Shown here piece after piece: positions 1 through 64,000 of a stretch of 64,000 nt of DNA (within the stretch, counting starts at the first letter, position 1; each line of letters begins with the position of its first letter). This stretch comes from Muribaculaceae bacterium Zag1 (lineage in GTDB: Bacteria; Bacteroidota; Bacteroidia; Bacteroidales; Muribaculaceae). Under the pieces are notes generated by a model. The model was given only the letters and a program-made list of their open reading frames with translations, ran no database searches and had not been told where the DNA came from. Position numbers and translations under genes: made by a program. The stretch covers positions 51,530-115,529 of the forward strand of contig NWBJ01000136.1 of assembly GCA_002633115.1 (NCBI GenBank). Direction: 5' to 3'.

Positions 1-80
1 CAACTCACGGGATTTAGTTGGTTTTTAGGATTTACAAACTTCTTTCTAACCTGAAGGCTTCTCGCCATCGGGTCGGTTGG

Positions 81-129
81 CTATTGCTGGCGGAGGAGCC
101 AGGATTCTTCTAGGCGTTTGCGGAGGAGG
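81..129 (-). pseudogene. Relic of the last ~16 codons of an M1 aminopeptidase gene
   Basis: Minus strand reads LLRKRLEESWLLRQQ*, matching the C-terminus LLRKLLEESWILRQQ* of the intact gene ending at 10545. Confidence 0.75.
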
Positions 130-154
130 AAGCCTTGGGAAGGAAGATACTCTA

Positions 155-242
155 CACGTTTTTCGTGGGAAAAGATGGTGTGTAATCACATTTTTCGTGG
201 GAAAAGTGTGATAATATACACATTTTTCGTGGGAAAAGTGTG
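155..242. repeat. Three-unit direct repeat, 32-bp spacing, upstream of DUF4143 ATPase
   Basis: CAC(A/G)TTTTTCGTGGGAAAAG motif starts at 155, 187 and 219; each of the last two units is itself a near-inverted repeat. Confidence 0.85.
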
Positions 243-302
243 AATGGTTTGTAAATAAAGAAATTAATTTGTACTTTTGCGGTAAATAAAATTATCCTCT
301 AT

Positions 303-1601
303 ATGGACGAAAAGTATTTGCGTAGAGATATAATCGGCCCCCTTTTGGAATGGAAGGAGAGGCCAGACCGCAAGCCTCTGATTTTGGAAGGGGCTAGACA
401 GGTGGGAAAGACATGGGCGGTTGAACAATTCGCAAAAGAGCACTACCAAGATATCGCCTACATCAACTTTGAGGAAGAAAAAGCGTTGCGAGACATTTTC
501 AAGCAAGACTTTGACACGGAGCGGATTCTTCGCACCATTAGGGCTTTTACCAGTAGCCCATGCATCCCGGAGAAAACCCTTATTTTTCTGGATGAGATTC
601 AAGAGGCCGAGGGTGGGTTGACGGCACTAAAGTACTTCTGCGAGCGACAACGCGACCAGCATCTAATCGTTGCTGGTTCATTGCTCGGCATAGAGCTGCA
701 TAGGGGCACATCCTTTCCAGTAGGCAAGGTGAATTGGCTAAAAATGTATCCAATGTCCTTTTTTGAATTCCTTGAGGCCATGGACCAAACCTCACTGGCA
801 GAGGCTGTTAAAAATAAAGACTGGGACGTAGTGAAATTCGCCCACAACAAACTCATAGATTGGTTGAAACAATACTATGTGGTAGGAGGAATGCCTGAGG
901 TTGTGGCTAAATATGCACAAAAAGGCACTTTAGAACAAGTGCGCAAATTGCAAAACGATATCCTTAAGGATTATGAGAAGGATTTCTCAAAGCATGCTCC
1001 AAAAGAACTTGTGCCAAGGATTGAACAGATTTGGCATTCTTTGCCGCGCCAGCTGGCTCGGGAGAACAAGAAATTCCTGTTTGGCTTGGTAAAAGAGGGT
1101 GCTAGGGCGCGAGAATACGAACTTGCCCTAAAATGGTTGCAGGATTCTGGTTTGCTCTATCAAATTTTCAATGTGACTAAGCCAGGTCTCCCCTTGAAAT
1201 CCTATATCGATGACAAGGCATTTAAGATTTACACTCACGATGTGGGGCTGCTTGGAGCCTTAAGCGAACTTCCTCCACAAACCTTGCTCTATGGGTCTGA
1301 TATTTTTGTAGAGTTCAAAGGGGCACTTACCGAACAGTATGTGCTGCAGGAACTTATCCCTCACTACACCCCCTATTACTGGGCCAAGCCAAAATCAACA
1401 CAGGAAGTGGATTTCCTGGTTCAGAAAGAGAACTCCATCCTTCCCATAGAAGCCAAATCAGAGGAAAACCTAAAGGCTAAAAGCCTTAAGACTTTCATGG
1501 AGGAGCAGAAAATATCCCATGCTCTCAAACTCTCGACTAGACCCTACTGCTTGCAGCCAAATATCACCAATCTACCCCTCTACGCAGTATCAACCCTTTA
1601 G
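303..1601 (+). CDS. ATP-binding protein, AAA_14 + DUF4143
   Basis: 432 aa; Walker A EGARQVGKTW, Walker B LIFLDEIQE, C-terminal EVDFLVQ..ILPIEAKS nuclease-like motif. Confidence 0.9.
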   Translation: MDEKYLRRDIIGPLLEWKERPDRKPLILEGARQVGKTWAVEQFAKEHYQDIAYINFEEEKALRDIFKQDFDTERILRTIRAFTSSPCIPEKTLIFLDEIQEAEGGLTALKYFCERQRDQHLIVAGSLLGIELHRGTSFPVGKVNWLKMYPMSFFEFLEAMDQTSLAEAVKNKDWDVVKFAHNKLIDWLKQYYVVGGMPEVVAKYAQKGTLEQVRKLQNDILKDYEKDFSKHAPKELVPRIEQIWHSLPRQLARENKKFLFGLVKEGARAREYELALKWLQDSGLLYQIFNVTKPGLPLKSYIDDKAFKIYTHDVGLLGALSELPPQTLLYGSDIFVEFKGALTEQYVLQELIPHYTPYYWAKPKSTQEVDFLVQKENSILPIEAKSEENLKAKSLKTFMEEQKISHALKLSTRPYCLQPNITNLPLYAVSTL

Positions 1602-1757
1602 ATCACATCAATTACCTCAATGGGGTGATCAGCTTAGCCTAGATTTGAATTTCAATGATTAGAGAACGCCAGAACACTCGCCGCTCCCTATCATGGAGTT
1701 AAAGAAACTTTTTGGTATTAGGGATAAATTCCCACCAAAATATTTTCAAGGATCAGA

Positions 1758-1775
1758 AATAAATTGTAACTTTGC
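1758..1775 (+). promoter_or_regulatory. Bacteroidetes-type -7 promoter element (TAACTTTG)
   Basis: aaattgtaactttgcgg, ~310 nt upstream of the 2084 ORF. Confidence 0.5.
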
Positions 1776-1853
1776 GGTGTTGATGGTGCAGTGGGCGTTG
1801 CTCGATGCCAGTCAGCACTCGGATGGCAGAGGCTGTCCGAAACCTACATATCG

Positions 1854-2036
1854 AAAAGAAAGCGTCTATGCTTATCTTGTCAACTGAAACCTGAGAAATT
1901 TCTTGTACACAAGGACAAGCATAGTAGAATCCACGCATGTACGTATGTGCGTGGGCTACTATACCCACATCTGTGTACAAGGGCAATCTCAGGGCCTCAG
2001 TTGAAGGCGTGGCATAGCAGTCCACGCATTTCTTTT
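1854..2036 (+). ncRNA. Candidate structured 5' leader or small RNA (long nested stem-loop)
   Basis: Six nested complementary segments: 1854-1865/2024-2036, 1866-1871/2012-2017, 1880-1887/1997-2004, 1890-1896/1987-1993, 1902-1911/1972-1981, and 1922-1937/1948-1961. Confidence 0.55.
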
Positions 2037-2083
2037 GTATTATTGTTTTATAGCAGAGAGGGCTGCTTTGCAACTACCATCTT

Positions 2084-3739
2084 ATGAAGCCAAAAATTCT
2101 ACTCTGGGTTCTTGTTTTTTTCTTGATGCCCAAACTGGCAGGAGCCTCTATGGTATGGGTAGGCGAAACAACTCGCTGCGATGCCACATCATCTGTTATT
2201 GGATCTACGAGCGACATTTCTTGGTCAACCAATGGAGGATACTTTTCTCTTAGCGGCTCCGGGTTCTATCGTGATGTAAAAGTCACTCAATACTTTTCCG
2301 GCTCAGCCACTGTAACCTGTTCTTGGAAATATCGTCTCACATCGAGTAGCCAATGGACCTCGACCTCTAAAACTTGGACTTTCACTTGCAAAGATAATCC
2401 AGCCTCAGTTTCTCCATCTACTCTTTCTCTTAAGGTTGATGACTCTTACCAATTAAGTTACTCCCACACTTATACTAATAGTTATACCTCCGCAGCTAAT
2501 GCCTACTTTAGCACAAACAGCACTTGCGTAACCGTAACTTCAAATGGATATGTAACAGCCGTAAGCCCAGGTACCGCCTATGTAACCTTGTATTCAAAAA
2601 TTTCCGCAAACAGCCCATCGTGCTTAGTTACAGTCACTGAGGATTCTAGTGGTTCTGGTAATACTGGAAATGGAAACACCAATACTAATACTGAGAGCCC
2701 AGGTGAGGCCATAGACTTGGGCTTATCTGTACTATGGGCCTCTTGTAATGTTGGAGCATCAAATCCAGAGGAGTATGGAGATTTCTATGCTTGGGGAGAA
2801 ACCAAAACAAAAACAATCTATGACTTTGATCATTATGTTGTGGATGAAGACGGATGCTGGACAGAAAAAGATCCAATGTACGATAAAGAGTATGGTGTAA
2901 TTTGGCCAATAGAAGAGACCAAGTTTGATGTAGCCAATGTTAAATGGGGAAGTGGTTGGAGAATGCCAACAGTTCTTGAAATAGAAGAACTTAAAGACAA
3001 ATGTACATGGACTGTTAGCACTCAAAACAATGTGAAAGGATTAAAATTTAAAGGTCCCAATGAAAATACAATTTTCATTCCCTTTGCGGGTGGTTATGAC
3101 GGTTCGTATTATCATAGTGATGGTTCGCAGTTTGAATTATGGTGTTCAGATGTTGTTCAAAATACAAAACTAAAGTGCGCTTATTGTTTATCATATTATT
3201 CTCAAGGAAACCTTAATTTAGAGTACTCGAGGAGAAATTATGGATTAAGCATAAGACCAGTGAAAGACAACCCCCAAAATAATACAAGCAGATGGTTTGT
3301 TGAAATTGATTGGGAAACATCTCCAGAATATCAACTGAAGAAGACCGATAATAAGAAGGTGTTTGAACTGGAAAATGTTACTATTGAAAAGCGATGGTTT
3401 CGGATAGCTACTTGGGAAGGAGAAATTGCCTTGATACCCCAAAGTTATGATATTATTTACAATGATCCAATACCTCTTACTGTTGCTACAGCTAAATCAA
3501 GCCCAAGTTATTTTACTTTAGAAACTTCTCCACAAACCTTAAAAAAGATTATATTAGATTTAAATGAAATGACATTGACATTAATTCATGAAGAAAATAG
3601 TATAAATACTATTACAGTTGACAATGAGAATACTGTCCACTACTATAATTTACAAGGAATAGAAGTTCTCAATGTAATACCAAATATGATTTATATTAAG
3701 GTGGTGAATGGAGAACCTCAGAAAATAGTTTTCCATTGA
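2084..3739 (+). CDS. Secreted Ig-like (BIG2) / Fibrobacter-paralogous-domain (FISUMP-like) protein
   Basis: Signal peptide MKPKILLWVLVFFLMPKLAGA; BIG2-like region; AIDLGLSVLWASCNVGASNPEEYGDFYAWGET motif. Confidence 0.75.
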   Translation: MKPKILLWVLVFFLMPKLAGASMVWVGETTRCDATSSVIGSTSDISWSTNGGYFSLSGSGFYRDVKVTQYFSGSATVTCSWKYRLTSSSQWTSTSKTWTFTCKDNPASVSPSTLSLKVDDSYQLSYSHTYTNSYTSAANAYFSTNSTCVTVTSNGYVTAVSPGTAYVTLYSKISANSPSCLVTVTEDSSGSGNTGNGNTNTNTESPGEAIDLGLSVLWASCNVGASNPEEYGDFYAWGETKTKTIYDFDHYVVDEDGCWTEKDPMYDKEYGVIWPIEETKFDVANVKWGSGWRMPTVLEIEELKDKCTWTVSTQNNVKGLKFKGPNENTIFIPFAGGYDGSYYHSDGSQFELWCSDVVQNTKLKCAYCLSYYSQGNLNLEYSRRNYGLSIRPVKDNPQNNTSRWFVEIDWETSPEYQLKKTDNKKVFELENVTIEKRWFRIATWEGEIALIPQSYDIIYNDPIPLTVATAKSSPSYFTLETSPQTLKKIILDLNEMTLTLIHEENSINTITVDNENTVHYYNLQGIEVLNVIPNMIYIKVVNGEPQKIVFH

Positions 3740-3743
3740 GGCC

Positions 3744-3783
3744 CTCTAACTGTCTTGGGTTGATCAACCCAAGACGGTTAGAG
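3744..3783 (+). terminator. Near-perfect 40-nt palindrome downstream of the secreted protein gene
   Basis: CTCTAACTGTCTTGGGTTGATCAACCCAAGACGGTTAGAG, one mismatched pair. Confidence 0.65.
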
Positions 3784-3875
3784 TTCACTTAAAAGTTAAT
3801 TATTTTTCAACTTTGGATTGAAATACAAGAGGTTTGAGTGAGGGATAAATATAAATACTTTGAAGAAGACAGGAG

Positions 3876-4145
3876 ATGAAAAGCTTGGATTATACATTCG
3901 AAGAAATGCTGGCCGCAGTGCCTAAGGAGATACAAGAGGAAGTGAATCTTGAGTTTGATGTGTCCAATAGGGTATATCAGTTCATGCAGGCAAAAGGAAT
4001 CACCAAAAAGGAATTGGCTGGCGCATTGGGGAAACGTCCGAGCGAGATAACCAAATGGCTTAGCGGACAACACAATTTCACTCTTCGCACCATAGCCATG
4101 TTTACAGCCTTCTTTGGCCAGACTATAATCCAAACGATAAAATGA
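3876..4145 (+). CDS. XRE-family HTH protein, orphan antitoxin-like
   Basis: 89 aa; helix-turn-helix GITKKELAGALGKRPSEITKWLSGQHNFTLRTI; resembles the 54414-54698 antitoxin; no cognate toxin ORF adjacent. Confidence 0.75.
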   Translation: MKSLDYTFEEMLAAVPKEIQEEVNLEFDVSNRVYQFMQAKGITKKELAGALGKRPSEITKWLSGQHNFTLRTIAMFTAFFGQTIIQTIK

Positions 4146-4184
4146 GTATCGTTGAACTTGGGAATTAAACCTGTAAACCATCGT

Positions 4185-4231
4185 GAGTTGCGGCCAAATC
4201 GGTTAATTTTTAATCGATTTGGCCGCAACTC
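4185..4231. repeat. Dispersed palindrome, copy 1
   Basis: GAGTTGCGGCCAAATCGGTTAATTTTTAATCGATTTGGCCGCAACTC; second copy at 9306-9358. Confidence 0.85.
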
Positions 4232-4334
4232 AGGGTGTTTTATTAATTTTCAGGGATTTATATACTCCCTATTAAAGAAGGATTAATATCCTCCTCTATA
4301 AGTGTGGACATCTCTTACAGAATTTCACGAAACA

Positions 4335-4366
4335 TTTGTAAATTCGGATAAAAAGACTTAACTTTG
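4335..4366 (+). promoter_or_regulatory. Bacteroidetes promoter for the ATPase-HNH cassette
   Basis: TTTG at 4335-4338 and TAACTTTG at 4359-4366. Confidence 0.6.
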
Positions 4367-4370
4367 TACC

Positions 4371-5681
4371 ATGGATGAAATTAACGGTATGAAAATCCAA
4401 AAGATAAATATCAAGGACTTCAGATGCTTCGGTGAATTTTCCCTAAATCTCAAACCAGGCATAAACTTGCTGGTAGGCGACAACGCCTCTGGTAAGACAT
4501 CGCTGCTTAAGGCTTGCAAATATGCTATAAGCTGTTTCTTCAGCGGTTTCAGCGATGACAACACTGCATGGGTTTATCCCTTGACCAATGATTTTAGGCA
4601 ATCAGAGGTCGGTGGAGTCTTGTTACAAGAGAGACCTATAGAGATAGAATTCAGCCTATTGGGACTTGGTCTCCCCGATTCTCCACAATCTTTGGTAATG
4701 AAAAGCGTGAAAAACAGTCGCCCCTTGCTTACGCCACTTAAGGACCTTAAGCTAAATGCGACCAAGCTTAAGGAGGCATACACCAATGGCAATGGTCAGA
4801 CTGAGCCCCTACCTCTGATTGAATGTTTCACCACTGAGGATATTCATGTACGCCGCTCCATCAGCCAATCGAAATTCAAAGAGACTCGACAGAAGCCTTC
4901 TTTCGGGTATTACGAATGCTTGGAGGGCAATGGCTTCCTGCCATATTGGGAGAAGAGACTGCTAGTTCTCAAAGAGGAAGACCCTGGCAATCAGGAATTG
5001 GCAATTGTGACCGCCGCAATTGCCAAAGCGTTGGGCCCAGCTGGATGCGGAATAATTGATGGTATAGTGGTACGCCCCAATGCCGGGAAAGTTTGCTATA
5101 GGTTTACCGACGGGCGCATCGTCGATTCTGACAAGCTTTCAGATGGATATCGGCGTCTCGTCAACCTTGTAACCAACTTGGCCTTTAGATGCGCTATTCT
5201 CAATCGAGGCATCTACGGCTTGGAAGCTTGCCGGAATACACAGGGTGTAGCCATCATTGACGAAGTGGACTTGCATCTTCACCCATCGCTTCAGGCTCGG
5301 GTGCTCCCATCACTGACATTGGCATTTCCCAATCTGCAAATCATAGCAAGTTCGCACTCCCCCATGGTTATGTCAGGCGTTGAAACTACCGAGCGCGATC
5401 AAGTGCTTAAGCTCGATTATGTGCCCCCTGCCTATTCAGCCCAACCAATACGGACCTACGGAATGGATCTGTCTTCCATCTCAAGCTTATGGCTTGGTGT
5501 AGCCCCTCGCGAACAGTCGACGCAGCATCGGCTTGATCGCCTATATTCTCTACTGGACCAAGAGCGGTATGATGAATTGGCTATAGAGCTCGAAAGAGCA
5601 AAACGAGAATATGGGGATACGCTCCCTGAACTGGATCGTCTCCAGACTGAGTTGGACTTTGAGCGAGGATTAGAGAGATGA
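4371..5681 (+). CDS. AAA family ATPase (AAA_21/SMC-like, PtuA-like)
   Basis: INIKDFRCFGEFSLNL..LLVGDNASGKTSLLKA Walker A; signature LSDGYRRLVNL; Walker B VAIIDEVDLHLHPSLQ. Start may be the internal ATG at 4389 because the promoter ends at 4366. Confidence 0.85.
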   Translation: MDEINGMKIQKINIKDFRCFGEFSLNLKPGINLLVGDNASGKTSLLKACKYAISCFFSGFSDDNTAWVYPLTNDFRQSEVGGVLLQERPIEIEFSLLGLGLPDSPQSLVMKSVKNSRPLLTPLKDLKLNATKLKEAYTNGNGQTEPLPLIECFTTEDIHVRRSISQSKFKETRQKPSFGYYECLEGNGFLPYWEKRLLVLKEEDPGNQELAIVTAAIAKALGPAGCGIIDGIVVRPNAGKVCYRFTDGRIVDSDKLSDGYRRLVNLVTNLAFRCAILNRGIYGLEACRNTQGVAIIDEVDLHLHPSLQARVLPSLTLAFPNLQIIASSHSPMVMSGVETTERDQVLKLDYVPPAYSAQPIRTYGMDLSSISSLWLGVAPREQSTQHRLDRLYSLLDQERYDELAIELERAKREYGDTLPELDRLQTELDFERGLER

Positions 5682-6364
5682 AGCTAATCATAAAGGGTCA
5701 GGAACCCAAAGAATGGGTGGAACATCGTCTCACTCAGGGTGCAGTCTACGAGCCAATTCAACCGCTTCGAAACGCTCTGTATGGAGAACAGGGAGGAATT
5801 TGCGCCTACTGTATGCGCCGCCTACAAACCGAGCCAGACCTGGCTCATATCCAGACTAACCGCATTGAACATCTCAGTCCTCAAAGTACCGACTTAACGC
5901 ATACGATGGAGTATACCAATATGGTGATGTGTTGCAGTGGATGGTCACCATCAATTGAGACAAGGGACGAATGTCATTGCGACAATAATCGCGGCAACCA
6001 ACCACTTTCTCTATCTCCTCTCGACCCTAAAGTTATAGATTCTCTGAGTTATGGCAAAGATGGATCTTTAATCTCTAGCAACCTCCTATGGAATCAAGAG
6101 ATTAACACAATTCTCAACCTTAATAACAGGTGGTTAAAATCTGCGCGTTCACAGGTTAGAGAAGGTGTCATCAATAGCCTTAACCGTAAGATTAAGAATA
6201 AGATTAAGAATAAGAAAGGATCTAAAGATTGGACTGAAAAAATCTTGCGAGAAGAACTTCAATCCTGGGAAAAACGGGATGCCACTGGGCTTTTCAAGCC
6301 ATATTCTGGCATGGTCATCACCCTATTGAGAAAATACCTCAGAAAGGCCCAAAGCCAACGGTAA
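5678..6364 (+). CDS. TIGR02646-family HNH endonuclease (PtuB-like)
   Basis: ATGA overlap with the ATPase; GICAYCMRR..NRIEHLSPQS HNH/zinc motif. Confidence 0.8.
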   Translation: MKLIIKGQEPKEWVEHRLTQGAVYEPIQPLRNALYGEQGGICAYCMRRLQTEPDLAHIQTNRIEHLSPQSTDLTHTMEYTNMVMCCSGWSPSIETRDECHCDNNRGNQPLSLSPLDPKVIDSLSYGKDGSLISSNLLWNQEINTILNLNNRWLKSARSQVREGVINSLNRKIKNKIKNKKGSKDWTEKILREELQSWEKRDATGLFKPYSGMVITLLRKYLRKAQSQR

Positions 6365-6384
6365 ATCAGAGTCTCCAGATAAAA

Positions 6385-6615
6385 ATGCCAAGGATTTTTG
6401 AGAAGGTGGGAAACACATCAAATTCCGCTCCTTCCAATAACAGTAATTCCCAGTTATGTGGATTCTGCAATGGGATTACAGCCATAGCTTGCACTCGCTG
6501 CGGAGGTTGCGGTCAGGTCTACAAAATGAATTTTGGATGGGTGTGCTGCGACCAATGTCAGGGCGTTGGTAACATTACATGCCCCAGATGTCACGGCTCA
6601 GGGCGTGCCTACTAA
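6385..6615 (+). CDS. Small CxxC zinc-finger protein (DnaJ central-domain-like)
   Basis: 76 aa with repeated motifs CGFCNG, CTRCGGCG, CDQCQGVG, CPRCHGSG; starts 20 bp after the HNH gene. Confidence 0.65.
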   Translation: MPRIFEKVGNTSNSAPSNNSNSQLCGFCNGITAIACTRCGGCGQVYKMNFGWVCCDQCQGVGNITCPRCHGSGRAY

Positions 6616-6640
6616 CCCCGTATTCTCTTACTTTATTTCT

Positions 6641-6688
6641 CTCATCTTCCGTAAACTCCTTGAAGAATCCTGGCTCCTCCGTCAGCAA
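6641..6688 (+). pseudogene. Fragment of M1 aminopeptidase 3' end
   Basis: Plus strand reads LIFRKLLEESWLLRQQ, matching the C-terminus of the intact gene. Confidence 0.75.
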
Positions 6689-6689
6689 T

Positions 6690-7527
6690 TCAAAGGTCTT
6701 TTACTTCTTCGGAGGAGAGGCCGGTGTAGAGCATAATCTTTTCAATTGGCTCTCCGTTCTCTTTCATTATGCGGGCCATCTCTTTCTTGCTCTTGGCTTC
6801 GCCATGTGCCACGCCCTCAGCGTATGAGTCGTCGAGGGCTTCCTGCTCGTAGTAAACCGAGTCGAGGAAATCACGGTAGACCTTTTGCTCGGCCTTGGGC
6901 ATGGCGTCGTACTGGAGCCTGCTGCGCGCCTCGGGCAGCCCCGGCGCATCGTCGTCCTCGCCTATCTCGCCCGTCTTCAGGTAGTTCATCCACTGCTCCA
7001 GAGAGTTCTTGGTGACTTTCTTGTAGTCAAATTTTCCCACCCTCACCAGGTAGTAGACCGGGAAAATGTCTTCCGAAGAGAGGGTGATGAGAGTGTCCTG
7101 CTCGGTCTTGCGCTTGAAAGTGAATGTGTCGTGGGTGTGCACGCCCTTGAGCACCGCCTGGCCCTTGTACAGATAGTCCTTGCCTTGCAATCGGTCAATG
7201 CCGTAATCGGCGAAAGAGATGGTATAAGGGAGAAACGTATCGCCCTTGATGCGAAGGAATTTGGTGCCATCGGTAAGATAAGCCTTATATTCGCTGTGGG
7301 CGAAATCTACGTCGCCCATTATGTTGCCCTCGAAATAGAGGTTTGGATTCACGCACTACACATTCACCAACGCGCAAGGCGTGCCGTTGAGGTCCTTCCT
7401 GATCTTGTCCACAGTCAAGACATCCATGGTCAATTCCACAGATTTCACCGTCAGCTGCTGCGCGAAGCATAGCATGCAATAAAGGCAGGATTTGAGGAGC
7501 AAAAAGTATCTCACGACTAAATCTTTC
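6690..7527 (-). pseudogene. Chimera: N-terminus of a PEGA/SEL1-type secreted protein joined to the C-terminal ~165 aa of an Rpn-family PDDEXK protein
   Basis: From 7527 the minus strand reads MKDLVVRYFLLLKSCLYCMLCFAQQLTVKSVELTMDVLTVDKIRKDLNGTPCALVNV*CVNPNLYFEGNIMGDVDF..YGIDRLQ|GKDYLYKGQ.... The part after GK is nearly identical to 9463-9975. Confidence 0.75.
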
Positions 7528-7543
7528 ATTGCTTTATTCTGAA

Positions 7544-8893
7544 CTATTCTTCGAATTTTACACTGGGCAACATAAAGCCCAGATAGAGAGGGAGGGTAAG
7601 CATGGGGCCTTCTTGACCGATGTTGTAATCGCCGAGCTTGATGGCGTGACGCACATGGTACTTTTCAGGATGCTTGAGGATAGTCTTGGCGCTCTTGGCG
7701 TTGCCGGTCTGCGCTTTGCACTCAACCAATACGCATTCGCCCTGGATTCTCAACAAGAAATCCACCTCCAAGCCTGTTTCCTTATGATAGTAGTATAGCT
7801 TCTTTCCGCTTTTGCCAAGGAAGTCTGCCATAAGATTTTCGAAGATTGCACCTTTATAGGTGTGTAGGTTACCCATGAGAATATCAGCCTGGGTTTCATC
7901 CTCAAGCATGCTGATCAGCAACCCAATGTCGGCCATGTACACTTTATATTCCGAATCGATGGCATTTCCATCAAGGGGCAATTCTGTGATGCTGACATTG
8001 TAGGCACGCCTAATTATAGCGGCATCTTCAATCCACTGCACAGCCCCTGCGTAGCGAGCAGAGGTTGCTCCCGTGCGCACGATTGAGTACTGAAATTTCT
8101 TATACTCGCGCCTCAATTGTTTTGGTATAGAATCAAAGCTTTCTCTAATCTTAGATTTGAGCTCCTTCGGGGCATACTTCAGCATATCGTCGCGATAACC
8201 ATTGACAATGCCGCGCTGCGCAAGCAACACCTGATTCATCTGCTTTGTGTCAAGATAAATGTTCACCGCTTCAGGCATGCCCCCCACTATGAGGTATCGC
8301 AGCAGAAGCTCCTTCATGCGCAAGTGGATGGGCGTGGGCACAGGGATTCTATTCTCCAAATTATGCCTAAGCAGCTGGAATACTTCCTCTGATATTCCAT
8401 TGGCCCATAAGAACTCTTCAAAGTCAAGCGGATACATATCTATTTGTGTCTCATACCCTATGGGGATGGAGACGGGCTTGTCTTCATTGTAACCTGAGAC
8501 ACCGAGCAACGAGCCCGTGGCGATGACATCGTATCTGCCATCAATGCAGAAAAACTTGAGGGCTGTGCGAGCTTGGGGACATTCCTGAATCTCATCGAGA
8601 ATGATGCATGTCCTGCCTGGCACAAAGCGCGTGTTTATATCCAACATTGTGGACAGATACATTATGATGTCATCGATTTTGAGAGACCCCTCGAAGGCTC
8701 GGCATAGCTCAGGCTGCTCTATGAAATTTATGCCTACCACATATTCGTAATTGGCCTCGGCGAATGCCGTTGCTGAGAAAGTCTTGCCGCACTGGCGGCA
8801 TCCCTTGATCACAAGAGGCTTGTGTTTGGGCGTCATTTTCCACTCTTTGAGAGTATCTTCTATCTTTCTTCTAAGCATATTGTTGCTAATCAA
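7544..8893 (-). CDS. ATP-binding protein, AAA_14 + DUF4143
   Basis: 449 aa; KGCRQCGKTFSA Walker A; CIILDEIQECPQ; EVDFLLRIQGECVLVECKA. Confidence 0.9.
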   Translation of the reverse strand: MISNNMLRRKIEDTLKEWKMTPKHKPLVIKGCRQCGKTFSATAFAEANYEYVVGINFIEQPELCRAFEGSLKIDDIIMYLSTMLDINTRFVPGRTCIILDEIQECPQARTALKFFCIDGRYDVIATGSLLGVSGYNEDKPVSIPIGYETQIDMYPLDFEEFLWANGISEEVFQLLRHNLENRIPVPTPIHLRMKELLLRYLIVGGMPEAVNIYLDTKQMNQVLLAQRGIVNGYRDDMLKYAPKELKSKIRESFDSIPKQLRREYKKFQYSIVRTGATSARYAGAVQWIEDAAIIRRAYNVSITELPLDGNAIDSEYKVYMADIGLLISMLEDETQADILMGNLHTYKGAIFENLMADFLGKSGKKLYYYHKETGLEVDFLLRIQGECVLVECKAQTGNAKSAKTILKHPEKYHVRHAIKLGDYNIGQEGPMLTLPLYLGFMLPSVKFEE

Positions 8894-8898
8894 TGGTT

Positions 8899-8989
8899 TG
8901 TCGATTTTCCAACCGACTTTTATGGTAATTATGTAGATTTTATAAGCGACTTTCAGGACCTATATGTCGATTTTCCAACCCACTTTTGC
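8899..8989. repeat. Three-unit direct repeat, 33-bp spacing, upstream of the second DUF4143 ATPase
   Basis: TGTCGATTTTCCAACCGACTTT at 8899, degenerate TGTAGATTTTATAAGCGACTTT at 8932, TGTCGATTTTCCAACCCACTTT at 8965. Confidence 0.75.
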
Positions 8990-9006
8990 AAAGTTAGGGA
9001 TAAATC

Positions 9007-9300
9007 GTGAATTCACAAAATCAATTTGACAATTTTTCAGATGTAAATAGCGAAACTTACCGCACCCAGTGCGGCTCACTCACCGAGGCCCAAATCGGAC
9101 TGCTCCGCGCCATCGCCAATGGCGAGCCTCAGCTCTCCTCTGCCGAGACCATCCGCAAATATCGCCTCAGAAGCTCCGCCGCTGTCAACAAAAACAGGCT
9201 CTCGCTCCGCAACTCCGACCTTATCGACAATTCCTCCAAGGAAGGCTGGGCCTTTCTTGACCCCATATTCAAGGCCTGGTTCCGCCAAAATTACCTGTAA
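9007..9300 (+). pseudogene. C-terminal remnant of an AAA-type ATP-binding protein
   Basis: LTEAQIGLLRAIANGEPQLSSAETIRKYRL..WAFLDPIFKAWFRQNYL resembles the winged-helix C-terminus of Bacteroidetes ATPases; no ATPase domain upstream. Confidence 0.55.
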
Positions 9301-9305
9301 AACAT

Positions 9306-9358
9306 CGTGAGTTGCGGCCAAATCGATTAATTTTTAATCGATTTGGCCGCAATTCACG
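9306..9358. repeat. Dispersed palindrome, copy 2
   Basis: CGTGAGTTGCGGCCAAATCGATTAATTTTTAATCGATTTGGCCGCAATTCACG. Confidence 0.85.
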
Positions 9359-9462
9359 AAATTGAGAGTGATTTTCAAGGATTTACTAACTCCTTTTTTA
9401 TCTAACCAGATGGCGAGGAGCCATCGGGTCGGTTGGCTATTGCTGGCTCCTCCGTCAGCAGT

Positions 9463-10350
9463 TCAAAGGTCTTTTACTTCTTCGGAGGAGAGGCCGGTGT
9501 AGAGCATAATCTTTTCAATGGGCTCTCCGTTCTCTTTCATCATGCGGGCCATCTCTTTCTTGCTCTTCGCTTCGCCAAGAGCTTCGCCATGGGCCACGCC
9601 CTCAGCGTATGAGTCGTCGAGGGCTTCTTGCTCGTAGTAAACCGAGTCGAGGAAATCACGGTAGACCTTTTGCTCGGCCTTGGGCAGGGCGTCGTACTGG
9701 AGCCTGCTGCGCGCCTCGGGCAGCCCCGGCGCATCGTCGTCCTCGCCTATCTCGCCCGTCTTCAGGTAGTTCATCCACTGCTCCAGAGAGTTCTTGGTGA
9801 CTTTCTTGTAGTCAAATTTTCCCACCCTCACCAGGTAGTAGACCGGGAAAATGTCTTCCGAAGAGAGGGTGATGAGAGTGTCCTGCTCGGTCTTGCGCTT
9901 GAAAGTGAATGTGTCGTGGGTGTGCACGCCCTTGAGCACCGCCTGGCCCTTGTACAGATAGTCCTTGCCTTGGCCAAGGCCGAAATAAACAACCGATATT
10001 GTGTACACCTTGTGGATGTCCTTGTATGGATGGCCCAGGTCGACCTGCTCTTTCACGGTGTTGGCTGCCCCGAAGAGCATGCGCTCGATGAAGTCCATTT
10101 CCCTTATGGTCTGCACCTCGATTATCACCTTCTCGCCCTTGTCGTTGACCGCCCTTACGTCAACGCGGTTGAACTTCTGGTTGCTCTTCTCCTGGTTGCC
10201 CTCGCTCTCCTCAAGGCCAGTTATCTTCATGTTCTCGCCGGTGATGGCCGAGATAAAGCCCTCAAGGATAACAAAATTGGCCTTGTTGCGCAGTATGTGC
10301 TTGACCGCCCAGTCGAACCACACGTATTTCTTAACTTCTCTCTTAGCCAT
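9463..10350 (-). CDS. Rpn-family recombination-promoting nuclease / PD-(D/E)XK putative transposase
   Basis: 295 aa; YVWFDWAVKHILRNKANFVILEGFISAITGE.., RVDVRAVNDKGEKVIIEVQT, FIERMLFGAANTVKEQVDLGHPYKDIHKVYTISVVYF. Confidence 0.9.
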   Translation of the reverse strand: MAKREVKKYVWFDWAVKHILRNKANFVILEGFISAITGENMKITGLEESEGNQEKSNQKFNRVDVRAVNDKGEKVIIEVQTIREMDFIERMLFGAANTVKEQVDLGHPYKDIHKVYTISVVYFGLGQGKDYLYKGQAVLKGVHTHDTFTFKRKTEQDTLITLSSEDIFPVYYLVRVGKFDYKKVTKNSLEQWMNYLKTGEIGEDDDAPGLPEARSRLQYDALPKAEQKVYRDFLDSVYYEQEALDDSYAEGVAHGEALGEAKSKKEMARMMKENGEPIEKIMLYTGLSSEEVKDL

Positions 10351-10511
10351 AACTCAAACGCTTTAAATGGGTCACTTCGCAAAATTACCAATTTTCCCCC
10401 ACAAATCCAAATCCCCATCGGAAATTGTTTCTGAGGTTAGAATAAACCACGTTTTCTAAACTCAACGCCCTCTTCTCTTCGACATAATAGTCCAAACATA
10501 TAAGTCAAGAA

Positions 10512-10537
10512 AACCCGAAGGCGAGAAGCCTTCGGGT
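10512..10537 (-). terminator. Hairpin terminator of the M1 aminopeptidase gene
   Basis: aacccgaaggc-gagaa-gccttcgggtt. Confidence 0.75.
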
Positions 10538-10544
10538 TGGTTTG

Positions 10545-12896
10545 TTATTGCTGGCGGAGAATCCAGGACTCTTCGAGGAGTTTGCGGAGGAGGGGAGCGG
10601 GGAGGGTGGAGAGGGTTAGGTAATCATTGACGGCTTGGGCGGCTTGGGGGGAGGAGTGGCCAGAGAGGAGGGCGCGGAGCCATTGGGTGGGGAAGAAGAT
10701 GTCACCAGTGCGCTTTACCTCGGGGAGGAGCTCCAGGCCGAGGGGGAGGAAACGGTTGCTCTGCGGTTCGCGTGCCGGATGATTGAGCAGGGCAAGCATA
10801 GAGGCAGCCCATGGCTCGGTGCGGCGATTATTGGCATCCGCCAGGCTTAGCATCAGCGCATCCTGCTCATCAATCGATGGGGTGCAAGCTCGGCTCACAA
10901 AGTCAAACTCGGCGATGGCATCAGCATTGCTGAGACGCGCACGCTGCGCTGACAGAATCTCCTCAGTTTGCCCTGGCAGAATAATGGCCAAATGATAGGC
11001 CATAGCCATGAAATGGCGCTCGGTGAGCGACGGGTCAGAGCCATCCTGCCATATCGCAAAGATAGAATCCACCACTGACGGGGCCAGCGCATTGGTCGAC
11101 AGCCAGCGTACAGCCTTGGCGCGTTGCGCTGGCTCAGTGGCAGTAGCCTGCCATAGGGCTTCCTCAGCCTGGATGCGACCAGGGCCGCGCAATAATCCTA
11201 CCGATTTGGTGACCAAGTCCATAGGCATCAGTGCTGCGCTCTGGGACGAAAGTCCGCTAATCACATCAGATAACAATTGTGGCTCAGCCTTGCGGTCGCG
11301 ACACAGCGTCTCGTACAGGTTGCTCCAGGCAAGATAATGCTCGCGCTCTGAGTCAGTGGCATTGAGAGACTGGTCAATGCGCCTAAGCTTAGGCGAAAGT
11401 ATATGGCAAGCATAAGGCGCGCCAGCGATTGAATCAATAAATTGGGGAATCTCCGACCCACCGATTTGTTTGAAACTCTTCTCGCCCTTTACTGCGATGA
11501 CCGGCGCTCCGGCCTCATCGGCCCATACGTGACAGAACCCTTTGATATCCTTGCTGGGCGCATGGGCATCAAGGATATCAACCAAGTCGGACCATCGTGC
11601 ATTGCCATATTTGTAGCGCTGCAGATAGTCGCGCATGGCAGCGCGGAAAGCATCGCGACCCATCCGCTGCTCCACAGCGAGCATCATCATCGGGGCTTTG
11701 TCATATATTATATTGCCGTAAAGCAATCCAGCATCCTTAAGATTGACAAGCTCTTGACAGATAGGATGAGTGCCATCGGTGCGGTCGGTGTATAGGGCTG
11801 GAGTGCGATAAGTGCGCAAGAAATTGAGCGAAAGGGTCAAATCGTCGGGTGTATGGGCCATCGCCTTTTCAATTTTCTCGGCGAAATAATTAGCGAATAC
11901 CTCCTTGAGCCATACATCGTCGAACCACTGCATTGTCACGCAGTCGCCCCACCACAGATGGCTCACCTCGTGAGCGATTAGCTGTCGGCGATTGTGCAAT
12001 TCCTCCTCGGTAGGATTGGCTGGCAAGAAAATGCGCGAGGCATTAAGCTGTATGGCTCCGGGATGTTCCATGCCGCCAAACTGATACCCCGGCAGAAGCA
12101 CAAAGTTGACATTTGGGAAAGGGCACGGCATCCCGGTGTATGTCTCAATCCAACGGATGGCAAACTCAGCATCATCGGCCAAAGCGTCAATCTGTGCCAA
12201 ACGCTCAGGTTCGGTCTCGCGGCTATACACATTGATCAGCAAATCGTTGCGGGCAGCCAATGAATGAGTGTACTCTCCAGCTGCGAATGAGAATAGATAG
12301 GTGGGGATATGCTGCGCTGGCTCAAAGGTCACCACCTTGGTGCTGCGCCCCGAGCCGCACTCTTGGATGGGAGCTGGGCCCACTGCCTCCCAGTCGGCAG
12401 GGACTGTAAGAGTAAGCCTATACTCAGCCTTCAGGTCAGGCTGGTCAAAGCAGGGAAACACCGAGCGCGCTTTGTCGGGCACAAACAGCGTGTACATGTA
12501 ATCCTCGTTGCGATTGAGAGCATTGTCTGAGGATACAAACTTGACCGATATCGAGTTAGTCCCTACGCGCAGTGCATCCTCTGGGATAATGATATGCTCA
12601 TTTTGCCACTGCAACGGCCACGCTGAGCCATTGACAGTGATTATCGAATCCGCCTCCTCGCCGCAGTAATCAAGCTGCAACTCACCCAGGCCAGAGAGCG
12701 AGAATTCGAGCGTGAGAGCACCCTCGACTGGCTCGGCCAACTTTATAGGCACATTGAATGACAAGTCATAGACAACATCACTGATGCGTTGCGCCCTGTC
12801 TTGAGCCATCTCGCGCTCAACGCCCTCGATGGCTTCTGCACCATAAGTCCACAATCCTATGCAGCTCAGAGCGGCTGCCAACAGTATATTTTTCAT
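10545..12896 (-). CDS. M1 family metallopeptidase (aminopeptidase N-like)
   Basis: GGMEHPGAI and HEVSHLWWGDCVTMQWFDDVWLKEVFANYF (HExxH-x18-E). Confidence 0.95.
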   Translation of the reverse strand: MKNILLAAALSCIGLWTYGAEAIEGVEREMAQDRAQRISDVVYDLSFNVPIKLAEPVEGALTLEFSLSGLGELQLDYCGEEADSIITVNGSAWPLQWQNEHIIIPEDALRVGTNSISVKFVSSDNALNRNEDYMYTLFVPDKARSVFPCFDQPDLKAEYRLTLTVPADWEAVGPAPIQECGSGRSTKVVTFEPAQHIPTYLFSFAAGEYTHSLAARNDLLINVYSRETEPERLAQIDALADDAEFAIRWIETYTGMPCPFPNVNFVLLPGYQFGGMEHPGAIQLNASRIFLPANPTEEELHNRRQLIAHEVSHLWWGDCVTMQWFDDVWLKEVFANYFAEKIEKAMAHTPDDLTLSLNFLRTYRTPALYTDRTDGTHPICQELVNLKDAGLLYGNIIYDKAPMMMLAVEQRMGRDAFRAAMRDYLQRYKYGNARWSDLVDILDAHAPSKDIKGFCHVWADEAGAPVIAVKGEKSFKQIGGSEIPQFIDSIAGAPYACHILSPKLRRIDQSLNATDSEREHYLAWSNLYETLCRDRKAEPQLLSDVISGLSSQSAALMPMDLVTKSVGLLRGPGRIQAEEALWQATATEPAQRAKAVRWLSTNALAPSVVDSIFAIWQDGSDPSLTERHFMAMAYHLAIILPGQTEEILSAQRARLSNADAIAEFDFVSRACTPSIDEQDALMLSLADANNRRTEPWAASMLALLNHPAREPQSNRFLPLGLELLPEVKRTGDIFFPTQWLRALLSGHSSPQAAQAVNDYLTLSTLPAPLLRKLLEESWILRQQ

Positions 12897-15631
12897 TTTT
12901 CACTTTTCATTTTTGTTTCGCCTGTGGGCAACCCGGCGAGGTAAAGTCGCAGCGTGGTCTCCACCACGAGATAGTCAAACAGTTTGAAATCAGGATTGTA
13001 AGCGTAGCACGCTGGCTCATCTGGCGTAGGTACATAGACCGAAGCAAGAGATTCCTCGTCAAGCCCCTCCCAAGGTATCAAACAATTGTGCAGCTTGGTA
13101 AACTCATTGCAACCGTGCGCTTTGGCCTCGCCGTAGGGAGAATACCCCATCATCTCATGTGCGGCATTCCAACGAAGATGCTCGGTCTTGGCGAGGGTTG
13201 TCATCAGCTTCATCTCTGGGCTGTCGGGAGCCAAATCCTGATATGCCACCTTGCCTCCGTGATATAGGTCTCCACAGCGGCGCGAATCCAGATTCTTCAG
13301 AAACTTACAGGCAAAGTCATTGACATCGCCCATCTTTTGCTGCGCGAGAGTTCGTTCGAGCAAGCGCAGCTTTGTAGCGGCATGCAATGCGTTGGCCAAG
13401 TCTTGCGACTCAGAGCGGCGTAGCTTGCTCATATTCTTCCAAGTCGGCGAGGATTCCTCTGGCGGATTAATGATGAAGCGGACATTGCCGTCTTTGCTCT
13501 TGTCATACTCATGCGTCAACTCATCGGGCTTAAGCTTTCGGTAATACCCCATCAGGGTCAGTCGGCGTTGCTTCCAGTCGCCATTGTCAGACTCCCATCC
13601 CGGCTTTTGGCCCTCGCGATAGGTCTGGTAGTAGTCTATGGCCTGGCGTTGCAATCGGTCGTTGATGATCAGGTCGTAGGTGTAGATATCGGTCATCGAG
13701 CCGAAAGGCACAAGCACACGGTCGGCCGGAGCCGATGCGCCAAGCAGCATATTGTAATGGTCGGCTATGCTTTGCAGCAAAGCGGTGTTGGATTCGCCGT
13801 AGAGGCGCACATAGATCCTCAGCCCCTTGAGCGAAGCGCGTTTCCTCATACAGAGCTTCAACAACTCGATGCCGCAGTCCATATTGCGTTCGCTGTCACC
13901 AATGGCCACCACTGCGTAGTTGAGAGTTGGCGCAATCTTTTCGAGCAAATTATAATATTCTTGGCTGCCGGGAATATCCTTGAGCAGCTGGATATGCTCG
14001 GCTCCATCATTATTGGGTGAAAACACTGCCGGGGTAGAGGCGCGGAATTGCCCAGCGATATCATCCATCTCTTTGTCGATGGCGTAGGCGTAAAATGGAC
14101 TGCGCTTGGTCTCCTTATCATCGCTGCGGCTGTCGACAAAGGCGCTAAACTCATACAGAAAGCGCAGGGCATCCTGGCCCGTCTCGCCAAATCCAACTAT
14201 CAGGGCTGTGAAATCCGAGGCGGTAGTACCGGGCTTGTTGGGCGACAACTCAATCATATTGACCGGATGATGCTCGACATTCATTCTGAGCCAATCGATT
14301 GACAGGCGCGAATCATCAATCAGCTTAAGTGTGAGATTGGCCTTGGGCAGCGACTCCTCGAGCACACGCGATATGCTATCGGCGCGAGCCGAGTAGAAAA
14401 TCGTGGTCTCATATTCCTTGGCATCCATCGATGAGTCGTGGGCAAACTTAGTGGCCACTTTCACATTGTCCTGGCGGTCGGGACCAAGCAAGAATAGATA
14501 CAACTTGCTGCGGTTGTCCTTGCTGTCGGCATGGCCCAACTGCTCAAGCAGTTTGCCCACAGGCCTAAGACCCAAGCGCTCCCATATCGAACCCAGGGCA
14601 TCGGGCAGCTGAGCCACTGGCATATTGGCAACAGCGAGATAGGCGCCGGGGATAGCCTCGATGGCCTCGAATGTCTCGCGTCGATGGGTGAAGGCGTTGC
14701 CGATGGCCCCCATGCCGTCGGTCGATGATTCGCTGTTTGAGGCCAGGCTGTCGACAACGAATACTATGTTGGCTTTGGGGTCGCGCTTGTTGATGTCGCG
14801 AGCCAAAGCCGAGGAGGCTTGCGACAAGCCATAAAATATATACAGGTGATTATTGTCGGGGCGAATGCGCAGCGATTTAAGTCTGAGATATTGCTTTAGG
14901 CGGCTCACAAACAGGGCCACGAGCAAGAGGAAAGTCGATGCCGTTGCCGCCACTGTCAGGCCAGCTATCGCAGCGCGCATCACTGGCAATGCTCTGATGC
15001 TGTCAAACACATTGCCGTCAATGTTCATCACAAACATGCCCAAGGCGCACAGCGAGCCGCGCCAGTCGACCTCGGCACCGGTGGTGGCGCCCACGCTGAG
15101 GGCCATGCTGTAGACGAGCCATCCCCAAGCCCAAATCAGAGCCATCGAGCTGCACAGCAGCGCTGCGGGCGTTTGCGGAGTGCGGCGCGGGCCCAGCCAA
15201 CGCCACAAAGTGACGATGAAGGACAAGAGCGCCGTGTTGAGGGCAAAAATAGGCAGAGCGTTCCAAAAATCGCCGAGGCGGGGGTTATAGAAGGCAATAT
15301 CGGCCCCAAACAAAATGCAAGCAATCAGCACCAAGATGATGAATATAGTTTGGCCCTTGGAGCGCCCTAAGCTCCAAGCCATAGCGCGGAATCGACCGCT
15401 CAGATACAGGGCTAAGGCGATAAGCAGCCCTATGGCGTAAGGGTCGTCAAATCCGTTAGCTGCCGGACATTCGGCCCACACGGCCGAGGCTTGAATCATT
15501 TCGGGCGTGTCCGCGCCAATCCACAGCAGTGCAGTCAGCGCTGGCCATAATGGAGTGAATATCCACAGATAGCAGAACGCAGCTATCACAGTATCGGCGC
15601 AGATACGGAGAATGGTTTTAAGGTTTGGCAT
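12893..15631 (-). CDS. Large membrane protein with Rossmann-like domains and a C-terminal RyR-like domain
   Basis: N-terminal TM helices; ALIVGFGETGQDALRFLYEF Rossmann-like motif; LAKTEHLRWNAAHEMMGYSPYG..HNCLIPWEGL RyR-like; 4-bp overlap with the M1 gene. Confidence 0.6.
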   Translation of the reverse strand: MPNLKTILRICADTVIAAFCYLWIFTPLWPALTALLWIGADTPEMIQASAVWAECPAANGFDDPYAIGLLIALALYLSGRFRAMAWSLGRSKGQTIFIILVLIACILFGADIAFYNPRLGDFWNALPIFALNTALLSFIVTLWRWLGPRRTPQTPAALLCSSMALIWAWGWLVYSMALSVGATTGAEVDWRGSLCALGMFVMNIDGNVFDSIRALPVMRAAIAGLTVAATASTFLLLVALFVSRLKQYLRLKSLRIRPDNNHLYIFYGLSQASSALARDINKRDPKANIVFVVDSLASNSESSTDGMGAIGNAFTHRRETFEAIEAIPGAYLAVANMPVAQLPDALGSIWERLGLRPVGKLLEQLGHADSKDNRSKLYLFLLGPDRQDNVKVATKFAHDSSMDAKEYETTIFYSARADSISRVLEESLPKANLTLKLIDDSRLSIDWLRMNVEHHPVNMIELSPNKPGTTASDFTALIVGFGETGQDALRFLYEFSAFVDSRSDDKETKRSPFYAYAIDKEMDDIAGQFRASTPAVFSPNNDGAEHIQLLKDIPGSQEYYNLLEKIAPTLNYAVVAIGDSERNMDCGIELLKLCMRKRASLKGLRIYVRLYGESNTALLQSIADHYNMLLGASAPADRVLVPFGSMTDIYTYDLIINDRLQRQAIDYYQTYREGQKPGWESDNGDWKQRRLTLMGYYRKLKPDELTHEYDKSKDGNVRFIINPPEESSPTWKNMSKLRRSESQDLANALHAATKLRLLERTLAQQKMGDVNDFACKFLKNLDSRRCGDLYHGGKVAYQDLAPDSPEMKLMTTLAKTEHLRWNAAHEMMGYSPYGEAKAHGCNEFTKLHNCLIPWEGLDEESLASVYVPTPDEPACYAYNPDFKLFDYLVVETTLRLYLAGLPTGETKMKSEK

Positions 15632-16253
15632 ATTTTTCTGGATTTTGTTTTTGCCGAATCCCTATGATGAGATTTCGGATATAGGCTACTAATCCGCAAG
15701 CCTGGCCCAGGATTAGGACTGGGTCGAGGCGCACGATCGCATAGCTCACTATGATGATCGACCCCGCCAAACTGATGATCCAAAATCCTGGCGGAAGCAT
15801 AGATTCATGCTCAGCGCTGGAGTAGAGCCATTGGTATATAAATCTGAGAGTGAACAGCACTTGGCCAGCTGAGCCATACACCAACAGGCCGATGGGTATG
15901 TCTTCGTTGCGAAAAAATTCATTGACAAAAGTGCCAAAATTGTCAATGACAAATCCGATAGCCACTATGGGCGTCAGCACCAGCGCGGCTCGGAATATCC
16001 AAGGGATGCGGGGCCATACCCCCTTCATGTTGAGGTTCCACAGGTAGATGTAGTAGGATATGAATTGGCCGAGCACAATGGCGAAGTCGTGGCGCAGCCA
16101 GCCGTAGATGCACAGCAGGTAGGCTGCGGCAAGGCTCAGCTCCCAGAATATCGATGGCGAGAGCACGCGCTTAGCGCGCTCCGACATGATCCACTGCACC
16201 AGGATGCGCGCCGAGAACAGGGCTTGGGCCAAAAATCCAATTACATATATCAT
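15618..16253 (-). CDS. Lipid-A-disaccharide synthase N-terminal domain (LAB_N) protein
   Basis: Two repeats of FSARILVQWIMSERAKRVLSPSIFWELSL type. Confidence 0.85.
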   Translation of the reverse strand: MIYVIGFLAQALFSARILVQWIMSERAKRVLSPSIFWELSLAAAYLLCIYGWLRHDFAIVLGQFISYYIYLWNLNMKGVWPRIPWIFRAALVLTPIVAIGFVIDNFGTFVNEFFRNEDIPIGLLVYGSAGQVLFTLRFIYQWLYSSAEHESMLPPGFWIISLAGSIIIVSYAIVRLDPVLILGQACGLVAYIRNLIIGIRQKQNPEKYAKP

Positions 16254-16268
16254 AGGTCGAGGCAGAGA

Positions 16269-16991
16269 CTATTTTAGATTCTGGTCGGCGATGGTGTAAT
16301 TGATATAGCGTTTCTTCATCCACCGATAGGCGAAGCAGTCCATAAAGGGCGCTACCAGGCGATTCCACAGGTGGTATTTGCTCACACCCGCTGTGCGCGG
16401 GAAATGCCGCACTGGCACTTGCTTGACCTTGCCGCCGTCTTGCAACAATATCAGCGCCGGCAAGAATCGATGCATGCCCGTAAAGAAAGGCACGCGCTTG
16501 GCATAGTCGGTGTGCATGATCTTGAGCGGGCAGCCGGTGTCCTGCACCCCGTCGTGGGTCATCATGCGGCGGAATCCGTTGGCGATTTTGCTCTGCAGCT
16601 TTTTGAATCCGGTATCCTTGCGATTGGCGCGTATTCCCATCACCAGAGGGTAATCCTTGATATAGTCAACGAGCAGGTTGAAATCCTCGGGAGCAGTCTG
16701 CAGGTCAGCATCGATGTATCCCACGTAAGGCGAGGTGGCATGGTCGATGCCAGCCTTCATGGCCGCACTCAGTCCGCGATTTTGGGCGAAGGAGATGTAG
16801 TAGAAATCCTTATTGCGGGCGCAGATGTCCTTGATGAGAGGCAGACTCTTGTCTTTAGAGCCATCATCGACAAAAAGAACGCAAGCCGAGCATTTGCATG
16901 TTGGCAAAAACTTGCCCAAGCGCTCTTCGAGGGCCGGCATGTTGTCTTCTTCGTTGTAGACAGGCACTATAATCGTGAGGTCGTAATTCAT
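16269..16991 (-). CDS. Glycosyltransferase family 2 (dolichol-phosphate mannosyltransferase / ArnC-like)
   Basis: LTIIVPVYNEEDNMPALEERL, YIDADLQTAPEDF. Confidence 0.9.
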   Translation of the reverse strand: MNYDLTIIVPVYNEEDNMPALEERLGKFLPTCKCSACVLFVDDGSKDKSLPLIKDICARNKDFYYISFAQNRGLSAAMKAGIDHATSPYVGYIDADLQTAPEDFNLLVDYIKDYPLVMGIRANRKDTGFKKLQSKIANGFRRMMTHDGVQDTGCPLKIMHTDYAKRVPFFTGMHRFLPALILLQDGGKVKQVPVRHFPRTAGVSKYHLWNRLVAPFMDCFAYRWMKKRYINYTIADQNLK

Positions 16992-17044
16992 AATTATGAA
17001 AGTCTAACTGTGGTAAGGTTTAAACGGTTTACTACCCTCTATTC

Positions 17045-18760
17045 TTATTGGCGAGGGGTGATTAAGTAGGCGTCATATAAAAATACGGGACTATGGCGCT
17101 TATTATTGCTTGGACGGCGGTTGTCGTCGTAAGTATCGATGTAGGCGCTGTCGGCATACTGCCATAGCTGAGCCGGCAGGTAGTTGCCAACAGGGCCATG
17201 AGTGAGTATCACAAATGGCATGAGGCGGCGCAGAGAGTCGGGCGCAGTCGAGGTCAAGGGCCGGATTTTGCGGTTGGCGGCGTAGACAAGCTCAATCCTC
17301 AGCGAATCCTGGGGCAATGAATAGAAAGGCACCCCCTGCAGGGCAGGTATCTGGCGCGTGGCCGCTATGCTATGCATCTCGGGGTTATTGATGATATTGC
17401 GGGTGCTGGGCATCACGCAACATTCGGCATAAACAAAGAGCATTGTTATGGCAACCACCATAGCAAGCGGTCTGAGCTTAATGGCTGACCATATCAGCCA
17501 TGCCGCAATGGCGGCGCATACCACAGTGAGCACTATCCATAGCGCCAAGGACATATAGCCCGGCTTAGTGGCAAACACCCATCCCAGGGCTGGGAGGGCC
17601 GCAACCACTGCCGACAAGAGGTAGGCATTGATGCGGAAACACACTCGGTCGGCCACTGTGCCTCGGGTATAAGAGGCGAATATGTCGCGCCAGTGCAATA
17701 TCAGGCAGCCCATCAGGTAGGCGGCCGGTATGAGTATTGGCAACAGGTAGCGGCTTTTCTTTTCGGGCAAGAACGACAACAGTATCAGAGACGCGAGCAT
17801 CCAAGCCAGGGAGAAAAGCCAAGGACGGGCAATCTTGCCAAAGTCGCGTTTCCAACTGCCAGTGACCGGCACCCAATAGCACATAGCGGTAATCAGCAGC
17901 AGCGACCAGCACCCGGTCTCGAGGAAGAATTTCCAATAGTACCACCATGGCCTAACGTTGCGATTGACCCACGAGCCCGACTCTTTCTCCACCACGGCTT
18001 GCAATGAATCAGAGTGGAGGAAATGAATCAGCCCATACCACCATCCGCCCACTACCAGGGCCACCACTATCATAGCTATCAGGGCCCACCATTTTCCTCG
18101 CATCGATGGGCGGTAAACTATCCAGAAAGAGATGAGGAATGGCAAGAACAAAGCATAGAGCGACACTGGGCCCTTGCTCATAATCGACAATCCCGTCATC
18201 AAGCCAGCAGCCAGCATGTTGAGCCAGGCTTTCTGGCCTGGTCCCTCCATCCAAGCTAAGGCGAAAAAGTAGATGCCGCCAAGCATGAAAGCATGGCAAT
18301 AGATGTCCCACGAGGCTGTGCGTCCCATCAGCACCACATTGTAGCATGTACACAGCAGCAACGTGGGCATCAGCGGGTCAATTTTAAGCACTCGGCGAGC
18401 CATCTTCCAGAAGAAGAACACCATCAGCAGAGCCGCCACAGCCGCCATTGAGCGCTGCATGGCTATGCTGTCGGGCCGGAGGATTTCGGCTATGGCGGTG
18501 CACCAAGTGGGCAGGGGAGGCTTTTCGAGACGCAAGTCGCCATTCATAGTGGTCACGATCCAATGGTTATCGTAGACCATCTCGCGAGCAGTAATGATGT
18601 TGCGCGATTCCATGATGTCGGGGGCTATGGTGTCGTTGTTCACAAAGAAAGTGGCGATGCAGACGAGCACCACCGCAACTATCACTATCTTGCGTTGCAA
18701 TCCTTCCATTTCTTTAAGCCTGATTGGAACTGCAAAGTTACTGAAAAAAAGCGTACTCAC
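17045..18760 (-). CDS. ArnT/PMT-like glycosyltransferase family 39 protein
   Basis: 571 aa multipass; IMESRNIITAREMVYDNHWIVTTMNGDLRLEKPPLPTW. Confidence 0.85.
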   Translation of the reverse strand: MSTLFFSNFAVPIRLKEMEGLQRKIVIVAVVLVCIATFFVNNDTIAPDIMESRNIITAREMVYDNHWIVTTMNGDLRLEKPPLPTWCTAIAEILRPDSIAMQRSMAAVAALLMVFFFWKMARRVLKIDPLMPTLLLCTCYNVVLMGRTASWDIYCHAFMLGGIYFFALAWMEGPGQKAWLNMLAAGLMTGLSIMSKGPVSLYALFLPFLISFWIVYRPSMRGKWWALIAMIVVALVVGGWWYGLIHFLHSDSLQAVVEKESGSWVNRNVRPWWYYWKFFLETGCWSLLLITAMCYWVPVTGSWKRDFGKIARPWLFSLAWMLASLILLSFLPEKKSRYLLPILIPAAYLMGCLILHWRDIFASYTRGTVADRVCFRINAYLLSAVVAALPALGWVFATKPGYMSLALWIVLTVVCAAIAAWLIWSAIKLRPLAMVVAITMLFVYAECCVMPSTRNIINNPEMHSIAATRQIPALQGVPFYSLPQDSLRIELVYAANRKIRPLTSTAPDSLRRLMPFVILTHGPVGNYLPAQLWQYADSAYIDTYDDNRRPSNNKRHSPVFLYDAYLITPRQ

Positions 18761-18997
18761 CGCTCAATAATGAATAAAAAAGATTAAGAAGTGTGGTCAA
18801 AAGGGAGGGTAAAATAGTCTGAAAAGCGTCACTATTCGACCAATTGGCAAAAATTATGGAATAAATGGGTATTATTTAGGTTACAGTCACAATCACCAAT
18901 TAAATGAAAATCCGTAACTTTGCGCACAGTAAAAGATCACATTTCTGATCGGCAAGAAAAAGTATTTATCAATCCATTTATATTGGCAATAATCACC

Positions 18998-20062
18998 ATG
19001 ATGAAAAGGCTAATGTTGGCAGCAGCCGTGGCTGCGATGCTGATTACCACCGGATGCGACAAGACCCAGAGCACCGAGCAGGTGCGCACGGTCATAGTGT
19101 CTACTCCCCAGCTCGCTGGGAGCGGAGGAGGCCAAGTGAGTCTCCCCGGCGTAGTGAAAGAAGCGCAAAATGTAAAAGCCGCCTTCAAGTCGGCTGGTCA
19201 GCTCATGACTATCCAGGTCAAGGAGGGCGACTATGTAAGCAAAGGGCAATTGATCGCCACGCTCGACGATGTGGACTATCAGATAGCGCTCGATGCGGCG
19301 CAGTCGCAATACACCCAGCTAAAAAGCGAGGTGGGGCGCGTTAAGCAGCTCTATGAGCGCGGCAGCGTCTCGGCCAACGAATATGAGAAAGCCCAGTCGG
19401 GCCTCGAACAAGCCGAAGCTCAGATGAAAGCCAAGCAAAACCAAGTAGACTATACTCGCCTCTACTCGCCCGCCAGCGGATATGTCGAGGATGTGTTTTT
19501 CCATACCGGCGAGATGGTCGATGCCGGTACCCCGGTGTTGTCGCTCATAGATGCCACAGATATGCAAGTCGAGGTGAACATTCCCGTCGACATCTATCGC
19601 CAGCGCCAGGCGCTGAGCGGATTTCAAGCCCAGATTGGCGACCAAAACTATGACATGAGCCTGGTCAGCATCACTCCCAAGACCGATGGCACACAGATGT
19701 ACAAGATGCTGCTGCGCTTCCCGTCATCAGCCAATATGGCCATGGCATCGGGCGCAAACGCTGCAGTGACATTCAATGTCAGTGGCACCGAGGAGCAAAC
19801 GGCCACTGCCTGGTCAATCCCCATGACTGCCCTATTCTACGAGGGCGCAACCCCATGCGTATGGGTAGTAGGCGATGATGCAACAGTGCAGAAGCGCGAA
19901 CTGCGCCTGTCAACTCTCAGCACCGACGGCATGGCCGTGGTCGAGCAGGGCATCAGCGGAGCTGACCGCGTGGTTAAGGCTGGCGTGAAGCATCTGCACC
20001 AAGGCGACAAAGTAGAGATTTTGGACCGCGAATGTAGCACCAACGTAGGAGGACTGCTCTGA
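18998..20062 (+). CDS. RND efflux periplasmic adaptor subunit
   Basis: Lipoprotein signal; GQLMTIQVKEGDYVSKGQLIATLDDVDYQ; start placed at 18998 or 19001 rather than 18920. Confidence 0.9.
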   Translation: MMKRLMLAAAVAAMLITTGCDKTQSTEQVRTVIVSTPQLAGSGGGQVSLPGVVKEAQNVKAAFKSAGQLMTIQVKEGDYVSKGQLIATLDDVDYQIALDAAQSQYTQLKSEVGRVKQLYERGSVSANEYEKAQSGLEQAEAQMKAKQNQVDYTRLYSPASGYVEDVFFHTGEMVDAGTPVLSLIDATDMQVEVNIPVDIYRQRQALSGFQAQIGDQNYDMSLVSITPKTDGTQMYKMLLRFPSSANMAMASGANAAVTFNVSGTEEQTATAWSIPMTALFYEGATPCVWVVGDDATVQKRELRLSTLSTDGMAVVEQGISGADRVVKAGVKHLHQGDKVEILDRECSTNVGGLL

Positions 20063-23000
20063 TGAAGATAGTTAAATATTTGGTGAATCACCCCACGTTG
20101 ATGTGGTCGCTGCTGGCAGCCATAGTCATAGGCGGAGTGTTGTCATTCATGAGGATGCCAAAACTCGAAGACCCGGCTGTGCCTGTCAAGCAAGTGATGA
20201 TGGTGGTGGCTCGGCCCGGAGCCAGTGTCCATGAGATGGAGCTGCAAGTGGCTCAGCCTGTTGAGGATGCGCTGCGCACCCTGCCCGATGTCAAGAAAAT
20301 CAAGACCGATGTGCAGCAAGGCATGGTGATGTTTACGGTCGAGCTTGAGATGACCGTGCTGATGGAGGACCTGGAGCAGCATTTCGACCTGTTGCGTCGC
20401 AAGGCCAACGATATCCAAGCCTCATTGCCGAGCGGTTGCGTAGCCACCATGGTCATCGATGATCAGATGGATGTCTATGGCATCTTCTATTCGCTGCAAG
20501 GCGAGGGTTACGACTACCCCGAATTGTATGAATACGCCAAGCTGATACGCCGCGAACTCGTGGCCATCAAGGGCGTGAAGCGCGTCAATATCGTGGGCGA
20601 CCGCGAGGAGACTGTCAATATCACCCTCGACAAAGCCATGATTTCGCAAAACGGCATCCTGCCGACCCAAATCATGTTGGCGCTACAGGATGTTGGCAAA
20701 CCGGTTGATTCTGGCCTATTCTCAGTCGACAATCAGCGCATAGCCATGCGTGTGGATACGATGATCAATACAGTCGACGACGTACGCAACCTGTACATCC
20801 CCACTATGGATGGGCGCCGCATACGTCTTGGCGATGTAGCCACGGTCGAGCGCGCATTCAAGCAGCCTCACAGCAATGGCTTCTTCGTCAACGGCCAACC
20901 GGCTCTCGCTATCTGCCTTGCTTTGGAGGACGATGTAGTGGTGCCTGACCTGGGCAAAGAGGTTGATGCCAAGCTCGCCGAGGTGATGCAGCGCTTGCCG
21001 GTAGGCTTGACAACCGAAAAGATATTTTTCCAGCCCGACAAAGTGAGCGAGGCCATCAACTCGTTTATGGTCAATCTGGTCGAGTCGGTGCTGATTGTGA
21101 TTCTGCTCTTGGTGTTCTCGATGGGATGGCGCGGAGGCGTGATAATCGGCGTAGGCCTGATTCTGACTATTTGCGCCTCATTCCCGATACTGATGCAGCT
21201 CGGCACTACGCTGCAGCGCATCTCGCTGGGAGCCTTCATCGTGGCTATGGGCATGCTTGTCGATAACGCTATTGTGGTGATGGACGGCATACTCAAGGAT
21301 CGCAAGCGCGGTCTGCCCATGAACCAGTGGCTATATCGCACAGGCCGAGTCACGGCTATGCCTCTGCTCGGCGCAACCATAATCGCTGCCACGACATTTA
21401 TCAGCGTATTCTTGTCGCCTGACTCAACTGGCGAATATGCCCATGACCTATTCTTGGTGCTGGCAGTGAGCTTGTTGGTGAGCTGGGTGCTGGCTTTGGT
21501 GCAAGTGCCATTTTTCTGCAAGAGATTTTTGCCGAGAGAGGAAAAGACAAAGGCGCAAAGGCGCAAAGGCGCAAAGGAGAGTGCCGACGAGGATGCTCAG
21601 ATTTACAGCGGTCCCGTGTACAGCACTATGCGCACGGCTGTGACCTGGGTCACCGGCCATACCAAGACATCGTTGGTGGCTGCCTTGATGGTGCTGGGTC
21701 TGGCTCTGGTGTGCATGAATTTCGTAAAGAATCGCTTCTTCCCCGACTTTGAATACAAACAATTCGTGGTGGAATATCAGATGCCGCCGCAGACCAGTCC
21801 CGACCAAGTCAAGACCGACCTGCTCGCTATCTCTGACACCCTGATGCGCATGCCCGGCATTGAGAGGGTAGCGGCAAGCGTGGGCGGACCTCCAGCTCGC
21901 TATTGCTTGGTGCGCCCGATGAACAATGGCGGCACAGCTTATGGCGAACTCATTATCGACTGCCCCGACTACAATGGGGTGATGGCTGTGATACCTCAAG
22001 TGAGGGATTATATCCGCAACAATTATCCCGATGCCTACGCTCGCATACGCAAGTATAACTTCTCGATTGCCACATCGCATACCGTCGAGGTGCAATTCTC
22101 CGGTCCCGACCCCGAAGTACTGCGCGACCTCAGCGCTCAGGCCCAGGCGATAATGCGAGATTGCAAGTATGTGGATGCTTATTCGGTGCAAGACAACTGG
22201 AAGCCTCGCACAGCATCATGGACATTTGACTATGACACCAGCGATGGCGCCCGCTCGGGCATCAAGCGCAGCGACATTGCCAACGCTCTGCAAGCCGCCA
22301 CCGAGGGCATGACCGTGGGCGTAATGTCGGATGCCGACAAGATGCTGATGGTCAACCTGCAAGTGCGCAATGCAGATGGCTCGCTTATCACCGATCCCGC
22401 AGAAATGCCAGTGTGGAACATGGCTGGCACAGTAGCTACCGTGGGTAGCGTGGTGCGCGGTCATCATCTGATGTCGGAGGAGAACGCTATCTACCGTCTC
22501 AATGGCGCTCGCGCTATCGAGGTGGAGTGTGACCCCGATGGTGACAACGAATTTGCCACCCCGGCCAAAATCCTTGAGGACATCACCGATAAGATTGAGG
22601 CTATCCCCTTGCCGCAAGGCTATTCTATGAAATGGGTGGGCGAGCAAGAACTGCAAAACGAAGCCATGGGCAATCTCTATGGATATATGCCATTGATGTT
22701 TTTCATCATGATAGTAGTGTTGTTGTTGCTCTTCGACCGCTGGAAGCGCGCGATTGTGATTCTGCTCTGCTTGCCGTTTATCCTGTGCGGCATCACTCCG
22801 GCATTGTTCTTCACCTCTACGCCGTTCACCTTCATGGCCATCATCGGCATGATGGGTCTGATGGGCATGATGACCAAGAATACCATCGTGCTTGTCGACG
22901 AGGCCGATCGTTTGATGCGTGAGAAAGGGTATGCAGTAAGACAAGCAGCCATCGAGGCCACCATTTCACGCGTTAGGCCAGTGCTCTTGGCATCACTCAC

Positions 23001-23271
23001 TACCATTGTGGGTATGATACCCCTGATTCCAGACCCGATGTACGGCTCGTTGGCCATCACCATCATGGGCGGATTGCTGGTGGGCACATTGATTACCCTG
23101 CTCCTCTTACCTCTGCTTTACGTAGTGTTTATTTCTGACGGAGATGTAGCAAAATCGAACCCTGAAAATAATGATGACGATGAAAACTATGATAATGGGC
23201 GCCGCGTTGCTGGCCGTGATAGCCATGCAGGCGCAGTCGCCGATGAGGCTCTCGCACCAGCAATGCATTGA
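20062..23271 (+). CDS. RND efflux inner-membrane permease (AcrB-like)
   Basis: 1069 aa; VIGGVLSFMRMPKLEDPAVPVKQVMMVVARPGA; GMLVDNAIVVMDGI; GLMGMMTKNTIVLVDEAD. Confidence 0.95.
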   Translation: MKIVKYLVNHPTLMWSLLAAIVIGGVLSFMRMPKLEDPAVPVKQVMMVVARPGASVHEMELQVAQPVEDALRTLPDVKKIKTDVQQGMVMFTVELEMTVLMEDLEQHFDLLRRKANDIQASLPSGCVATMVIDDQMDVYGIFYSLQGEGYDYPELYEYAKLIRRELVAIKGVKRVNIVGDREETVNITLDKAMISQNGILPTQIMLALQDVGKPVDSGLFSVDNQRIAMRVDTMINTVDDVRNLYIPTMDGRRIRLGDVATVERAFKQPHSNGFFVNGQPALAICLALEDDVVVPDLGKEVDAKLAEVMQRLPVGLTTEKIFFQPDKVSEAINSFMVNLVESVLIVILLLVFSMGWRGGVIIGVGLILTICASFPILMQLGTTLQRISLGAFIVAMGMLVDNAIVVMDGILKDRKRGLPMNQWLYRTGRVTAMPLLGATIIAATTFISVFLSPDSTGEYAHDLFLVLAVSLLVSWVLALVQVPFFCKRFLPREEKTKAQRRKGAKESADEDAQIYSGPVYSTMRTAVTWVTGHTKTSLVAALMVLGLALVCMNFVKNRFFPDFEYKQFVVEYQMPPQTSPDQVKTDLLAISDTLMRMPGIERVAASVGGPPARYCLVRPMNNGGTAYGELIIDCPDYNGVMAVIPQVRDYIRNNYPDAYARIRKYNFSIATSHTVEVQFSGPDPEVLRDLSAQAQAIMRDCKYVDAYSVQDNWKPRTASWTFDYDTSDGARSGIKRSDIANALQAATEGMTVGVMSDADKMLMVNLQVRNADGSLITDPAEMPVWNMAGTVATVGSVVRGHHLMSEENAIYRLNGARAIEVECDPDGDNEFATPAKILEDITDKIEAIPLPQGYSMKWVGEQELQNEAMGNLYGYMPLMFFIMIVVLLLLFDRWKRAIVILLCLPFILCGITPALFFTSTPFTFMAIIGMMGLMGMMTKNTIVLVDEADRLMREKGYAVRQAAIEATISRVRPVLLASLTTIVGMIPLIPDPMYGSLAITIMGGLLVGTLITLLLLPLLYVVFISDGDVAKSNPENNDDDENYDNGRRVAGRDSHAGAVADEALAPAMH
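21550..21581 (+). repeat. Octanucleotide microsatellite inside the RND permease ORF
   Basis: (CAAAGGCG)x3 plus CAAAGGAG, encoding KAQRRKGAKE. Confidence 0.85.
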
Positions 23272-24493
23272 GATGGCCGTAGCCTCGAGCCAGGACGTGG
23301 CTATCGCCCGCAACGAGGCCACGCAGGGCTCGCTCGATGTGGGCGTGGCCAAGACAAACCGTTTGCCTCGCCTGTCGGGCTCGGCCATGGGATTCTATAT
23401 GGCTCCCAACATGGATATGAGCGGCATGGACTTTGTGATGCACGGCGCTTGGTCAGCCGGTCTGAGCCTGACTCAGCCAGTGTGGGCCGGAGGCAAGATT
23501 ACAGCCGGAATCAAGCTGGCTGAGATTGGCCGCGATGCCAAGCAGCTGCAATCGACCGCTACGCGGCTCGATGTGGTGTGCGATGCCGACAATGCCTATT
23601 GGACATACATAGCCGTGCTCGAAAAGCAGCAGATGCTCCTGTCTTTGCTGCAGTATGTCGAGGAGGCTTATCAACAGGTCGAGGCATCGGTGTCGGCCGA
23701 AATGTCAACACGCGCCGATATGCTCCGCCTTGAGGCCAAGCGCAGTGATGTGAAGTACCAGATCGAAAAGGTAGAGAGCGGCATCGACATGTGCCGCATG
23801 GGCCTGTGCCGCATCATCGGCGTGGACTATGACACCCCAATCGAGCCAACAGATACGGCTATGACAATTGCCAGCCCTATGGAGTTTTTCTCGCTTGGCC
23901 GGGGAGCTGAGGATAGACCGGAGTACCAGTTGCTCAACAAGCAAATCCAGGCAGCTCAGCAGCAAGTGAAGCTTACTCGCGGCGATTTCCTGCCCACGGT
24001 GGGCTTGTCGGCAATGTACAATTGGTATGGCAATATGAAGCTCAAAGGCACTGCCAGCGATGGCATGGGAGGGTACATACCTTATACTCAGAAGATAAAT
24101 GATAACTTTGGCCTCGCTGTCCTGTCAGTAAACATTCCGCTGGTCAACTGGGGCGAAGGCTGCAAAAAGGTGAAGCAAAAGAAGATAGCAGTGCAGAATG
24201 CCCAACTCGAACTGGAAAAGAATACCAAACTGCTCGACTTGCAGCTGCGCAACTCGCGCCAGAATCTGACCACTGCCTATTCGATGATCGCTACGGCATC
24301 GACCGGTTTGGAGCAAGCGGCCGAGGCTCTGAGGGTAGTGCAAGACCGATTTGACGTGGGCCTATGCACAGTGACCGATCTGCTCGAGGCCCAGAGCCAA
24401 TGGCACCAAGCGCGTTCCAACCTCATCGAGGCTCGCACTCAATACAAGATTTACGAAACCGAATACCTGAGAGCAGCAGGACGACTGGAGTGA
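23171..24493 (+). CDS. TolC family outer membrane efflux protein
   Basis: MRLSHQQCIEMAVASSQDVAIARNE; GLSLTQPVWAGGKI. Confidence 0.9.
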   Translation: MMTMKTMIMGAALLAVIAMQAQSPMRLSHQQCIEMAVASSQDVAIARNEATQGSLDVGVAKTNRLPRLSGSAMGFYMAPNMDMSGMDFVMHGAWSAGLSLTQPVWAGGKITAGIKLAEIGRDAKQLQSTATRLDVVCDADNAYWTYIAVLEKQQMLLSLLQYVEEAYQQVEASVSAEMSTRADMLRLEAKRSDVKYQIEKVESGIDMCRMGLCRIIGVDYDTPIEPTDTAMTIASPMEFFSLGRGAEDRPEYQLLNKQIQAAQQQVKLTRGDFLPTVGLSAMYNWYGNMKLKGTASDGMGGYIPYTQKINDNFGLAVLSVNIPLVNWGEGCKKVKQKKIAVQNAQLELEKNTKLLDLQLRNSRQNLTTAYSMIATASTGLEQAAEALRVVQDRFDVGLCTVTDLLEAQSQWHQARSNLIEARTQYKIYETEYLRAAGRLE

Positions 24494-24654
24494 AGAATGA
24501 AAAATGAAGAATGAAAAATGAAGAATGAAAAATGGCCATCCGGATTGAGCCCGGATGGCCATTTTTCATTCTTCATTTTTAATTTTTCATTTCAATTTGA
24601 AGCCGGATGGCCATTTTCCATTCTTCATTCTTCATTTTTCATTTCAATTTGAAG
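24494..24654. repeat. 7-bp-period (AATGAAR) inverted-repeat element with GGCCATCCGG..CCGGATGGCC core
   Basis: AATGAAA AATGAAG AATGAAA.. arm, core ATGGCCATCCGGATTGAGCCCGGATGGCCAT, complementary arm, then a partial tandem copy including the end of the GH3 gene. Confidence 0.85.
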
Positions 24655-26879
24655 GTGGCAGAAGATTTTATATCTGTGGCTGAGGCAGCGGCGTGAGCGA
24701 TAAATTCGCCTGGCTCGGCTACCCATTGATGGGCTGCCGCGTCGAAATAGCTAAGCTCATCCTTGCCGATGGTGATGGTCACATCCTTGGTTTCGCCAGG
24801 TGCGAGGCTCACCTTTGCAAACCCTTTAAGCTCCTTGACCGGACGGTCGACCGAGCATTTCTTGTCGGTGATGTAAAGTTGCACAATCTCGCTGCCGGGG
24901 CGTGAGCCGGTGTTGGTCACCGGGATGGTGAAGGTAATCTGGTCGTCAGCACCCATCTCATTCTTGTCGGCAGTGATTTTGCCGTAAGCAAAAGTGGTGT
25001 AGCTCAGGCCGTGCCCGAAGGGGAAGAGAGGCTTAAGCTTTTGCTTATCGGCCCAACGATAGCCCACATAGATGCCCTCGGTGTATTCCTCATCGAGGAT
25101 GTTGCTGCCATCGTTGCGAGGAATGCCTGGGTAGGCCTTCTCGCCAAAGCTGTGGGCGCCAACGTCGGAGAGGCGCTGCGGGAAGGTGAAAGGCAGTTTG
25201 CCCGAGGGGTTCACGGCACCGTAGAGCACATCGGCAATCGAGTTGCCAGCCTCAGAGCCGAGGAACCAAGCCTGCACGATGGCTGGCACCTTATTCACCC
25301 AAGGCATTGCCACAGCGTTGCCCGAGATATTGACCACCACCAGGTTGGGGTTGGCCTTGGCGAGAGCCTCGATCAGGGCATCCTGAGCGTAGGGAAGTTC
25401 GAGGCCAGCGCGGTCGCTGTCTTCGCAATCCTGGTGAGCAGCCTTGTTGAGACCGCCAACAAAGATTACATAATCGGCATTTTTAGCCTCGGCAACAGCC
25501 TCGTCAACAAGCTCTTGCTCAGAGCGAGATTCTCTCAGGTCTTGGCCAGTGGTAACGCCATTGTATTCACCGCCTACATCGCCCACGTATCCGCGCACCC
25601 AGTCGACTTGGCAACCAGCCGGAGCTGAAGCGCGCAAGCCATCGAGGGGAGATACTTCGCGTTGCACCTTGAGCGAGGACGAGCCACCGCCTACGGTCAT
25701 CATCTTCACAGCGTTTTCACCCACCACGAGGATTCGCTTGGGCGCACCTGAGATGGGGAGGACAGCGCCGTCATTCTTGAGCAGCACGATGCCTTCGTTG
25801 CCAATCTGGCGAGCGGCGTCATAATGCTCGGGCGAGAGCATCGAGCCCCAGGGGCGATTGCGGTCCATAGCAGTGCGCATTATCAGGCGCAATACGCGGC
25901 GAGCCTTGTCATCGAGTTCGTCGGTGCCTACTTCGCCATTGACAATCTTCTGGAAATAGGGTTGAGCCAGATAGTAGTTGTCATAAGCGTTGCTGGCGCC
26001 GTTGGCCAGACCGTCGGTCCAAGAGCCGAACTCCATATCCAGGCCGTTGGCGATAGCCTGGTCCGTATCGTGGGTACCGCCCCAGTCGCTCACCACCACG
26101 CCGTCAAATCCCCATTCCTTCTTAAGGATGTCGTTGAGGGTGTATTGGTTGTGACACAGGTGCTGGTCTTTGTACAAGTTGTAAGCGCCCATGATAGCCC
26201 AAGCGCCGCCCTCTTGCACAGCGGCCTTGAAAGCCGGCAGGTAGATCTCATAGAGGGTGCGGTCATCGATGAGCACATTGGTGGTGTGACGATTCACCTC
26301 TTGGTTGTTGAGGCAGTAATGCTTCACGCATGCCGACACGCCGTTAGACTGTAGTCCTTGGATATAAGGCACCACCATCTTTGAGGCCAAGTAGGGGTCT
26401 TCGCCCATGTATTCAAAGTTGCGGCCGTTGAGGGGAGTGCGGTAGATGTTGATGCCGGGGCCGAGGAGCATCTGCTTGTTGCGATAGCGAGCCTCTTCGC
26501 CCACAGCTACGCCGTAGATGCGCGACATCTCAGGATTCCAGGTGGCGGCGAGAGCGGTGAGGGCTGGGAAAGCCACGCACGAGTCGTTGGTCCAGCCTGC
26601 TTGGTCCCACTCGTCCCATAGCACCTCGGGGCGCACGCCGTGAGGGCCGTCGTCGGTCCAAACCTCGGGAATGCCGAGGCGCTTTACGCCAGGCGAACCG
26701 AATTTTGACTGAGCATGGATGATAGCGATTTTCTCGGCAGTTGTCATGCGCGAGAGGGCGTCATCGACGCGCTGCTCGATGGGGAGAGTATCATCGAGGT
26801 ATGGCGCGGTCGACTTAGCGAAGATAGTGTTGGCGCTAAGCGCCAGCACTATCGATATAGAAATTGAAAACCTGTTCAT
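24639..26879 (-). CDS. Glycoside hydrolase family 3 beta-glucosidase
   Basis: GVSACVKHYCLNNQEVNRH, DGVVVSDWGGTHD; FnIII-like C-terminus. Confidence 0.93.
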   Translation of the reverse strand: MNRFSISISIVLALSANTIFAKSTAPYLDDTLPIEQRVDDALSRMTTAEKIAIIHAQSKFGSPGVKRLGIPEVWTDDGPHGVRPEVLWDEWDQAGWTNDSCVAFPALTALAATWNPEMSRIYGVAVGEEARYRNKQMLLGPGINIYRTPLNGRNFEYMGEDPYLASKMVVPYIQGLQSNGVSACVKHYCLNNQEVNRHTTNVLIDDRTLYEIYLPAFKAAVQEGGAWAIMGAYNLYKDQHLCHNQYTLNDILKKEWGFDGVVVSDWGGTHDTDQAIANGLDMEFGSWTDGLANGASNAYDNYYLAQPYFQKIVNGEVGTDELDDKARRVLRLIMRTAMDRNRPWGSMLSPEHYDAARQIGNEGIVLLKNDGAVLPISGAPKRILVVGENAVKMMTVGGGSSSLKVQREVSPLDGLRASAPAGCQVDWVRGYVGDVGGEYNGVTTGQDLRESRSEQELVDEAVAEAKNADYVIFVGGLNKAAHQDCEDSDRAGLELPYAQDALIEALAKANPNLVVVNISGNAVAMPWVNKVPAIVQAWFLGSEAGNSIADVLYGAVNPSGKLPFTFPQRLSDVGAHSFGEKAYPGIPRNDGSNILDEEYTEGIYVGYRWADKQKLKPLFPFGHGLSYTTFAYGKITADKNEMGADDQITFTIPVTNTGSRPGSEIVQLYITDKKCSVDRPVKELKGFAKVSLAPGETKDVTITIGKDELSYFDAAAHQWVAEPGEFIAHAAASATDIKSSATFKLK

Positions 26880-26880
26880 T

Positions 26881-28926
26881 TTATCGGGTTACAGAGAAGG
26901 AGAATTTGGGTGAATCCTCACCGGCGGTGAGGTCGAGACGGATGGTGATGAAGTCGCCCTCTTGCACATCATGGCCATCGACGTAGGTGAAATCGCCATT
27001 GTCGGGGTTGATGTAATTGGCGGCATCGCCTATGAATTCGCAAGCGTTGGCAGCGTACTCGTGGCCCCAGCTCTTGTCTTGATAGAATTTGAACTGCACG
27101 TAGTCGTAGCGGAGCTTGTCGCCATTGTTGGAGCCGCTTTCCGGCCCGGCATAGTCAGAGTATTGGAACACATTGGGCTCAACCTCGGCCAAGCAGAGAG
27201 CAGTGTCGGTGCTCCAGCCATTCTGGTAGCTCTGGTTGGGAAATCCTACGCCCCAGCCGAGCATATAGATGGCATGCGAGGTGGCATAGTCGGCATCAGA
27301 GCCATCGGGGTTGAGGCGTGCTACGCTCACAGCCTTTTGGGTCACGTTGAGAGTGATGCGATAGTAGCCGTCGAGCGGACGGAATGTCACAGTGTCGTTG
27401 TCATCGGCGCAAACAAAGTAGTCGTAGTCGAAGAAATACTCGCTCAGATCGCTGATGCCGGTCAGTTCGATGGCCTCGCCCTGCGAGAGGTTGGTGCTGA
27501 TAGTGTAGAGAGCGTTGTCGTAGGTAGTCATCTTCTGGCCGTTGAGGTAGGCGCGCTTCTCGGTGAATTGCTCTTCGCCATCGGCATAGGCCGAGAATTT
27601 AGCCGCATTGATGCCTCCAGTCAGATCGACTACGAAGCGGTAGATAGTGTTGGCCGAGAGGGTCACGCCGTCGAGCAGGTAGAGGTTGCCATCGTCGTGG
27701 CCGTTGCCATCGCCTACGCCAACGATTGAGCTGTTGATCTCGGTGAAATTCTCGCTGCCTTTCAGCTCCACGCCCCAGCCCATCTGGCCGAAGAATTTGA
27801 AGTTGATCTGGTCGCAGTCGATAGTCTTGCCGCCGGTCACGGTCAGTTGGTACACCTTGTCAGATACCTGAGCCATGCACAGAGCGTTCTCGGTGGTCCA
27901 GCCTACGGCGTTGGTCGATGATGAGGGCTTGCCTACATTCTCGCCAATCACCCACAGGGCACCGCTGCCGTCATCGGCCAGAGTTGCGGCCTCGCCAGTT
28001 GAGTTGAGAGCGTAGACGCGGAAATATAGCTTGCTCTGGTCGGCGATGATACGATATTTGCCGCCTACGGGCAGGAAGGTGAGAGTCTCATCGTCGTTGA
28101 GAGTGAAATAGTCGGGATCGATCCACCAGTCGCTGAAGTTGGGGAACCCAGCCGGAGTGATGATTTCGCCTTGGCTGAGGGTGAGGTCAAGTTGAGCCAG
28201 GTCGCCCTCGGTAGCTACAAACTCCTCGCCATCAAACGACAGGGTAACGAAAGGCGAACCCACGAATGAGAAAGTATTGAACGAAATAGTGTATCGGCCA
28301 GCCTTGGAGTTGGAGAATGGGATAGGATTCTCAGCGCCCACAATGATAGAATTGCTTTGGTAGCCAAAAGTGAGCTCGTTGCCATTCTCGCCATAAGCGG
28401 GAGCCACGATGTATCCCTTCATCTTCTGGGGCAGCTTGTCAGTAAACTCGTACACGTATTGCTGCTTGCGCTGCATGGTGTACTCGCCGGGATTGTCACT
28501 GTCGGCGCTCACAAAGGCGAGATAGTCGTAATCGGGATGTGAGATAGGCACCAGATACTCCTGCTCGGTAATGGTGAAGTTGATGTTCTGGAGCTGCAGA
28601 CGCAGAGTGGCGCGGCCATCGGGTATGTTGGCGTAGTAGGGCACGTAGAGCGCAAACTCGTAGTCCTGGCCGCTGACCTTGGTGCGCACAACCTCGCTCG
28701 ACACAATCTCCTCGCCAAAGTAGAGATCGGCGTGGATAGTCGACAGAGGCACCTCGGCATCTGAGGCATTGATGGTGATGCGCAGGCTGTCGCCAAAGCA
28801 AGCACTCGACAGGGTGGTCTTGACATCCATTATAGGATTGCCGGGAGCCTTGATGTCATCGTCAGAGCAAGATGCAAGCACCATGGCTGCGCCCAAAGAT
28901 ATGATAGGAAGATATTTGAATGTCAT
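26881..28926 (-). CDS. Surface glycan-binding lipoprotein (SusE/SusF-like)
   Basis: Lipobox AAMVLASCSDDD; repeated starch-outer-membrane-type beta domains; PUL position. Confidence 0.75.
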   Translation of the reverse strand: MTFKYLPIISLGAAMVLASCSDDDIKAPGNPIMDVKTTLSSACFGDSLRITINASDAEVPLSTIHADLYFGEEIVSSEVVRTKVSGQDYEFALYVPYYANIPDGRATLRLQLQNINFTITEQEYLVPISHPDYDYLAFVSADSDNPGEYTMQRKQQYVYEFTDKLPQKMKGYIVAPAYGENGNELTFGYQSNSIIVGAENPIPFSNSKAGRYTISFNTFSFVGSPFVTLSFDGEEFVATEGDLAQLDLTLSQGEIITPAGFPNFSDWWIDPDYFTLNDDETLTFLPVGGKYRIIADQSKLYFRVYALNSTGEAATLADDGSGALWVIGENVGKPSSSTNAVGWTTENALCMAQVSDKVYQLTVTGGKTIDCDQINFKFFGQMGWGVELKGSENFTEINSSIVGVGDGNGHDDGNLYLLDGVTLSANTIYRFVVDLTGGINAAKFSAYADGEEQFTEKRAYLNGQKMTTYDNALYTISTNLSQGEAIELTGISDLSEYFFDYDYFVCADDNDTVTFRPLDGYYRITLNVTQKAVSVARLNPDGSDADYATSHAIYMLGWGVGFPNQSYQNGWSTDTALCLAEVEPNVFQYSDYAGPESGSNNGDKLRYDYVQFKFYQDKSWGHEYAANACEFIGDAANYINPDNGDFTYVDGHDVQEGDFITIRLDLTAGEDSPKFSFSVTR

Positions 28927-29014
28927 TGTATATTAGTCTTTGCGACGATAATCGACAAGAATCGCCAATATCGTCAGAAGTCAAATAATAGGTGGGTGAA
29001 TACAAAAATCAATA

Positions 29015-30505
29015 TTACCACATCAGAGATACGGCGCTGTTGGCGGGCATCGAGTAGTAGAAATGGTGAGTGCCGTCGTCGACAGTAAATTTGATAGTCT
29101 CAGAGGTGCTGTTGTTGGCCACCAGAGCGTAGGTGCCGTCAGTATTTTGGAATGCTGAGTAGGTGAGGCCGGTAGCGGTGAATCCCGAGGTGCCGATGCG
29201 CACGGCGCCGGGCTTAACCACTGATGAGAGGTGGGCGATGATGTAGTAGTGGCTGTTGCGGGTAATAGTGGTGTAGTCGTGGTTGATGTCGACAGCGCCA
29301 AAGCAGGTGGTGCAGCCGCCGGGACGGTTGGGACCGCGCTCCTCGTCGAGCATCAGGTTCCATACGATCACACCCTTGCACCATTGGTTGACAGTGCCGA
29401 GAGCTACCTCTTGCATATCCTCAGACAGGCGTTTTGACAAGTCTTGGCCATTATTCCAGGTACCGATCGAGGTCTCTGAGAATACCAAGTCCATGCCGGG
29501 AGCGGCATTGTGCACAGCGGTCAGCTCATTCTTGTCGCCGCCATAGTTGTGGAATGCGGCTCCAGCCAGATATTGGGCAGCCTCTGCATCCTCATAGATG
29601 TTGACGGGATAGTTCTTTTGATCGGCGATATCATCGTAGTTGTAGTTGTGGTCAAAAGCGTAGATCTTGGTCGAGATTCCAGCTTTCTGGAAAGCCGGAC
29701 CCAGAGCGGTCTTCACAAAGTCGCGCTCTTGTTCCCAAGGCATGTACATCGAGGCTGAATTGCCACGGTTGAGGGGTTCGTTCTGCGGAGTGATTGAGTA
29801 GATGCTGATGCCATTGCGGTTGAAAGCCTCAATCCACTTCACGAAATACTGAGCGTAATCCTCATAGTATTTGGGGTTGAGTTGGCCCGAGGTCCAGCTG
29901 TAGTAGGGGTAGAGGTTGGTGAGATTGTCAACCTTCATCCAGCGGGGAGCGGTCCAGGGGGTGCCCATGATTTTGAGCTCGGGATTGACCGCGAGAATCT
30001 CTTTGAGAATTGGAATCACGTAGATGTTTTCCTCATCGGTGAGGGCGAAATTGTCGATGCCCTCGGTGTCGCAGCAGGTGTATTCGCTGAGCGAGAAGTC
30101 GCTGCAGCCGATGGCTACGCGCACATAGCTGAAACCGTAGCCTGAGGAGGGGGAGAATGTGAGTTCGATAAATGCCTTGCGATCCTCGGGGCTCATCTGC
30201 ATCAGGTTGTAGCAGGTGCTGCCGGTGATTGCCACGCCGAACCCGTCCATTGTCTGGTATTGCTCGGTGGCGTCGAGGCGGATGGTCGAGGGCGACATGT
30301 TGTCCTTCTCGCTGAAATCAAGGTAGCTTACAGCCAGATCCTTGCTGCGCGAGCTGGTAGTGGTGATTACTTTGACATCCTTGACCTCAATCGGGGTCTG
30401 GACCGGGGTGTCGGTGGTCTTTGGGTCGCTGTCGCTGCATGAGCACATGGTCATGGCGCCGAGCAGTGAGATGGCGCATACGGCGCCTATGGGGAGATTT
30501 GTCAT
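29015..30505 (-). CDS. Glycoside hydrolase family 30
   Basis: Lipobox MCSCSDSD; YQTMDGFGVAITGS; ITPQNEPLNRGNS; FSETSIGTWN. Confidence 0.9.
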   Translation of the reverse strand: MTNLPIGAVCAISLLGAMTMCSCSDSDPKTTDTPVQTPIEVKDVKVITTTSSRSKDLAVSYLDFSEKDNMSPSTIRLDATEQYQTMDGFGVAITGSTCYNLMQMSPEDRKAFIELTFSPSSGYGFSYVRVAIGCSDFSLSEYTCCDTEGIDNFALTDEENIYVIPILKEILAVNPELKIMGTPWTAPRWMKVDNLTNLYPYYSWTSGQLNPKYYEDYAQYFVKWIEAFNRNGISIYSITPQNEPLNRGNSASMYMPWEQERDFVKTALGPAFQKAGISTKIYAFDHNYNYDDIADQKNYPVNIYEDAEAAQYLAGAAFHNYGGDKNELTAVHNAAPGMDLVFSETSIGTWNNGQDLSKRLSEDMQEVALGTVNQWCKGVIVWNLMLDEERGPNRPGGCTTCFGAVDINHDYTTITRNSHYYIIAHLSSVVKPGAVRIGTSGFTATGLTYSAFQNTDGTYALVANNSTSETIKFTVDDGTHHFYYSMPANSAVSLMW

Positions 30506-30533
30506 TGGTATTCTTTTTTATCGGGAGCTGAGG

Positions 30534-30613
30534 ACCGCCGCGGTGAAACCGCGTGGCACTCAACTGCCCTATGGGTTATTGTTATTCACTATTCACTCTT
30601 ACTTATTACTTAT
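30534..30613. repeat. Dispersed repeat: ACCGCCGcGGTGAAACCGCGTGGCACTCaACTGCCCTA core plus 7-bp-period tail
   Basis: Core recurs inverted at 39836-39925. Confidence 0.8.
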
Positions 30614-32124
30614 CAATAGCCGGGGTTTTGTACCAGGTTGTCGTTTTGGTCGATGGCAGCCTGGGGGATTGGCAAGCGATATGAGTTGGCGTTGTAGATG
30701 TTGCGCTGGGCTTTGCGGCCGCTGTCCTTGGCGTAGACGGCATTCATCACCTCTTCTACCTTGTCGAGGCGCACCAGGTCAAACCAGCGCTGGCCCTCGA
30801 AGCAGAGCTCCATGCGGCGCTCGTCGAGATAGGCGTTGAGCAAGCTCTCCTTGCTGCCGCGCACTGTGCTGGTGAGTTTCTTGAGGCCTACGCGAGCGCG
30901 CACTTGGTCGATGATGTCGGCTGCGGCGCTGAGGTTGTCGGTCATCAGATAAGCCTCGGCTTTGAGCAGCAGGATGTCGGCATAGCGCATCTTGATCATC
31001 GAATTGGCTCCCGAGCGGTATTTGTACATAAATGCGTAATTGTCCATCGGGTAGTAGTTGCTCCAGGTGCACTCGCGCCATACTACTGACTCGCTGTAGC
31101 GCACGTTGTCGCCTTGAGAGGTGAAGAGAGAGTTGAGGTCGCGGCTCGGAGTCACCCATTTAGCCCAGGTGAAGGAGTTGTCCCAGTCGAGCTCGTCGCG
31201 GCCAAACATCCAGCTTACCCAGTTGCCTGAGCCGGGCGAATAGTGAGCCTCGTAGATAGCCTCGACAGTGTTGCGGGCCTTGGCATCGGTGCCAGAGGCA
31301 TTCATGCCGAAGAGGTCGGTGAAATCGTCGCACAAGTCATAGCCGTTGGCGGCGAGCATGTCGGCGTAGGTGATCACCTTTGAGTAGTCGCGGATAGGCT
31401 TCTCGGCGTAAACCTTGGCGAGCATAGCGTAAGCCACATCCTTGGTGAGCTGGCTCTTGTCAGCAGCACCGTTGGGAGCGTACTGGGCGGCAAAGAGCAG
31501 GTCCTCTTCGATAGCCTCATAAGCCTCGAGCTCGGTGCTCTGCTTAGGGAAGTAGGCGAAGTATATGTCTTCGATGTTGTCCTCGGTGATATTGCCGGCA
31601 ACAGTCTTGATCACGGGGATATCACCCCACAGACGAGTCATGTCAAACCAAATCATAGCTCTGAGCAGACGAGCCTGGGCTTGGTAGGTGCGGGCCTCAG
31701 AGGCGCTTACGCCGGGGGTGTACTCGACCTCGCCAATCAGCACATTGGCCACAGCCACGTCCTCAAGGAATCGGTTCCAGTCGCGCTCTATCACCGAGTT
31801 GGAGCCTTCGATCGAGTTGTCCTCGTAAGGCACAACCTCGGCGCCGGTGGTGCCAACGTAAGCGTTGTCGCTGTGGCAGTCGGCAATCAGGAGTTGGTCG
31901 AGATACCAGTGCTCCTGGCGGTCATGGTATTTTTGGAGAATGCTGCTCTGCAGATATGAATCTACGTCGTCCTTCGACTGGAAGCGTGATGCTTCCTCGC
32001 TCGAATCGGTTGGCGGGATGGTGGCGTCGGAGTAGTCGCCGACGGGCTCATAGTCGAGGTTGCAGGAGGCGAGCAGTGCCAAAGCTCCTGCGCTGATATA
32101 TGGTATGATATATTTTGATTTCAT
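30613..32124 (-). CDS. RagB/SusD family nutrient-uptake lipoprotein
   Basis: Lipobox ALLASCNLDYEP; C-terminal MRYADILLLKAEAYL.. and SYRLPIPQAAIDQNDNLVQNPGY. Confidence 0.95.
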   Translation of the reverse strand: MKSKYIIPYISAGALALLASCNLDYEPVGDYSDATIPPTDSSEEASRFQSKDDVDSYLQSSILQKYHDRQEHWYLDQLLIADCHSDNAYVGTTGAEVVPYEDNSIEGSNSVIERDWNRFLEDVAVANVLIGEVEYTPGVSASEARTYQAQARLLRAMIWFDMTRLWGDIPVIKTVAGNITEDNIEDIYFAYFPKQSTELEAYEAIEEDLLFAAQYAPNGAADKSQLTKDVAYAMLAKVYAEKPIRDYSKVITYADMLAANGYDLCDDFTDLFGMNASGTDAKARNTVEAIYEAHYSPGSGNWVSWMFGRDELDWDNSFTWAKWVTPSRDLNSLFTSQGDNVRYSESVVWRECTWSNYYPMDNYAFMYKYRSGANSMIKMRYADILLLKAEAYLMTDNLSAAADIIDQVRARVGLKKLTSTVRGSKESLLNAYLDERRMELCFEGQRWFDLVRLDKVEEVMNAVYAKDSGRKAQRNIYNANSYRLPIPQAAIDQNDNLVQNPGY

Positions 32125-32166
32125 TGCGATAGCTTATTACTCATTACTTATTACTCAATACTTATC

Positions 32167-35145
32167 TTAGAACTCGATGTTGAGACCGAAGATAAAGCTG
32201 CGGCTTTGAGGATAGGTGCCGTAGTCTATGCCTTGCACTGCGCCGCTGTCGCCGTACTGGTTGACCTCAGGATCATAGCCTGAGTATTTGGTCCAGGTGA
32301 GCAGGTTGGTAGCGGTCACGTAGGGCTGAATCTTGCTGATTCCGGCGCGCTTCATCCAGTTGCCTTTGACATCATAGCTGAGCGAGATGTCCTTGACGCG
32401 CAGGTAGCTGCCATCCTCGATAAAGTAGGTCGAGGTCTTCATGTCGAATCCAGCCTTGGGCACGTCGGTGATTTGGCCGGGTATGCGCCAGCGGTCGAGT
32501 ACGCGGGTCGATTGGTTCATGCCGTTGTACATGCCCTCGGTGTCCATGCGGCCAACATTGAGAATGTCGTTGCCGTAGCTGCCCTGGAGGAAGATTGAGA
32601 GGTTGAAGCCTTTCCAGGAGAAGTTGTTGGTCATACCGAAGGTGAAATCGGGATTGGGGTCGCCGATGTAGGTACGGTCAGATGACGAGATGCGTCCGTC
32701 GCCGTTGAGGTCGCGATACATGAGTTCGCCAGTCTCGGGGTCAACGCCATCGCTGATGTAGCCATAGAATCCGCCGAGAGGACGGCCGGGCTCGTTGCGT
32801 ACGGGCTTTTCGTTGACATAGTCGTTGGTCGAGCCACCGTAGTAAACTTGCTGCAGAGCCAGTTTGTCAAGACGGTTTTTGTTGAACGACATGTTGTAGC
32901 TGGTGCTCCAAGAGAAGTCGCCCTCGAATTGGTGAGAGGTGATCGAGAACTCGATACCTTTGTTCGACATCTCGCCTTCGTTGCGTTGGATCGAGCTTGC
33001 AGCAGCTGAGCCAGAGGGGAGAGATACCCACATGAGCATGTCGGTAGTCTTTTTGTAATAGACATCGCCAGTGAATGAGAGGCGACCGTTGAGCAATGAG
33101 AGGTCAACACCGACATTGGTCTGGGTGGTGCGTTCCCATTTGAGGTCCTCGGTGCGCAGGTTGGCCTGAACGAGGCCCGGCACGGCGTTGGCGTAGTCAA
33201 ATGTGTCGCCTTCGGCCGGGGTCTTGTACCACTCTACATAGCTGAAGTTGTAGCGCTGCAGGTAGGCGTAGTCGCCGATGCCGCCTTGGTTGCCAGTCTG
33301 GCCCCAGCCGGCGCGGAGCTTAAGGTCGGTGAGCCAACGCTTGTCTCTGAGGAATGATTCCTGCGAGAGGCGCCAAGCGGCAGAAACCGAGGGGAAGGTC
33401 GACCAGCGGTGGTCGGGGTGGAGTTTGCTCGAGCCGTCGACACGTATGTTGGCGGTGAGCAGGTAGCGGCTGTCGTAGTTGTAGCTTACGCGGCCAAAGA
33501 ATGATTGGATAGCCCACTCAGAGGCTGAAGAGCCGGCTGCGCCGAGAGCAATCTTGTTGGCGCCGTTGAGGGTCTGTACTTGGTCGTCGCGATATTTCGA
33601 GCCGTTGATCCATGAGTTGCGATAGTCGCTGTCGGTCCAAGAGGTACCGGCCATGAAGTCGAATGAGTTGTTTCCGGCTTGCAGTTTGTAGTTGAGCACG
33701 TTGTCCCAGGTGAGCACAGTGTTGACGTTGCGCTCGTCGCTGCCAGTGCCGCCTTGCTCGCGACCGTAGGTGGTGTGCACGGGGTCGAGGAAGGTTGTCT
33801 TGAGGTAGTTGCGACGGTCAAGGGTGAATTTGGTCTGGAATTGCAGCCCCTTAGCCAGATGCAGAATCATTTCGCCAGTGGCGAGGATTCGGTTTTCCTT
33901 AGCCTTGTCATATTTTGTGCGGGCTAGGTTGTCGAGAGGGTGGGTGAGACCGCTCACGCCGTAGAAGTTATTATAGTAGTAGTCAGGGTTGGTGGTATCC
34001 CAGATAGGAGCGTAGGTCGGAGTCTGGATGCATGAGATGATCACGCCGCCGCGCGAACCGCCGTTGCCCGAGATGATGCCGCCATTGCTGGTGTAGTCGC
34101 TGTATGAGATGTTGGCGCGCACCTCGAGCCAAGAGCGGAGGGTGCCCTCGATATTGGCGCGGAAGTTGAAGCGCTCAAAGTTGGAGTAGCGGATGGTACC
34201 GTCTTCGCGAGTATAGCCGCCCGACAGGTAGTAGCGCATCTTGTCGGCGCTCTGCGAGATAGCCAGCTGGTAATTCTGGGTGCGGCCGGTGCGGAACACC
34301 TCGTCAAACCAGTTAGTCTGGTCGGTCAGGTCGTCGGGGAGACTTACGATGCCGATTTCCTCCATCAGCTCGCGATATTGAGCGGTGTTGAGGGGCTTGA
34401 TCTTGTTCTCGACATTGGTAATGCCATAATATGCGTTGAGCGAAATCTTGGCATCCTTTGACTGACCACCCTTGGTGGTGATGAGCACTACGCCATTGGC
34501 GCCGCGCGAGCCATAAATCGCTGCCGATGAGGCATCTTTGAGAATCTGCATTGATTCAATATCGCTGGCAGCAAGGAAATCGATATTGTCGACTGGCACG
34601 CCGTCGACTACATAGAGGGGCGAGTTGGAGCCGTTCATCGAGGTGGTACCGCGCACGCGGATCTGGGGAGCCGAACCCGGCGAACCATTGGGTGACATCA
34701 CATTGACACCAGCGGCCTTGCCCTGGATACCCTGGGCAGCGGATACGATAGGACGATTAGCAAGCTCTTTTTCCGATACAGATGATACTGCAGTGGTGAC
34801 ATCGCCACGCTTTACTGTGCCATAGCCGATGACCACCACCTCGTCGAGCAGGGCGTTGTCGTCGTGCAGCACTACCCGCATATTATCAGCAGCGGGCATC
34901 TCGAGTGTTTGGAAGCCGACAGAGCTGAACACCAGTATGGTGCCGGGCTCGGCTTGGATGCGGAAGTTACCGTCTATGTCGGTGTTGACACCTCCGGTAT
35001 GTCCCTTTACGCTTACGATGGCTCCGATCACAGGATCGTCGGTGCCATCCATCACAGTGCCGTTAATCACCGCTTGCGCCCAAGCCGCCGGGGCCAAGAA
35101 CAAGAGTGACATCGACATCATTGCTTGCAATAATGACTTTTTCAT
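32167..35145 (-). CDS. SusC/RagA family TonB-linked outer membrane protein
   Basis: Carboxypeptidase-like N-terminus, TonB box region, VVVIGYGTVKRGDVTTAVSSV, plug SPLYVVDGVPVDNIDFLAASDIESMQILKDASSAAIYGSRGANGVVLITTKGG. Confidence 0.97.
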   Translation of the reverse strand: MKKSLLQAMMSMSLLFLAPAAWAQAVINGTVMDGTDDPVIGAIVSVKGHTGGVNTDIDGNFRIQAEPGTILVFSSVGFQTLEMPAADNMRVVLHDDNALLDEVVVIGYGTVKRGDVTTAVSSVSEKELANRPIVSAAQGIQGKAAGVNVMSPNGSPGSAPQIRVRGTTSMNGSNSPLYVVDGVPVDNIDFLAASDIESMQILKDASSAAIYGSRGANGVVLITTKGGQSKDAKISLNAYYGITNVENKIKPLNTAQYRELMEEIGIVSLPDDLTDQTNWFDEVFRTGRTQNYQLAISQSADKMRYYLSGGYTREDGTIRYSNFERFNFRANIEGTLRSWLEVRANISYSDYTSNGGIISGNGGSRGGVIISCIQTPTYAPIWDTTNPDYYYNNFYGVSGLTHPLDNLARTKYDKAKENRILATGEMILHLAKGLQFQTKFTLDRRNYLKTTFLDPVHTTYGREQGGTGSDERNVNTVLTWDNVLNYKLQAGNNSFDFMAGTSWTDSDYRNSWINGSKYRDDQVQTLNGANKIALGAAGSSASEWAIQSFFGRVSYNYDSRYLLTANIRVDGSSKLHPDHRWSTFPSVSAAWRLSQESFLRDKRWLTDLKLRAGWGQTGNQGGIGDYAYLQRYNFSYVEWYKTPAEGDTFDYANAVPGLVQANLRTEDLKWERTTQTNVGVDLSLLNGRLSFTGDVYYKKTTDMLMWVSLPSGSAAASSIQRNEGEMSNKGIEFSITSHQFEGDFSWSTSYNMSFNKNRLDKLALQQVYYGGSTNDYVNEKPVRNEPGRPLGGFYGYISDGVDPETGELMYRDLNGDGRISSSDRTYIGDPNPDFTFGMTNNFSWKGFNLSIFLQGSYGNDILNVGRMDTEGMYNGMNQSTRVLDRWRIPGQITDVPKAGFDMKTSTYFIEDGSYLRVKDISLSYDVKGNWMKRAGISKIQPYVTATNLLTWTKYSGYDPEVNQYGDSGAVQGIDYGTYPQSRSFIFGLNIEF

Positions 35146-35302
35146 TACAGATTGAGTATGGAATAGGGGTTTAATATTGATTCTAAAGATAAGGGGTTGA
35201 TTTAAGGCTTAGGGTGAGCGTGCGTTCAATCAACGATGCAAAGTTACGAATTAATAAAGGAAGCAGAAAGGGGTGGTAGAAGTGGGAGGTAGAAATGGAA
35301 AA

Positions 35303-35335
35303 AGGGCAATGCTTTGACTGTCAAAGCATTGCCCT
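35303..35335 (-). terminator. Perfect hairpin between the regulator and susC
   Basis: AGGGCAATGCTTTGA-CTG-TCAAAGCATTGCCCT. Confidence 0.75.
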
Positions 35336-35403
35336 CGGTGGAGTAAGCAGTTTAGGTAACTTTTGGGAGGAGGGGAGAGAATTTGGATTCTTTGCTGAAA
35401 GGC

Positions 35404-37110
35404 TCAATCAGCGTGGGCGTGGCCCAGGTTTTTCACTCGGCGTATGAGCTGCTCCTTGTCAAGGCCCGAGAGATTGCGTATGCGCAGCATCTTGTTGTAC
35501 ACGGTCTGCGGGGCGCAGTGCAGCACGGTGGCAATCTTCATGCTGTCGGTGATGCCGAGGCGCACCAAGGCGAAGATGCGCAGCTCGGTGTTGAGCTGGT
35601 CAGGCTGCCGCAGGGTGATTTGCTCATTGGCTGGGAGCAGGGTATTGAAGTCGGCCACGAAGTCGGGATAGATGTTTAGGAAGATTGAGTCGAACTGGGC
35701 ATAGAAGTCCTTGAGTTCGTTTTGAGCCAGTTCGGTCGAGGCAGCCAGCGCCTGGGTGTCTTCATACTGCTTGGCCTTGAGCTTGCGCACCACCTGCTTG
35801 CGGAAATCGTTGCTGCGGTTGATGTAGGTCGAGCAGATCGAGAATATGTTGCCGATGCATTTCACCTTCACGATGTCGCTCTCGGCCAGACTCTCGTTGG
35901 CCTCTTGCAGCTGCTCGGTCACTTGGATGAGTTTGTCGTTGTTTTCAGCGAGCTTCATATAGGCGTGGGTCAATTGGCCCACTTTCTTTGAGAGCTCGTC
36001 GTTTGAACCATTGAGTTCTTTGTTGACCATGCTCAGTTTGCGTCCCTGTTGCCATATATAGAGGATGGCGCCAATTAGGATGATGATGAGGCCAATCAGG
36101 CCGTACATGAGCCAGCGCGACTGGCGCTGCAATCTGTCTACCTTTTCCTGATACATCTTTGAGATTTCGCTTTGCAACGTGGCCACGTGCAACACGCGCA
36201 CGCGATTTTTGAGCAACTCGGCGCATTGCAGGGCGTTCTCGATATAGCGGTAGGCTCGGCTCAGGTCGCCCTCTCGCTGCAGGATGGTGGCAAGCTCCTC
36301 GAGTGATGCTATGTCGCGGTTGGCAGTGCGGGCATCGGCCAGGGCCGAGAGAGTGAGGTAACGGATCTGATTCTCTTCATCGCCGATCGAGGCGTAGATT
36401 TGCGATATTGCCCAGGCCAAGCGAGCGTCTTGTCGCGAATCGTAGGCGCGGGCTGCCAGTACCGGTTCCAAGGCAGCCAGGACCTGAGGGATGGAATCGC
36501 CGGTAATCAGAGAGTTGTAAGCTTGGTAGTACCAGTAGTCGGGATGGGTTGGGCAAGCGGTGCTGGCAAGGGTCTGCAGTGTGCGCTTCACCTTGGCGGC
36601 TTGCTTGCTCGGTGCGGCCACGATGTCGCGGTATTGGTTCTCGTGGGTAGTCTGGTACACTTTTTGGTCGAGATAGGTCGAGTAGGACAAGGAGTCGAGA
36701 GCCAAAGTGTCGACTGCCTCCCATTGGGCGCGGCTCTGCTCCAGCAGTCCGGCAGCTGCCATGGCGTAGGCGTTGAGCAGGCGTATGTCGTTGGTGAGGT
36801 CGGCGCGCTTCAGGGCCTGTGCCACGCTCAGCGCCTCGCGGCCGTAGGCTTGGGCCGAATCGCTGTCGTACACGCTGTATTCGTCGAGCACCTTGCGCAG
36901 GTACCAGTACCTCTCTTCGGGCGATGAAGCCAGCTGCGCTTGATGCTTAAGCTGCTCGATGCGCATCTCTTTTTTGAGTTCGTGCTCGTGGGTCAGCTCC
37001 AGTTCATGGTCAAGCTGTCGCAAGAGCGCCTTGTTGCTTTGCGACATGCTCATAGCGCACAGGGGCGCCAGTATGAGTAAGAATAATAAGGTATAATTGT
37101 TATGTTTCAT
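35404..37110 (-). CDS. DUF6377-type TPR/transmembrane transcriptional regulator
   Basis: ORF trimmed to MKHNNYTLLFLL (ATG at 37110); TPR-like region, one TM helix WLMYGLIGLIIILIGAILYIW, C-terminal LuxR-like RNLSGLDKEQLIRRVKNLG. Confidence 0.7.
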   Translation of the reverse strand: MKHNNYTLLFLLILAPLCAMSMSQSNKALLRQLDHELELTHEHELKKEMRIEQLKHQAQLASSPEERYWYLRKVLDEYSVYDSDSAQAYGREALSVAQALKRADLTNDIRLLNAYAMAAAGLLEQSRAQWEAVDTLALDSLSYSTYLDQKVYQTTHENQYRDIVAAPSKQAAKVKRTLQTLASTACPTHPDYWYYQAYNSLITGDSIPQVLAALEPVLAARAYDSRQDARLAWAISQIYASIGDEENQIRYLTLSALADARTANRDIASLEELATILQREGDLSRAYRYIENALQCAELLKNRVRVLHVATLQSEISKMYQEKVDRLQRQSRWLMYGLIGLIIILIGAILYIWQQGRKLSMVNKELNGSNDELSKKVGQLTHAYMKLAENNDKLIQVTEQLQEANESLAESDIVKVKCIGNIFSICSTYINRSNDFRKQVVRKLKAKQYEDTQALAASTELAQNELKDFYAQFDSIFLNIYPDFVADFNTLLPANEQITLRQPDQLNTELRIFALVRLGITDSMKIATVLHCAPQTVYNKMLRIRNLSGLDKEQLIRRVKNLGHAHAD

Positions 37111-37490
37111 AAGTCGAGGAGGTTGCGGGCTATCCACCAGATGAAGAATAGCGCAGCGTAAGACAATAATACCCAGGGCTGGAATACCCAGGAGCGGATT
37201 CGGGCCGCTGTGGCCGAGGCCGACAGTGAGGCGTAAGCGGCAGCCGCGAGCAGGGGCAGCGACACCAGCATGAAATAATTGTGGCGCAATGCCTCGATGG
37301 GATGGCCGTGGAGCAGCGCATGCAGAGCGCGGGTAGACCCGCAACTCGGGCACCGCAGCCCCGTGAAATGATGCCACCAGCATCGGGGCAGCCACCAGGT
37401 GTGCTGGGGGTCGGCGCCGTATGCCACAAAACATACGACGAGGGCCGCAACCAAGGCGACCAGTGCCCATATATGACGATTAACGACCAA
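37107..37490 (-). CDS. DUF2752 domain-containing membrane protein
   Basis: HHFTGLRCPSCGSTRALHALLHGHPIEALRHN. Confidence 0.85.
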   Translation of the reverse strand: MVVNRHIWALVALVAALVVCFVAYGADPQHTWWLPRCWWHHFTGLRCPSCGSTRALHALLHGHPIEALRHNYFMLVSLPLLAAAAYASLSASATAARIRSWVFQPWVLLSYAALFFIWWIARNLLDL

Positions 37491-37555
37491 AATAACGCAA
37501 AAAGTATTTTAACACCCCAAAGTTAGGAAAAATTTGTGAGAATGAAAAAAAATTC

Positions 37556-37563
37556 GTAACTTT
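37556..37563 (+). promoter_or_regulatory. Promoter -7 element upstream of rpsP
   Basis: TAACTTTG within ttcgtaactttgcgcc. Confidence 0.55.
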
Positions 37564-37617
37564 GCGCCGTTGAAAAATCAACGACAATACAAAACCAATA
37601 AAAACAAACCAAGTTAG

Positions 37618-38145
37618 ATGGCAACAAAAATTAGACTGCAACGTCATGGTCGCAAGAACTATGCGTTCTATCCTATTGTTATCGCCGATAGCAGGGCACC
37701 ACGAGATGGTAGATTTATTGAAAGGATAGGTTCCTATAATCCGAACACTAATCCTGCTACAATCACTCTAAACTTCGAGCGGGCTTTGTATTGGGTCAAC
37801 GTAGGAGCACAACCCACCGAGACAGTGCGCACCATCCTCTCGCACGAGGGTGTGCTGCTGATGAAACACCTGCAGGGAGGCGTCAAGAAGGGCGCTTTCG
37901 ACGAGGCTGAAGCACAGCGCCGTTTCGACGCCTGGAAGAAAGCTCGCCAGGCCAAGGTCGACAAGATGAAAGTGAGCATGGCCAGCAAGAAAGAGGAAGA
38001 TGCTAAGGCACGCCTCGAGGCTGAGCAGGCCAAGAACAAAGCCAAGGCTGCTGCCGTGGCTAAGAAGAAAGCCGAACTCGCTGCCGCTAAGGCAGAGGCT
38101 GAGGCTGCTCCCGCCGCTGAAGAGGCAGCTCCCGCTGCTGAATAA
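37618..38145 (+). CDS. rpsP: 30S ribosomal protein S16 with Lys/Ala-rich C-terminal extension
   Basis: [44 protein letters not shown]. Confidence 0.97.
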
Positions 38146-38171
38146 TTCGGCCATTCCATCGCCAACCTATC

Positions 38172-38211
38172 AAGCTCTTGCTGCCGACCACGGCTCCAAG
38201 AGCTTTTTTTT
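38172..38211 (+). terminator. Rho-independent terminator after rpsP
   Basis: AAGCTCTTG..CAAGAGCTTTTTTTT. Confidence 0.8.
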
Positions 38212-38279
38212 GAACCAATATATTCATTTTGCAAAGAAAAATGTGTAAATTTGCACTCTAATACATTCACTCGCAAAGC

Positions 38280-38825
38280 ATGGAGCATAAACCGCGCAAC
38301 GTATACCACCGAGGGGCCATGGATGGCCTGGCTATGGGAGCTTACCTGACTCTCATCTTTTTTGTGCAAGTCCTGGGCTTGCACTCTGGCATAATGCTGC
38401 TCGCGAGCGAAGTGTTGATTTTGGGCGTGCCGGTGCTCGCCTACATACTTTTGCGCCGAGCCTATCTGCAAGAGGGCCCGACATATCAATATTCAGCCAT
38501 CTGGATGCAGGGAATCACGATGTTTATCTGCGGATGCTTGATTTTGGGCCTAATAGCCTACATCTTCTTCAGATTCATCCGGCCTACCTTCATCGCCGAG
38601 CTGGTTGAGACTGTGGCCAACGTGTATCGGTCGCTTGGCACCGAGGAGGGCGACCGCCTGGCCCGCATTTTCCAAAACATGGAGCAGCGCCATCTGCTGC
38701 CCAAGCCCATTGAGTTTGCCTTCAGCATGATGTGGGTTGGGAGCTTTGCCGGGGCGATGCTGTCGATGGTGCTGGCTGGGCTGCTCAAGCTCACCTGCCG
38801 CAAGAAGATGCGCATACCCAAGTAG
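38280..38825 (+). CDS. DUF4199 family membrane protein
   Basis: 181 aa, multiple TM segments, YHRGAMDGLAMGAYLTLIFFVQVLG. Confidence 0.7.
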   Translation: MEHKPRNVYHRGAMDGLAMGAYLTLIFFVQVLGLHSGIMLLASEVLILGVPVLAYILLRRAYLQEGPTYQYSAIWMQGITMFICGCLILGLIAYIFFRFIRPTFIAELVETVANVYRSLGTEEGDRLARIFQNMEQRHLLPKPIEFAFSMMWVGSFAGAMLSMVLAGLLKLTCRKKMRIPK

Positions 38826-38847
38826 ACCCTCTCCTCCCCTCCCCAGT

Positions 38848-38876
38848 TACTTATTACTCATTCCTTATTACTTGTA
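38848..38876. repeat. Short 7-bp-period TTACTTA repeat
   Basis: TTACTTATTACTCATTCCTTATTACTTG. Confidence 0.7.
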
Positions 38877-38881
38877 TAGGT

Positions 38882-39835
38882 TTGGACATATCGTTAGTAA
38901 TACCATTATATAATGAAGCTGAATCGCTGCCTGAGCTGCAGCAGTGGATCCATCGGGTGATGGATGAGCACGGCTTTGAATACGAGGCCATCTATGTCGA
39001 CGATGGCAGCACCGATGATTCGTGGCAAGTGATTCAGCGCCTCAGGGAGCAGTATCCCAATGAGGTGAGGGGAGTGTCGTTTCGCCGCAATTACGGCAAG
39101 TCGCCCGCTCTCAACACCGGGTTTGCCCGCGCCCAGGGGCGCGTGGTCATTACTATGGATGCCGACCTGCAAGACAGCCCCGATGAGATACCTGAGCTGT
39201 ACCGCATGGTCACCGAGGATGGCTACGACTTGGTGTCGGGGTACAAGAAGAAACGCTACGACCCACTGTCAAAGACCATACCCACCAAGCTATTCAACGC
39301 TACGGCTCGCAAGGTGAGCGGCATCAAGAATCTGCACGATTTCAATTGCGGCCTCAAAGCATACCGCGCCGAGGTGGTAAAGCGCATTGAGCTCGGGGCC
39401 GATATGCACCGCTACATACCCTATCTGGCCAAGCTGGCCGGATTCAATCGCATAGGCGAGAAGGTGGTGCAGCATCAGGCGCGCAAATACGGCAAGACCA
39501 AATTCGGCCTCGACCGTTTTGTCAACGGCTATCTCGACCTGGCTACCCTATGGTTTACGGGCAAATTTGGCAAGAAGCCGATGCATTTGTTCGGGCTGCT
39601 TGGGTCGCTGATGTTTTTCCTTGGATTCGTAGCTGTGGCTATTGTGGGCTTTGTCAAGCTCTACAATATGCACCATGGCAATCCCTATACATTGGTTACC
39701 AATTCGCCTTATTTCTACTTGGCATTGACGTTGATGCTGCTGGGGTCGCAGCTGTTCCTGGCTGGATTCTTGGGCGAATTGATAGCACGCAACTCCCCAA
39801 CCCGCAATTCTTACGAAATACAAGAAGAGATATAA
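38882..39835 (+). CDS. Glycosyltransferase family 2 (GtrB/DPM1-like) with C-terminal TM helices
   Basis: LDISLVIPLYNEAESLPELQQW; MDADLQDSPDEIPELY; TTG start inferred at 38882. Confidence 0.9.
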   Translation: MDISLVIPLYNEAESLPELQQWIHRVMDEHGFEYEAIYVDDGSTDDSWQVIQRLREQYPNEVRGVSFRRNYGKSPALNTGFARAQGRVVITMDADLQDSPDEIPELYRMVTEDGYDLVSGYKKKRYDPLSKTIPTKLFNATARKVSGIKNLHDFNCGLKAYRAEVVKRIELGADMHRYIPYLAKLAGFNRIGEKVVQHQARKYGKTKFGLDRFVNGYLDLATLWFTGKFGKKPMHLFGLLGSLMFFLGFVAVAIVGFVKLYNMHHGNPYTLVTNSPYFYLALTLMLLGSQLFLAGFLGELIARNSPTRNSYEIQEEI

Positions 39836-39925
39836 AGTAAGTAATAAGTAATGAGGAATAAGTAACAAGTAGGGCAGTCGAGTGCCACGCGGTTTCACCT
39901 CGGCGGTATCCGCCTATAAATATAT
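39836..39925. repeat. Dispersed repeat (7-bp-period arm plus GGGCAGTCGAGTGCCACGCGGTTTCACCTCGGCGGT core)
   Basis: Inverse of the element at 30534-30613. Confidence 0.8.
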
Positions 39926-39930
39926 ATAAT

Positions 39931-40446
39931 ATGGAAGATTTTGATTTCATAGGCCTATGCGAGCGGCGCTATTCTTGCCGCAACTATTCAGACCTGAAGA
40001 TAGAGAAGGAAACTCTGGATACTATACTGCGCGCCGCACAGTTGGCTCCATCGGCTTGCAATCGTCAGCCTTGGAGATTTTACATTGTCGAGGATGCCGA
40101 TAAGCGCGCCGAGTTGTTGGCCAAGTCAAAGCCGGCATTCCTGGCCGCACCGGTGGTGATAGCTGCTGTGGGGCTGCATGATGTGGCTTGGCATCGCCCA
40201 TCAGATGGCAAGGATCATACCGACATCGATGTGGCCATCGCCGTAGAGCACATCTGCTTGGCAGCAGCCGACCAGGGCGTGGGCAGTTGCTGGGTGTGCT
40301 CGTTTGATGTCGAGGCCGCTCGCCGAGTGCTCAAGCTCACCGAGGGCGAGGAGCCGATTGCGCTCATACCTCTGGGTTATCCCTCTGATGCCGCAATCCC
40401 CAACAAAGACCGCAAACCTCTACACGAAATCATTAGGCATGCGTAA
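39931..40446 (+). CDS. Nitroreductase family protein
   Basis: CERRYSCRNYSDLKIEKETLDTILRAAQLAPSACNRQPWRF. Confidence 0.92.
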   Translation: MEDFDFIGLCERRYSCRNYSDLKIEKETLDTILRAAQLAPSACNRQPWRFYIVEDADKRAELLAKSKPAFLAAPVVIAAVGLHDVAWHRPSDGKDHTDIDVAIAVEHICLAAADQGVGSCWVCSFDVEAARRVLKLTEGEEPIALIPLGYPSDAAIPNKDRKPLHEIIRHA

Positions 40447-41050
40447 TAGCCGCATTGGCATATTCCTAATCGCGCTGCTGATGCTGGCAGCTGCCGCTTG
40501 TAACTCATCGGGCTGCTTGGAGAATCGCAACTCTGTGCCTTTGGCCGGATTTTACGATGCTTCGACTGGCAGCGCCATCACCCTCGACTCGGTGCAAATC
40601 ACCGGCTTGGGCATGGCCGATGATGACCCGCTCTCGGCAGCTGGCACAAGCATCAGCTCGATATACTTGCCGATGCGGTCGACCGAGCAATCGACAACCT
40701 GGATCTTCAGTTACAAATGGTCGTATCTCGACTATCCGCAGCTGTGCGACACTCTGAGCTTTGACTATGAGTCGACCCCGTATTTCGCCTCAAACGACTG
40801 CGGTGTGATTTACAAGTATCTGATCACCCATTTCAGCTACACTACCCATCTGATTGATTCGGTCGCTCTGTCCGACTCTCTGATCACCAATGTCGATATC
40901 GAGCAGATACAGATTTATTTCCGCACTGCTACCGATGATGACGAGGGCGATGAGGAAGAAGAGGTTGAGGAAGATAACAGCGAAGACGAGGACGAGGGCA
41001 CTGATGAGGATGACGGCAGTGAGGATGAGGAAGGAGGCGACGATGAGTAG
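40439..41050 (+). CDS. DUF6452-like lipoprotein with highly acidic C-terminal tail
   Basis: ORF trimmed to MRNSRIGIFLIALLMLAAAACNSS; tail DDDEGDEEEEVEEDNSEDEDEGTDEDDGSEDEEGGDDE. Confidence 0.7.
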   Translation: MRNSRIGIFLIALLMLAAAACNSSGCLENRNSVPLAGFYDASTGSAITLDSVQITGLGMADDDPLSAAGTSISSIYLPMRSTEQSTTWIFSYKWSYLDYPQLCDTLSFDYESTPYFASNDCGVIYKYLITHFSYTTHLIDSVALSDSLITNVDIEQIQIYFRTATDDDEGDEEEEVEEDNSEDEDEGTDEDDGSEDEEGGDDE

Positions 41051-42023
41051 GGCTCGAATCATAGCTGCCATAGTGGCGGTGCTCTGCTTGGTCACTGCTT
41101 TGTCGGGTTGGAGTCAACGCAAGGTGACGCCCATCAACACGCCGGCTACCGCTACGCAGCCTATCAATGAGTTTGGCAACGACACTGCCCGCATCAATGC
41201 GCGCATGCGCGCCACGATGGTGCACTATCACGATGAGAATGGCAATGTGATATATGTCGACACCATCACGGGTCGCGAGTGGCGCGACTCTACAGCCATG
41301 AAAGCCAAGAAGCCTATGCAATACCCCCTGTGGCATGCAGTGAGCGTAGGCGTGGATATCTGGAACCCGGTGATGCGAGCCTTTGGTCAGCATTTCGGCC
41401 TTATAGATTTTTCGGCCCAGCTGAGCATACACAATCGCTACAAGCCAGTGTTTGAGACTGGCCTGGGCTTGGCCAACAATACCCCGGCTGACAACAACTT
41501 TACCTACAAGTCGCCCCTGAGTGTCTATTTCCGCTTGGGCATGGACTATAATTTCCTATACAATTCCTCGCCCGACTATCAGTTCCTGGGCGGTCTGCGC
41601 TTCGGCTTCTCGCCTTTCAGCTATTCAATCGAGGATATCACTATCTCATCGACCTATTGGGATCTGGATGCGCATCCCACCATACCGGCGCAGCATGCCA
41701 CCGTGCTGTGGTGGGAAGTGGCCATAGGTCTGCGCGTGAAGCTATGGGGGCCTATCTCGGCTGGATGGACATTCCGATTCCACAGCATAATGCACGATTA
41801 CAAGGGCGAATACGGACGCCCATGGTACATACCCGGCTATGGCTCGCGCGGCGGTGCCATCAATGGCTCATTCACTATCGCCTACACGATACCGCTGAAC
41901 AAAAAGCAGCCCCCCAAGGTTAATTTAAGTGAAGACAATTCCACTCTCTATTTCCCAGAAGACACTGGGCAGCCTAATCCCGAGCAGATTTATCAGGGCA
42001 AGGATGCGCAGAACCCAGAGTAG
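41043..42023 (+). CDS. DUF6048-like outer membrane beta-barrel protein
   Basis: ORF trimmed to MSRARIIAAIVAVLCLVTALSGWSQ; overlaps the upstream gene by 8 bp. Confidence 0.65.
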   Translation: MSRARIIAAIVAVLCLVTALSGWSQRKVTPINTPATATQPINEFGNDTARINARMRATMVHYHDENGNVIYVDTITGREWRDSTAMKAKKPMQYPLWHAVSVGVDIWNPVMRAFGQHFGLIDFSAQLSIHNRYKPVFETGLGLANNTPADNNFTYKSPLSVYFRLGMDYNFLYNSSPDYQFLGGLRFGFSPFSYSIEDITISSTYWDLDAHPTIPAQHATVLWWEVAIGLRVKLWGPISAGWTFRFHSIMHDYKGEYGRPWYIPGYGSRGGAINGSFTIAYTIPLNKKQPPKVNLSEDNSTLYFPEDTGQPNPEQIYQGKDAQNPE

Positions 42024-42028
42024 GGGGA

Positions 42029-42127
42029 GCAATTCACAATTCACAATTCAGAATGCACAATGCATTTATTGGTGATGTGTGGATTCAGAGGCGGAATTGT
42101 GAATTTTGAATTGTGAATTTTGAATTG
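42029..42127. repeat. 7-bp-period (CAATTCA) inverted-repeat element
   Basis: CAATTCA CAATTCA CAATTCA GAATGCA CAATGCA .. TTGTGAATTTTGAATTGTGAATTTTGAATTG. Confidence 0.8.
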
Positions 42128-42130
42128 ATT

Positions 42131-42868
42131 ATGAAGCGGATTGTGATTGTAGGGGCGAGCAGCGGCATAGGGCGGCGCATCGCCATAGATTTTGCCCGCA
42201 AGGGCTGGGGAGTGGCAATAGCCGCTCGCCGTGAAGAGAAGCTTAAAGAGGTGGCGGACCTGTTTCCCGATCAAATCGAGTATGAGGCTATCGATGTGAC
42301 CGCGCAAGATGCGGTGACACGCTTCAACAATTTGATTGAGCGCAACGGAGGCATGGATGTGCTGCTTTTTGCTTCGGGCGTTGGGTTTGCAAATCCCGAA
42401 TTGCGCCAGGGCCTCGATGATGAGATCCTGGCTGTCAATGTCAAGGGATTTACTAAAATCATCAATGCGGCATACAAGTACTATAAGAATACTGAGAATG
42501 TAGGGCGCGGTCGCATAGCCGCCATAACCTCGGTGGCTGGCACTAAGGGATTGGGAATTGCGCCAACTTACAGTGCCTCAAAGCGCTATCAGCAGACTTA
42601 TCTCCAGGCCATCGACCAATTGGCCCATTTGCAATGCGTGGCAGTCGATGTCACGGATATCCGACCGGGATTTATACGCACAGCGCTGCTGGATCCCCAC
42701 AAGCAGTATCCATTGACCATGGCTGTCGACTACGCCGCACCGCTTATCGAGAAGGCTATCGAGCGCGGTTGCCGCGTGGCCACCATCGACTGGCGTTGGG
42801 GCCTCATCGAGGGCCTGTGGCGCCTAATCCCCAATTGCATCTGGCCCTTGCTACCCATCAAAGTGTAA
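42131..42868 (+). CDS. SDR family NAD(P)-dependent oxidoreductase
   Basis: MKRIVIVGASSGIGRRIAIDFARKGW; YSASKRYQQTYLQA. Confidence 0.93.
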   Translation: MKRIVIVGASSGIGRRIAIDFARKGWGVAIAARREEKLKEVADLFPDQIEYEAIDVTAQDAVTRFNNLIERNGGMDVLLFASGVGFANPELRQGLDDEILAVNVKGFTKIINAAYKYYKNTENVGRGRIAAITSVAGTKGLGIAPTYSASKRYQQTYLQAIDQLAHLQCVAVDVTDIRPGFIRTALLDPHKQYPLTMAVDYAAPLIEKAIERGCRVATIDWRWGLIEGLWRLIPNCIWPLLPIKV

Positions 42869-43016
42869 ATGAAAAATGAAAAGTGAATAATGAAAAAATG
42901 GCCATCCGGATTGAGCCCGGATGGCCATTTTTATATTTCCCATCAAAATACTCCTACGGGGTAGCTATCCGGATGGCCATTTTTCATTATTCATTATTCG
43001 TTTTTCATTTGTAGAG
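42868..43016. repeat. 7-bp-period element with the same GGCCATCCGG core as 24494-24654
   Basis: ATGGCCATCCGGATTGAGCCCGGATGGCCATTTTT identical to the 24.5-kb copy. Confidence 0.85.
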
Positions 43017-45320
43017 GTAGACCTTGTAGTCTTTGATTGAGCCGGGAGCGCCTTGCTCAGCGCGGGGCAGGTACTGGATGCCAGTGACTGTCTGCTCCGA
43101 GCCCAGGTCGATGACGATCAGGTGGGGCAGTGTGGCTCCGGGCACTGTCTGCCAATAGGTGCTCTCTTGCAGGTCGTAGACCTTGTCGGCAGTGTGGTTG
43201 CCCTGTTCCTTCTCGCTGTCGGCGTATTTGGCAGTCCATGGTTCGCGGCTTAGGCGCTGGCCCTTTGAGTCGAGAGCGTAGAGCTCGGCGAGGGCTACTT
43301 GATCCTTGCCATTCTGGGTCGACAGTGCCTCGATAGCCAGATAGCGGCCAGTGGCAGGTGAGTCAAACTTCACAGTCTGCCAACCATTGCCAGCGGCGAA
43401 TTGTCCAGCTGCAGCCGGTGTGGCTGAGTTGAGGTCGGGACGGTCGCCAGGATTGTTGTGCAGGTTGGTCTTCTCCAGGTTGAGATTGTCGAGCTTAGGC
43501 TCTTTTAGACCAACGCTCACAGCCTCGGTCGGACCTACGATGTCGAGCACGACCACTTCGTTTTGGCCTTTCTTGAGCCATGGGCCAGGCACGTAGAGGG
43601 TCTGTTGCGGGCCGATGCTCCAGATGCGTCCCAGAGGATGGCCATTGACCCATACTTGGCCTTTGCCCCAAGTCGAGAAGTCGAGGAATGTGTCGCCAGT
43701 CTTCTTGAGGTTGAATGTGCCGCGATAGTAGCCGCGCTCCTTGGCCGGAGCAGCCGGTGCCTCAAGAGCAGCCACTGCGATCTCATAATCGTCGGGAATA
43801 AGGCTGATTGTCCAATTCTTCAGGTCATAAGTAACCTCGTGGCCCTCATCATCAGCCTGGATGGTCACGCCATCGGTGATGCCCTTGAAGTCCTTGATGG
43901 CACGGCCGAAGTTGATGCGGCCCATAGCCTCGACCAAGATTGAGAGGGTGTCGCCCTTGGCGCAGCGCGGTATTGCGATGGCCTTGTCATTTTTCACGCG
44001 GTCGATCTTGCCAATGTATTGGCCATTGAGGAATACCTGCGAGAAATCATGCGAATCGTTGATAAACAAGGTGCCTCCCATGGGCAGAGCCGGGAGAATG
44101 GTCTGGTAGACAGCGCAACCCCAGCCCATATCAAGGGCCTCAAATGTCTCGACATCGCGGCTCTGGGTAGAGCGTTGCACGCCAGCGCTAAGGGGTGCGA
44201 ACTCGGTGAATTCAAACTGCGGCACCTCGATGATGGCATTTGCTTTGGGAGGAGCCGGGAGTTTCTTGTCAGAATATTTCTGCAGAGTAGTGCGCAGCAA
44301 GTCGTATTTGGGCGTAACGGTGCCCCACTCGGTGATGGGCGCGTCGTAGTCATAACTGGTCACATCGGGAGCGAAGCCTGGGCTGTTGGCGCCAGCCCAG
44401 TGGCCAAACGATGTGCCGCCGTGAGTCATGTAGAGTGAGAAGCTGATGCCCTTGGAGAGCATTTCATCGATGCCCTCGACCATGTCCTTGGCATCGCGGG
44501 TCTCATGGTTGGCTCCCCATTTGTCGAACCAGCCGCTCCAGAACTCAGAGCACATCAGCGGCGAATTGGGTCGCAGCTCTTTGAGCTTGGCAAATTGCTC
44601 GTCGATGTTGGCACCGGTGCCGAAATTCATGGTCCACACCAGGTCGTCGAGGCCGTTGTTGGTGAAGTTGCTCGACCAGTCGCACTGGAACGGGGTTACG
44701 TTGTCAAATCCGGCCTCCTTCACGATGTCGCGAATAGCGCTCACATAGGGCTTGTCGACGCCGTAGGAACCGTATTCGTTTTCAACCTGCACCATGATGA
44801 TGGGGCCTCCATTCTCGATGGTGAGGGGAGTGAGCTGCTTGCCCACCTCCTGTTCAAACAGCTTGACGCGCTCCATGAAGTACGGGTCTTGCTCGCGCAG
44901 GGCGATGTCTTTTTTCTTTAGCAGCCACCACGGCAGACCGCCCATTTCCCACTCGGCGCATACGTAGGGGCCGGGGCGCACGATAACCTTCATGTCGTGC
45001 TTTTGGGCCAAGCGGCAAAACTCGGCAATGTCGTTCTGGCCCTCGAAGTCGAATTGGCCTTCCTGTGGCTCATGGATATTCCAGAACACGTAGAGGCAGA
45101 CGGTGTTCATGCCCAGGGCCTTGACCATCTGGATGCGGTGCTCCCAGTATTCCTTGGGGATGCGGGGGTAGTGGAGCTCGGCGGCTTTCACCACAAAAGG
45201 CTCGTCATTAAGCAAGAATGTGCCATCGCCAACGGCGAACGTGTCGGCCATTGCCCCATTGGCGCCTAAGCCCAGGGCTGCCGCCACGGCAAGGCTCTTA
45301 AAGAGTAGGTTGGTTTTCAT
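43005..45320 (-). CDS. Glycoside hydrolase family 35 beta-galactosidase with F5/8-type C domain
   Basis: GTFLLNDEPFVVKAAELHYPRIPKEYWEHRIQMVKALGMNTVCLYVFWNIHEP; GGPIIMVQVENEYGSYG. Confidence 0.93.
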   Translation of the reverse strand: MKTNLLFKSLAVAAALGLGANGAMADTFAVGDGTFLLNDEPFVVKAAELHYPRIPKEYWEHRIQMVKALGMNTVCLYVFWNIHEPQEGQFDFEGQNDIAEFCRLAQKHDMKVIVRPGPYVCAEWEMGGLPWWLLKKKDIALREQDPYFMERVKLFEQEVGKQLTPLTIENGGPIIMVQVENEYGSYGVDKPYVSAIRDIVKEAGFDNVTPFQCDWSSNFTNNGLDDLVWTMNFGTGANIDEQFAKLKELRPNSPLMCSEFWSGWFDKWGANHETRDAKDMVEGIDEMLSKGISFSLYMTHGGTSFGHWAGANSPGFAPDVTSYDYDAPITEWGTVTPKYDLLRTTLQKYSDKKLPAPPKANAIIEVPQFEFTEFAPLSAGVQRSTQSRDVETFEALDMGWGCAVYQTILPALPMGGTLFINDSHDFSQVFLNGQYIGKIDRVKNDKAIAIPRCAKGDTLSILVEAMGRINFGRAIKDFKGITDGVTIQADDEGHEVTYDLKNWTISLIPDDYEIAVAALEAPAAPAKERGYYRGTFNLKKTGDTFLDFSTWGKGQVWVNGHPLGRIWSIGPQQTLYVPGPWLKKGQNEVVVLDIVGPTEAVSVGLKEPKLDNLNLEKTNLHNNPGDRPDLNSATPAAAGQFAAGNGWQTVKFDSPATGRYLAIEALSTQNGKDQVALAELYALDSKGQRLSREPWTAKYADSEKEQGNHTADKVYDLQESTYWQTVPGATLPHLIVIDLGSEQTVTGIQYLPRAEQGAPGSIKDYKVYLYK

Positions 45321-45471
45321 AAGTCAAATTTAAGAGTAGAATCTATTGCAAAGATATTGCAAAATATCCACACAGGGGTAAAGTGTTAAATCAAATAGGG
45401 TAGAAAAATCATTCAAACAGCTGAAAAATGGTGGAAAAATGGATGAATCTTAACTGTAGCAGGGAGCGAGG

Positions 45472-46194
45472 TTACAATTTTCCGTGTTCGGCGTAGCTGA
45501 AATAGCCAGCATCAGTGATGATCAGGTGGTCATTGACACGGATGTCAAAAAGCATGGCCGCCTCATAGAGTTTGTCGGTGATATCATCGTCTTCTTTGCT
45601 CGGACGCATCTGGCCCGAGGGATGATTGTGGAATATCACCATGCTGTTGGCCATGCACTCGAGAGCTGAGCGCACCACCAGTTTCACATCGACCGGGGTG
45701 TAGTTGGTGGTGCCGATCGAGAATCTCTCCTCGTGAATCACCTTGCCGCCCCGGTTGAGAAACATAGCCCAGAATTGCTCATGATCGTTCCACTCAAAGT
45801 GGTGCCTCATCCAGTCGTAAGAGTCTTTGGCAGTGCGGATCACTTTCTTCTCGGCTAGAGATTTGGCATCTTTTGCGGCTCGGGCGCCAAGGCGCAGGGC
45901 GGCGAGCAGGGTGATGGCTTTGACTTGGCCTACGCCCTTGAATCTGTTTACCAGGTCACCCACTGTGCGCTTTGCCAGCAGGGAGAGATGGCCGCCGTTT
46001 TGCTCAAGCATCTCTTCGCACAGGGCCACTACGCCCTTGCCCAGGGTGCCGGTGCCAAAGATTATGGCCATTAATTCGGCATCGGTTAGTGAGTCAAATC
46101 CATGGGCCATTGCCTTTTCGCGAGGGCGCAAGTCGAGGTCGGTCTCGCGCATGAGGCGGATTCCTCCGCTTGGAGTGAGATCGTATTCTTTCAT
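45472..46194 (-). CDS. radC: RadC family JAB/MPN-domain DNA repair protein
   Basis: Trimmed to MKEYDLTPSGGIRLM; MVIFHNHPSGQMRPSKEDDDIT. Confidence 0.92.
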   Translation of the reverse strand: MKEYDLTPSGGIRLMRETDLDLRPREKAMAHGFDSLTDAELMAIIFGTGTLGKGVVALCEEMLEQNGGHLSLLAKRTVGDLVNRFKGVGQVKAITLLAALRLGARAAKDAKSLAEKKVIRTAKDSYDWMRHHFEWNDHEQFWAMFLNRGGKVIHEERFSIGTTNYTPVDVKLVVRSALECMANSMVIFHNHPSGQMRPSKEDDDITDKLYEAAMLFDIRVNDHLIITDAGYFSYAEHGKL

Positions 46195-47186
46195 TTTTTT
46201 CTTCGGATTTCGATTTCTTCTTCTATGTCTCGGCCACGGCCGAGGATTATTTTTGTAACATAAGCTTTGATGAATCCAGTGCCGTAGCCCCATAGCTGGA
46301 TTAGCGAGGCTGGCACGGCCAGAGCGCCAATCTTGAGCGAGCGCGTAGAGATTACCGCGGTGATGAAAATGGCCAGCAGATACACGGCCAGGGGCAACAG
46401 CCACCAAGGTGAGCAGAATATAGCTAATAAAAGTAGAGCAATGCAGCCCAGCACAAACAGGGCTGGGAGCCAATGCACAAGCTTCATCGAGCCAGGATAG
46501 AGCAACTGCAATGTGATGCGCGACATGCCGAAGACATGCACCTGGCGGAAAAATTTCTTGAAATCAATCCTGCGCTTGTGCCATACCTTAGCCGGGCGAA
46601 TCAGTCCGATTGTGAATCCGGCATTGCGGATACGCGTGCTCATGTCGATATCCTCAGAGAACATCTCGCGGAAACCGCCCACTCGGTTGTAGACCATGCG
46701 TGAGAATCCCATGTTGAATGTGCGAGGAGTGAATTTCTCGAGTTGCACCTTGCCGCCGCGTATGCCGCCGGTGGTGAGGAATGAGGTCATCGAGTAGTTG
46801 ATGGCCTTTTGGGTATCAGAAAATGAGTCATGGGCCGCGTCGGGACCGCCGTAGCAGTCGAGGGGATGCTTGCGCAGATAGCCCGATACGATCTGGAAAT
46901 AGTCGGGGGGAATAACGCAGTCGCTGTCGAAAAACACTAAGTAATCCCCCTTGGAGCGCTCCATGCCATAGTTGCGGGCAATGGAGCGGCCTTCGTTTTC
47001 TTTGTAATAGTATCTGACATTGGCGCTGTCGGCAAATTCCTCGGCTGCGGTGCGGCACGGTTCTGACGAACCGTCCTCGACTATTATGGTCTCGAAATCG
47101 CGCACCGACTGAGCGGCGAGGCTGGCGAGCAAGTCGCGCACTTCGTCAATGCGGTTGTAGACGGGTACTATTACTGAGAATTTCAT
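46191..47186 (-). CDS. Glycosyltransferase family 2
   Basis: MKFSVIVPVYNRIDEVRDLLASLAAQSVRDFETIIVEDGSSEP. Confidence 0.92.
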   Translation of the reverse strand: MKFSVIVPVYNRIDEVRDLLASLAAQSVRDFETIIVEDGSSEPCRTAAEEFADSANVRYYYKENEGRSIARNYGMERSKGDYLVFFDSDCVIPPDYFQIVSGYLRKHPLDCYGGPDAAHDSFSDTQKAINYSMTSFLTTGGIRGGKVQLEKFTPRTFNMGFSRMVYNRVGGFREMFSEDIDMSTRIRNAGFTIGLIRPAKVWHKRRIDFKKFFRQVHVFGMSRITLQLLYPGSMKLVHWLPALFVLGCIALLLLAIFCSPWWLLPLAVYLLAIFITAVISTRSLKIGALAVPASLIQLWGYGTGFIKAYVTKIILGRGRDIEEEIEIRRKK

Positions 47187-48292
47187 GACATGCGGCTCTT
47201 GTAGTCGTCGTAAGTGAATTCGCGCAGGGTCTGGACCGAGCCATCGGCACGCTGCAGCACTATGGCGGGGTGCTGTATGCCGTTGAACATCGTGGTCTTG
47301 ACCGTAGTGTAGTGGTTCATGTCGCAGAGGGTGAGCAGGTCGCCAGCCTTGAGAGGCTTGTCAAAGTGCCAAGGGCCGCAATAGTCGCCGCTAAGGCAAG
47401 AATTGCCGCCGAGCATATAGGGGATTCCCTCCTCGCTGCTCTCGGCAATGGCCGGCTGGTAGGGCATCTCGAGGGTGTCGGGCATGTGGCAAGCAAATGA
47501 GGCATCGATGATGGCGGTCTTGACTCCATCGTTCTCCACCACATCTACCACCGAGGTGATCAGGTCGCCGGTCTGCCAGGTAAATGCGCTGCCAGGCTCA
47601 AGTATCACTTTAAGCCAAGGATATCGCTTGCGGAAATCTTGCAGCAGCCTCACCAGATGGTCGGTATCGTAGCCCTTGCGCGTCATCAGGTGGCCGCCGC
47701 CCATGTTGATCCATTTCACTTGGGGCAACAGGTGGCCGAACTGCTCCTCAAATGCCGCGAGTACGCGCTCCAGGTCGTAGGATGTGCTCTCGCACAGGGC
47801 GTGGAAATGCAGTCCCTCGATGCCGTCGGGTAGCTTCTCGCCGATTTGCTCAGCGCTGGCGCCGAATCGCGAACCGGGCAAGGCGGGATTGTAGATGTCT
47901 GTCTCGATTACCGAGCAATGGGGATTGACCCGGAGCCCGGCGCTTACCTCGGGGTATTCTTTGAGTTTTTCTTTGTGTTGCTCGAACTGGCTCAGCGAAT
48001 TGAAGGTGATGTGACTGCTGCCCTGCAGATACTCGTCGATAGTGGCTGAGGTATAGGCTGGGCAATAACTGTGAGCCTTGGGGGCGAGGAATTCTCGGCC
48101 AAGGCGCAGCTCGTTGAGCGATGAAGCGGTAAAGCCCACGCCGTACTCGCGCAGTATCGGGAAGGTCTTCCAGAGGGCGTTGGCCTTGAAAGCCATTATT
48201 ATTTCGGCGCCGCTGCGGCGGCTCACATCGGAGATGAGGTCGAGGTTGCGCCTCAGCTTATCCTCATATACTATATAGTAGGGAGTTTCCAT
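47183..48292 (-). CDS. nspC: Carboxynorspermidine decarboxylase
   Basis: TPYYIVYEDKLRRNLDLI; VGFTASSLNELRLGREFL; HFHALCESTSYDLERVLAAFE; ILEPGSAFTWQTGDLITSVVD. Confidence 0.92.
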   Translation of the reverse strand: METPYYIVYEDKLRRNLDLISDVSRRSGAEIIMAFKANALWKTFPILREYGVGFTASSLNELRLGREFLAPKAHSYCPAYTSATIDEYLQGSSHITFNSLSQFEQHKEKLKEYPEVSAGLRVNPHCSVIETDIYNPALPGSRFGASAEQIGEKLPDGIEGLHFHALCESTSYDLERVLAAFEEQFGHLLPQVKWINMGGGHLMTRKGYDTDHLVRLLQDFRKRYPWLKVILEPGSAFTWQTGDLITSVVDVVENDGVKTAIIDASFACHMPDTLEMPYQPAIAESSEEGIPYMLGGNSCLSGDYCGPWHFDKPLKAGDLLTLCDMNHYTTVKTTMFNGIQHPAIVLQRADGSVQTLREFTYDDYKSRMS

Positions 48293-48441
48293 GATAATTA
48301 AAAATTAAGAATGAAAAATGAAAAATGAAAAATGAAGAATGAAGAATGAAAAATGAAGAATGAAGAATATTCTAATAGGGGGATTAGGGGGTATCAAAGA
48401 GGTCATTTTTCATTCTTCATTTTTCATTTTTCATTATTCAT
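48293..48441. repeat. 7-bp-period AATGAAA/AATGAAG inverted-repeat element
   Basis: aatgaaaaatgaaaaatgaaaaatgaagaatgaagaatg.. and complementary arm near 48410-48440. Confidence 0.8.
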
Positions 48442-50806
48442 TGATTATTGTGAATTTGGCGTATTTGAGCATTATGGTTTTGACATCGGTGTTGTCAAAG
48501 CTTACGCGTATGCGGGCATCGGGCTGCGAGGTGTCGACATCAACAATCGTGCCTCGGCCAAAGCGGCTGTGCACAATGTGCATGCCGGGCTCAAGCTCTG
48601 AGGCGGTATGGGAGCCCCCTCCGCCCCCTAAAGGGGGGACTGCTGAAGAGAATCCCCTCAACGGAACTCCCCCTTTAGGGGGCTGGGGGGCTGCAGTCCT
48701 CAACGGAGCTCCCCCTTTAGGGGGCTGGGGGGCTGCAGTCCTCAACGGAGCTCCCCCTTTAGGGGGTTGGGGGGCTGAATGATAGCTGCTGCGGAATTGG
48801 TCGTAGTTGGTGGGCTGGGGGAGCTTGGCGCCATCGACCATGTGGAGCCAGCGCGGGTCAATGTCGTGGAGAAAGCGCGAAGGCTTGGTGGTAGCTGTCA
48901 TGCCGTTGCGGAAGCGCGAACCGGCATAACTAATCATGCAGAATCGCTTGGCGCGAGTGATGGCCACGTAGAGCAGGCGACGCTCCTCCTCGACCTCCCA
49001 GGGATTGTCCATAGCCATGGCTGAGGGCAGAAGTTCCTCCTCGACGCCAACGATCCATACGTTGCCAAACTCCAGGCCCTTGGCGGCGTGGATGGTCATC
49101 AGGGTAATCTTCTCTTGCGGGTCGTCGTCCTGGGTATCCTGGTCGGTGGCAAGCGACACCTCGCCCAGGAAATTGGGCATATAGATGTCTTCGATGTTGC
49201 CCTCCTCCATCTTGTCGGCTACGAATTGCTTCACGCCGTTGAGCAGCTCCTGCAGGTTTTCTTGCTTTGAGATGCTTTCGGGGGTGCGGTCTGAGACGAG
49301 TTCTGACAGCAACTTGGTGTCGGTGATGATGCGCGTGGCCACTTGGTCGGCATCCGCTCCCTGTTTGTTTAGGTCGATGAATCCCTGGATAAGTGTGCGG
49401 AAATCTCCAAGGCGCGTGCGAGCGGCCTTGTTGAGGTCAACGGGGTAACTGTCGAGGTCGGAGAGCACCTGCCAGATGCTAACCCTCTGGTCAATGGCAG
49501 CGCGAGTGAGTTTCTTGATGGTGGTCTCGCCGATTCCGCGCGCCGGATAGTTGATGATGCGCTTGAGGGCTTCGTCGTCGTGGGGGTTGATCGACATGCG
49601 GAAATAGGCAATGGCATCCTTGACCTCCTTGCGCTGGTAGAACGACAAGCCTCCATATATGCGGTAGGGGATGTTGCGCTTGCGCAGGGCCTCCTCGAGC
49701 ACGCGGCTCTGGGCATTGGTGCGGTAGAGGATGGCAAAGTCTTCGTAGCTGTCGCCCGTGGTCATGTGCACCTGCGAGATGCGGTTTGAGACCAGGAATG
49801 CCTCTTCAAAGTCGCTATAGCTGCGCACCACCTCGATGCGTTCGCCTTGGCTGTTGCGCGAGTAGACTTTCTTGGGTATCTGCTCTTTGTTCTTCTCAAT
49901 CAGCGAATTGGCGGCATTGATGATGCTCTGGGTTGAGCGGTAGTTTTGCTCGAGTTTGTGTATTGCCAGGTTGGGGTAGGCTTTCTTGAGGTTGAGGATG
50001 TTGCGGATGTTGGCGCCACGGAACGAGTAGATGCTCTGAGCATCGTCGCCCACTACGCACAGGTTCTTGCTGCCGGCGGTGAGCTGGGATACGATCAGGT
50101 GCTGGGCGAAGTTGGTGTCTTGGTACTCATCGACCAACACATAGCGGAAGTATTCCTGATAGTGGCGCAACACGTCGGGGTTGTCGCGCAGCAGCACGTT
50201 GGTGAAGTAGAGCAGGTCGTCAAAGTCCATGGCTCCAGCCACATGGCAGCGGTTGCAGTAGGCGGCGTATAGCTCGGCCATGCGCGGACGCTTGGCGTGG
50301 CGGTCAGCCTCCTGCAGGTCGCGGTCGGCGGCGTAAGCGTCAGGGCCGATGAGCGAGTTTTTGGCGTTGGAGATGGCGTTGAGCACGACCGATGGCTTGT
50401 AGACCTTGTCGTCGAGGTCCATATCCTTGATTATCATCTTGACCAACGACTTTGAATCGTTGGTATCGTAGATGGTGAAGTTGCTCGGAAATCCGATGCG
50501 GGCGGCGTTGATGCGCAGGATGCGGGCGAAGATTGAGTGAAAGGTGCCCATCCACAGCTTCGAGGCGGTCTGGGGTCCGGTGAGGGCCTCGATGCGCTCG
50601 CGCATCTCGCGAGCGGCCTTGTTGGTGAATGTCAGGGCCAGGATTCGCCAAGGCTCGTAGCCGTGGGCCAGCAAGTGCACTATCTTGTAGGTGAGGACGC
50701 GCGTCTTGCCCGAACCGGCGCCGGCGATTACCAGCTGTGGCCCGGAGCAATACTCTACGGCTATGCGTTGCTGCTCGTTGAGCTTTGATAGATAGTCGGC
50801 CTCCAT
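48434..50806 (-). CDS. PcrA/UvrD-like DNA helicase
   Basis: NEQQRIAVEYCSGPQLVIAGAGSGKTRVLTYKI; VDEYQDTN; C-terminal HSRFGRGTIVDVD; start placed at MEADYLSKL. Confidence 0.95.
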   Translation of the reverse strand: MEADYLSKLNEQQRIAVEYCSGPQLVIAGAGSGKTRVLTYKIVHLLAHGYEPWRILALTFTNKAAREMRERIEALTGPQTASKLWMGTFHSIFARILRINAARIGFPSNFTIYDTNDSKSLVKMIIKDMDLDDKVYKPSVVLNAISNAKNSLIGPDAYAADRDLQEADRHAKRPRMAELYAAYCNRCHVAGAMDFDDLLYFTNVLLRDNPDVLRHYQEYFRYVLVDEYQDTNFAQHLIVSQLTAGSKNLCVVGDDAQSIYSFRGANIRNILNLKKAYPNLAIHKLEQNYRSTQSIINAANSLIEKNKEQIPKKVYSRNSQGERIEVVRSYSDFEEAFLVSNRISQVHMTTGDSYEDFAILYRTNAQSRVLEEALRKRNIPYRIYGGLSFYQRKEVKDAIAYFRMSINPHDDEALKRIINYPARGIGETTIKKLTRAAIDQRVSIWQVLSDLDSYPVDLNKAARTRLGDFRTLIQGFIDLNKQGADADQVATRIITDTKLLSELVSDRTPESISKQENLQELLNGVKQFVADKMEEGNIEDIYMPNFLGEVSLATDQDTQDDDPQEKITLMTIHAAKGLEFGNVWIVGVEEELLPSAMAMDNPWEVEEERRLLYVAITRAKRFCMISYAGSRFRNGMTATTKPSRFLHDIDPRWLHMVDGAKLPQPTNYDQFRSSYHSAPQPPKGGAPLRTAAPQPPKGGAPLRTAAPQPPKGGVPLRGFSSAVPPLGGGGGSHTASELEPGMHIVHSRFGRGTIVDVDTSQPDARIRVSFDNTDVKTIMLKYAKFTIINE
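48622..48776. repeat. 42-bp in-frame palindromic tandem repeat within the helicase gene
   Basis: CTCCCCCTTTAGGGGGCTGGGGGGCTGCAGTCCTCAACGGAG units, encoding APQPPKGGAPLRTA. Confidence 0.9.
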
Positions 50807-50982
50807 CACCAAAATTTGTTGTTCTTGGGTGAGTATTCAAAACCGCCTTTGGCCAGGCGCTCTTCGAGCTCATGGCGGTCGAGGTGCATGTCGTCGCAGA
50901 GGGCGTCAAGCGAGGGGTATATGTCGCGCAGCTTGGTGTTGATGTAGCTCATCAGCATCGCTGGGTCTTGGGGTAAGTCCAT
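50806..50982 (-). CDS. DUF4250 domain-containing small protein (not in the ORF track)
   Basis: Own translation: MDLPQDPAMLMSYINTKLRDIYPSLDALCDDMHLDRHELEERLAKGGFEYSPKNNKFW*; stop overlaps the helicase start. Confidence 0.8.
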   Translation of the reverse strand: MDLPQDPAMLMSYINTKLRDIYPSLDALCDDMHLDRHELEERLAKGGFEYSPKNNKFW

Positions 50983-51058
50983 TTTTTTTCGTAATCTTGC
51001 TTTTAACTTGCAAATTTACGAAATTTCTTTCATTTCCTCCCGATTTACAAAAAATTTC

Positions 51059-51094
51059 AATAATTTATGGTTAAACAATAATTTATGGTTAAAC
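51059..51094. repeat. Tandem 18-bp duplication
   Basis: AATAATTTATGGTTAAAC x2. Confidence 0.85.
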
Positions 51095-51384
51095 ACGGAG
51101 AGCTCGGAGATTCACAGAGTTCTCGGAGGTTTTCTCTCTGCGTTAGTAGAATCGGTCACTGAGGCCGCGGTGCGGCAGCAGAGGTCACTGAGCGTGAGGT
51201 AAACTTATGAAGAACGTATTAGGGCTCTGTGGCCTCTGCTGCGGCCTTGCCGCCTCCATGACCGATTTCAGAGCGCAAAAGACACAGAAAGATAAACCAC
51301 CGTGGTCTCAGTGCCTCTCTGAGACCTCCGTGGTAAAATTAAAAATGTGGTGAGCAACTATTATCTAACTAATTAATTATCAAT

Positions 51385-52174
51385 ATGTTATCTTCCCAAC
51401 CCCAATTCGAAAAAGATTGGAATTAAGGTTGTAGCCATATTAGCGCTAATCCTATCCTCGGGGCTTGGGTCTGACATCCAAGCCAAGACTGCTGCCGAGA
51501 TAGCTCCTCGCACAGTCGATTTCAGCACCATTCTCACAACATCCTACATGGGCCTTCCAAAGGAAAGGGTCGGGCTGGGACCTAATAGACTCCACCACCA
51601 ACAGCTCGCTCTACTATTGGGACTCTTCGCGCCAATGCCTGCGCTGCTCATCACAACGCCTCTCAACTGCTGAGGAATCACGTGTCTACTTAGTGGGAAT
51701 GTGTCGGGCGGTAAGGCTGAGGTTGATTTAGGGGCTACATATTGCGCTCCTGCCGATGTGGCTATTCTGGTTAAGGAAGCAGTGGATCAAGGGGTCACTG
51801 AGTTCAGCATCTCGGGCGACATTCAGTCGCTTGGCTTTGGCACGGCCAATTGCGTGTTCAGGGATGAGATTTTAGGCGCCTCTGGCCAAATCAAGCTTGA
51901 TTTCACCAATGCCGAAGGGTGGCCAGTTGACGAAAACGGCTACGCGCAGGTGCCTGACGAAGCTTTCAAGTCGGTGCAAGCGATCAAGGAGAATGTGCTG
52001 TATCTCACATCGCCGGATGAAATTGAGATTGATAATGTGCCTTTTGGCTTCCAATCTCGCGAGACTGTGCTTCATCTCAACATCAACAAAGAAGACGAAG
52101 TTGAATCCGAGCCCTACCTCCCCTACAAGATTTGGCGCACCCTCCGCTTCAAAGACATCATCTTCGAAGAATAG
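51385..52174 (+). pseudogene. Decayed secreted protein gene with frameshifts
   Basis: Signal-like KIGIKVVAILALILSSGLGSDIQAKTAAEIAPRTVDFSTILTTSYMG, then WDLIDSTTNSSLYYWDSSRQCLRCSSQRLSTAEESRVYLVGMC in a second frame, then SGGKAEVDLGATYC... in a third. Confidence 0.65.
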
Positions 52175-52305
52175 ATTAATTCCTAAAGAGACCTATAGAG
52201 TGGTTGTTGCAAATTTTGCCATAACCACTCTATTCAATTTATCTCTTACTCTAATATTTTCGTGTAAAGAAAAAAATCAGTATATTTGCAGAAAATTTGT
52301 GACAG

Positions 52306-53925
52306 ATGGAAGAGCAGGATGAGATAATGTATCCCGTAGGATGGCAATCTTTTGAGGAGGTAAGGAAATACAATGCTCCCTATGTAGATAAGACCTCATA
52401 TATACGTAAACTGTTACGTACCACCCGGTATGCTTTTCTTTCCAGGCCGCGGCGGTTTGGGAAGAGCCTCTTTATATCTACTCTGGAGGCCTTTTTCCTT
52501 GGAAAAAAGGAGCTCTTCGAGGGTCTAAGGATAAGTGATACCGAAACGGAATGGAAGCGTTACCCGGTATTGCATTTTGATATGAGTCGATCGGAATGTA
52601 CCGATCCAGATGACTTAGAGAAATATCTTAATAACCAATTAGGGTATTATGAAGACCTGTTTAAGGTGCCTAAACCCTCGGAATCATGTTCGGTAGGCTT
52701 ACGCTTCGGCACTCTTCTGGAAAACATTCATCGCTATAATGGTGAGCAATCCGTTATCTTGATAGATGAATACGATAAGGGCATAGTAGAGGTCATAAAC
52801 AATGCTCCTGCTTTGACTCGCAATCAAAATATCCTGCGCCCATTCTTCTCGCAATTGAAGACGATGGATTCACATATCCGATTCGCTTTCATAACGGGCG
52901 TGTCGAGATTTCGCCATTATACTTTGTTTTCGGGAATGAACAATCCTGATGACATTTCTTTTGATCCCAATTATGCCGCTATATGCGGTTTTACTCTAGA
53001 AGAAGTAAAGCAAACCTACGAAGAGAGTCTTAAGATTTTGGCCAAAGAATATGAGACTTCAGTTGAAGACATAACTCAACGTATTTTGCAGAAATATGAC
53101 GGGTATCGTTTCTCACGCAGCGAAACTCATGTTCTAAATCCATTCGGGCTATTGAAAGCTTTTAAAGAGTGTACGTTGGATGAATATTGGTTGATGACAG
53201 CTACCTCTAAGGTATTTGTGGATTTCTTGAAACAATCTACTTATGACCTCACCAATCTTGGAGAAAACTGGGTGACAAAAGCTCAGCTAAGTGCTCTCTA
53301 CGACACTAAAGATCCACTTCCCCTTTTATTTCAAACCGGGTATCTCACTATCTCGGATTTTGACAGGGAATTTGGATACAAACTCAAAATACCTAATGGG
53401 GAAGTAAGAAGCGCCCTACTGAACGACTTAGCTCCAATGTATCTCGGAATCTCTGCCAGAGAAAGCAACCAATATGCCAAACAGATACGTAAATGCTTGG
53501 AAGAGTGTGATTTGACAAGCTTTGTTAGGATTGTTGACTCCATGATTGCCAAAGTCCCCTATCCCATACTCAATGTAGATAGTAATGAGGATGCCTATCA
53601 TTTAATTGTCTATTCTATCTGCATGGCCATAGGCGTGAATATTCGATGTGAAGAGCCCCAGGCAGACGGGCGTCCCGACCTCATAGCGTTTACAAAGAAT
53701 TATATTTACATTATTGAGTTTAAGCTTGATCAATCGGCAAAAAGCGCCCTCAAACAGATTGAAGACAATGAGTACGCTCGTCCCTACTTGACTGATGGAC
53801 GACCTATTTATCTTATTGGGGCTTCATTTTCATCAGAGAAACGTAACATCAAGCAATGGTTGATACAGGCCCCTGACGGTGCTGTCACCAATATTCAGAT
53901 TAAGAATAACCCCACAAAGAAATAG
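52306..53925 (+). CDS. AAA-ATPase-like / PD-(D/E)XK domain protein (PF09820 + DUF1703 type)
   Basis: YPVGWQSFEEVRKYNAPYVDKTSYIRKLLRTTRYAFLSRPRRFGKSLFISTLEAFF; GRPDLIAFTKNYIYIIEFKL. Confidence 0.93.
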   Translation: MEEQDEIMYPVGWQSFEEVRKYNAPYVDKTSYIRKLLRTTRYAFLSRPRRFGKSLFISTLEAFFLGKKELFEGLRISDTETEWKRYPVLHFDMSRSECTDPDDLEKYLNNQLGYYEDLFKVPKPSESCSVGLRFGTLLENIHRYNGEQSVILIDEYDKGIVEVINNAPALTRNQNILRPFFSQLKTMDSHIRFAFITGVSRFRHYTLFSGMNNPDDISFDPNYAAICGFTLEEVKQTYEESLKILAKEYETSVEDITQRILQKYDGYRFSRSETHVLNPFGLLKAFKECTLDEYWLMTATSKVFVDFLKQSTYDLTNLGENWVTKAQLSALYDTKDPLPLLFQTGYLTISDFDREFGYKLKIPNGEVRSALLNDLAPMYLGISARESNQYAKQIRKCLEECDLTSFVRIVDSMIAKVPYPILNVDSNEDAYHLIVYSICMAIGVNIRCEEPQADGRPDLIAFTKNYIYIIEFKLDQSAKSALKQIEDNEYARPYLTDGRPIYLIGASFSSEKRNIKQWLIQAPDGAVTNIQIKNNPTKK

Positions 53926-53946
53926 AGCAACCTATTCTTTTAACCA

Positions 53947-53974
53947 GAGGGTTCGAATCCTTCCAAGGCAACAA
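53947..53974 (+). repeat. 28-bp copy of the tRNA-Gln 3' end
   Basis: GAGGGTTCGAATCCTTCCAAGGCAACAA equals the 3' part of tRNA-Gln at 59127-59197 (minus) plus flanking bases. Confidence 0.85.
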
Positions 53975-53979
53975 TTCTA

Positions 53980-54013
53980 AATTCCCAAATCTTCATACAA
54001 AGATTTGGGAATT
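53980..54013. terminator. Hairpin terminator
   Basis: AATTCCCAAATCT-tcatacaa-AGATTTGGGAATT followed by T-rich run. Confidence 0.8.
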
Positions 54014-54024
54014 TTCTTTTTATG

Positions 54025-54259
54025 TCAAGTACGGGTCTGGGTGTCGTATTTCCATTCAATGTCAAAGCCACTCTCGGATTGCAACAGTTCAGGCCATTGA
54101 CTTTTGGGGAGATTCTCTTTGATAAGTCTTATGGACTCAATCACATCTGCTTTGCAGTCCTCTATTGTATCCCCTGCTCCATAGATGCCATCAGTGTTAA
54201 TAGCGAATGCTCCGTAGGGGGTCATCGCTTGCTCCTATTTGTATGATAAGCTTCTCCAT
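54025..54259 (-). pseudogene. HicB-like antitoxin fragment, frameshifted at a C5 run and lacking its C-terminal HTH
   Basis: MEKLIIQIGASDDP // YGAFAINTDGIYGAGDTIEDCKADVIESIRLIKE..IEWKYDTQTRT*; removing one C of the G/C run at 54217-54221 joins the frames. Confidence 0.6.
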
Positions 54260-54413
54260 AAAATTAAGTCAAGGTGAATTTCAAAGAGGCATTTTACCGC
54301 CAATACCTTCCCTATGAATTTCATCGGCTTGACGGGACTTCCGTGCCGTGTTACTGCCAAATTGTCATAAAGCTTAATGAAAGTGGCTGTGGGAATGACA
54401 TGTCGGGTGATAG

Positions 54414-54698
54414 TCAAAGAGGAATTGTCATAGTGCGAGGAACGACAATTAGGGGTTCCCCCAAGAAACATTGGATTAAAGCAATGGTTTTGAGAGTAAA
54501 ATTTTGAGTTCCTCCAAGCCATTTCGACACTTCTGCCTCCGTGCGGCCCATCCCTTTGGCTAGGTCGCGTTGAGTCATGCCTTTCTCCTTTAGAATGGCA
54601 GCAATTCTGTCGGACACATCGTATGCCAAACTAGAAATGGCTTTACTTTCGGGAGAAAGTCTCTCTATGCTTCTTTGAAGTACTGGATTGTGTATCAT
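54414..54698 (-). CDS. XRE-family antitoxin (HigA-like)
   Basis: GMTQRDLAKGMGRTEAEVSKWLGGTQNFTLKTIALI; 4-bp overlap with the upstream toxin-like gene. Confidence 0.8.
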   Translation of the reverse strand: MIHNPVLQRSIERLSPESKAISSLAYDVSDRIAAILKEKGMTQRDLAKGMGRTEAEVSKWLGGTQNFTLKTIALIQCFLGEPLIVVPRTMTIPL

Positions 54699-55168
54699 AA
54701 CTCAAAATTTATGTTGTCAATTCCTTCGATTTTACAATGACTCACTTTAAGGTGTCCTGATTTTTCAAATTTCCGGAGAAGATTATCTAACTTCTGAAGA
54801 TTGATTACATAACCTCTTAGGTCATTTCTTTCTTCATAAGTGCGACAATTCTTCACTCCTCCATTTCCAACAATCAACACGCTGTCAGAAAGGCGTAAAC
54901 AATAAAGGCGCAATGCTCCTCCGTCAATGGGCAACGCCCCTAAGCGATCCTTGAATTTGCCCTCAGGACGGAAATATCGTTCCAAAGATCCATGTTTAAA
55001 GATTCGTATAATTGCATTGATTATGATTTCATAATCAGGTTTGTATTCAACGTTCTCCTCAAATTTCTCAAGGAACTTTTGAAATTCAGGTATGTTGCCC
55101 GAGGCAAATTGCAACGAATAGATTGCACATTTGTCAGATTCGTCAAAGAGTGAAACTTTAGCATCCAT
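54695..55168 (-). CDS. Putative toxin partner of the XRE antitoxin
   Basis: 157 aa upstream and overlapping the XRE gene; RYFRPEGKFKDRLGALPIDGGALRLYCLRLSDSVLIVGNGG fits RelE/HigB-like toxins. Confidence 0.7.
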   Translation of the reverse strand: MDAKVSLFDESDKCAIYSLQFASGNIPEFQKFLEKFEENVEYKPDYEIIINAIIRIFKHGSLERYFRPEGKFKDRLGALPIDGGALRLYCLRLSDSVLIVGNGGVKNCRTYEERNDLRGYVINLQKLDNLLRKFEKSGHLKVSHCKIEGIDNINFEL

Positions 55169-55343
55169 ATTATTAAATTTTAATGCAAAGATACTAAATC
55201 TTTCTGACTTAACTCATAAGTTAAACAATCTTTTTCCACAAAAAGTTTATTTCTGATGAAGGGGCTGAACGTTATCTTTTCTTTTGTGGGGAAGAAAAAA
55301 ATCGTTACATTTGCAGCTGGAAAATAAGATAATCCTTAACGAC

Positions 55344-55877
55344 ATGAAGATAACAGTGATAACGGGGAGCGCGCATCGCCATGGCACATCGGCGATGATG
55401 GCTGATGAGTTCATCAAGGGTGCCCAGGAGGCTGGGCACGAGGTGTACTGCTTTGACGCGGCATTCAAGGATGTGCATCCTTGCATAGGGTGCGACACAT
55501 GCATCAATCTGGGAAAGGGATGCGTATACAAGGACGATATGCTCGAGCTCAATCCCCACATCCTTGAGGCAGACGTGCTGGTGTTTGCCTCGCCGATATA
55601 CTATTACAACATCAACGCCCAGATCAAGGCGGTGATGGACAGATTCTATGCCAACAATGCGGCATTGCAAGGCCATAAGAAGGCTGCATTGCTGCTGACT
55701 ATGGCTGACGAAACTCGCGAATCGGCCGATGGCCCCGAAGTATTCTTTGACCGTTATGCTGCCTATATGCAGTGGGAGAATCTCGGCGTGATAGCCGCCA
55801 CCAGTTGTTGGACGGTGGATGATATAAAGAAGACTGATTTTCCTCGCCAAGCTTACGAGTTGGGCAAAAGCATTTAA
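55344..55877 (+). CDS. Flavodoxin-fold NAD(P)H-dependent oxidoreductase
   Basis: MKITVITGSAHRHGTSAMMADEFIKGAQEAGHEV; CIGCDTCINLGKGCVYKDDM; FASPIYYYNINAQIKAVMDRFY. Confidence 0.92.
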   Translation: MKITVITGSAHRHGTSAMMADEFIKGAQEAGHEVYCFDAAFKDVHPCIGCDTCINLGKGCVYKDDMLELNPHILEADVLVFASPIYYYNINAQIKAVMDRFYANNAALQGHKKAALLLTMADETRESADGPEVFFDRYAAYMQWENLGVIAATSCWTVDDIKKTDFPRQAYELGKSI

Positions 55878-55984
55878 GGGCTTTTGGTTTTTAGTTTTTG
55901 GTATTAGGAAACATTACCATCCTATATCGTAATCATTTGGTTGCATTAGCAGGAAAGGTCTTGTTTTCACAAACTTCTTAGATT

Positions 55985-56446
55985 ATGGAAGAGATAGAAC
56001 TTAACGCGCATAATAAGGAGGAGTATCCTCCGATGCATACGGCTGAGCATTTGCTCAACGGATTGGTGGCTAAGCGATTTGGCTGCGGCAGGGCTTTTTC
56101 ATCGCATGTCGAACGGAAGAAGTCTAAGCTTGACTACCGCTTGGCTCAGCCAATGACTGATGCCGAGATTAGGCAATTGGAGGAGGATATCAATAAAATT
56201 ATCGCCGAGGATGTGCCAGTGTGGACTGAGATGGCCCGCAAGGAGGATGTGGCCGCTCGCTTCGACATGGAGCGGCTGCCCGATGATGCCTCCGAGACGG
56301 TGCGCATAGTGCATGTGGGCGATTATGACGAATGCCTATGCGTAGGCACCCATGTGGCCCACACTGCCGAAATCGGCCGATTCCGCATCAGCAGCAGTCG
56401 ATGGCAAGACGGCGTGCAACGCTTAGTCTTTAGATTGGATAAATGA
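55985..56446 (+). CDS. AlaX-like alanyl/threonyl-tRNA editing domain (SAD) protein
   Basis: HTAEHLLNGLV..; CLCVGTHVAHTAEIGRFRI. Confidence 0.8.
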   Translation: MEEIELNAHNKEEYPPMHTAEHLLNGLVAKRFGCGRAFSSHVERKKSKLDYRLAQPMTDAEIRQLEEDINKIIAEDVPVWTEMARKEDVAARFDMERLPDDASETVRIVHVGDYDECLCVGTHVAHTAEIGRFRISSSRWQDGVQRLVFRLDK

Positions 56447-56453
56447 TGAGGCC

Positions 56454-56681
56454 ATGTGCAACCCCAAGATGCAGGCTCAGTTCCTCAACGAGGCTGGTGC
56501 CGAGCTGTTTATCAGCTGCGGCCTATGCGTTGGCCACGATGCCATCTTCAGCGCTAATTGCAAGGGGCCAGTGACCGTGCTGGTGGCCAAGGACCGCGTC
56601 CTGGCCCACAATCCCCTCGGCGCCGTCTACAGCCGCTATTGGAAAAAGAAGCTCAAAATCCAAGACCCCGACGAGGTGTGA
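56454..56681 (+). pseudogene. C-terminal fragment of a DUF1847-like metal-binding protein
   Basis: MCNPKMQAQFLNEAGAELFISCGLCVGHDAIFSANCKGPVTVLVAKDRVLAHNPLGAVY; N-terminal half missing. Confidence 0.55.
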
Positions 56682-56708
56682 TGCATCTAAGGACCAATTT
56701 GTTCCCTA

Positions 56709-56735
56709 GGACTGTCTGATAGTCCGATTTTTTTT
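56709..56735 (+). terminator. Hairpin terminator
   Basis: GGACT-gtctgat-AGTCC then T run. Confidence 0.6.
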
Positions 56736-56831
56736 AGGAGTTCATATCAGAATATTACACTTTAAAGTGATTATAAATTTGTTGGATTCAATTTATTTCA
56801 TTAACTTTGTGATGGTCTAATAAACTTTAAA

Positions 56832-57179
56832 ATGATTAAACCCTTAAAAGAAGTTGAGCGTTTTATTATTGACTTAAGGAATAAGATGAGGTTTTACGAC
56901 ATCGTATTTCTAGATAGAGATAAAAACAGAGAAACTATACGTATCTTAGGTATAAGAGTTGGTGAAAGAAAAGAAATCGTATCGACTATCGAGAAGAAAG
57001 ATTATGTAGAAACCTTTGAAGATTCGTTAGATTTTCCAAGGCAAGCCTTATGGGTTTTTGGAAAGGCCATACAAGGCAAAGAAGTATACATAAAGATAAC
57101 CCTTGGGAGACCCAATAGTAATGTAATATGTATATCCTTCCACATTGCAGAAAGACCGTTAATATATCCTTACAAGTAA
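56832..57179 (+). CDS. Putative toxin (MqsR-like) of a Panacea/SocA-type toxin-antitoxin pair
   Basis: ALWVFGKAIQGKEVYIKITLGRPNSNVICISFHIAERP; immediately upstream of the SocA-domain gene. Confidence 0.7.
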   Translation: MIKPLKEVERFIIDLRNKMRFYDIVFLDRDKNRETIRILGIRVGERKEIVSTIEKKDYVETFEDSLDFPRQALWVFGKAIQGKEVYIKITLGRPNSNVICISFHIAERPLIYPYK

Positions 57180-57187
57180 AGAAATAT

Positions 57188-58180
57188 ATGGAACGTAAAA
57201 CAACAATCAAAAGCCCTTTTACAGGAGGGGAGGTGATAGAACGTTGGATTCAAGATGAGATGGAATTCAGAGGTGAAAAGTACGTTGTGCATCGCCGATT
57301 CTACAAATGTCTTGATACCGGTGAACAATTCACCTCAACCGAACAAGATGAGTTATGGACTAATGAACTCTATTCTCAATACTTGCTACACCATGGACTT
57401 CCTTTCCCAGATGAAGTAGTGGATATACGTTCCAAATATGGATTGACCCTCAATCAGATAACTAAAATTCTTGGGTTTGGAGTGAACCAGTATTCTCAAT
57501 ACGAGAAAGGTCGCGTACCTTCTGAATCAAATGGAAAATTGATTCTTTCGATGAAGGATTCTAAAATGGCATTGACTTTACTCGCTAGTAGCAAAAGCGA
57601 ATTCTCAGAGTCTGAATACCAAGAATGCCTGGAGAAAATATCAAATGCTAATAAAATCGCCCAACAGGACAGCGATTCTGCCATAGTGTATGGTGGATTG
57701 CAACGCTCTGCGGCTAATGGATATGCTCCACTCTCTACCCAAAGGCTTTCAGAAATGGTGAACCGAATCCTCAAATTAGCCGGGGAGAGTTTTGCTACCA
57801 AGCTAAATAAACTGATGTTTTATTGCGACTTCCTTCATTATCGTAATTTTGGGAATTCCATTAGTGGATTGGCCTATAAAGCTTTACAATATGGCCCGGT
57901 TCCAATAAGGTATTCAACAGTTTATGATAACCTTAAGGGAATTGAAGCTAAAGAAATATTGGCCCATGGAATGGCTTCAATCGTTTATTCTCCAAAATTA
58001 TCATTGGAAGGGACTAGTCTAACGGAGAATGAAAAGGATAGTATTGATTCTATAATCCATGCTTTTGGTGGTATGTCCGTGACTGAAATAGTAGAAACCA
58101 GTCATAAAGAATCAGTCTGGAAAGAATATCTTGGTCGATTGATTCCATATTCCGAGGCTTTCAATCTATCTCAGATATAA
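57188..58180 (+). CDS. Antitoxin with N-terminal MqsA-like zinc/HTH region and C-terminal Panacea (SocA, DUF4065) domain
   Basis: IRSKYGLTLNQITKILGFGVNQYSQYEKGRVPSE HTH; LNKLMFYCDFLHYRNFGNSISGLAYKALQYGPVPI Panacea. Confidence 0.85.
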   Translation: MERKTTIKSPFTGGEVIERWIQDEMEFRGEKYVVHRRFYKCLDTGEQFTSTEQDELWTNELYSQYLLHHGLPFPDEVVDIRSKYGLTLNQITKILGFGVNQYSQYEKGRVPSESNGKLILSMKDSKMALTLLASSKSEFSESEYQECLEKISNANKIAQQDSDSAIVYGGLQRSAANGYAPLSTQRLSEMVNRILKLAGESFATKLNKLMFYCDFLHYRNFGNSISGLAYKALQYGPVPIRYSTVYDNLKGIEAKEILAHGMASIVYSPKLSLEGTSLTENEKDSIDSIIHAFGGMSVTEIVETSHKESVWKEYLGRLIPYSEAFNLSQI

Positions 58181-58226
58181 CCTCTGTGTCAAATTTTCAA
58201 GTGTGTGCCATAAGGATCCGTATAAA

Positions 58227-58264
58227 ATATAAGCGGCTCCCTCGGGGGTGGTGAGGGGACCGCT
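58227..58264. terminator. Hairpin between convergent genes
   Basis: AAGCGGCTCCCTC-gggggtggt-GAGGGGACCGCTT. Confidence 0.65.
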
Positions 58265-58278
58265 TGGTGGATAGAAGC

Positions 58279-58626
58279 TCATTTGCGAGTGGGGGAAGGG
58301 TGGGTGCTGCTGCCCGGTTGGGGAGTGTTGTTTCCTGGTTGAGGAGTATTGCTTCCAGGTTGGTTGCCCGGTTTGGAATCCTGTTTGGGAGTGGGCTGAT
58401 ACTTGTCGTTGTGGTGCTTGGGCTCGGGTTTTGGCTCGGGCTTGTGGTTGGGCTTAGGTTCTGGCTTTGGAGTGGGTTGGCCTGGGTCTGGAGTGCCGAT
58501 GCTGGTGGTGATATTCACTCCGCCAGTGCCAACTGATATTGAGAGGAAAGATGAGCCATAGTTGCAAATTGGAGAGATGATCAACAGGCTGAGCACCGTG
58601 GTCAGGATGATAGTAAAGCGCTTCAT
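58279..58626 (-). CDS. Small secreted proline/lysine-rich low-complexity protein
   Basis: Signal MKRFTIILTTVLSLLIISPICNYG; KPEPKPNHKPEPKPEPK repeats. Confidence 0.55.
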   Translation of the reverse strand: MKRFTIILTTVLSLLIISPICNYGSSFLSISVGTGGVNITTSIGTPDPGQPTPKPEPKPNHKPEPKPEPKHHNDKYQPTPKQDSKPGNQPGSNTPQPGNNTPQPGSSTHPSPTRK

Positions 58627-58775
58627 AATCGTATGGTTTTAAAGGGTGAGTAAATTAATGTTCTTTACTCTTCTGACCCTCGCCATTTGCCAAAGTTTAA
58701 TTCATTCGACCTTTCGACCAACGATTTGGTAAAAATGTCGAATACGTCCCCATCCTCCACCCCTCAATTGACACA

Positions 58776-58814
58776 ATGGTTCACAATTTTGTGGTCCACA
58801 AAGTTGTGAACCAT
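58776..58814. repeat. 39-nt palindrome, operator-like
   Basis: ATGGTTCACAATTTTGTGGTCCACAAAGTTGTGAACCAT, two mismatches. Confidence 0.8.
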
Positions 58815-59096
58815 CAGATTTTCTTTTCGAGGAGGACGAGGCGAACGGATTTATTGATGGCTCCTTTTCGTTTAGCTGAAGAAAAGTGCCCGCACAAACC
58901 AGCGCAAAGACCTGTCAGAACGCTCAGCCACTTCACCCGCTATTGCCAGCGCCATTTGGGCGTGCCCCCTTCGCGGCTACGGCCATAACCAGGGAACCTC
59001 CAGGTTGGGAAGCGCGTTGCGCCATCCAACATGGGGTTAATGTAAGTTCCGAACTTGACTTTGGGCGCATGGCTTTGCCAATGGCAGACAAAAAAA

Positions 59097-59118
59097 CAGC
59101 TCCAATCGATTGGAGCTG
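59097..59118. terminator. Bidirectional hairpin terminator downstream of tRNA-Gln
   Basis: CAGCTCCAATCGATTGGAGCTG flanked by A and T runs. Confidence 0.8.
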
Positions 59119-59126
59119 CTTTTTTG

Positions 59127-59197
59127 TTGCCTTGGAAGGATTCGAACCCTCACAGGCGGAACCAGAATCCGACGTGCTACCATTACACCACAAGGCA
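59127..59197 (-). tRNA. tRNA-Gln (CTG)
   Basis: TGCCTTGTGGTGTAATGGTAGCACGTCGGATTCTGGTTCCGCCTGTGAGGGTTCGAATCCTTCCAAGGCAA; anticodon loop TTCTGGT. Confidence 0.9.
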
Positions 59198-59342
59198 ATC
59201 TGTGGGTAATCGCTTTCCGATTACGGGTGCAAAGTTACAGCCTTTTTTTGATTCCACCAAATTTTTTCCGCATTTTTTTGAAAAAATTTCGTTTCTCCCT
59301 GTGGGGGGCTGTCGCAGGGAGCTTTGGGTGGAGAGTGGCAGC

Positions 59343-60505
59343 TTACAATGTGAGGGTGAAGCGGGTGCGGGGGAGGCGAGTCAGAGTGAGGGAGCCGCCG
59401 TTGGCGATGGCATAGCGACGACTGAGGCTCAGGCCGATGCCCGAGCCATCGGGGCGCGTGGTGAAGAATGGTACGAAGATATGGTCGGCTATATCGGCGG
59501 GGATTGTCGGTCCGTCGTTTTCCACAATCACCGATACGCTTTCGTCGGGATTCTGCTGAGCCGAGATCCTGATCTCCTTGGAGGGAGCCTCGACAGCATT
59601 TTTCACCAGGTTTACCAGCAATTGGTGAATCATTCCCTGGTCGGCATAGAGCATCAGCTCGGGAGGATCGACCTCGAGAGCGAAATGAATGCCTGGGTTT
59701 AGCCCTTGGCCCAAGGCGACAATGCCGCGCAGGAAAGGCAAAACCTCGAAGGCTGCGGGCTTGGGCTCGGGAATGATTGTGAATTTCCGAAAATTGGCCA
59801 CGAATTGCATCAGGCTGCGATTGCATGCCGATATGGTGAGCAGCGACTCATGGAGCTTTTCCTTAGAGATTGAGTTGTCCTGAATCAGGGTGTCGGTGAT
59901 AGATGTGACGGGGGTGAGTGAATTCATAATTTCGTGGGTCAAGACACGGGTGAGCTTCACCCACGATTCATCCTCCTTTGATTGCAAGGGGCGGCTGATG
60001 TCGTTGATGGCTATGATGCGCAGGTGCTGGCTGCCCATGGTGGTCTCCGTCATTGCCAGCGACAGCGATTTGCTGTCGATTGAGCAGGATGGCAGATTCA
60101 TGGCGATGGCGGTGCCCACGGTAGGGCGCTGGCGGTGGATTTGCGACAGATGGGTGAGCACATCCATATCCAGCAGCCGCAGAGCCGCGGCATTGCAGTG
60201 CGTCACATTGTCGGCATCGTCGACGATGATGATGCCCGTGACCGTCTGGTCGAGTATCAGGCCGTAGTAAGCGTCGGTATTGCGAGCCTTGTCGGTGAGA
60301 GCGTGCAGGTGGTCAACGATCTGGTTGAGAGTGACATTCAGCTCATCAGCGCTGTTGAAACGATACGAGAAATCCTGACTGAGCGTGGCATCAAACACAT
60401 AGCGCAACTTGCGCTGGGCGCTGCGTGCGCGCCTCCAGTAATACAGAGCCAAGCACAAGGCCACAAGCGCTACTGCCGCCACTGATATCTCAATCCACAA
60501 CTCGC

Positions 60506-60509
<4 letters not shown>
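59343..60509 (-). CDS. Sensor histidine kinase (NtrY/NtrB-like, PAS + HATPase)
   Basis: VLTHEIMNSLTPVTSI H-box; GSGIGLSLSRRYAIANGG. Confidence 0.93.
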
Positions 60510-61840
<1,331 letters not shown>

Positions 61841-61944
61841 ACCGCAAATTTACTAATATTTTCCCGACCAGTAACCAATCGTTTTCTAAAAATAATCTGT
61901 GTAAATCTGTGTTAATCTGTGGTTCCTTACTAGAGTGTCTGTGG

Positions 61945-62607
61945 TTAGTCTTGGATTTGGCCGTCGAATAGGCGTATGATGCGGTGGGCATACTGGGCAT
62001 CATGGTCGCTGTGGGTCACCATTACGATGGTGGCGCCATCGCGATTGAGTTCGGTGAGCAGGCGCATCACTTCCTTGCCGTTTTTGGAATCGAGGTTGCC
62101 CGTAGGTTCGTCGGCGAGAATCAATTTTGGATTGGCCACCACGGCGCGGGCAATGGCTGCGCGCTGCTGCTGGCCGCCGCTTAGTTGTTGCGGAAAGTGC
62201 TTTGCGCGGTGGCTGATCTGCATGCGCTCGAGCACCTCGGCAACTTTCCGTTTGCGCTCGGCAGCCTTCACGCCGAGATAGTTCAGGGGAAGCTCAACAT
62301 TTTCCTCGATGTTGAGTTCGTCGATCAGATTGAAGTTTTGAAACACGAATCCGATCTGGCCTTTGCGCAGGGCTGTACGTCCTTTTTCCTTTAGGTCGCC
62401 CACTTCGCGGCCATCGAGGATGTATTTGCCCGATGTGGGATTGTCCAGTAGGCCCAGGATATTTAGCAGGGTGGATTTGCCGCAGCCGCTGGGGCCCATG
62501 ATGGCCACGAATTCGCCATCGGCGACTTCGAGATTCACATTGCGCAGAGCCAGAGTTTCCACATCCTCGGTGCGGAATGTCTTTGTGAGGTTTTCTACTT
62601 TCAGCAT
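61945..62607 (-). CDS. ABC transporter ATP-binding protein (MacB/LolD-like)
   Basis: MGPSGCGKSTLLNILG; LSGGQQQRAAIARAVVANPKLILADEPTGNLDS. Confidence 0.96.
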   Translation of the reverse strand: MLKVENLTKTFRTEDVETLALRNVNLEVADGEFVAIMGPSGCGKSTLLNILGLLDNPTSGKYILDGREVGDLKEKGRTALRKGQIGFVFQNFNLIDELNIEENVELPLNYLGVKAAERKRKVAEVLERMQISHRAKHFPQQLSGGQQQRAAIARAVVANPKLILADEPTGNLDSKNGKEVMRLLTELNRDGATIVMVTHSDHDAQYAHRIIRLFDGQIQD

Positions 62608-62627
62608 ATTTGTAGGTTTTTATGTTT

Positions 62628-63998
62628 TTATTCGTTGGCGGAGAGAGCGATGGTGGGATTTGCCGATGCGGCCTTGGATGCCCGTATCAACACGATGGCG
62701 AGCACGATGGCGTAAAGGGCGATGACTACGATTAAGAACCAGAAGATGCCCAAATCGATGGCGACTGAGAATTTCTGCAGCCATAAGCCCGAAGCAAAGT
62801 AGGCTCCGGCAGCGCCCACGATCAAGGCTGGGATGGCGCAGTAAGAGATGTCGCGCGTGAATAGGCGACGGATGTCGCTGGCCTCAGCGCCGTTGACACG
62901 GCGTACGGCTATCTCCTTGCTCCGGCGGTTGACATTGTCTTGCACATAAGCCCATAGGCCTATCAGAGTGATAATCAGAGCAATCACGCTGCAGATCGTG
63001 ATAGAGTCGCGCAGATTCTTTTCCTCTTGGCTGTATTGCGCCATATAGGCCGAGTAGGAGGTTGCCTCCAGGTTGCAATCGGGATACATGCGCTCTATGG
63101 CATCATATACGCCCTTGGCACTCTCGGCATCCATGCTCTTTAATTTTATCAATATCTCGTCGGCGTTGGCCGAATGGCGCTCACTCTCTTCAAAGAATAC
63201 TACCGATGGGCGCTCGTCGGTTGATCGAGCCGTGCCCAGGCGGAAATCCTCGTACACGCCTATTACCTCGTAGGTGGGCTGTGTGGCATTGCAATGCTCA
63301 GTGACCACGAAGTTATGACCCACGATCGAACCCTTGATATCGGTGAGCTGGTGGATTTTGTCAACAAACTTGCGGCTTACCATCATCTTGCCGCCTTGGT
63401 CGCGCCCTGTCTGGAAACGGCACCCTTCGATGATGGGAATCTCCATGACGTCAAAGTAGTTATCCGACACTGAGTACAGGTCGGCGATATTGAAGAGTTC
63501 TTGGTTAGAGTCTGGCAAATAGACATTATTGCCCGAAGCTCTGTCGATAGGCAGAGTATGGCAATAGGCCACATCCTCGATGCTGCTCTGGGCCTTGAGT
63601 TCATCGCCGAGCAGTCGGCGTTCGTCATCGGTAAGCTGGGTGGCCGGGCAGATGTAGAGATTCTCAAATGCGTAACCTGGATCGCTGTGGTTGATATGGC
63701 GGTATTGGCGGGCGATGGTCACGAGCATTGCTACAATGAAGCCGGTGGCCAGCAATTGCACTACCAAGAGGGCAGTCTTCCAGACCCGATTGTTTTTCTT
63801 GTGCGATCGGAATGCAGCCGAGACCGGTATGTTGCCGTATGCATAGGCTGGGGCCAATGATGTTATGATTAGCACGGCTATGCAAATCGCAGCAATGATG
63901 ATCCAAGCCTTGCCGGAGAGCAGGGCGCTGAGCGGGGCAGATAGCAGCCCCTCGGCAATCCCCCGGAACAGGAATATCAGGCCCGCTGCCAGTAGCAA
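62628..63998 (-). CDS. ABC transporter permease (MacB/FtsX-like), truncated by window end
   Basis: RRSKEIAVRRVNGAEASDIRRLFTRDI; four C-terminal TM helices; N-terminus beyond 64000. Confidence 0.9.
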   Translation of the reverse strand: MLLAAGLIFLFRGIAEGLLSAPLSALLSGKAWIIIAAICIAVLIITSLAPAYAYGNIPVSAAFRSHKKNNRVWKTALLVVQLLATGFIVAMLVTIARQYRHINHSDPGYAFENLYICPATQLTDDERRLLGDELKAQSSIEDVAYCHTLPIDRASGNNVYLPDSNQELFNIADLYSVSDNYFDVMEIPIIEGCRFQTGRDQGGKMMVSRKFVDKIHQLTDIKGSIVGHNFVVTEHCNATQPTYEVIGVYEDFRLGTARSTDERPSVVFFEESERHSANADEILIKLKSMDAESAKGVYDAIERMYPDCNLEATSYSAYMAQYSQEEKNLRDSITICSVIALIITLIGLWAYVQDNVNRRSKEIAVRRVNGAEASDIRRLFTRDISYCAIPALIVGAAGAYFASGLWLQKFSVAIDLGIFWFLIVVIALYAIVLAIVLIRASKAASANPTIALSANE

Positions 63999-64000
63999 CG

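Follow-up and report, generated by a model that had tools for sequence, protein, structure and literature searches.

A stretch of 64,000 nucleotides from Muribaculaceae bacterium Zag1, hereafter the window, carries three consecutive genes for an ATPase, an HNH nuclease and a small CxxC protein, which raises the question of whether the three form a new defence system or whether a known pair is followed by an unrelated gene. The reading we prefer, with a probability of about 85%, is a two-gene stand-alone Septu module in a plastic Bacteroidales defence hot spot, together with a probably co-transcribed CxxC passenger. It rests on family membership, intact catalytic residues, conservation of the pair, absence of the CxxC gene elsewhere and a single gain/loss unit.

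Layout of the locus and identity of the ptuA-ptuB pair

All three genes lie on the + strand: ptuA (4371-5681; 436 aa) encodes an OLD/Rad50-like ABC-type ATPase of Septu, ptuB (5678-6364; 228 aa) an HNH nuclease of Septu, and the third gene (6385-6615) the CxxC protein of 76 aa. The overlap between ptuA and ptuB is 4 bp (ATGA), and 20 bp separate the ptuB stop from the CxxC gene; when the coordinates were rechecked, the three reading frames, the overlap and the gap were all found where the first-pass annotation had put them. That annotation had also placed a promoter at 4335-4366. A Bacteroidota-type promoter of the form TTTG-N20-TAACTTTG indeed matches there on the + strand, as judged from its position relative to ptuA and from the enrichment of the pattern TTTG...TAnnTTTG in the 64-kb window (10 observed versus 0.88 expected), but its -7 box is too near the ATG at 4371 that had been assigned to ptuA. 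Because the end of this box is only 4 nt from that ATG, and because relatives and most profile matches of PtuA begin at residue 7-10, the true start of PtuA is probably M7 at 4389.

The pair had initially been called Septu (PtuA-PtuB), with HMM searches suggested as a check. Run with the PADLOC models, these searches placed the pair in that already defined system, with strong matches of PtuA to the PtuA model PDLC00272 (E=9e-153, 507 bits) and of PtuB to the PtuB model PDLC00322 (E=9e-54, 181 bits). Matches of PtuB to NF041761 and TIGR02646 were below the cut-off, the latter just under it (score 48.8, cut-off 52.15). The best structure match of PtuA was Septu PtuA (PDB 8ee4), and a five-sequence PtuB profile matched PtuB of PDB 8ee7 as well as retron PtuB chains; a structure prediction for PtuB with five sequences was uninformative (pLDDT 52).

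The catalytic residues are intact in both proteins. In the 16 aligned pairs, the Walker A lysine K42, the Walker B residues D297/E298 and H329 of PtuA are conserved throughout (16/16), as are H65, N81, C86 and C101 of PtuB, which include the H/N catalytic residues and zinc cysteines of the nuclease, with C42/C45 present in 15 of the 16. The two genes are adjacent or overlapping in nearly all of these pairs, so that the two-gene operon is kept in relatives. The spacing between H65 and N81 is 16 residues, the same as between H75 and N91 of Septu EcB88, in which immunity is lost when the PtuA Walker motifs or the PtuB H/N motifs are substituted (PMC13096335). With E. coli PtuAB (8ee4/8ee7) and Septu EcB88 the present locus shares the two-gene operon of an ABC-type ATPase and an HNH nuclease, the length class, the catalytic motifs and the gene overlap, whereas it differs in its remote sequence and in the extra orphan gene behind the pair. 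By these sequence features, ptuA-ptuB is a canonical two-gene Septu (PtuA1/PtuB1) pair, a known system and not a new three-gene one, and it adds one Septu locus from Bacteroidales.

A repeat-bounded gain/loss unit in a defence hot spot

The closest species (G168, about 91% DNA identity) carries related repeats, an orphan HTH gene and an Rpn gene in the corresponding slot, which extends from the M1 aminopeptidase gene (10545-12896) to a gene for a 329-aa protein, and ptuAB is absent from it. What this slot lacks is exactly 4261-6638, that is, the promoter, ptuA, ptuB and the CxxC gene, for which blastn of our locus against it (L089) found no DNA counterpart. The stretch is bounded on its left by a hairpin with a near-perfect inverted repeat (4169-4242), the likely terminator of the HTH gene, and on its right by a REP-like repeat (6642-6689) that runs into a truncated copy of an Rpn-family gene. 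Because 4261-6638 has no counterpart in the closest species, the three genes were gained or lost together as one unit, which shows that ptuAB moves within a hot spot as a unit bounded by repeats.

Two AAA ATPases in the window, at 303-1601 (1e-178) and 7544-8893 (4e-146), match the PADLOC candidate defence model PDC-S01, and the HTH gene (3876-4145) matches PDC-M64C and has no obvious toxin partner. Because of these PDC-S01 ATPases and this PDC-M64C-like HTH gene, we regard the locus as a defence hot spot. The HTH homologue is inverted in the closest species. The 64 nt of the hairpin occur near-identically in only two intact copies in the genome (4169-4242 and 9293-9359), which lie 5.1 kb apart in the same orientation, and similar hairpins flank the cargo in the slot of the sister species. 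The REP-like repeat is found at 83-130, 6642-6689 and 10545-10593; it overlaps the aminopeptidase gene at its 3' end and is seen again at the edges of modules. The Rpn-family nuclease gene is present in two copies, at 6670-7352 (without its 5' part) and 9443-10350. To the left of base 1 of the window, a run of N (an assembly gap) adjoins a further hairpin-like end, which leaves the left flank incomplete.

The CxxC gene behind ptuB

The 76-aa protein carries CxxCxG motifs at residues 25, 36, 55 and 66, and the four motifs described at first pass are not a matter of composition, as none of 200,000 shuffles of the protein's own residues reached four. The Pfam model DnaJ_CXXCXGXG matched weakly (E=0.08), and the DnaJ cysteine-rich domain PF00684 scored 13.6 bits against a gathering cut-off of 32.7. 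The protein thus has four repeats of the CxxCxGxG type in common with DnaJ cysteine-rich or BSD2-like stand-alone domains, from which it differs by its marginal profile scores and the partial loss of the glycines. A single-sequence structure prediction was unreliable (pLDDT 54), and a codon-usage likelihood did not separate the frame from other frames. No terminator-like site was found between ptuB and the CxxC gene, which is probably read from the same promoter as ptuAB.

Searches for relatives returned parts of larger proteins, with 33-41% identity to the C-terminal domains of larger Bacteroidota proteins. Among 297 family genomes, the sequence itself found distant matches only (best 39-41%), mostly C-terminal in larger predicted proteins, and a four-row CxxC profile run over 345 class-level genomes picked up DnaJ-like frames along with larger Cys-rich proteins. 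Across these searches, which covered roughly 600 Bacteroidota genomes, there was neither a stand-alone homologue nor a second case beside ptuAB; viral contigs and plasmids held no relatives. The ptuAB pair, by comparison, stays together in about 17 relatives with 25-48% identity (11 of the same family, five designated L017-L021, of which some have short flanks, and, from other families, L045 and L091). None of these carries a small CxxC-rich gene after ptuB or a match to the 76-aa query. Because no ptuAB locus among these carries one and no stand-alone homologue was found, the CxxC gene is, on the genomes searched, an orphan by sequence, with the reservation that the closest PtuA found has about 48% identity, so that an association of recent origin may have escaped the search.

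We infer from this distribution that the CxxC gene is most likely dispensable for Septu. It would be a passenger that the ptuAB cassette acquired or that was left behind in it: a zinc-knuckle domain, standing alone, that is read from the ptuAB promoter and that Septu does not require in order to act. A narrower version of this reading, which we consider possible and hold only tentatively, is that the frame is the detached C-terminal cysteine-rich remnant of a larger Bacteroidota surface protein or lipoprotein and that recombination at the repeats brought it in. The best relatives (39-41%) are indeed parts of frames of 200-475 residues, several of which have repeat domains ahead of their Cys-rich end, and the alignment with two of them (L023 and L026) extends into an upstream GNTSxS stretch. 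The frame, however, begins with an ATG of its own, its four-motif domain is complete and uninterrupted by a stop, and a DNA search of its own genome found no second copy of the region.

The first-pass annotation had raised the CxxC protein as a third Septu component and had proposed to look for its co-occurrence with the ATPase-HNH pair; it had also named, as findings that would speak against a new system, a CxxC gene present beside the pair only here and a pair that falls into a defined system. On the available data both largely apply, with 0 of the about 17 other loci carrying the gene, and a three-gene Septu variant with a recurrent CxxC link is not supported on this count. One gain/loss unit for three genes nevertheless leaves room, without proof, for a lineage-specific accessory role. 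The protein, moving with ptuAB as one cassette, would then be a third subunit or regulator in a young Septu variant; it might, for instance, be a sensor that binds nucleic acids or a factor that keeps PtuAB toxicity in check. Its position on the same strand 20 bp behind ptuB, the shared repeat-flanked unit, the intact four-motif zinc-knuckle pattern and the lack of a terminator-like site after ptuB are what such an accessory would look like. We nevertheless consider this improbable, since the relatives endure as a conserved pair without the gene and the downstream neighbour of ptuB varies from locus to locus and is unrelated, except at the two BREX loci (L045 and L091). Attractive as it is, the third gene is not a conserved component of Septu; if it proved functional, it would represent a new way to control PtuAB, whose trigger is still unsettled.

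Related PtuAB systems and expected action

An origin of the pair as a retron I-A effector whose RT and msDNA were lost or separated is very improbable, because the nearest RT of the genome is on another contig. Such retrons do use PtuAB as their effector pair, and the Ec78/Ec83 (Eco7/Eco4) effectors belong to the same two protein families; the NCBIfam retron-specific PtuA and PtuB models also match, all below threshold. PtuA here is, however, shorter (436 aa versus about 550 aa in retron PtuA chains) and matches the retron I-A ATPase model far less well than the Septu model (2e-45, 154 bits versus 507 bits). The absence of a reverse transcriptase noted at first pass was borne out: there is none on the contig of the locus (C136), and the RT-like matches of the genome are confined to contigs C62 and C10. 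No retron ncRNA was found by Rfam in window positions 1-14000, and neither an RT nor a retron ncRNA was seen among the inspected neighbours of close ptuAB relatives. Neither an RT nor an msr-msd RNA stands next to ptuAB, and retron type I-A membership was rejected.

PtuAB systems are subject to nucleotide control. By analogy with studied Septu/PtuAB systems, PtuA would oligomerise and its nucleotide state would hold the PtuB HNH nuclease inactive until infection releases it; freed PtuB would then cut DNA or a tRNA, and phage production would stop. For the present Septu pair we infer this general mode of action from published PtuAB systems, in which the motifs of the ATPase and those of the nuclease are both required and which differ in their targets (PMC13096335, PMC11555353). 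Septu EcB88 cuts tRNA-Tyr (PMC13096335), the same tRNA is depleted by the PtuAB of retron-Eco7, and DNA was the reported target of another Septu (PMC11555353).

Same-clade ptuAB pairs with 45-48% identity are located between brxC and pglX in two BREX operons (L045:858-4226 and L091:105-4251). OLD-ABC/HNH dyads have been described in BREX loci (PMC12839542); the present locus differs in that no BREX gene was seen adjoining it. Viral contigs contained no relatives of PtuA; a single weak match came from a Pseudomonas phage. In one locus (L042:5531-7144, genome G020), ptuB is represented by a short frame of 81 aa, with 43 matched, that is possibly a decayed copy.
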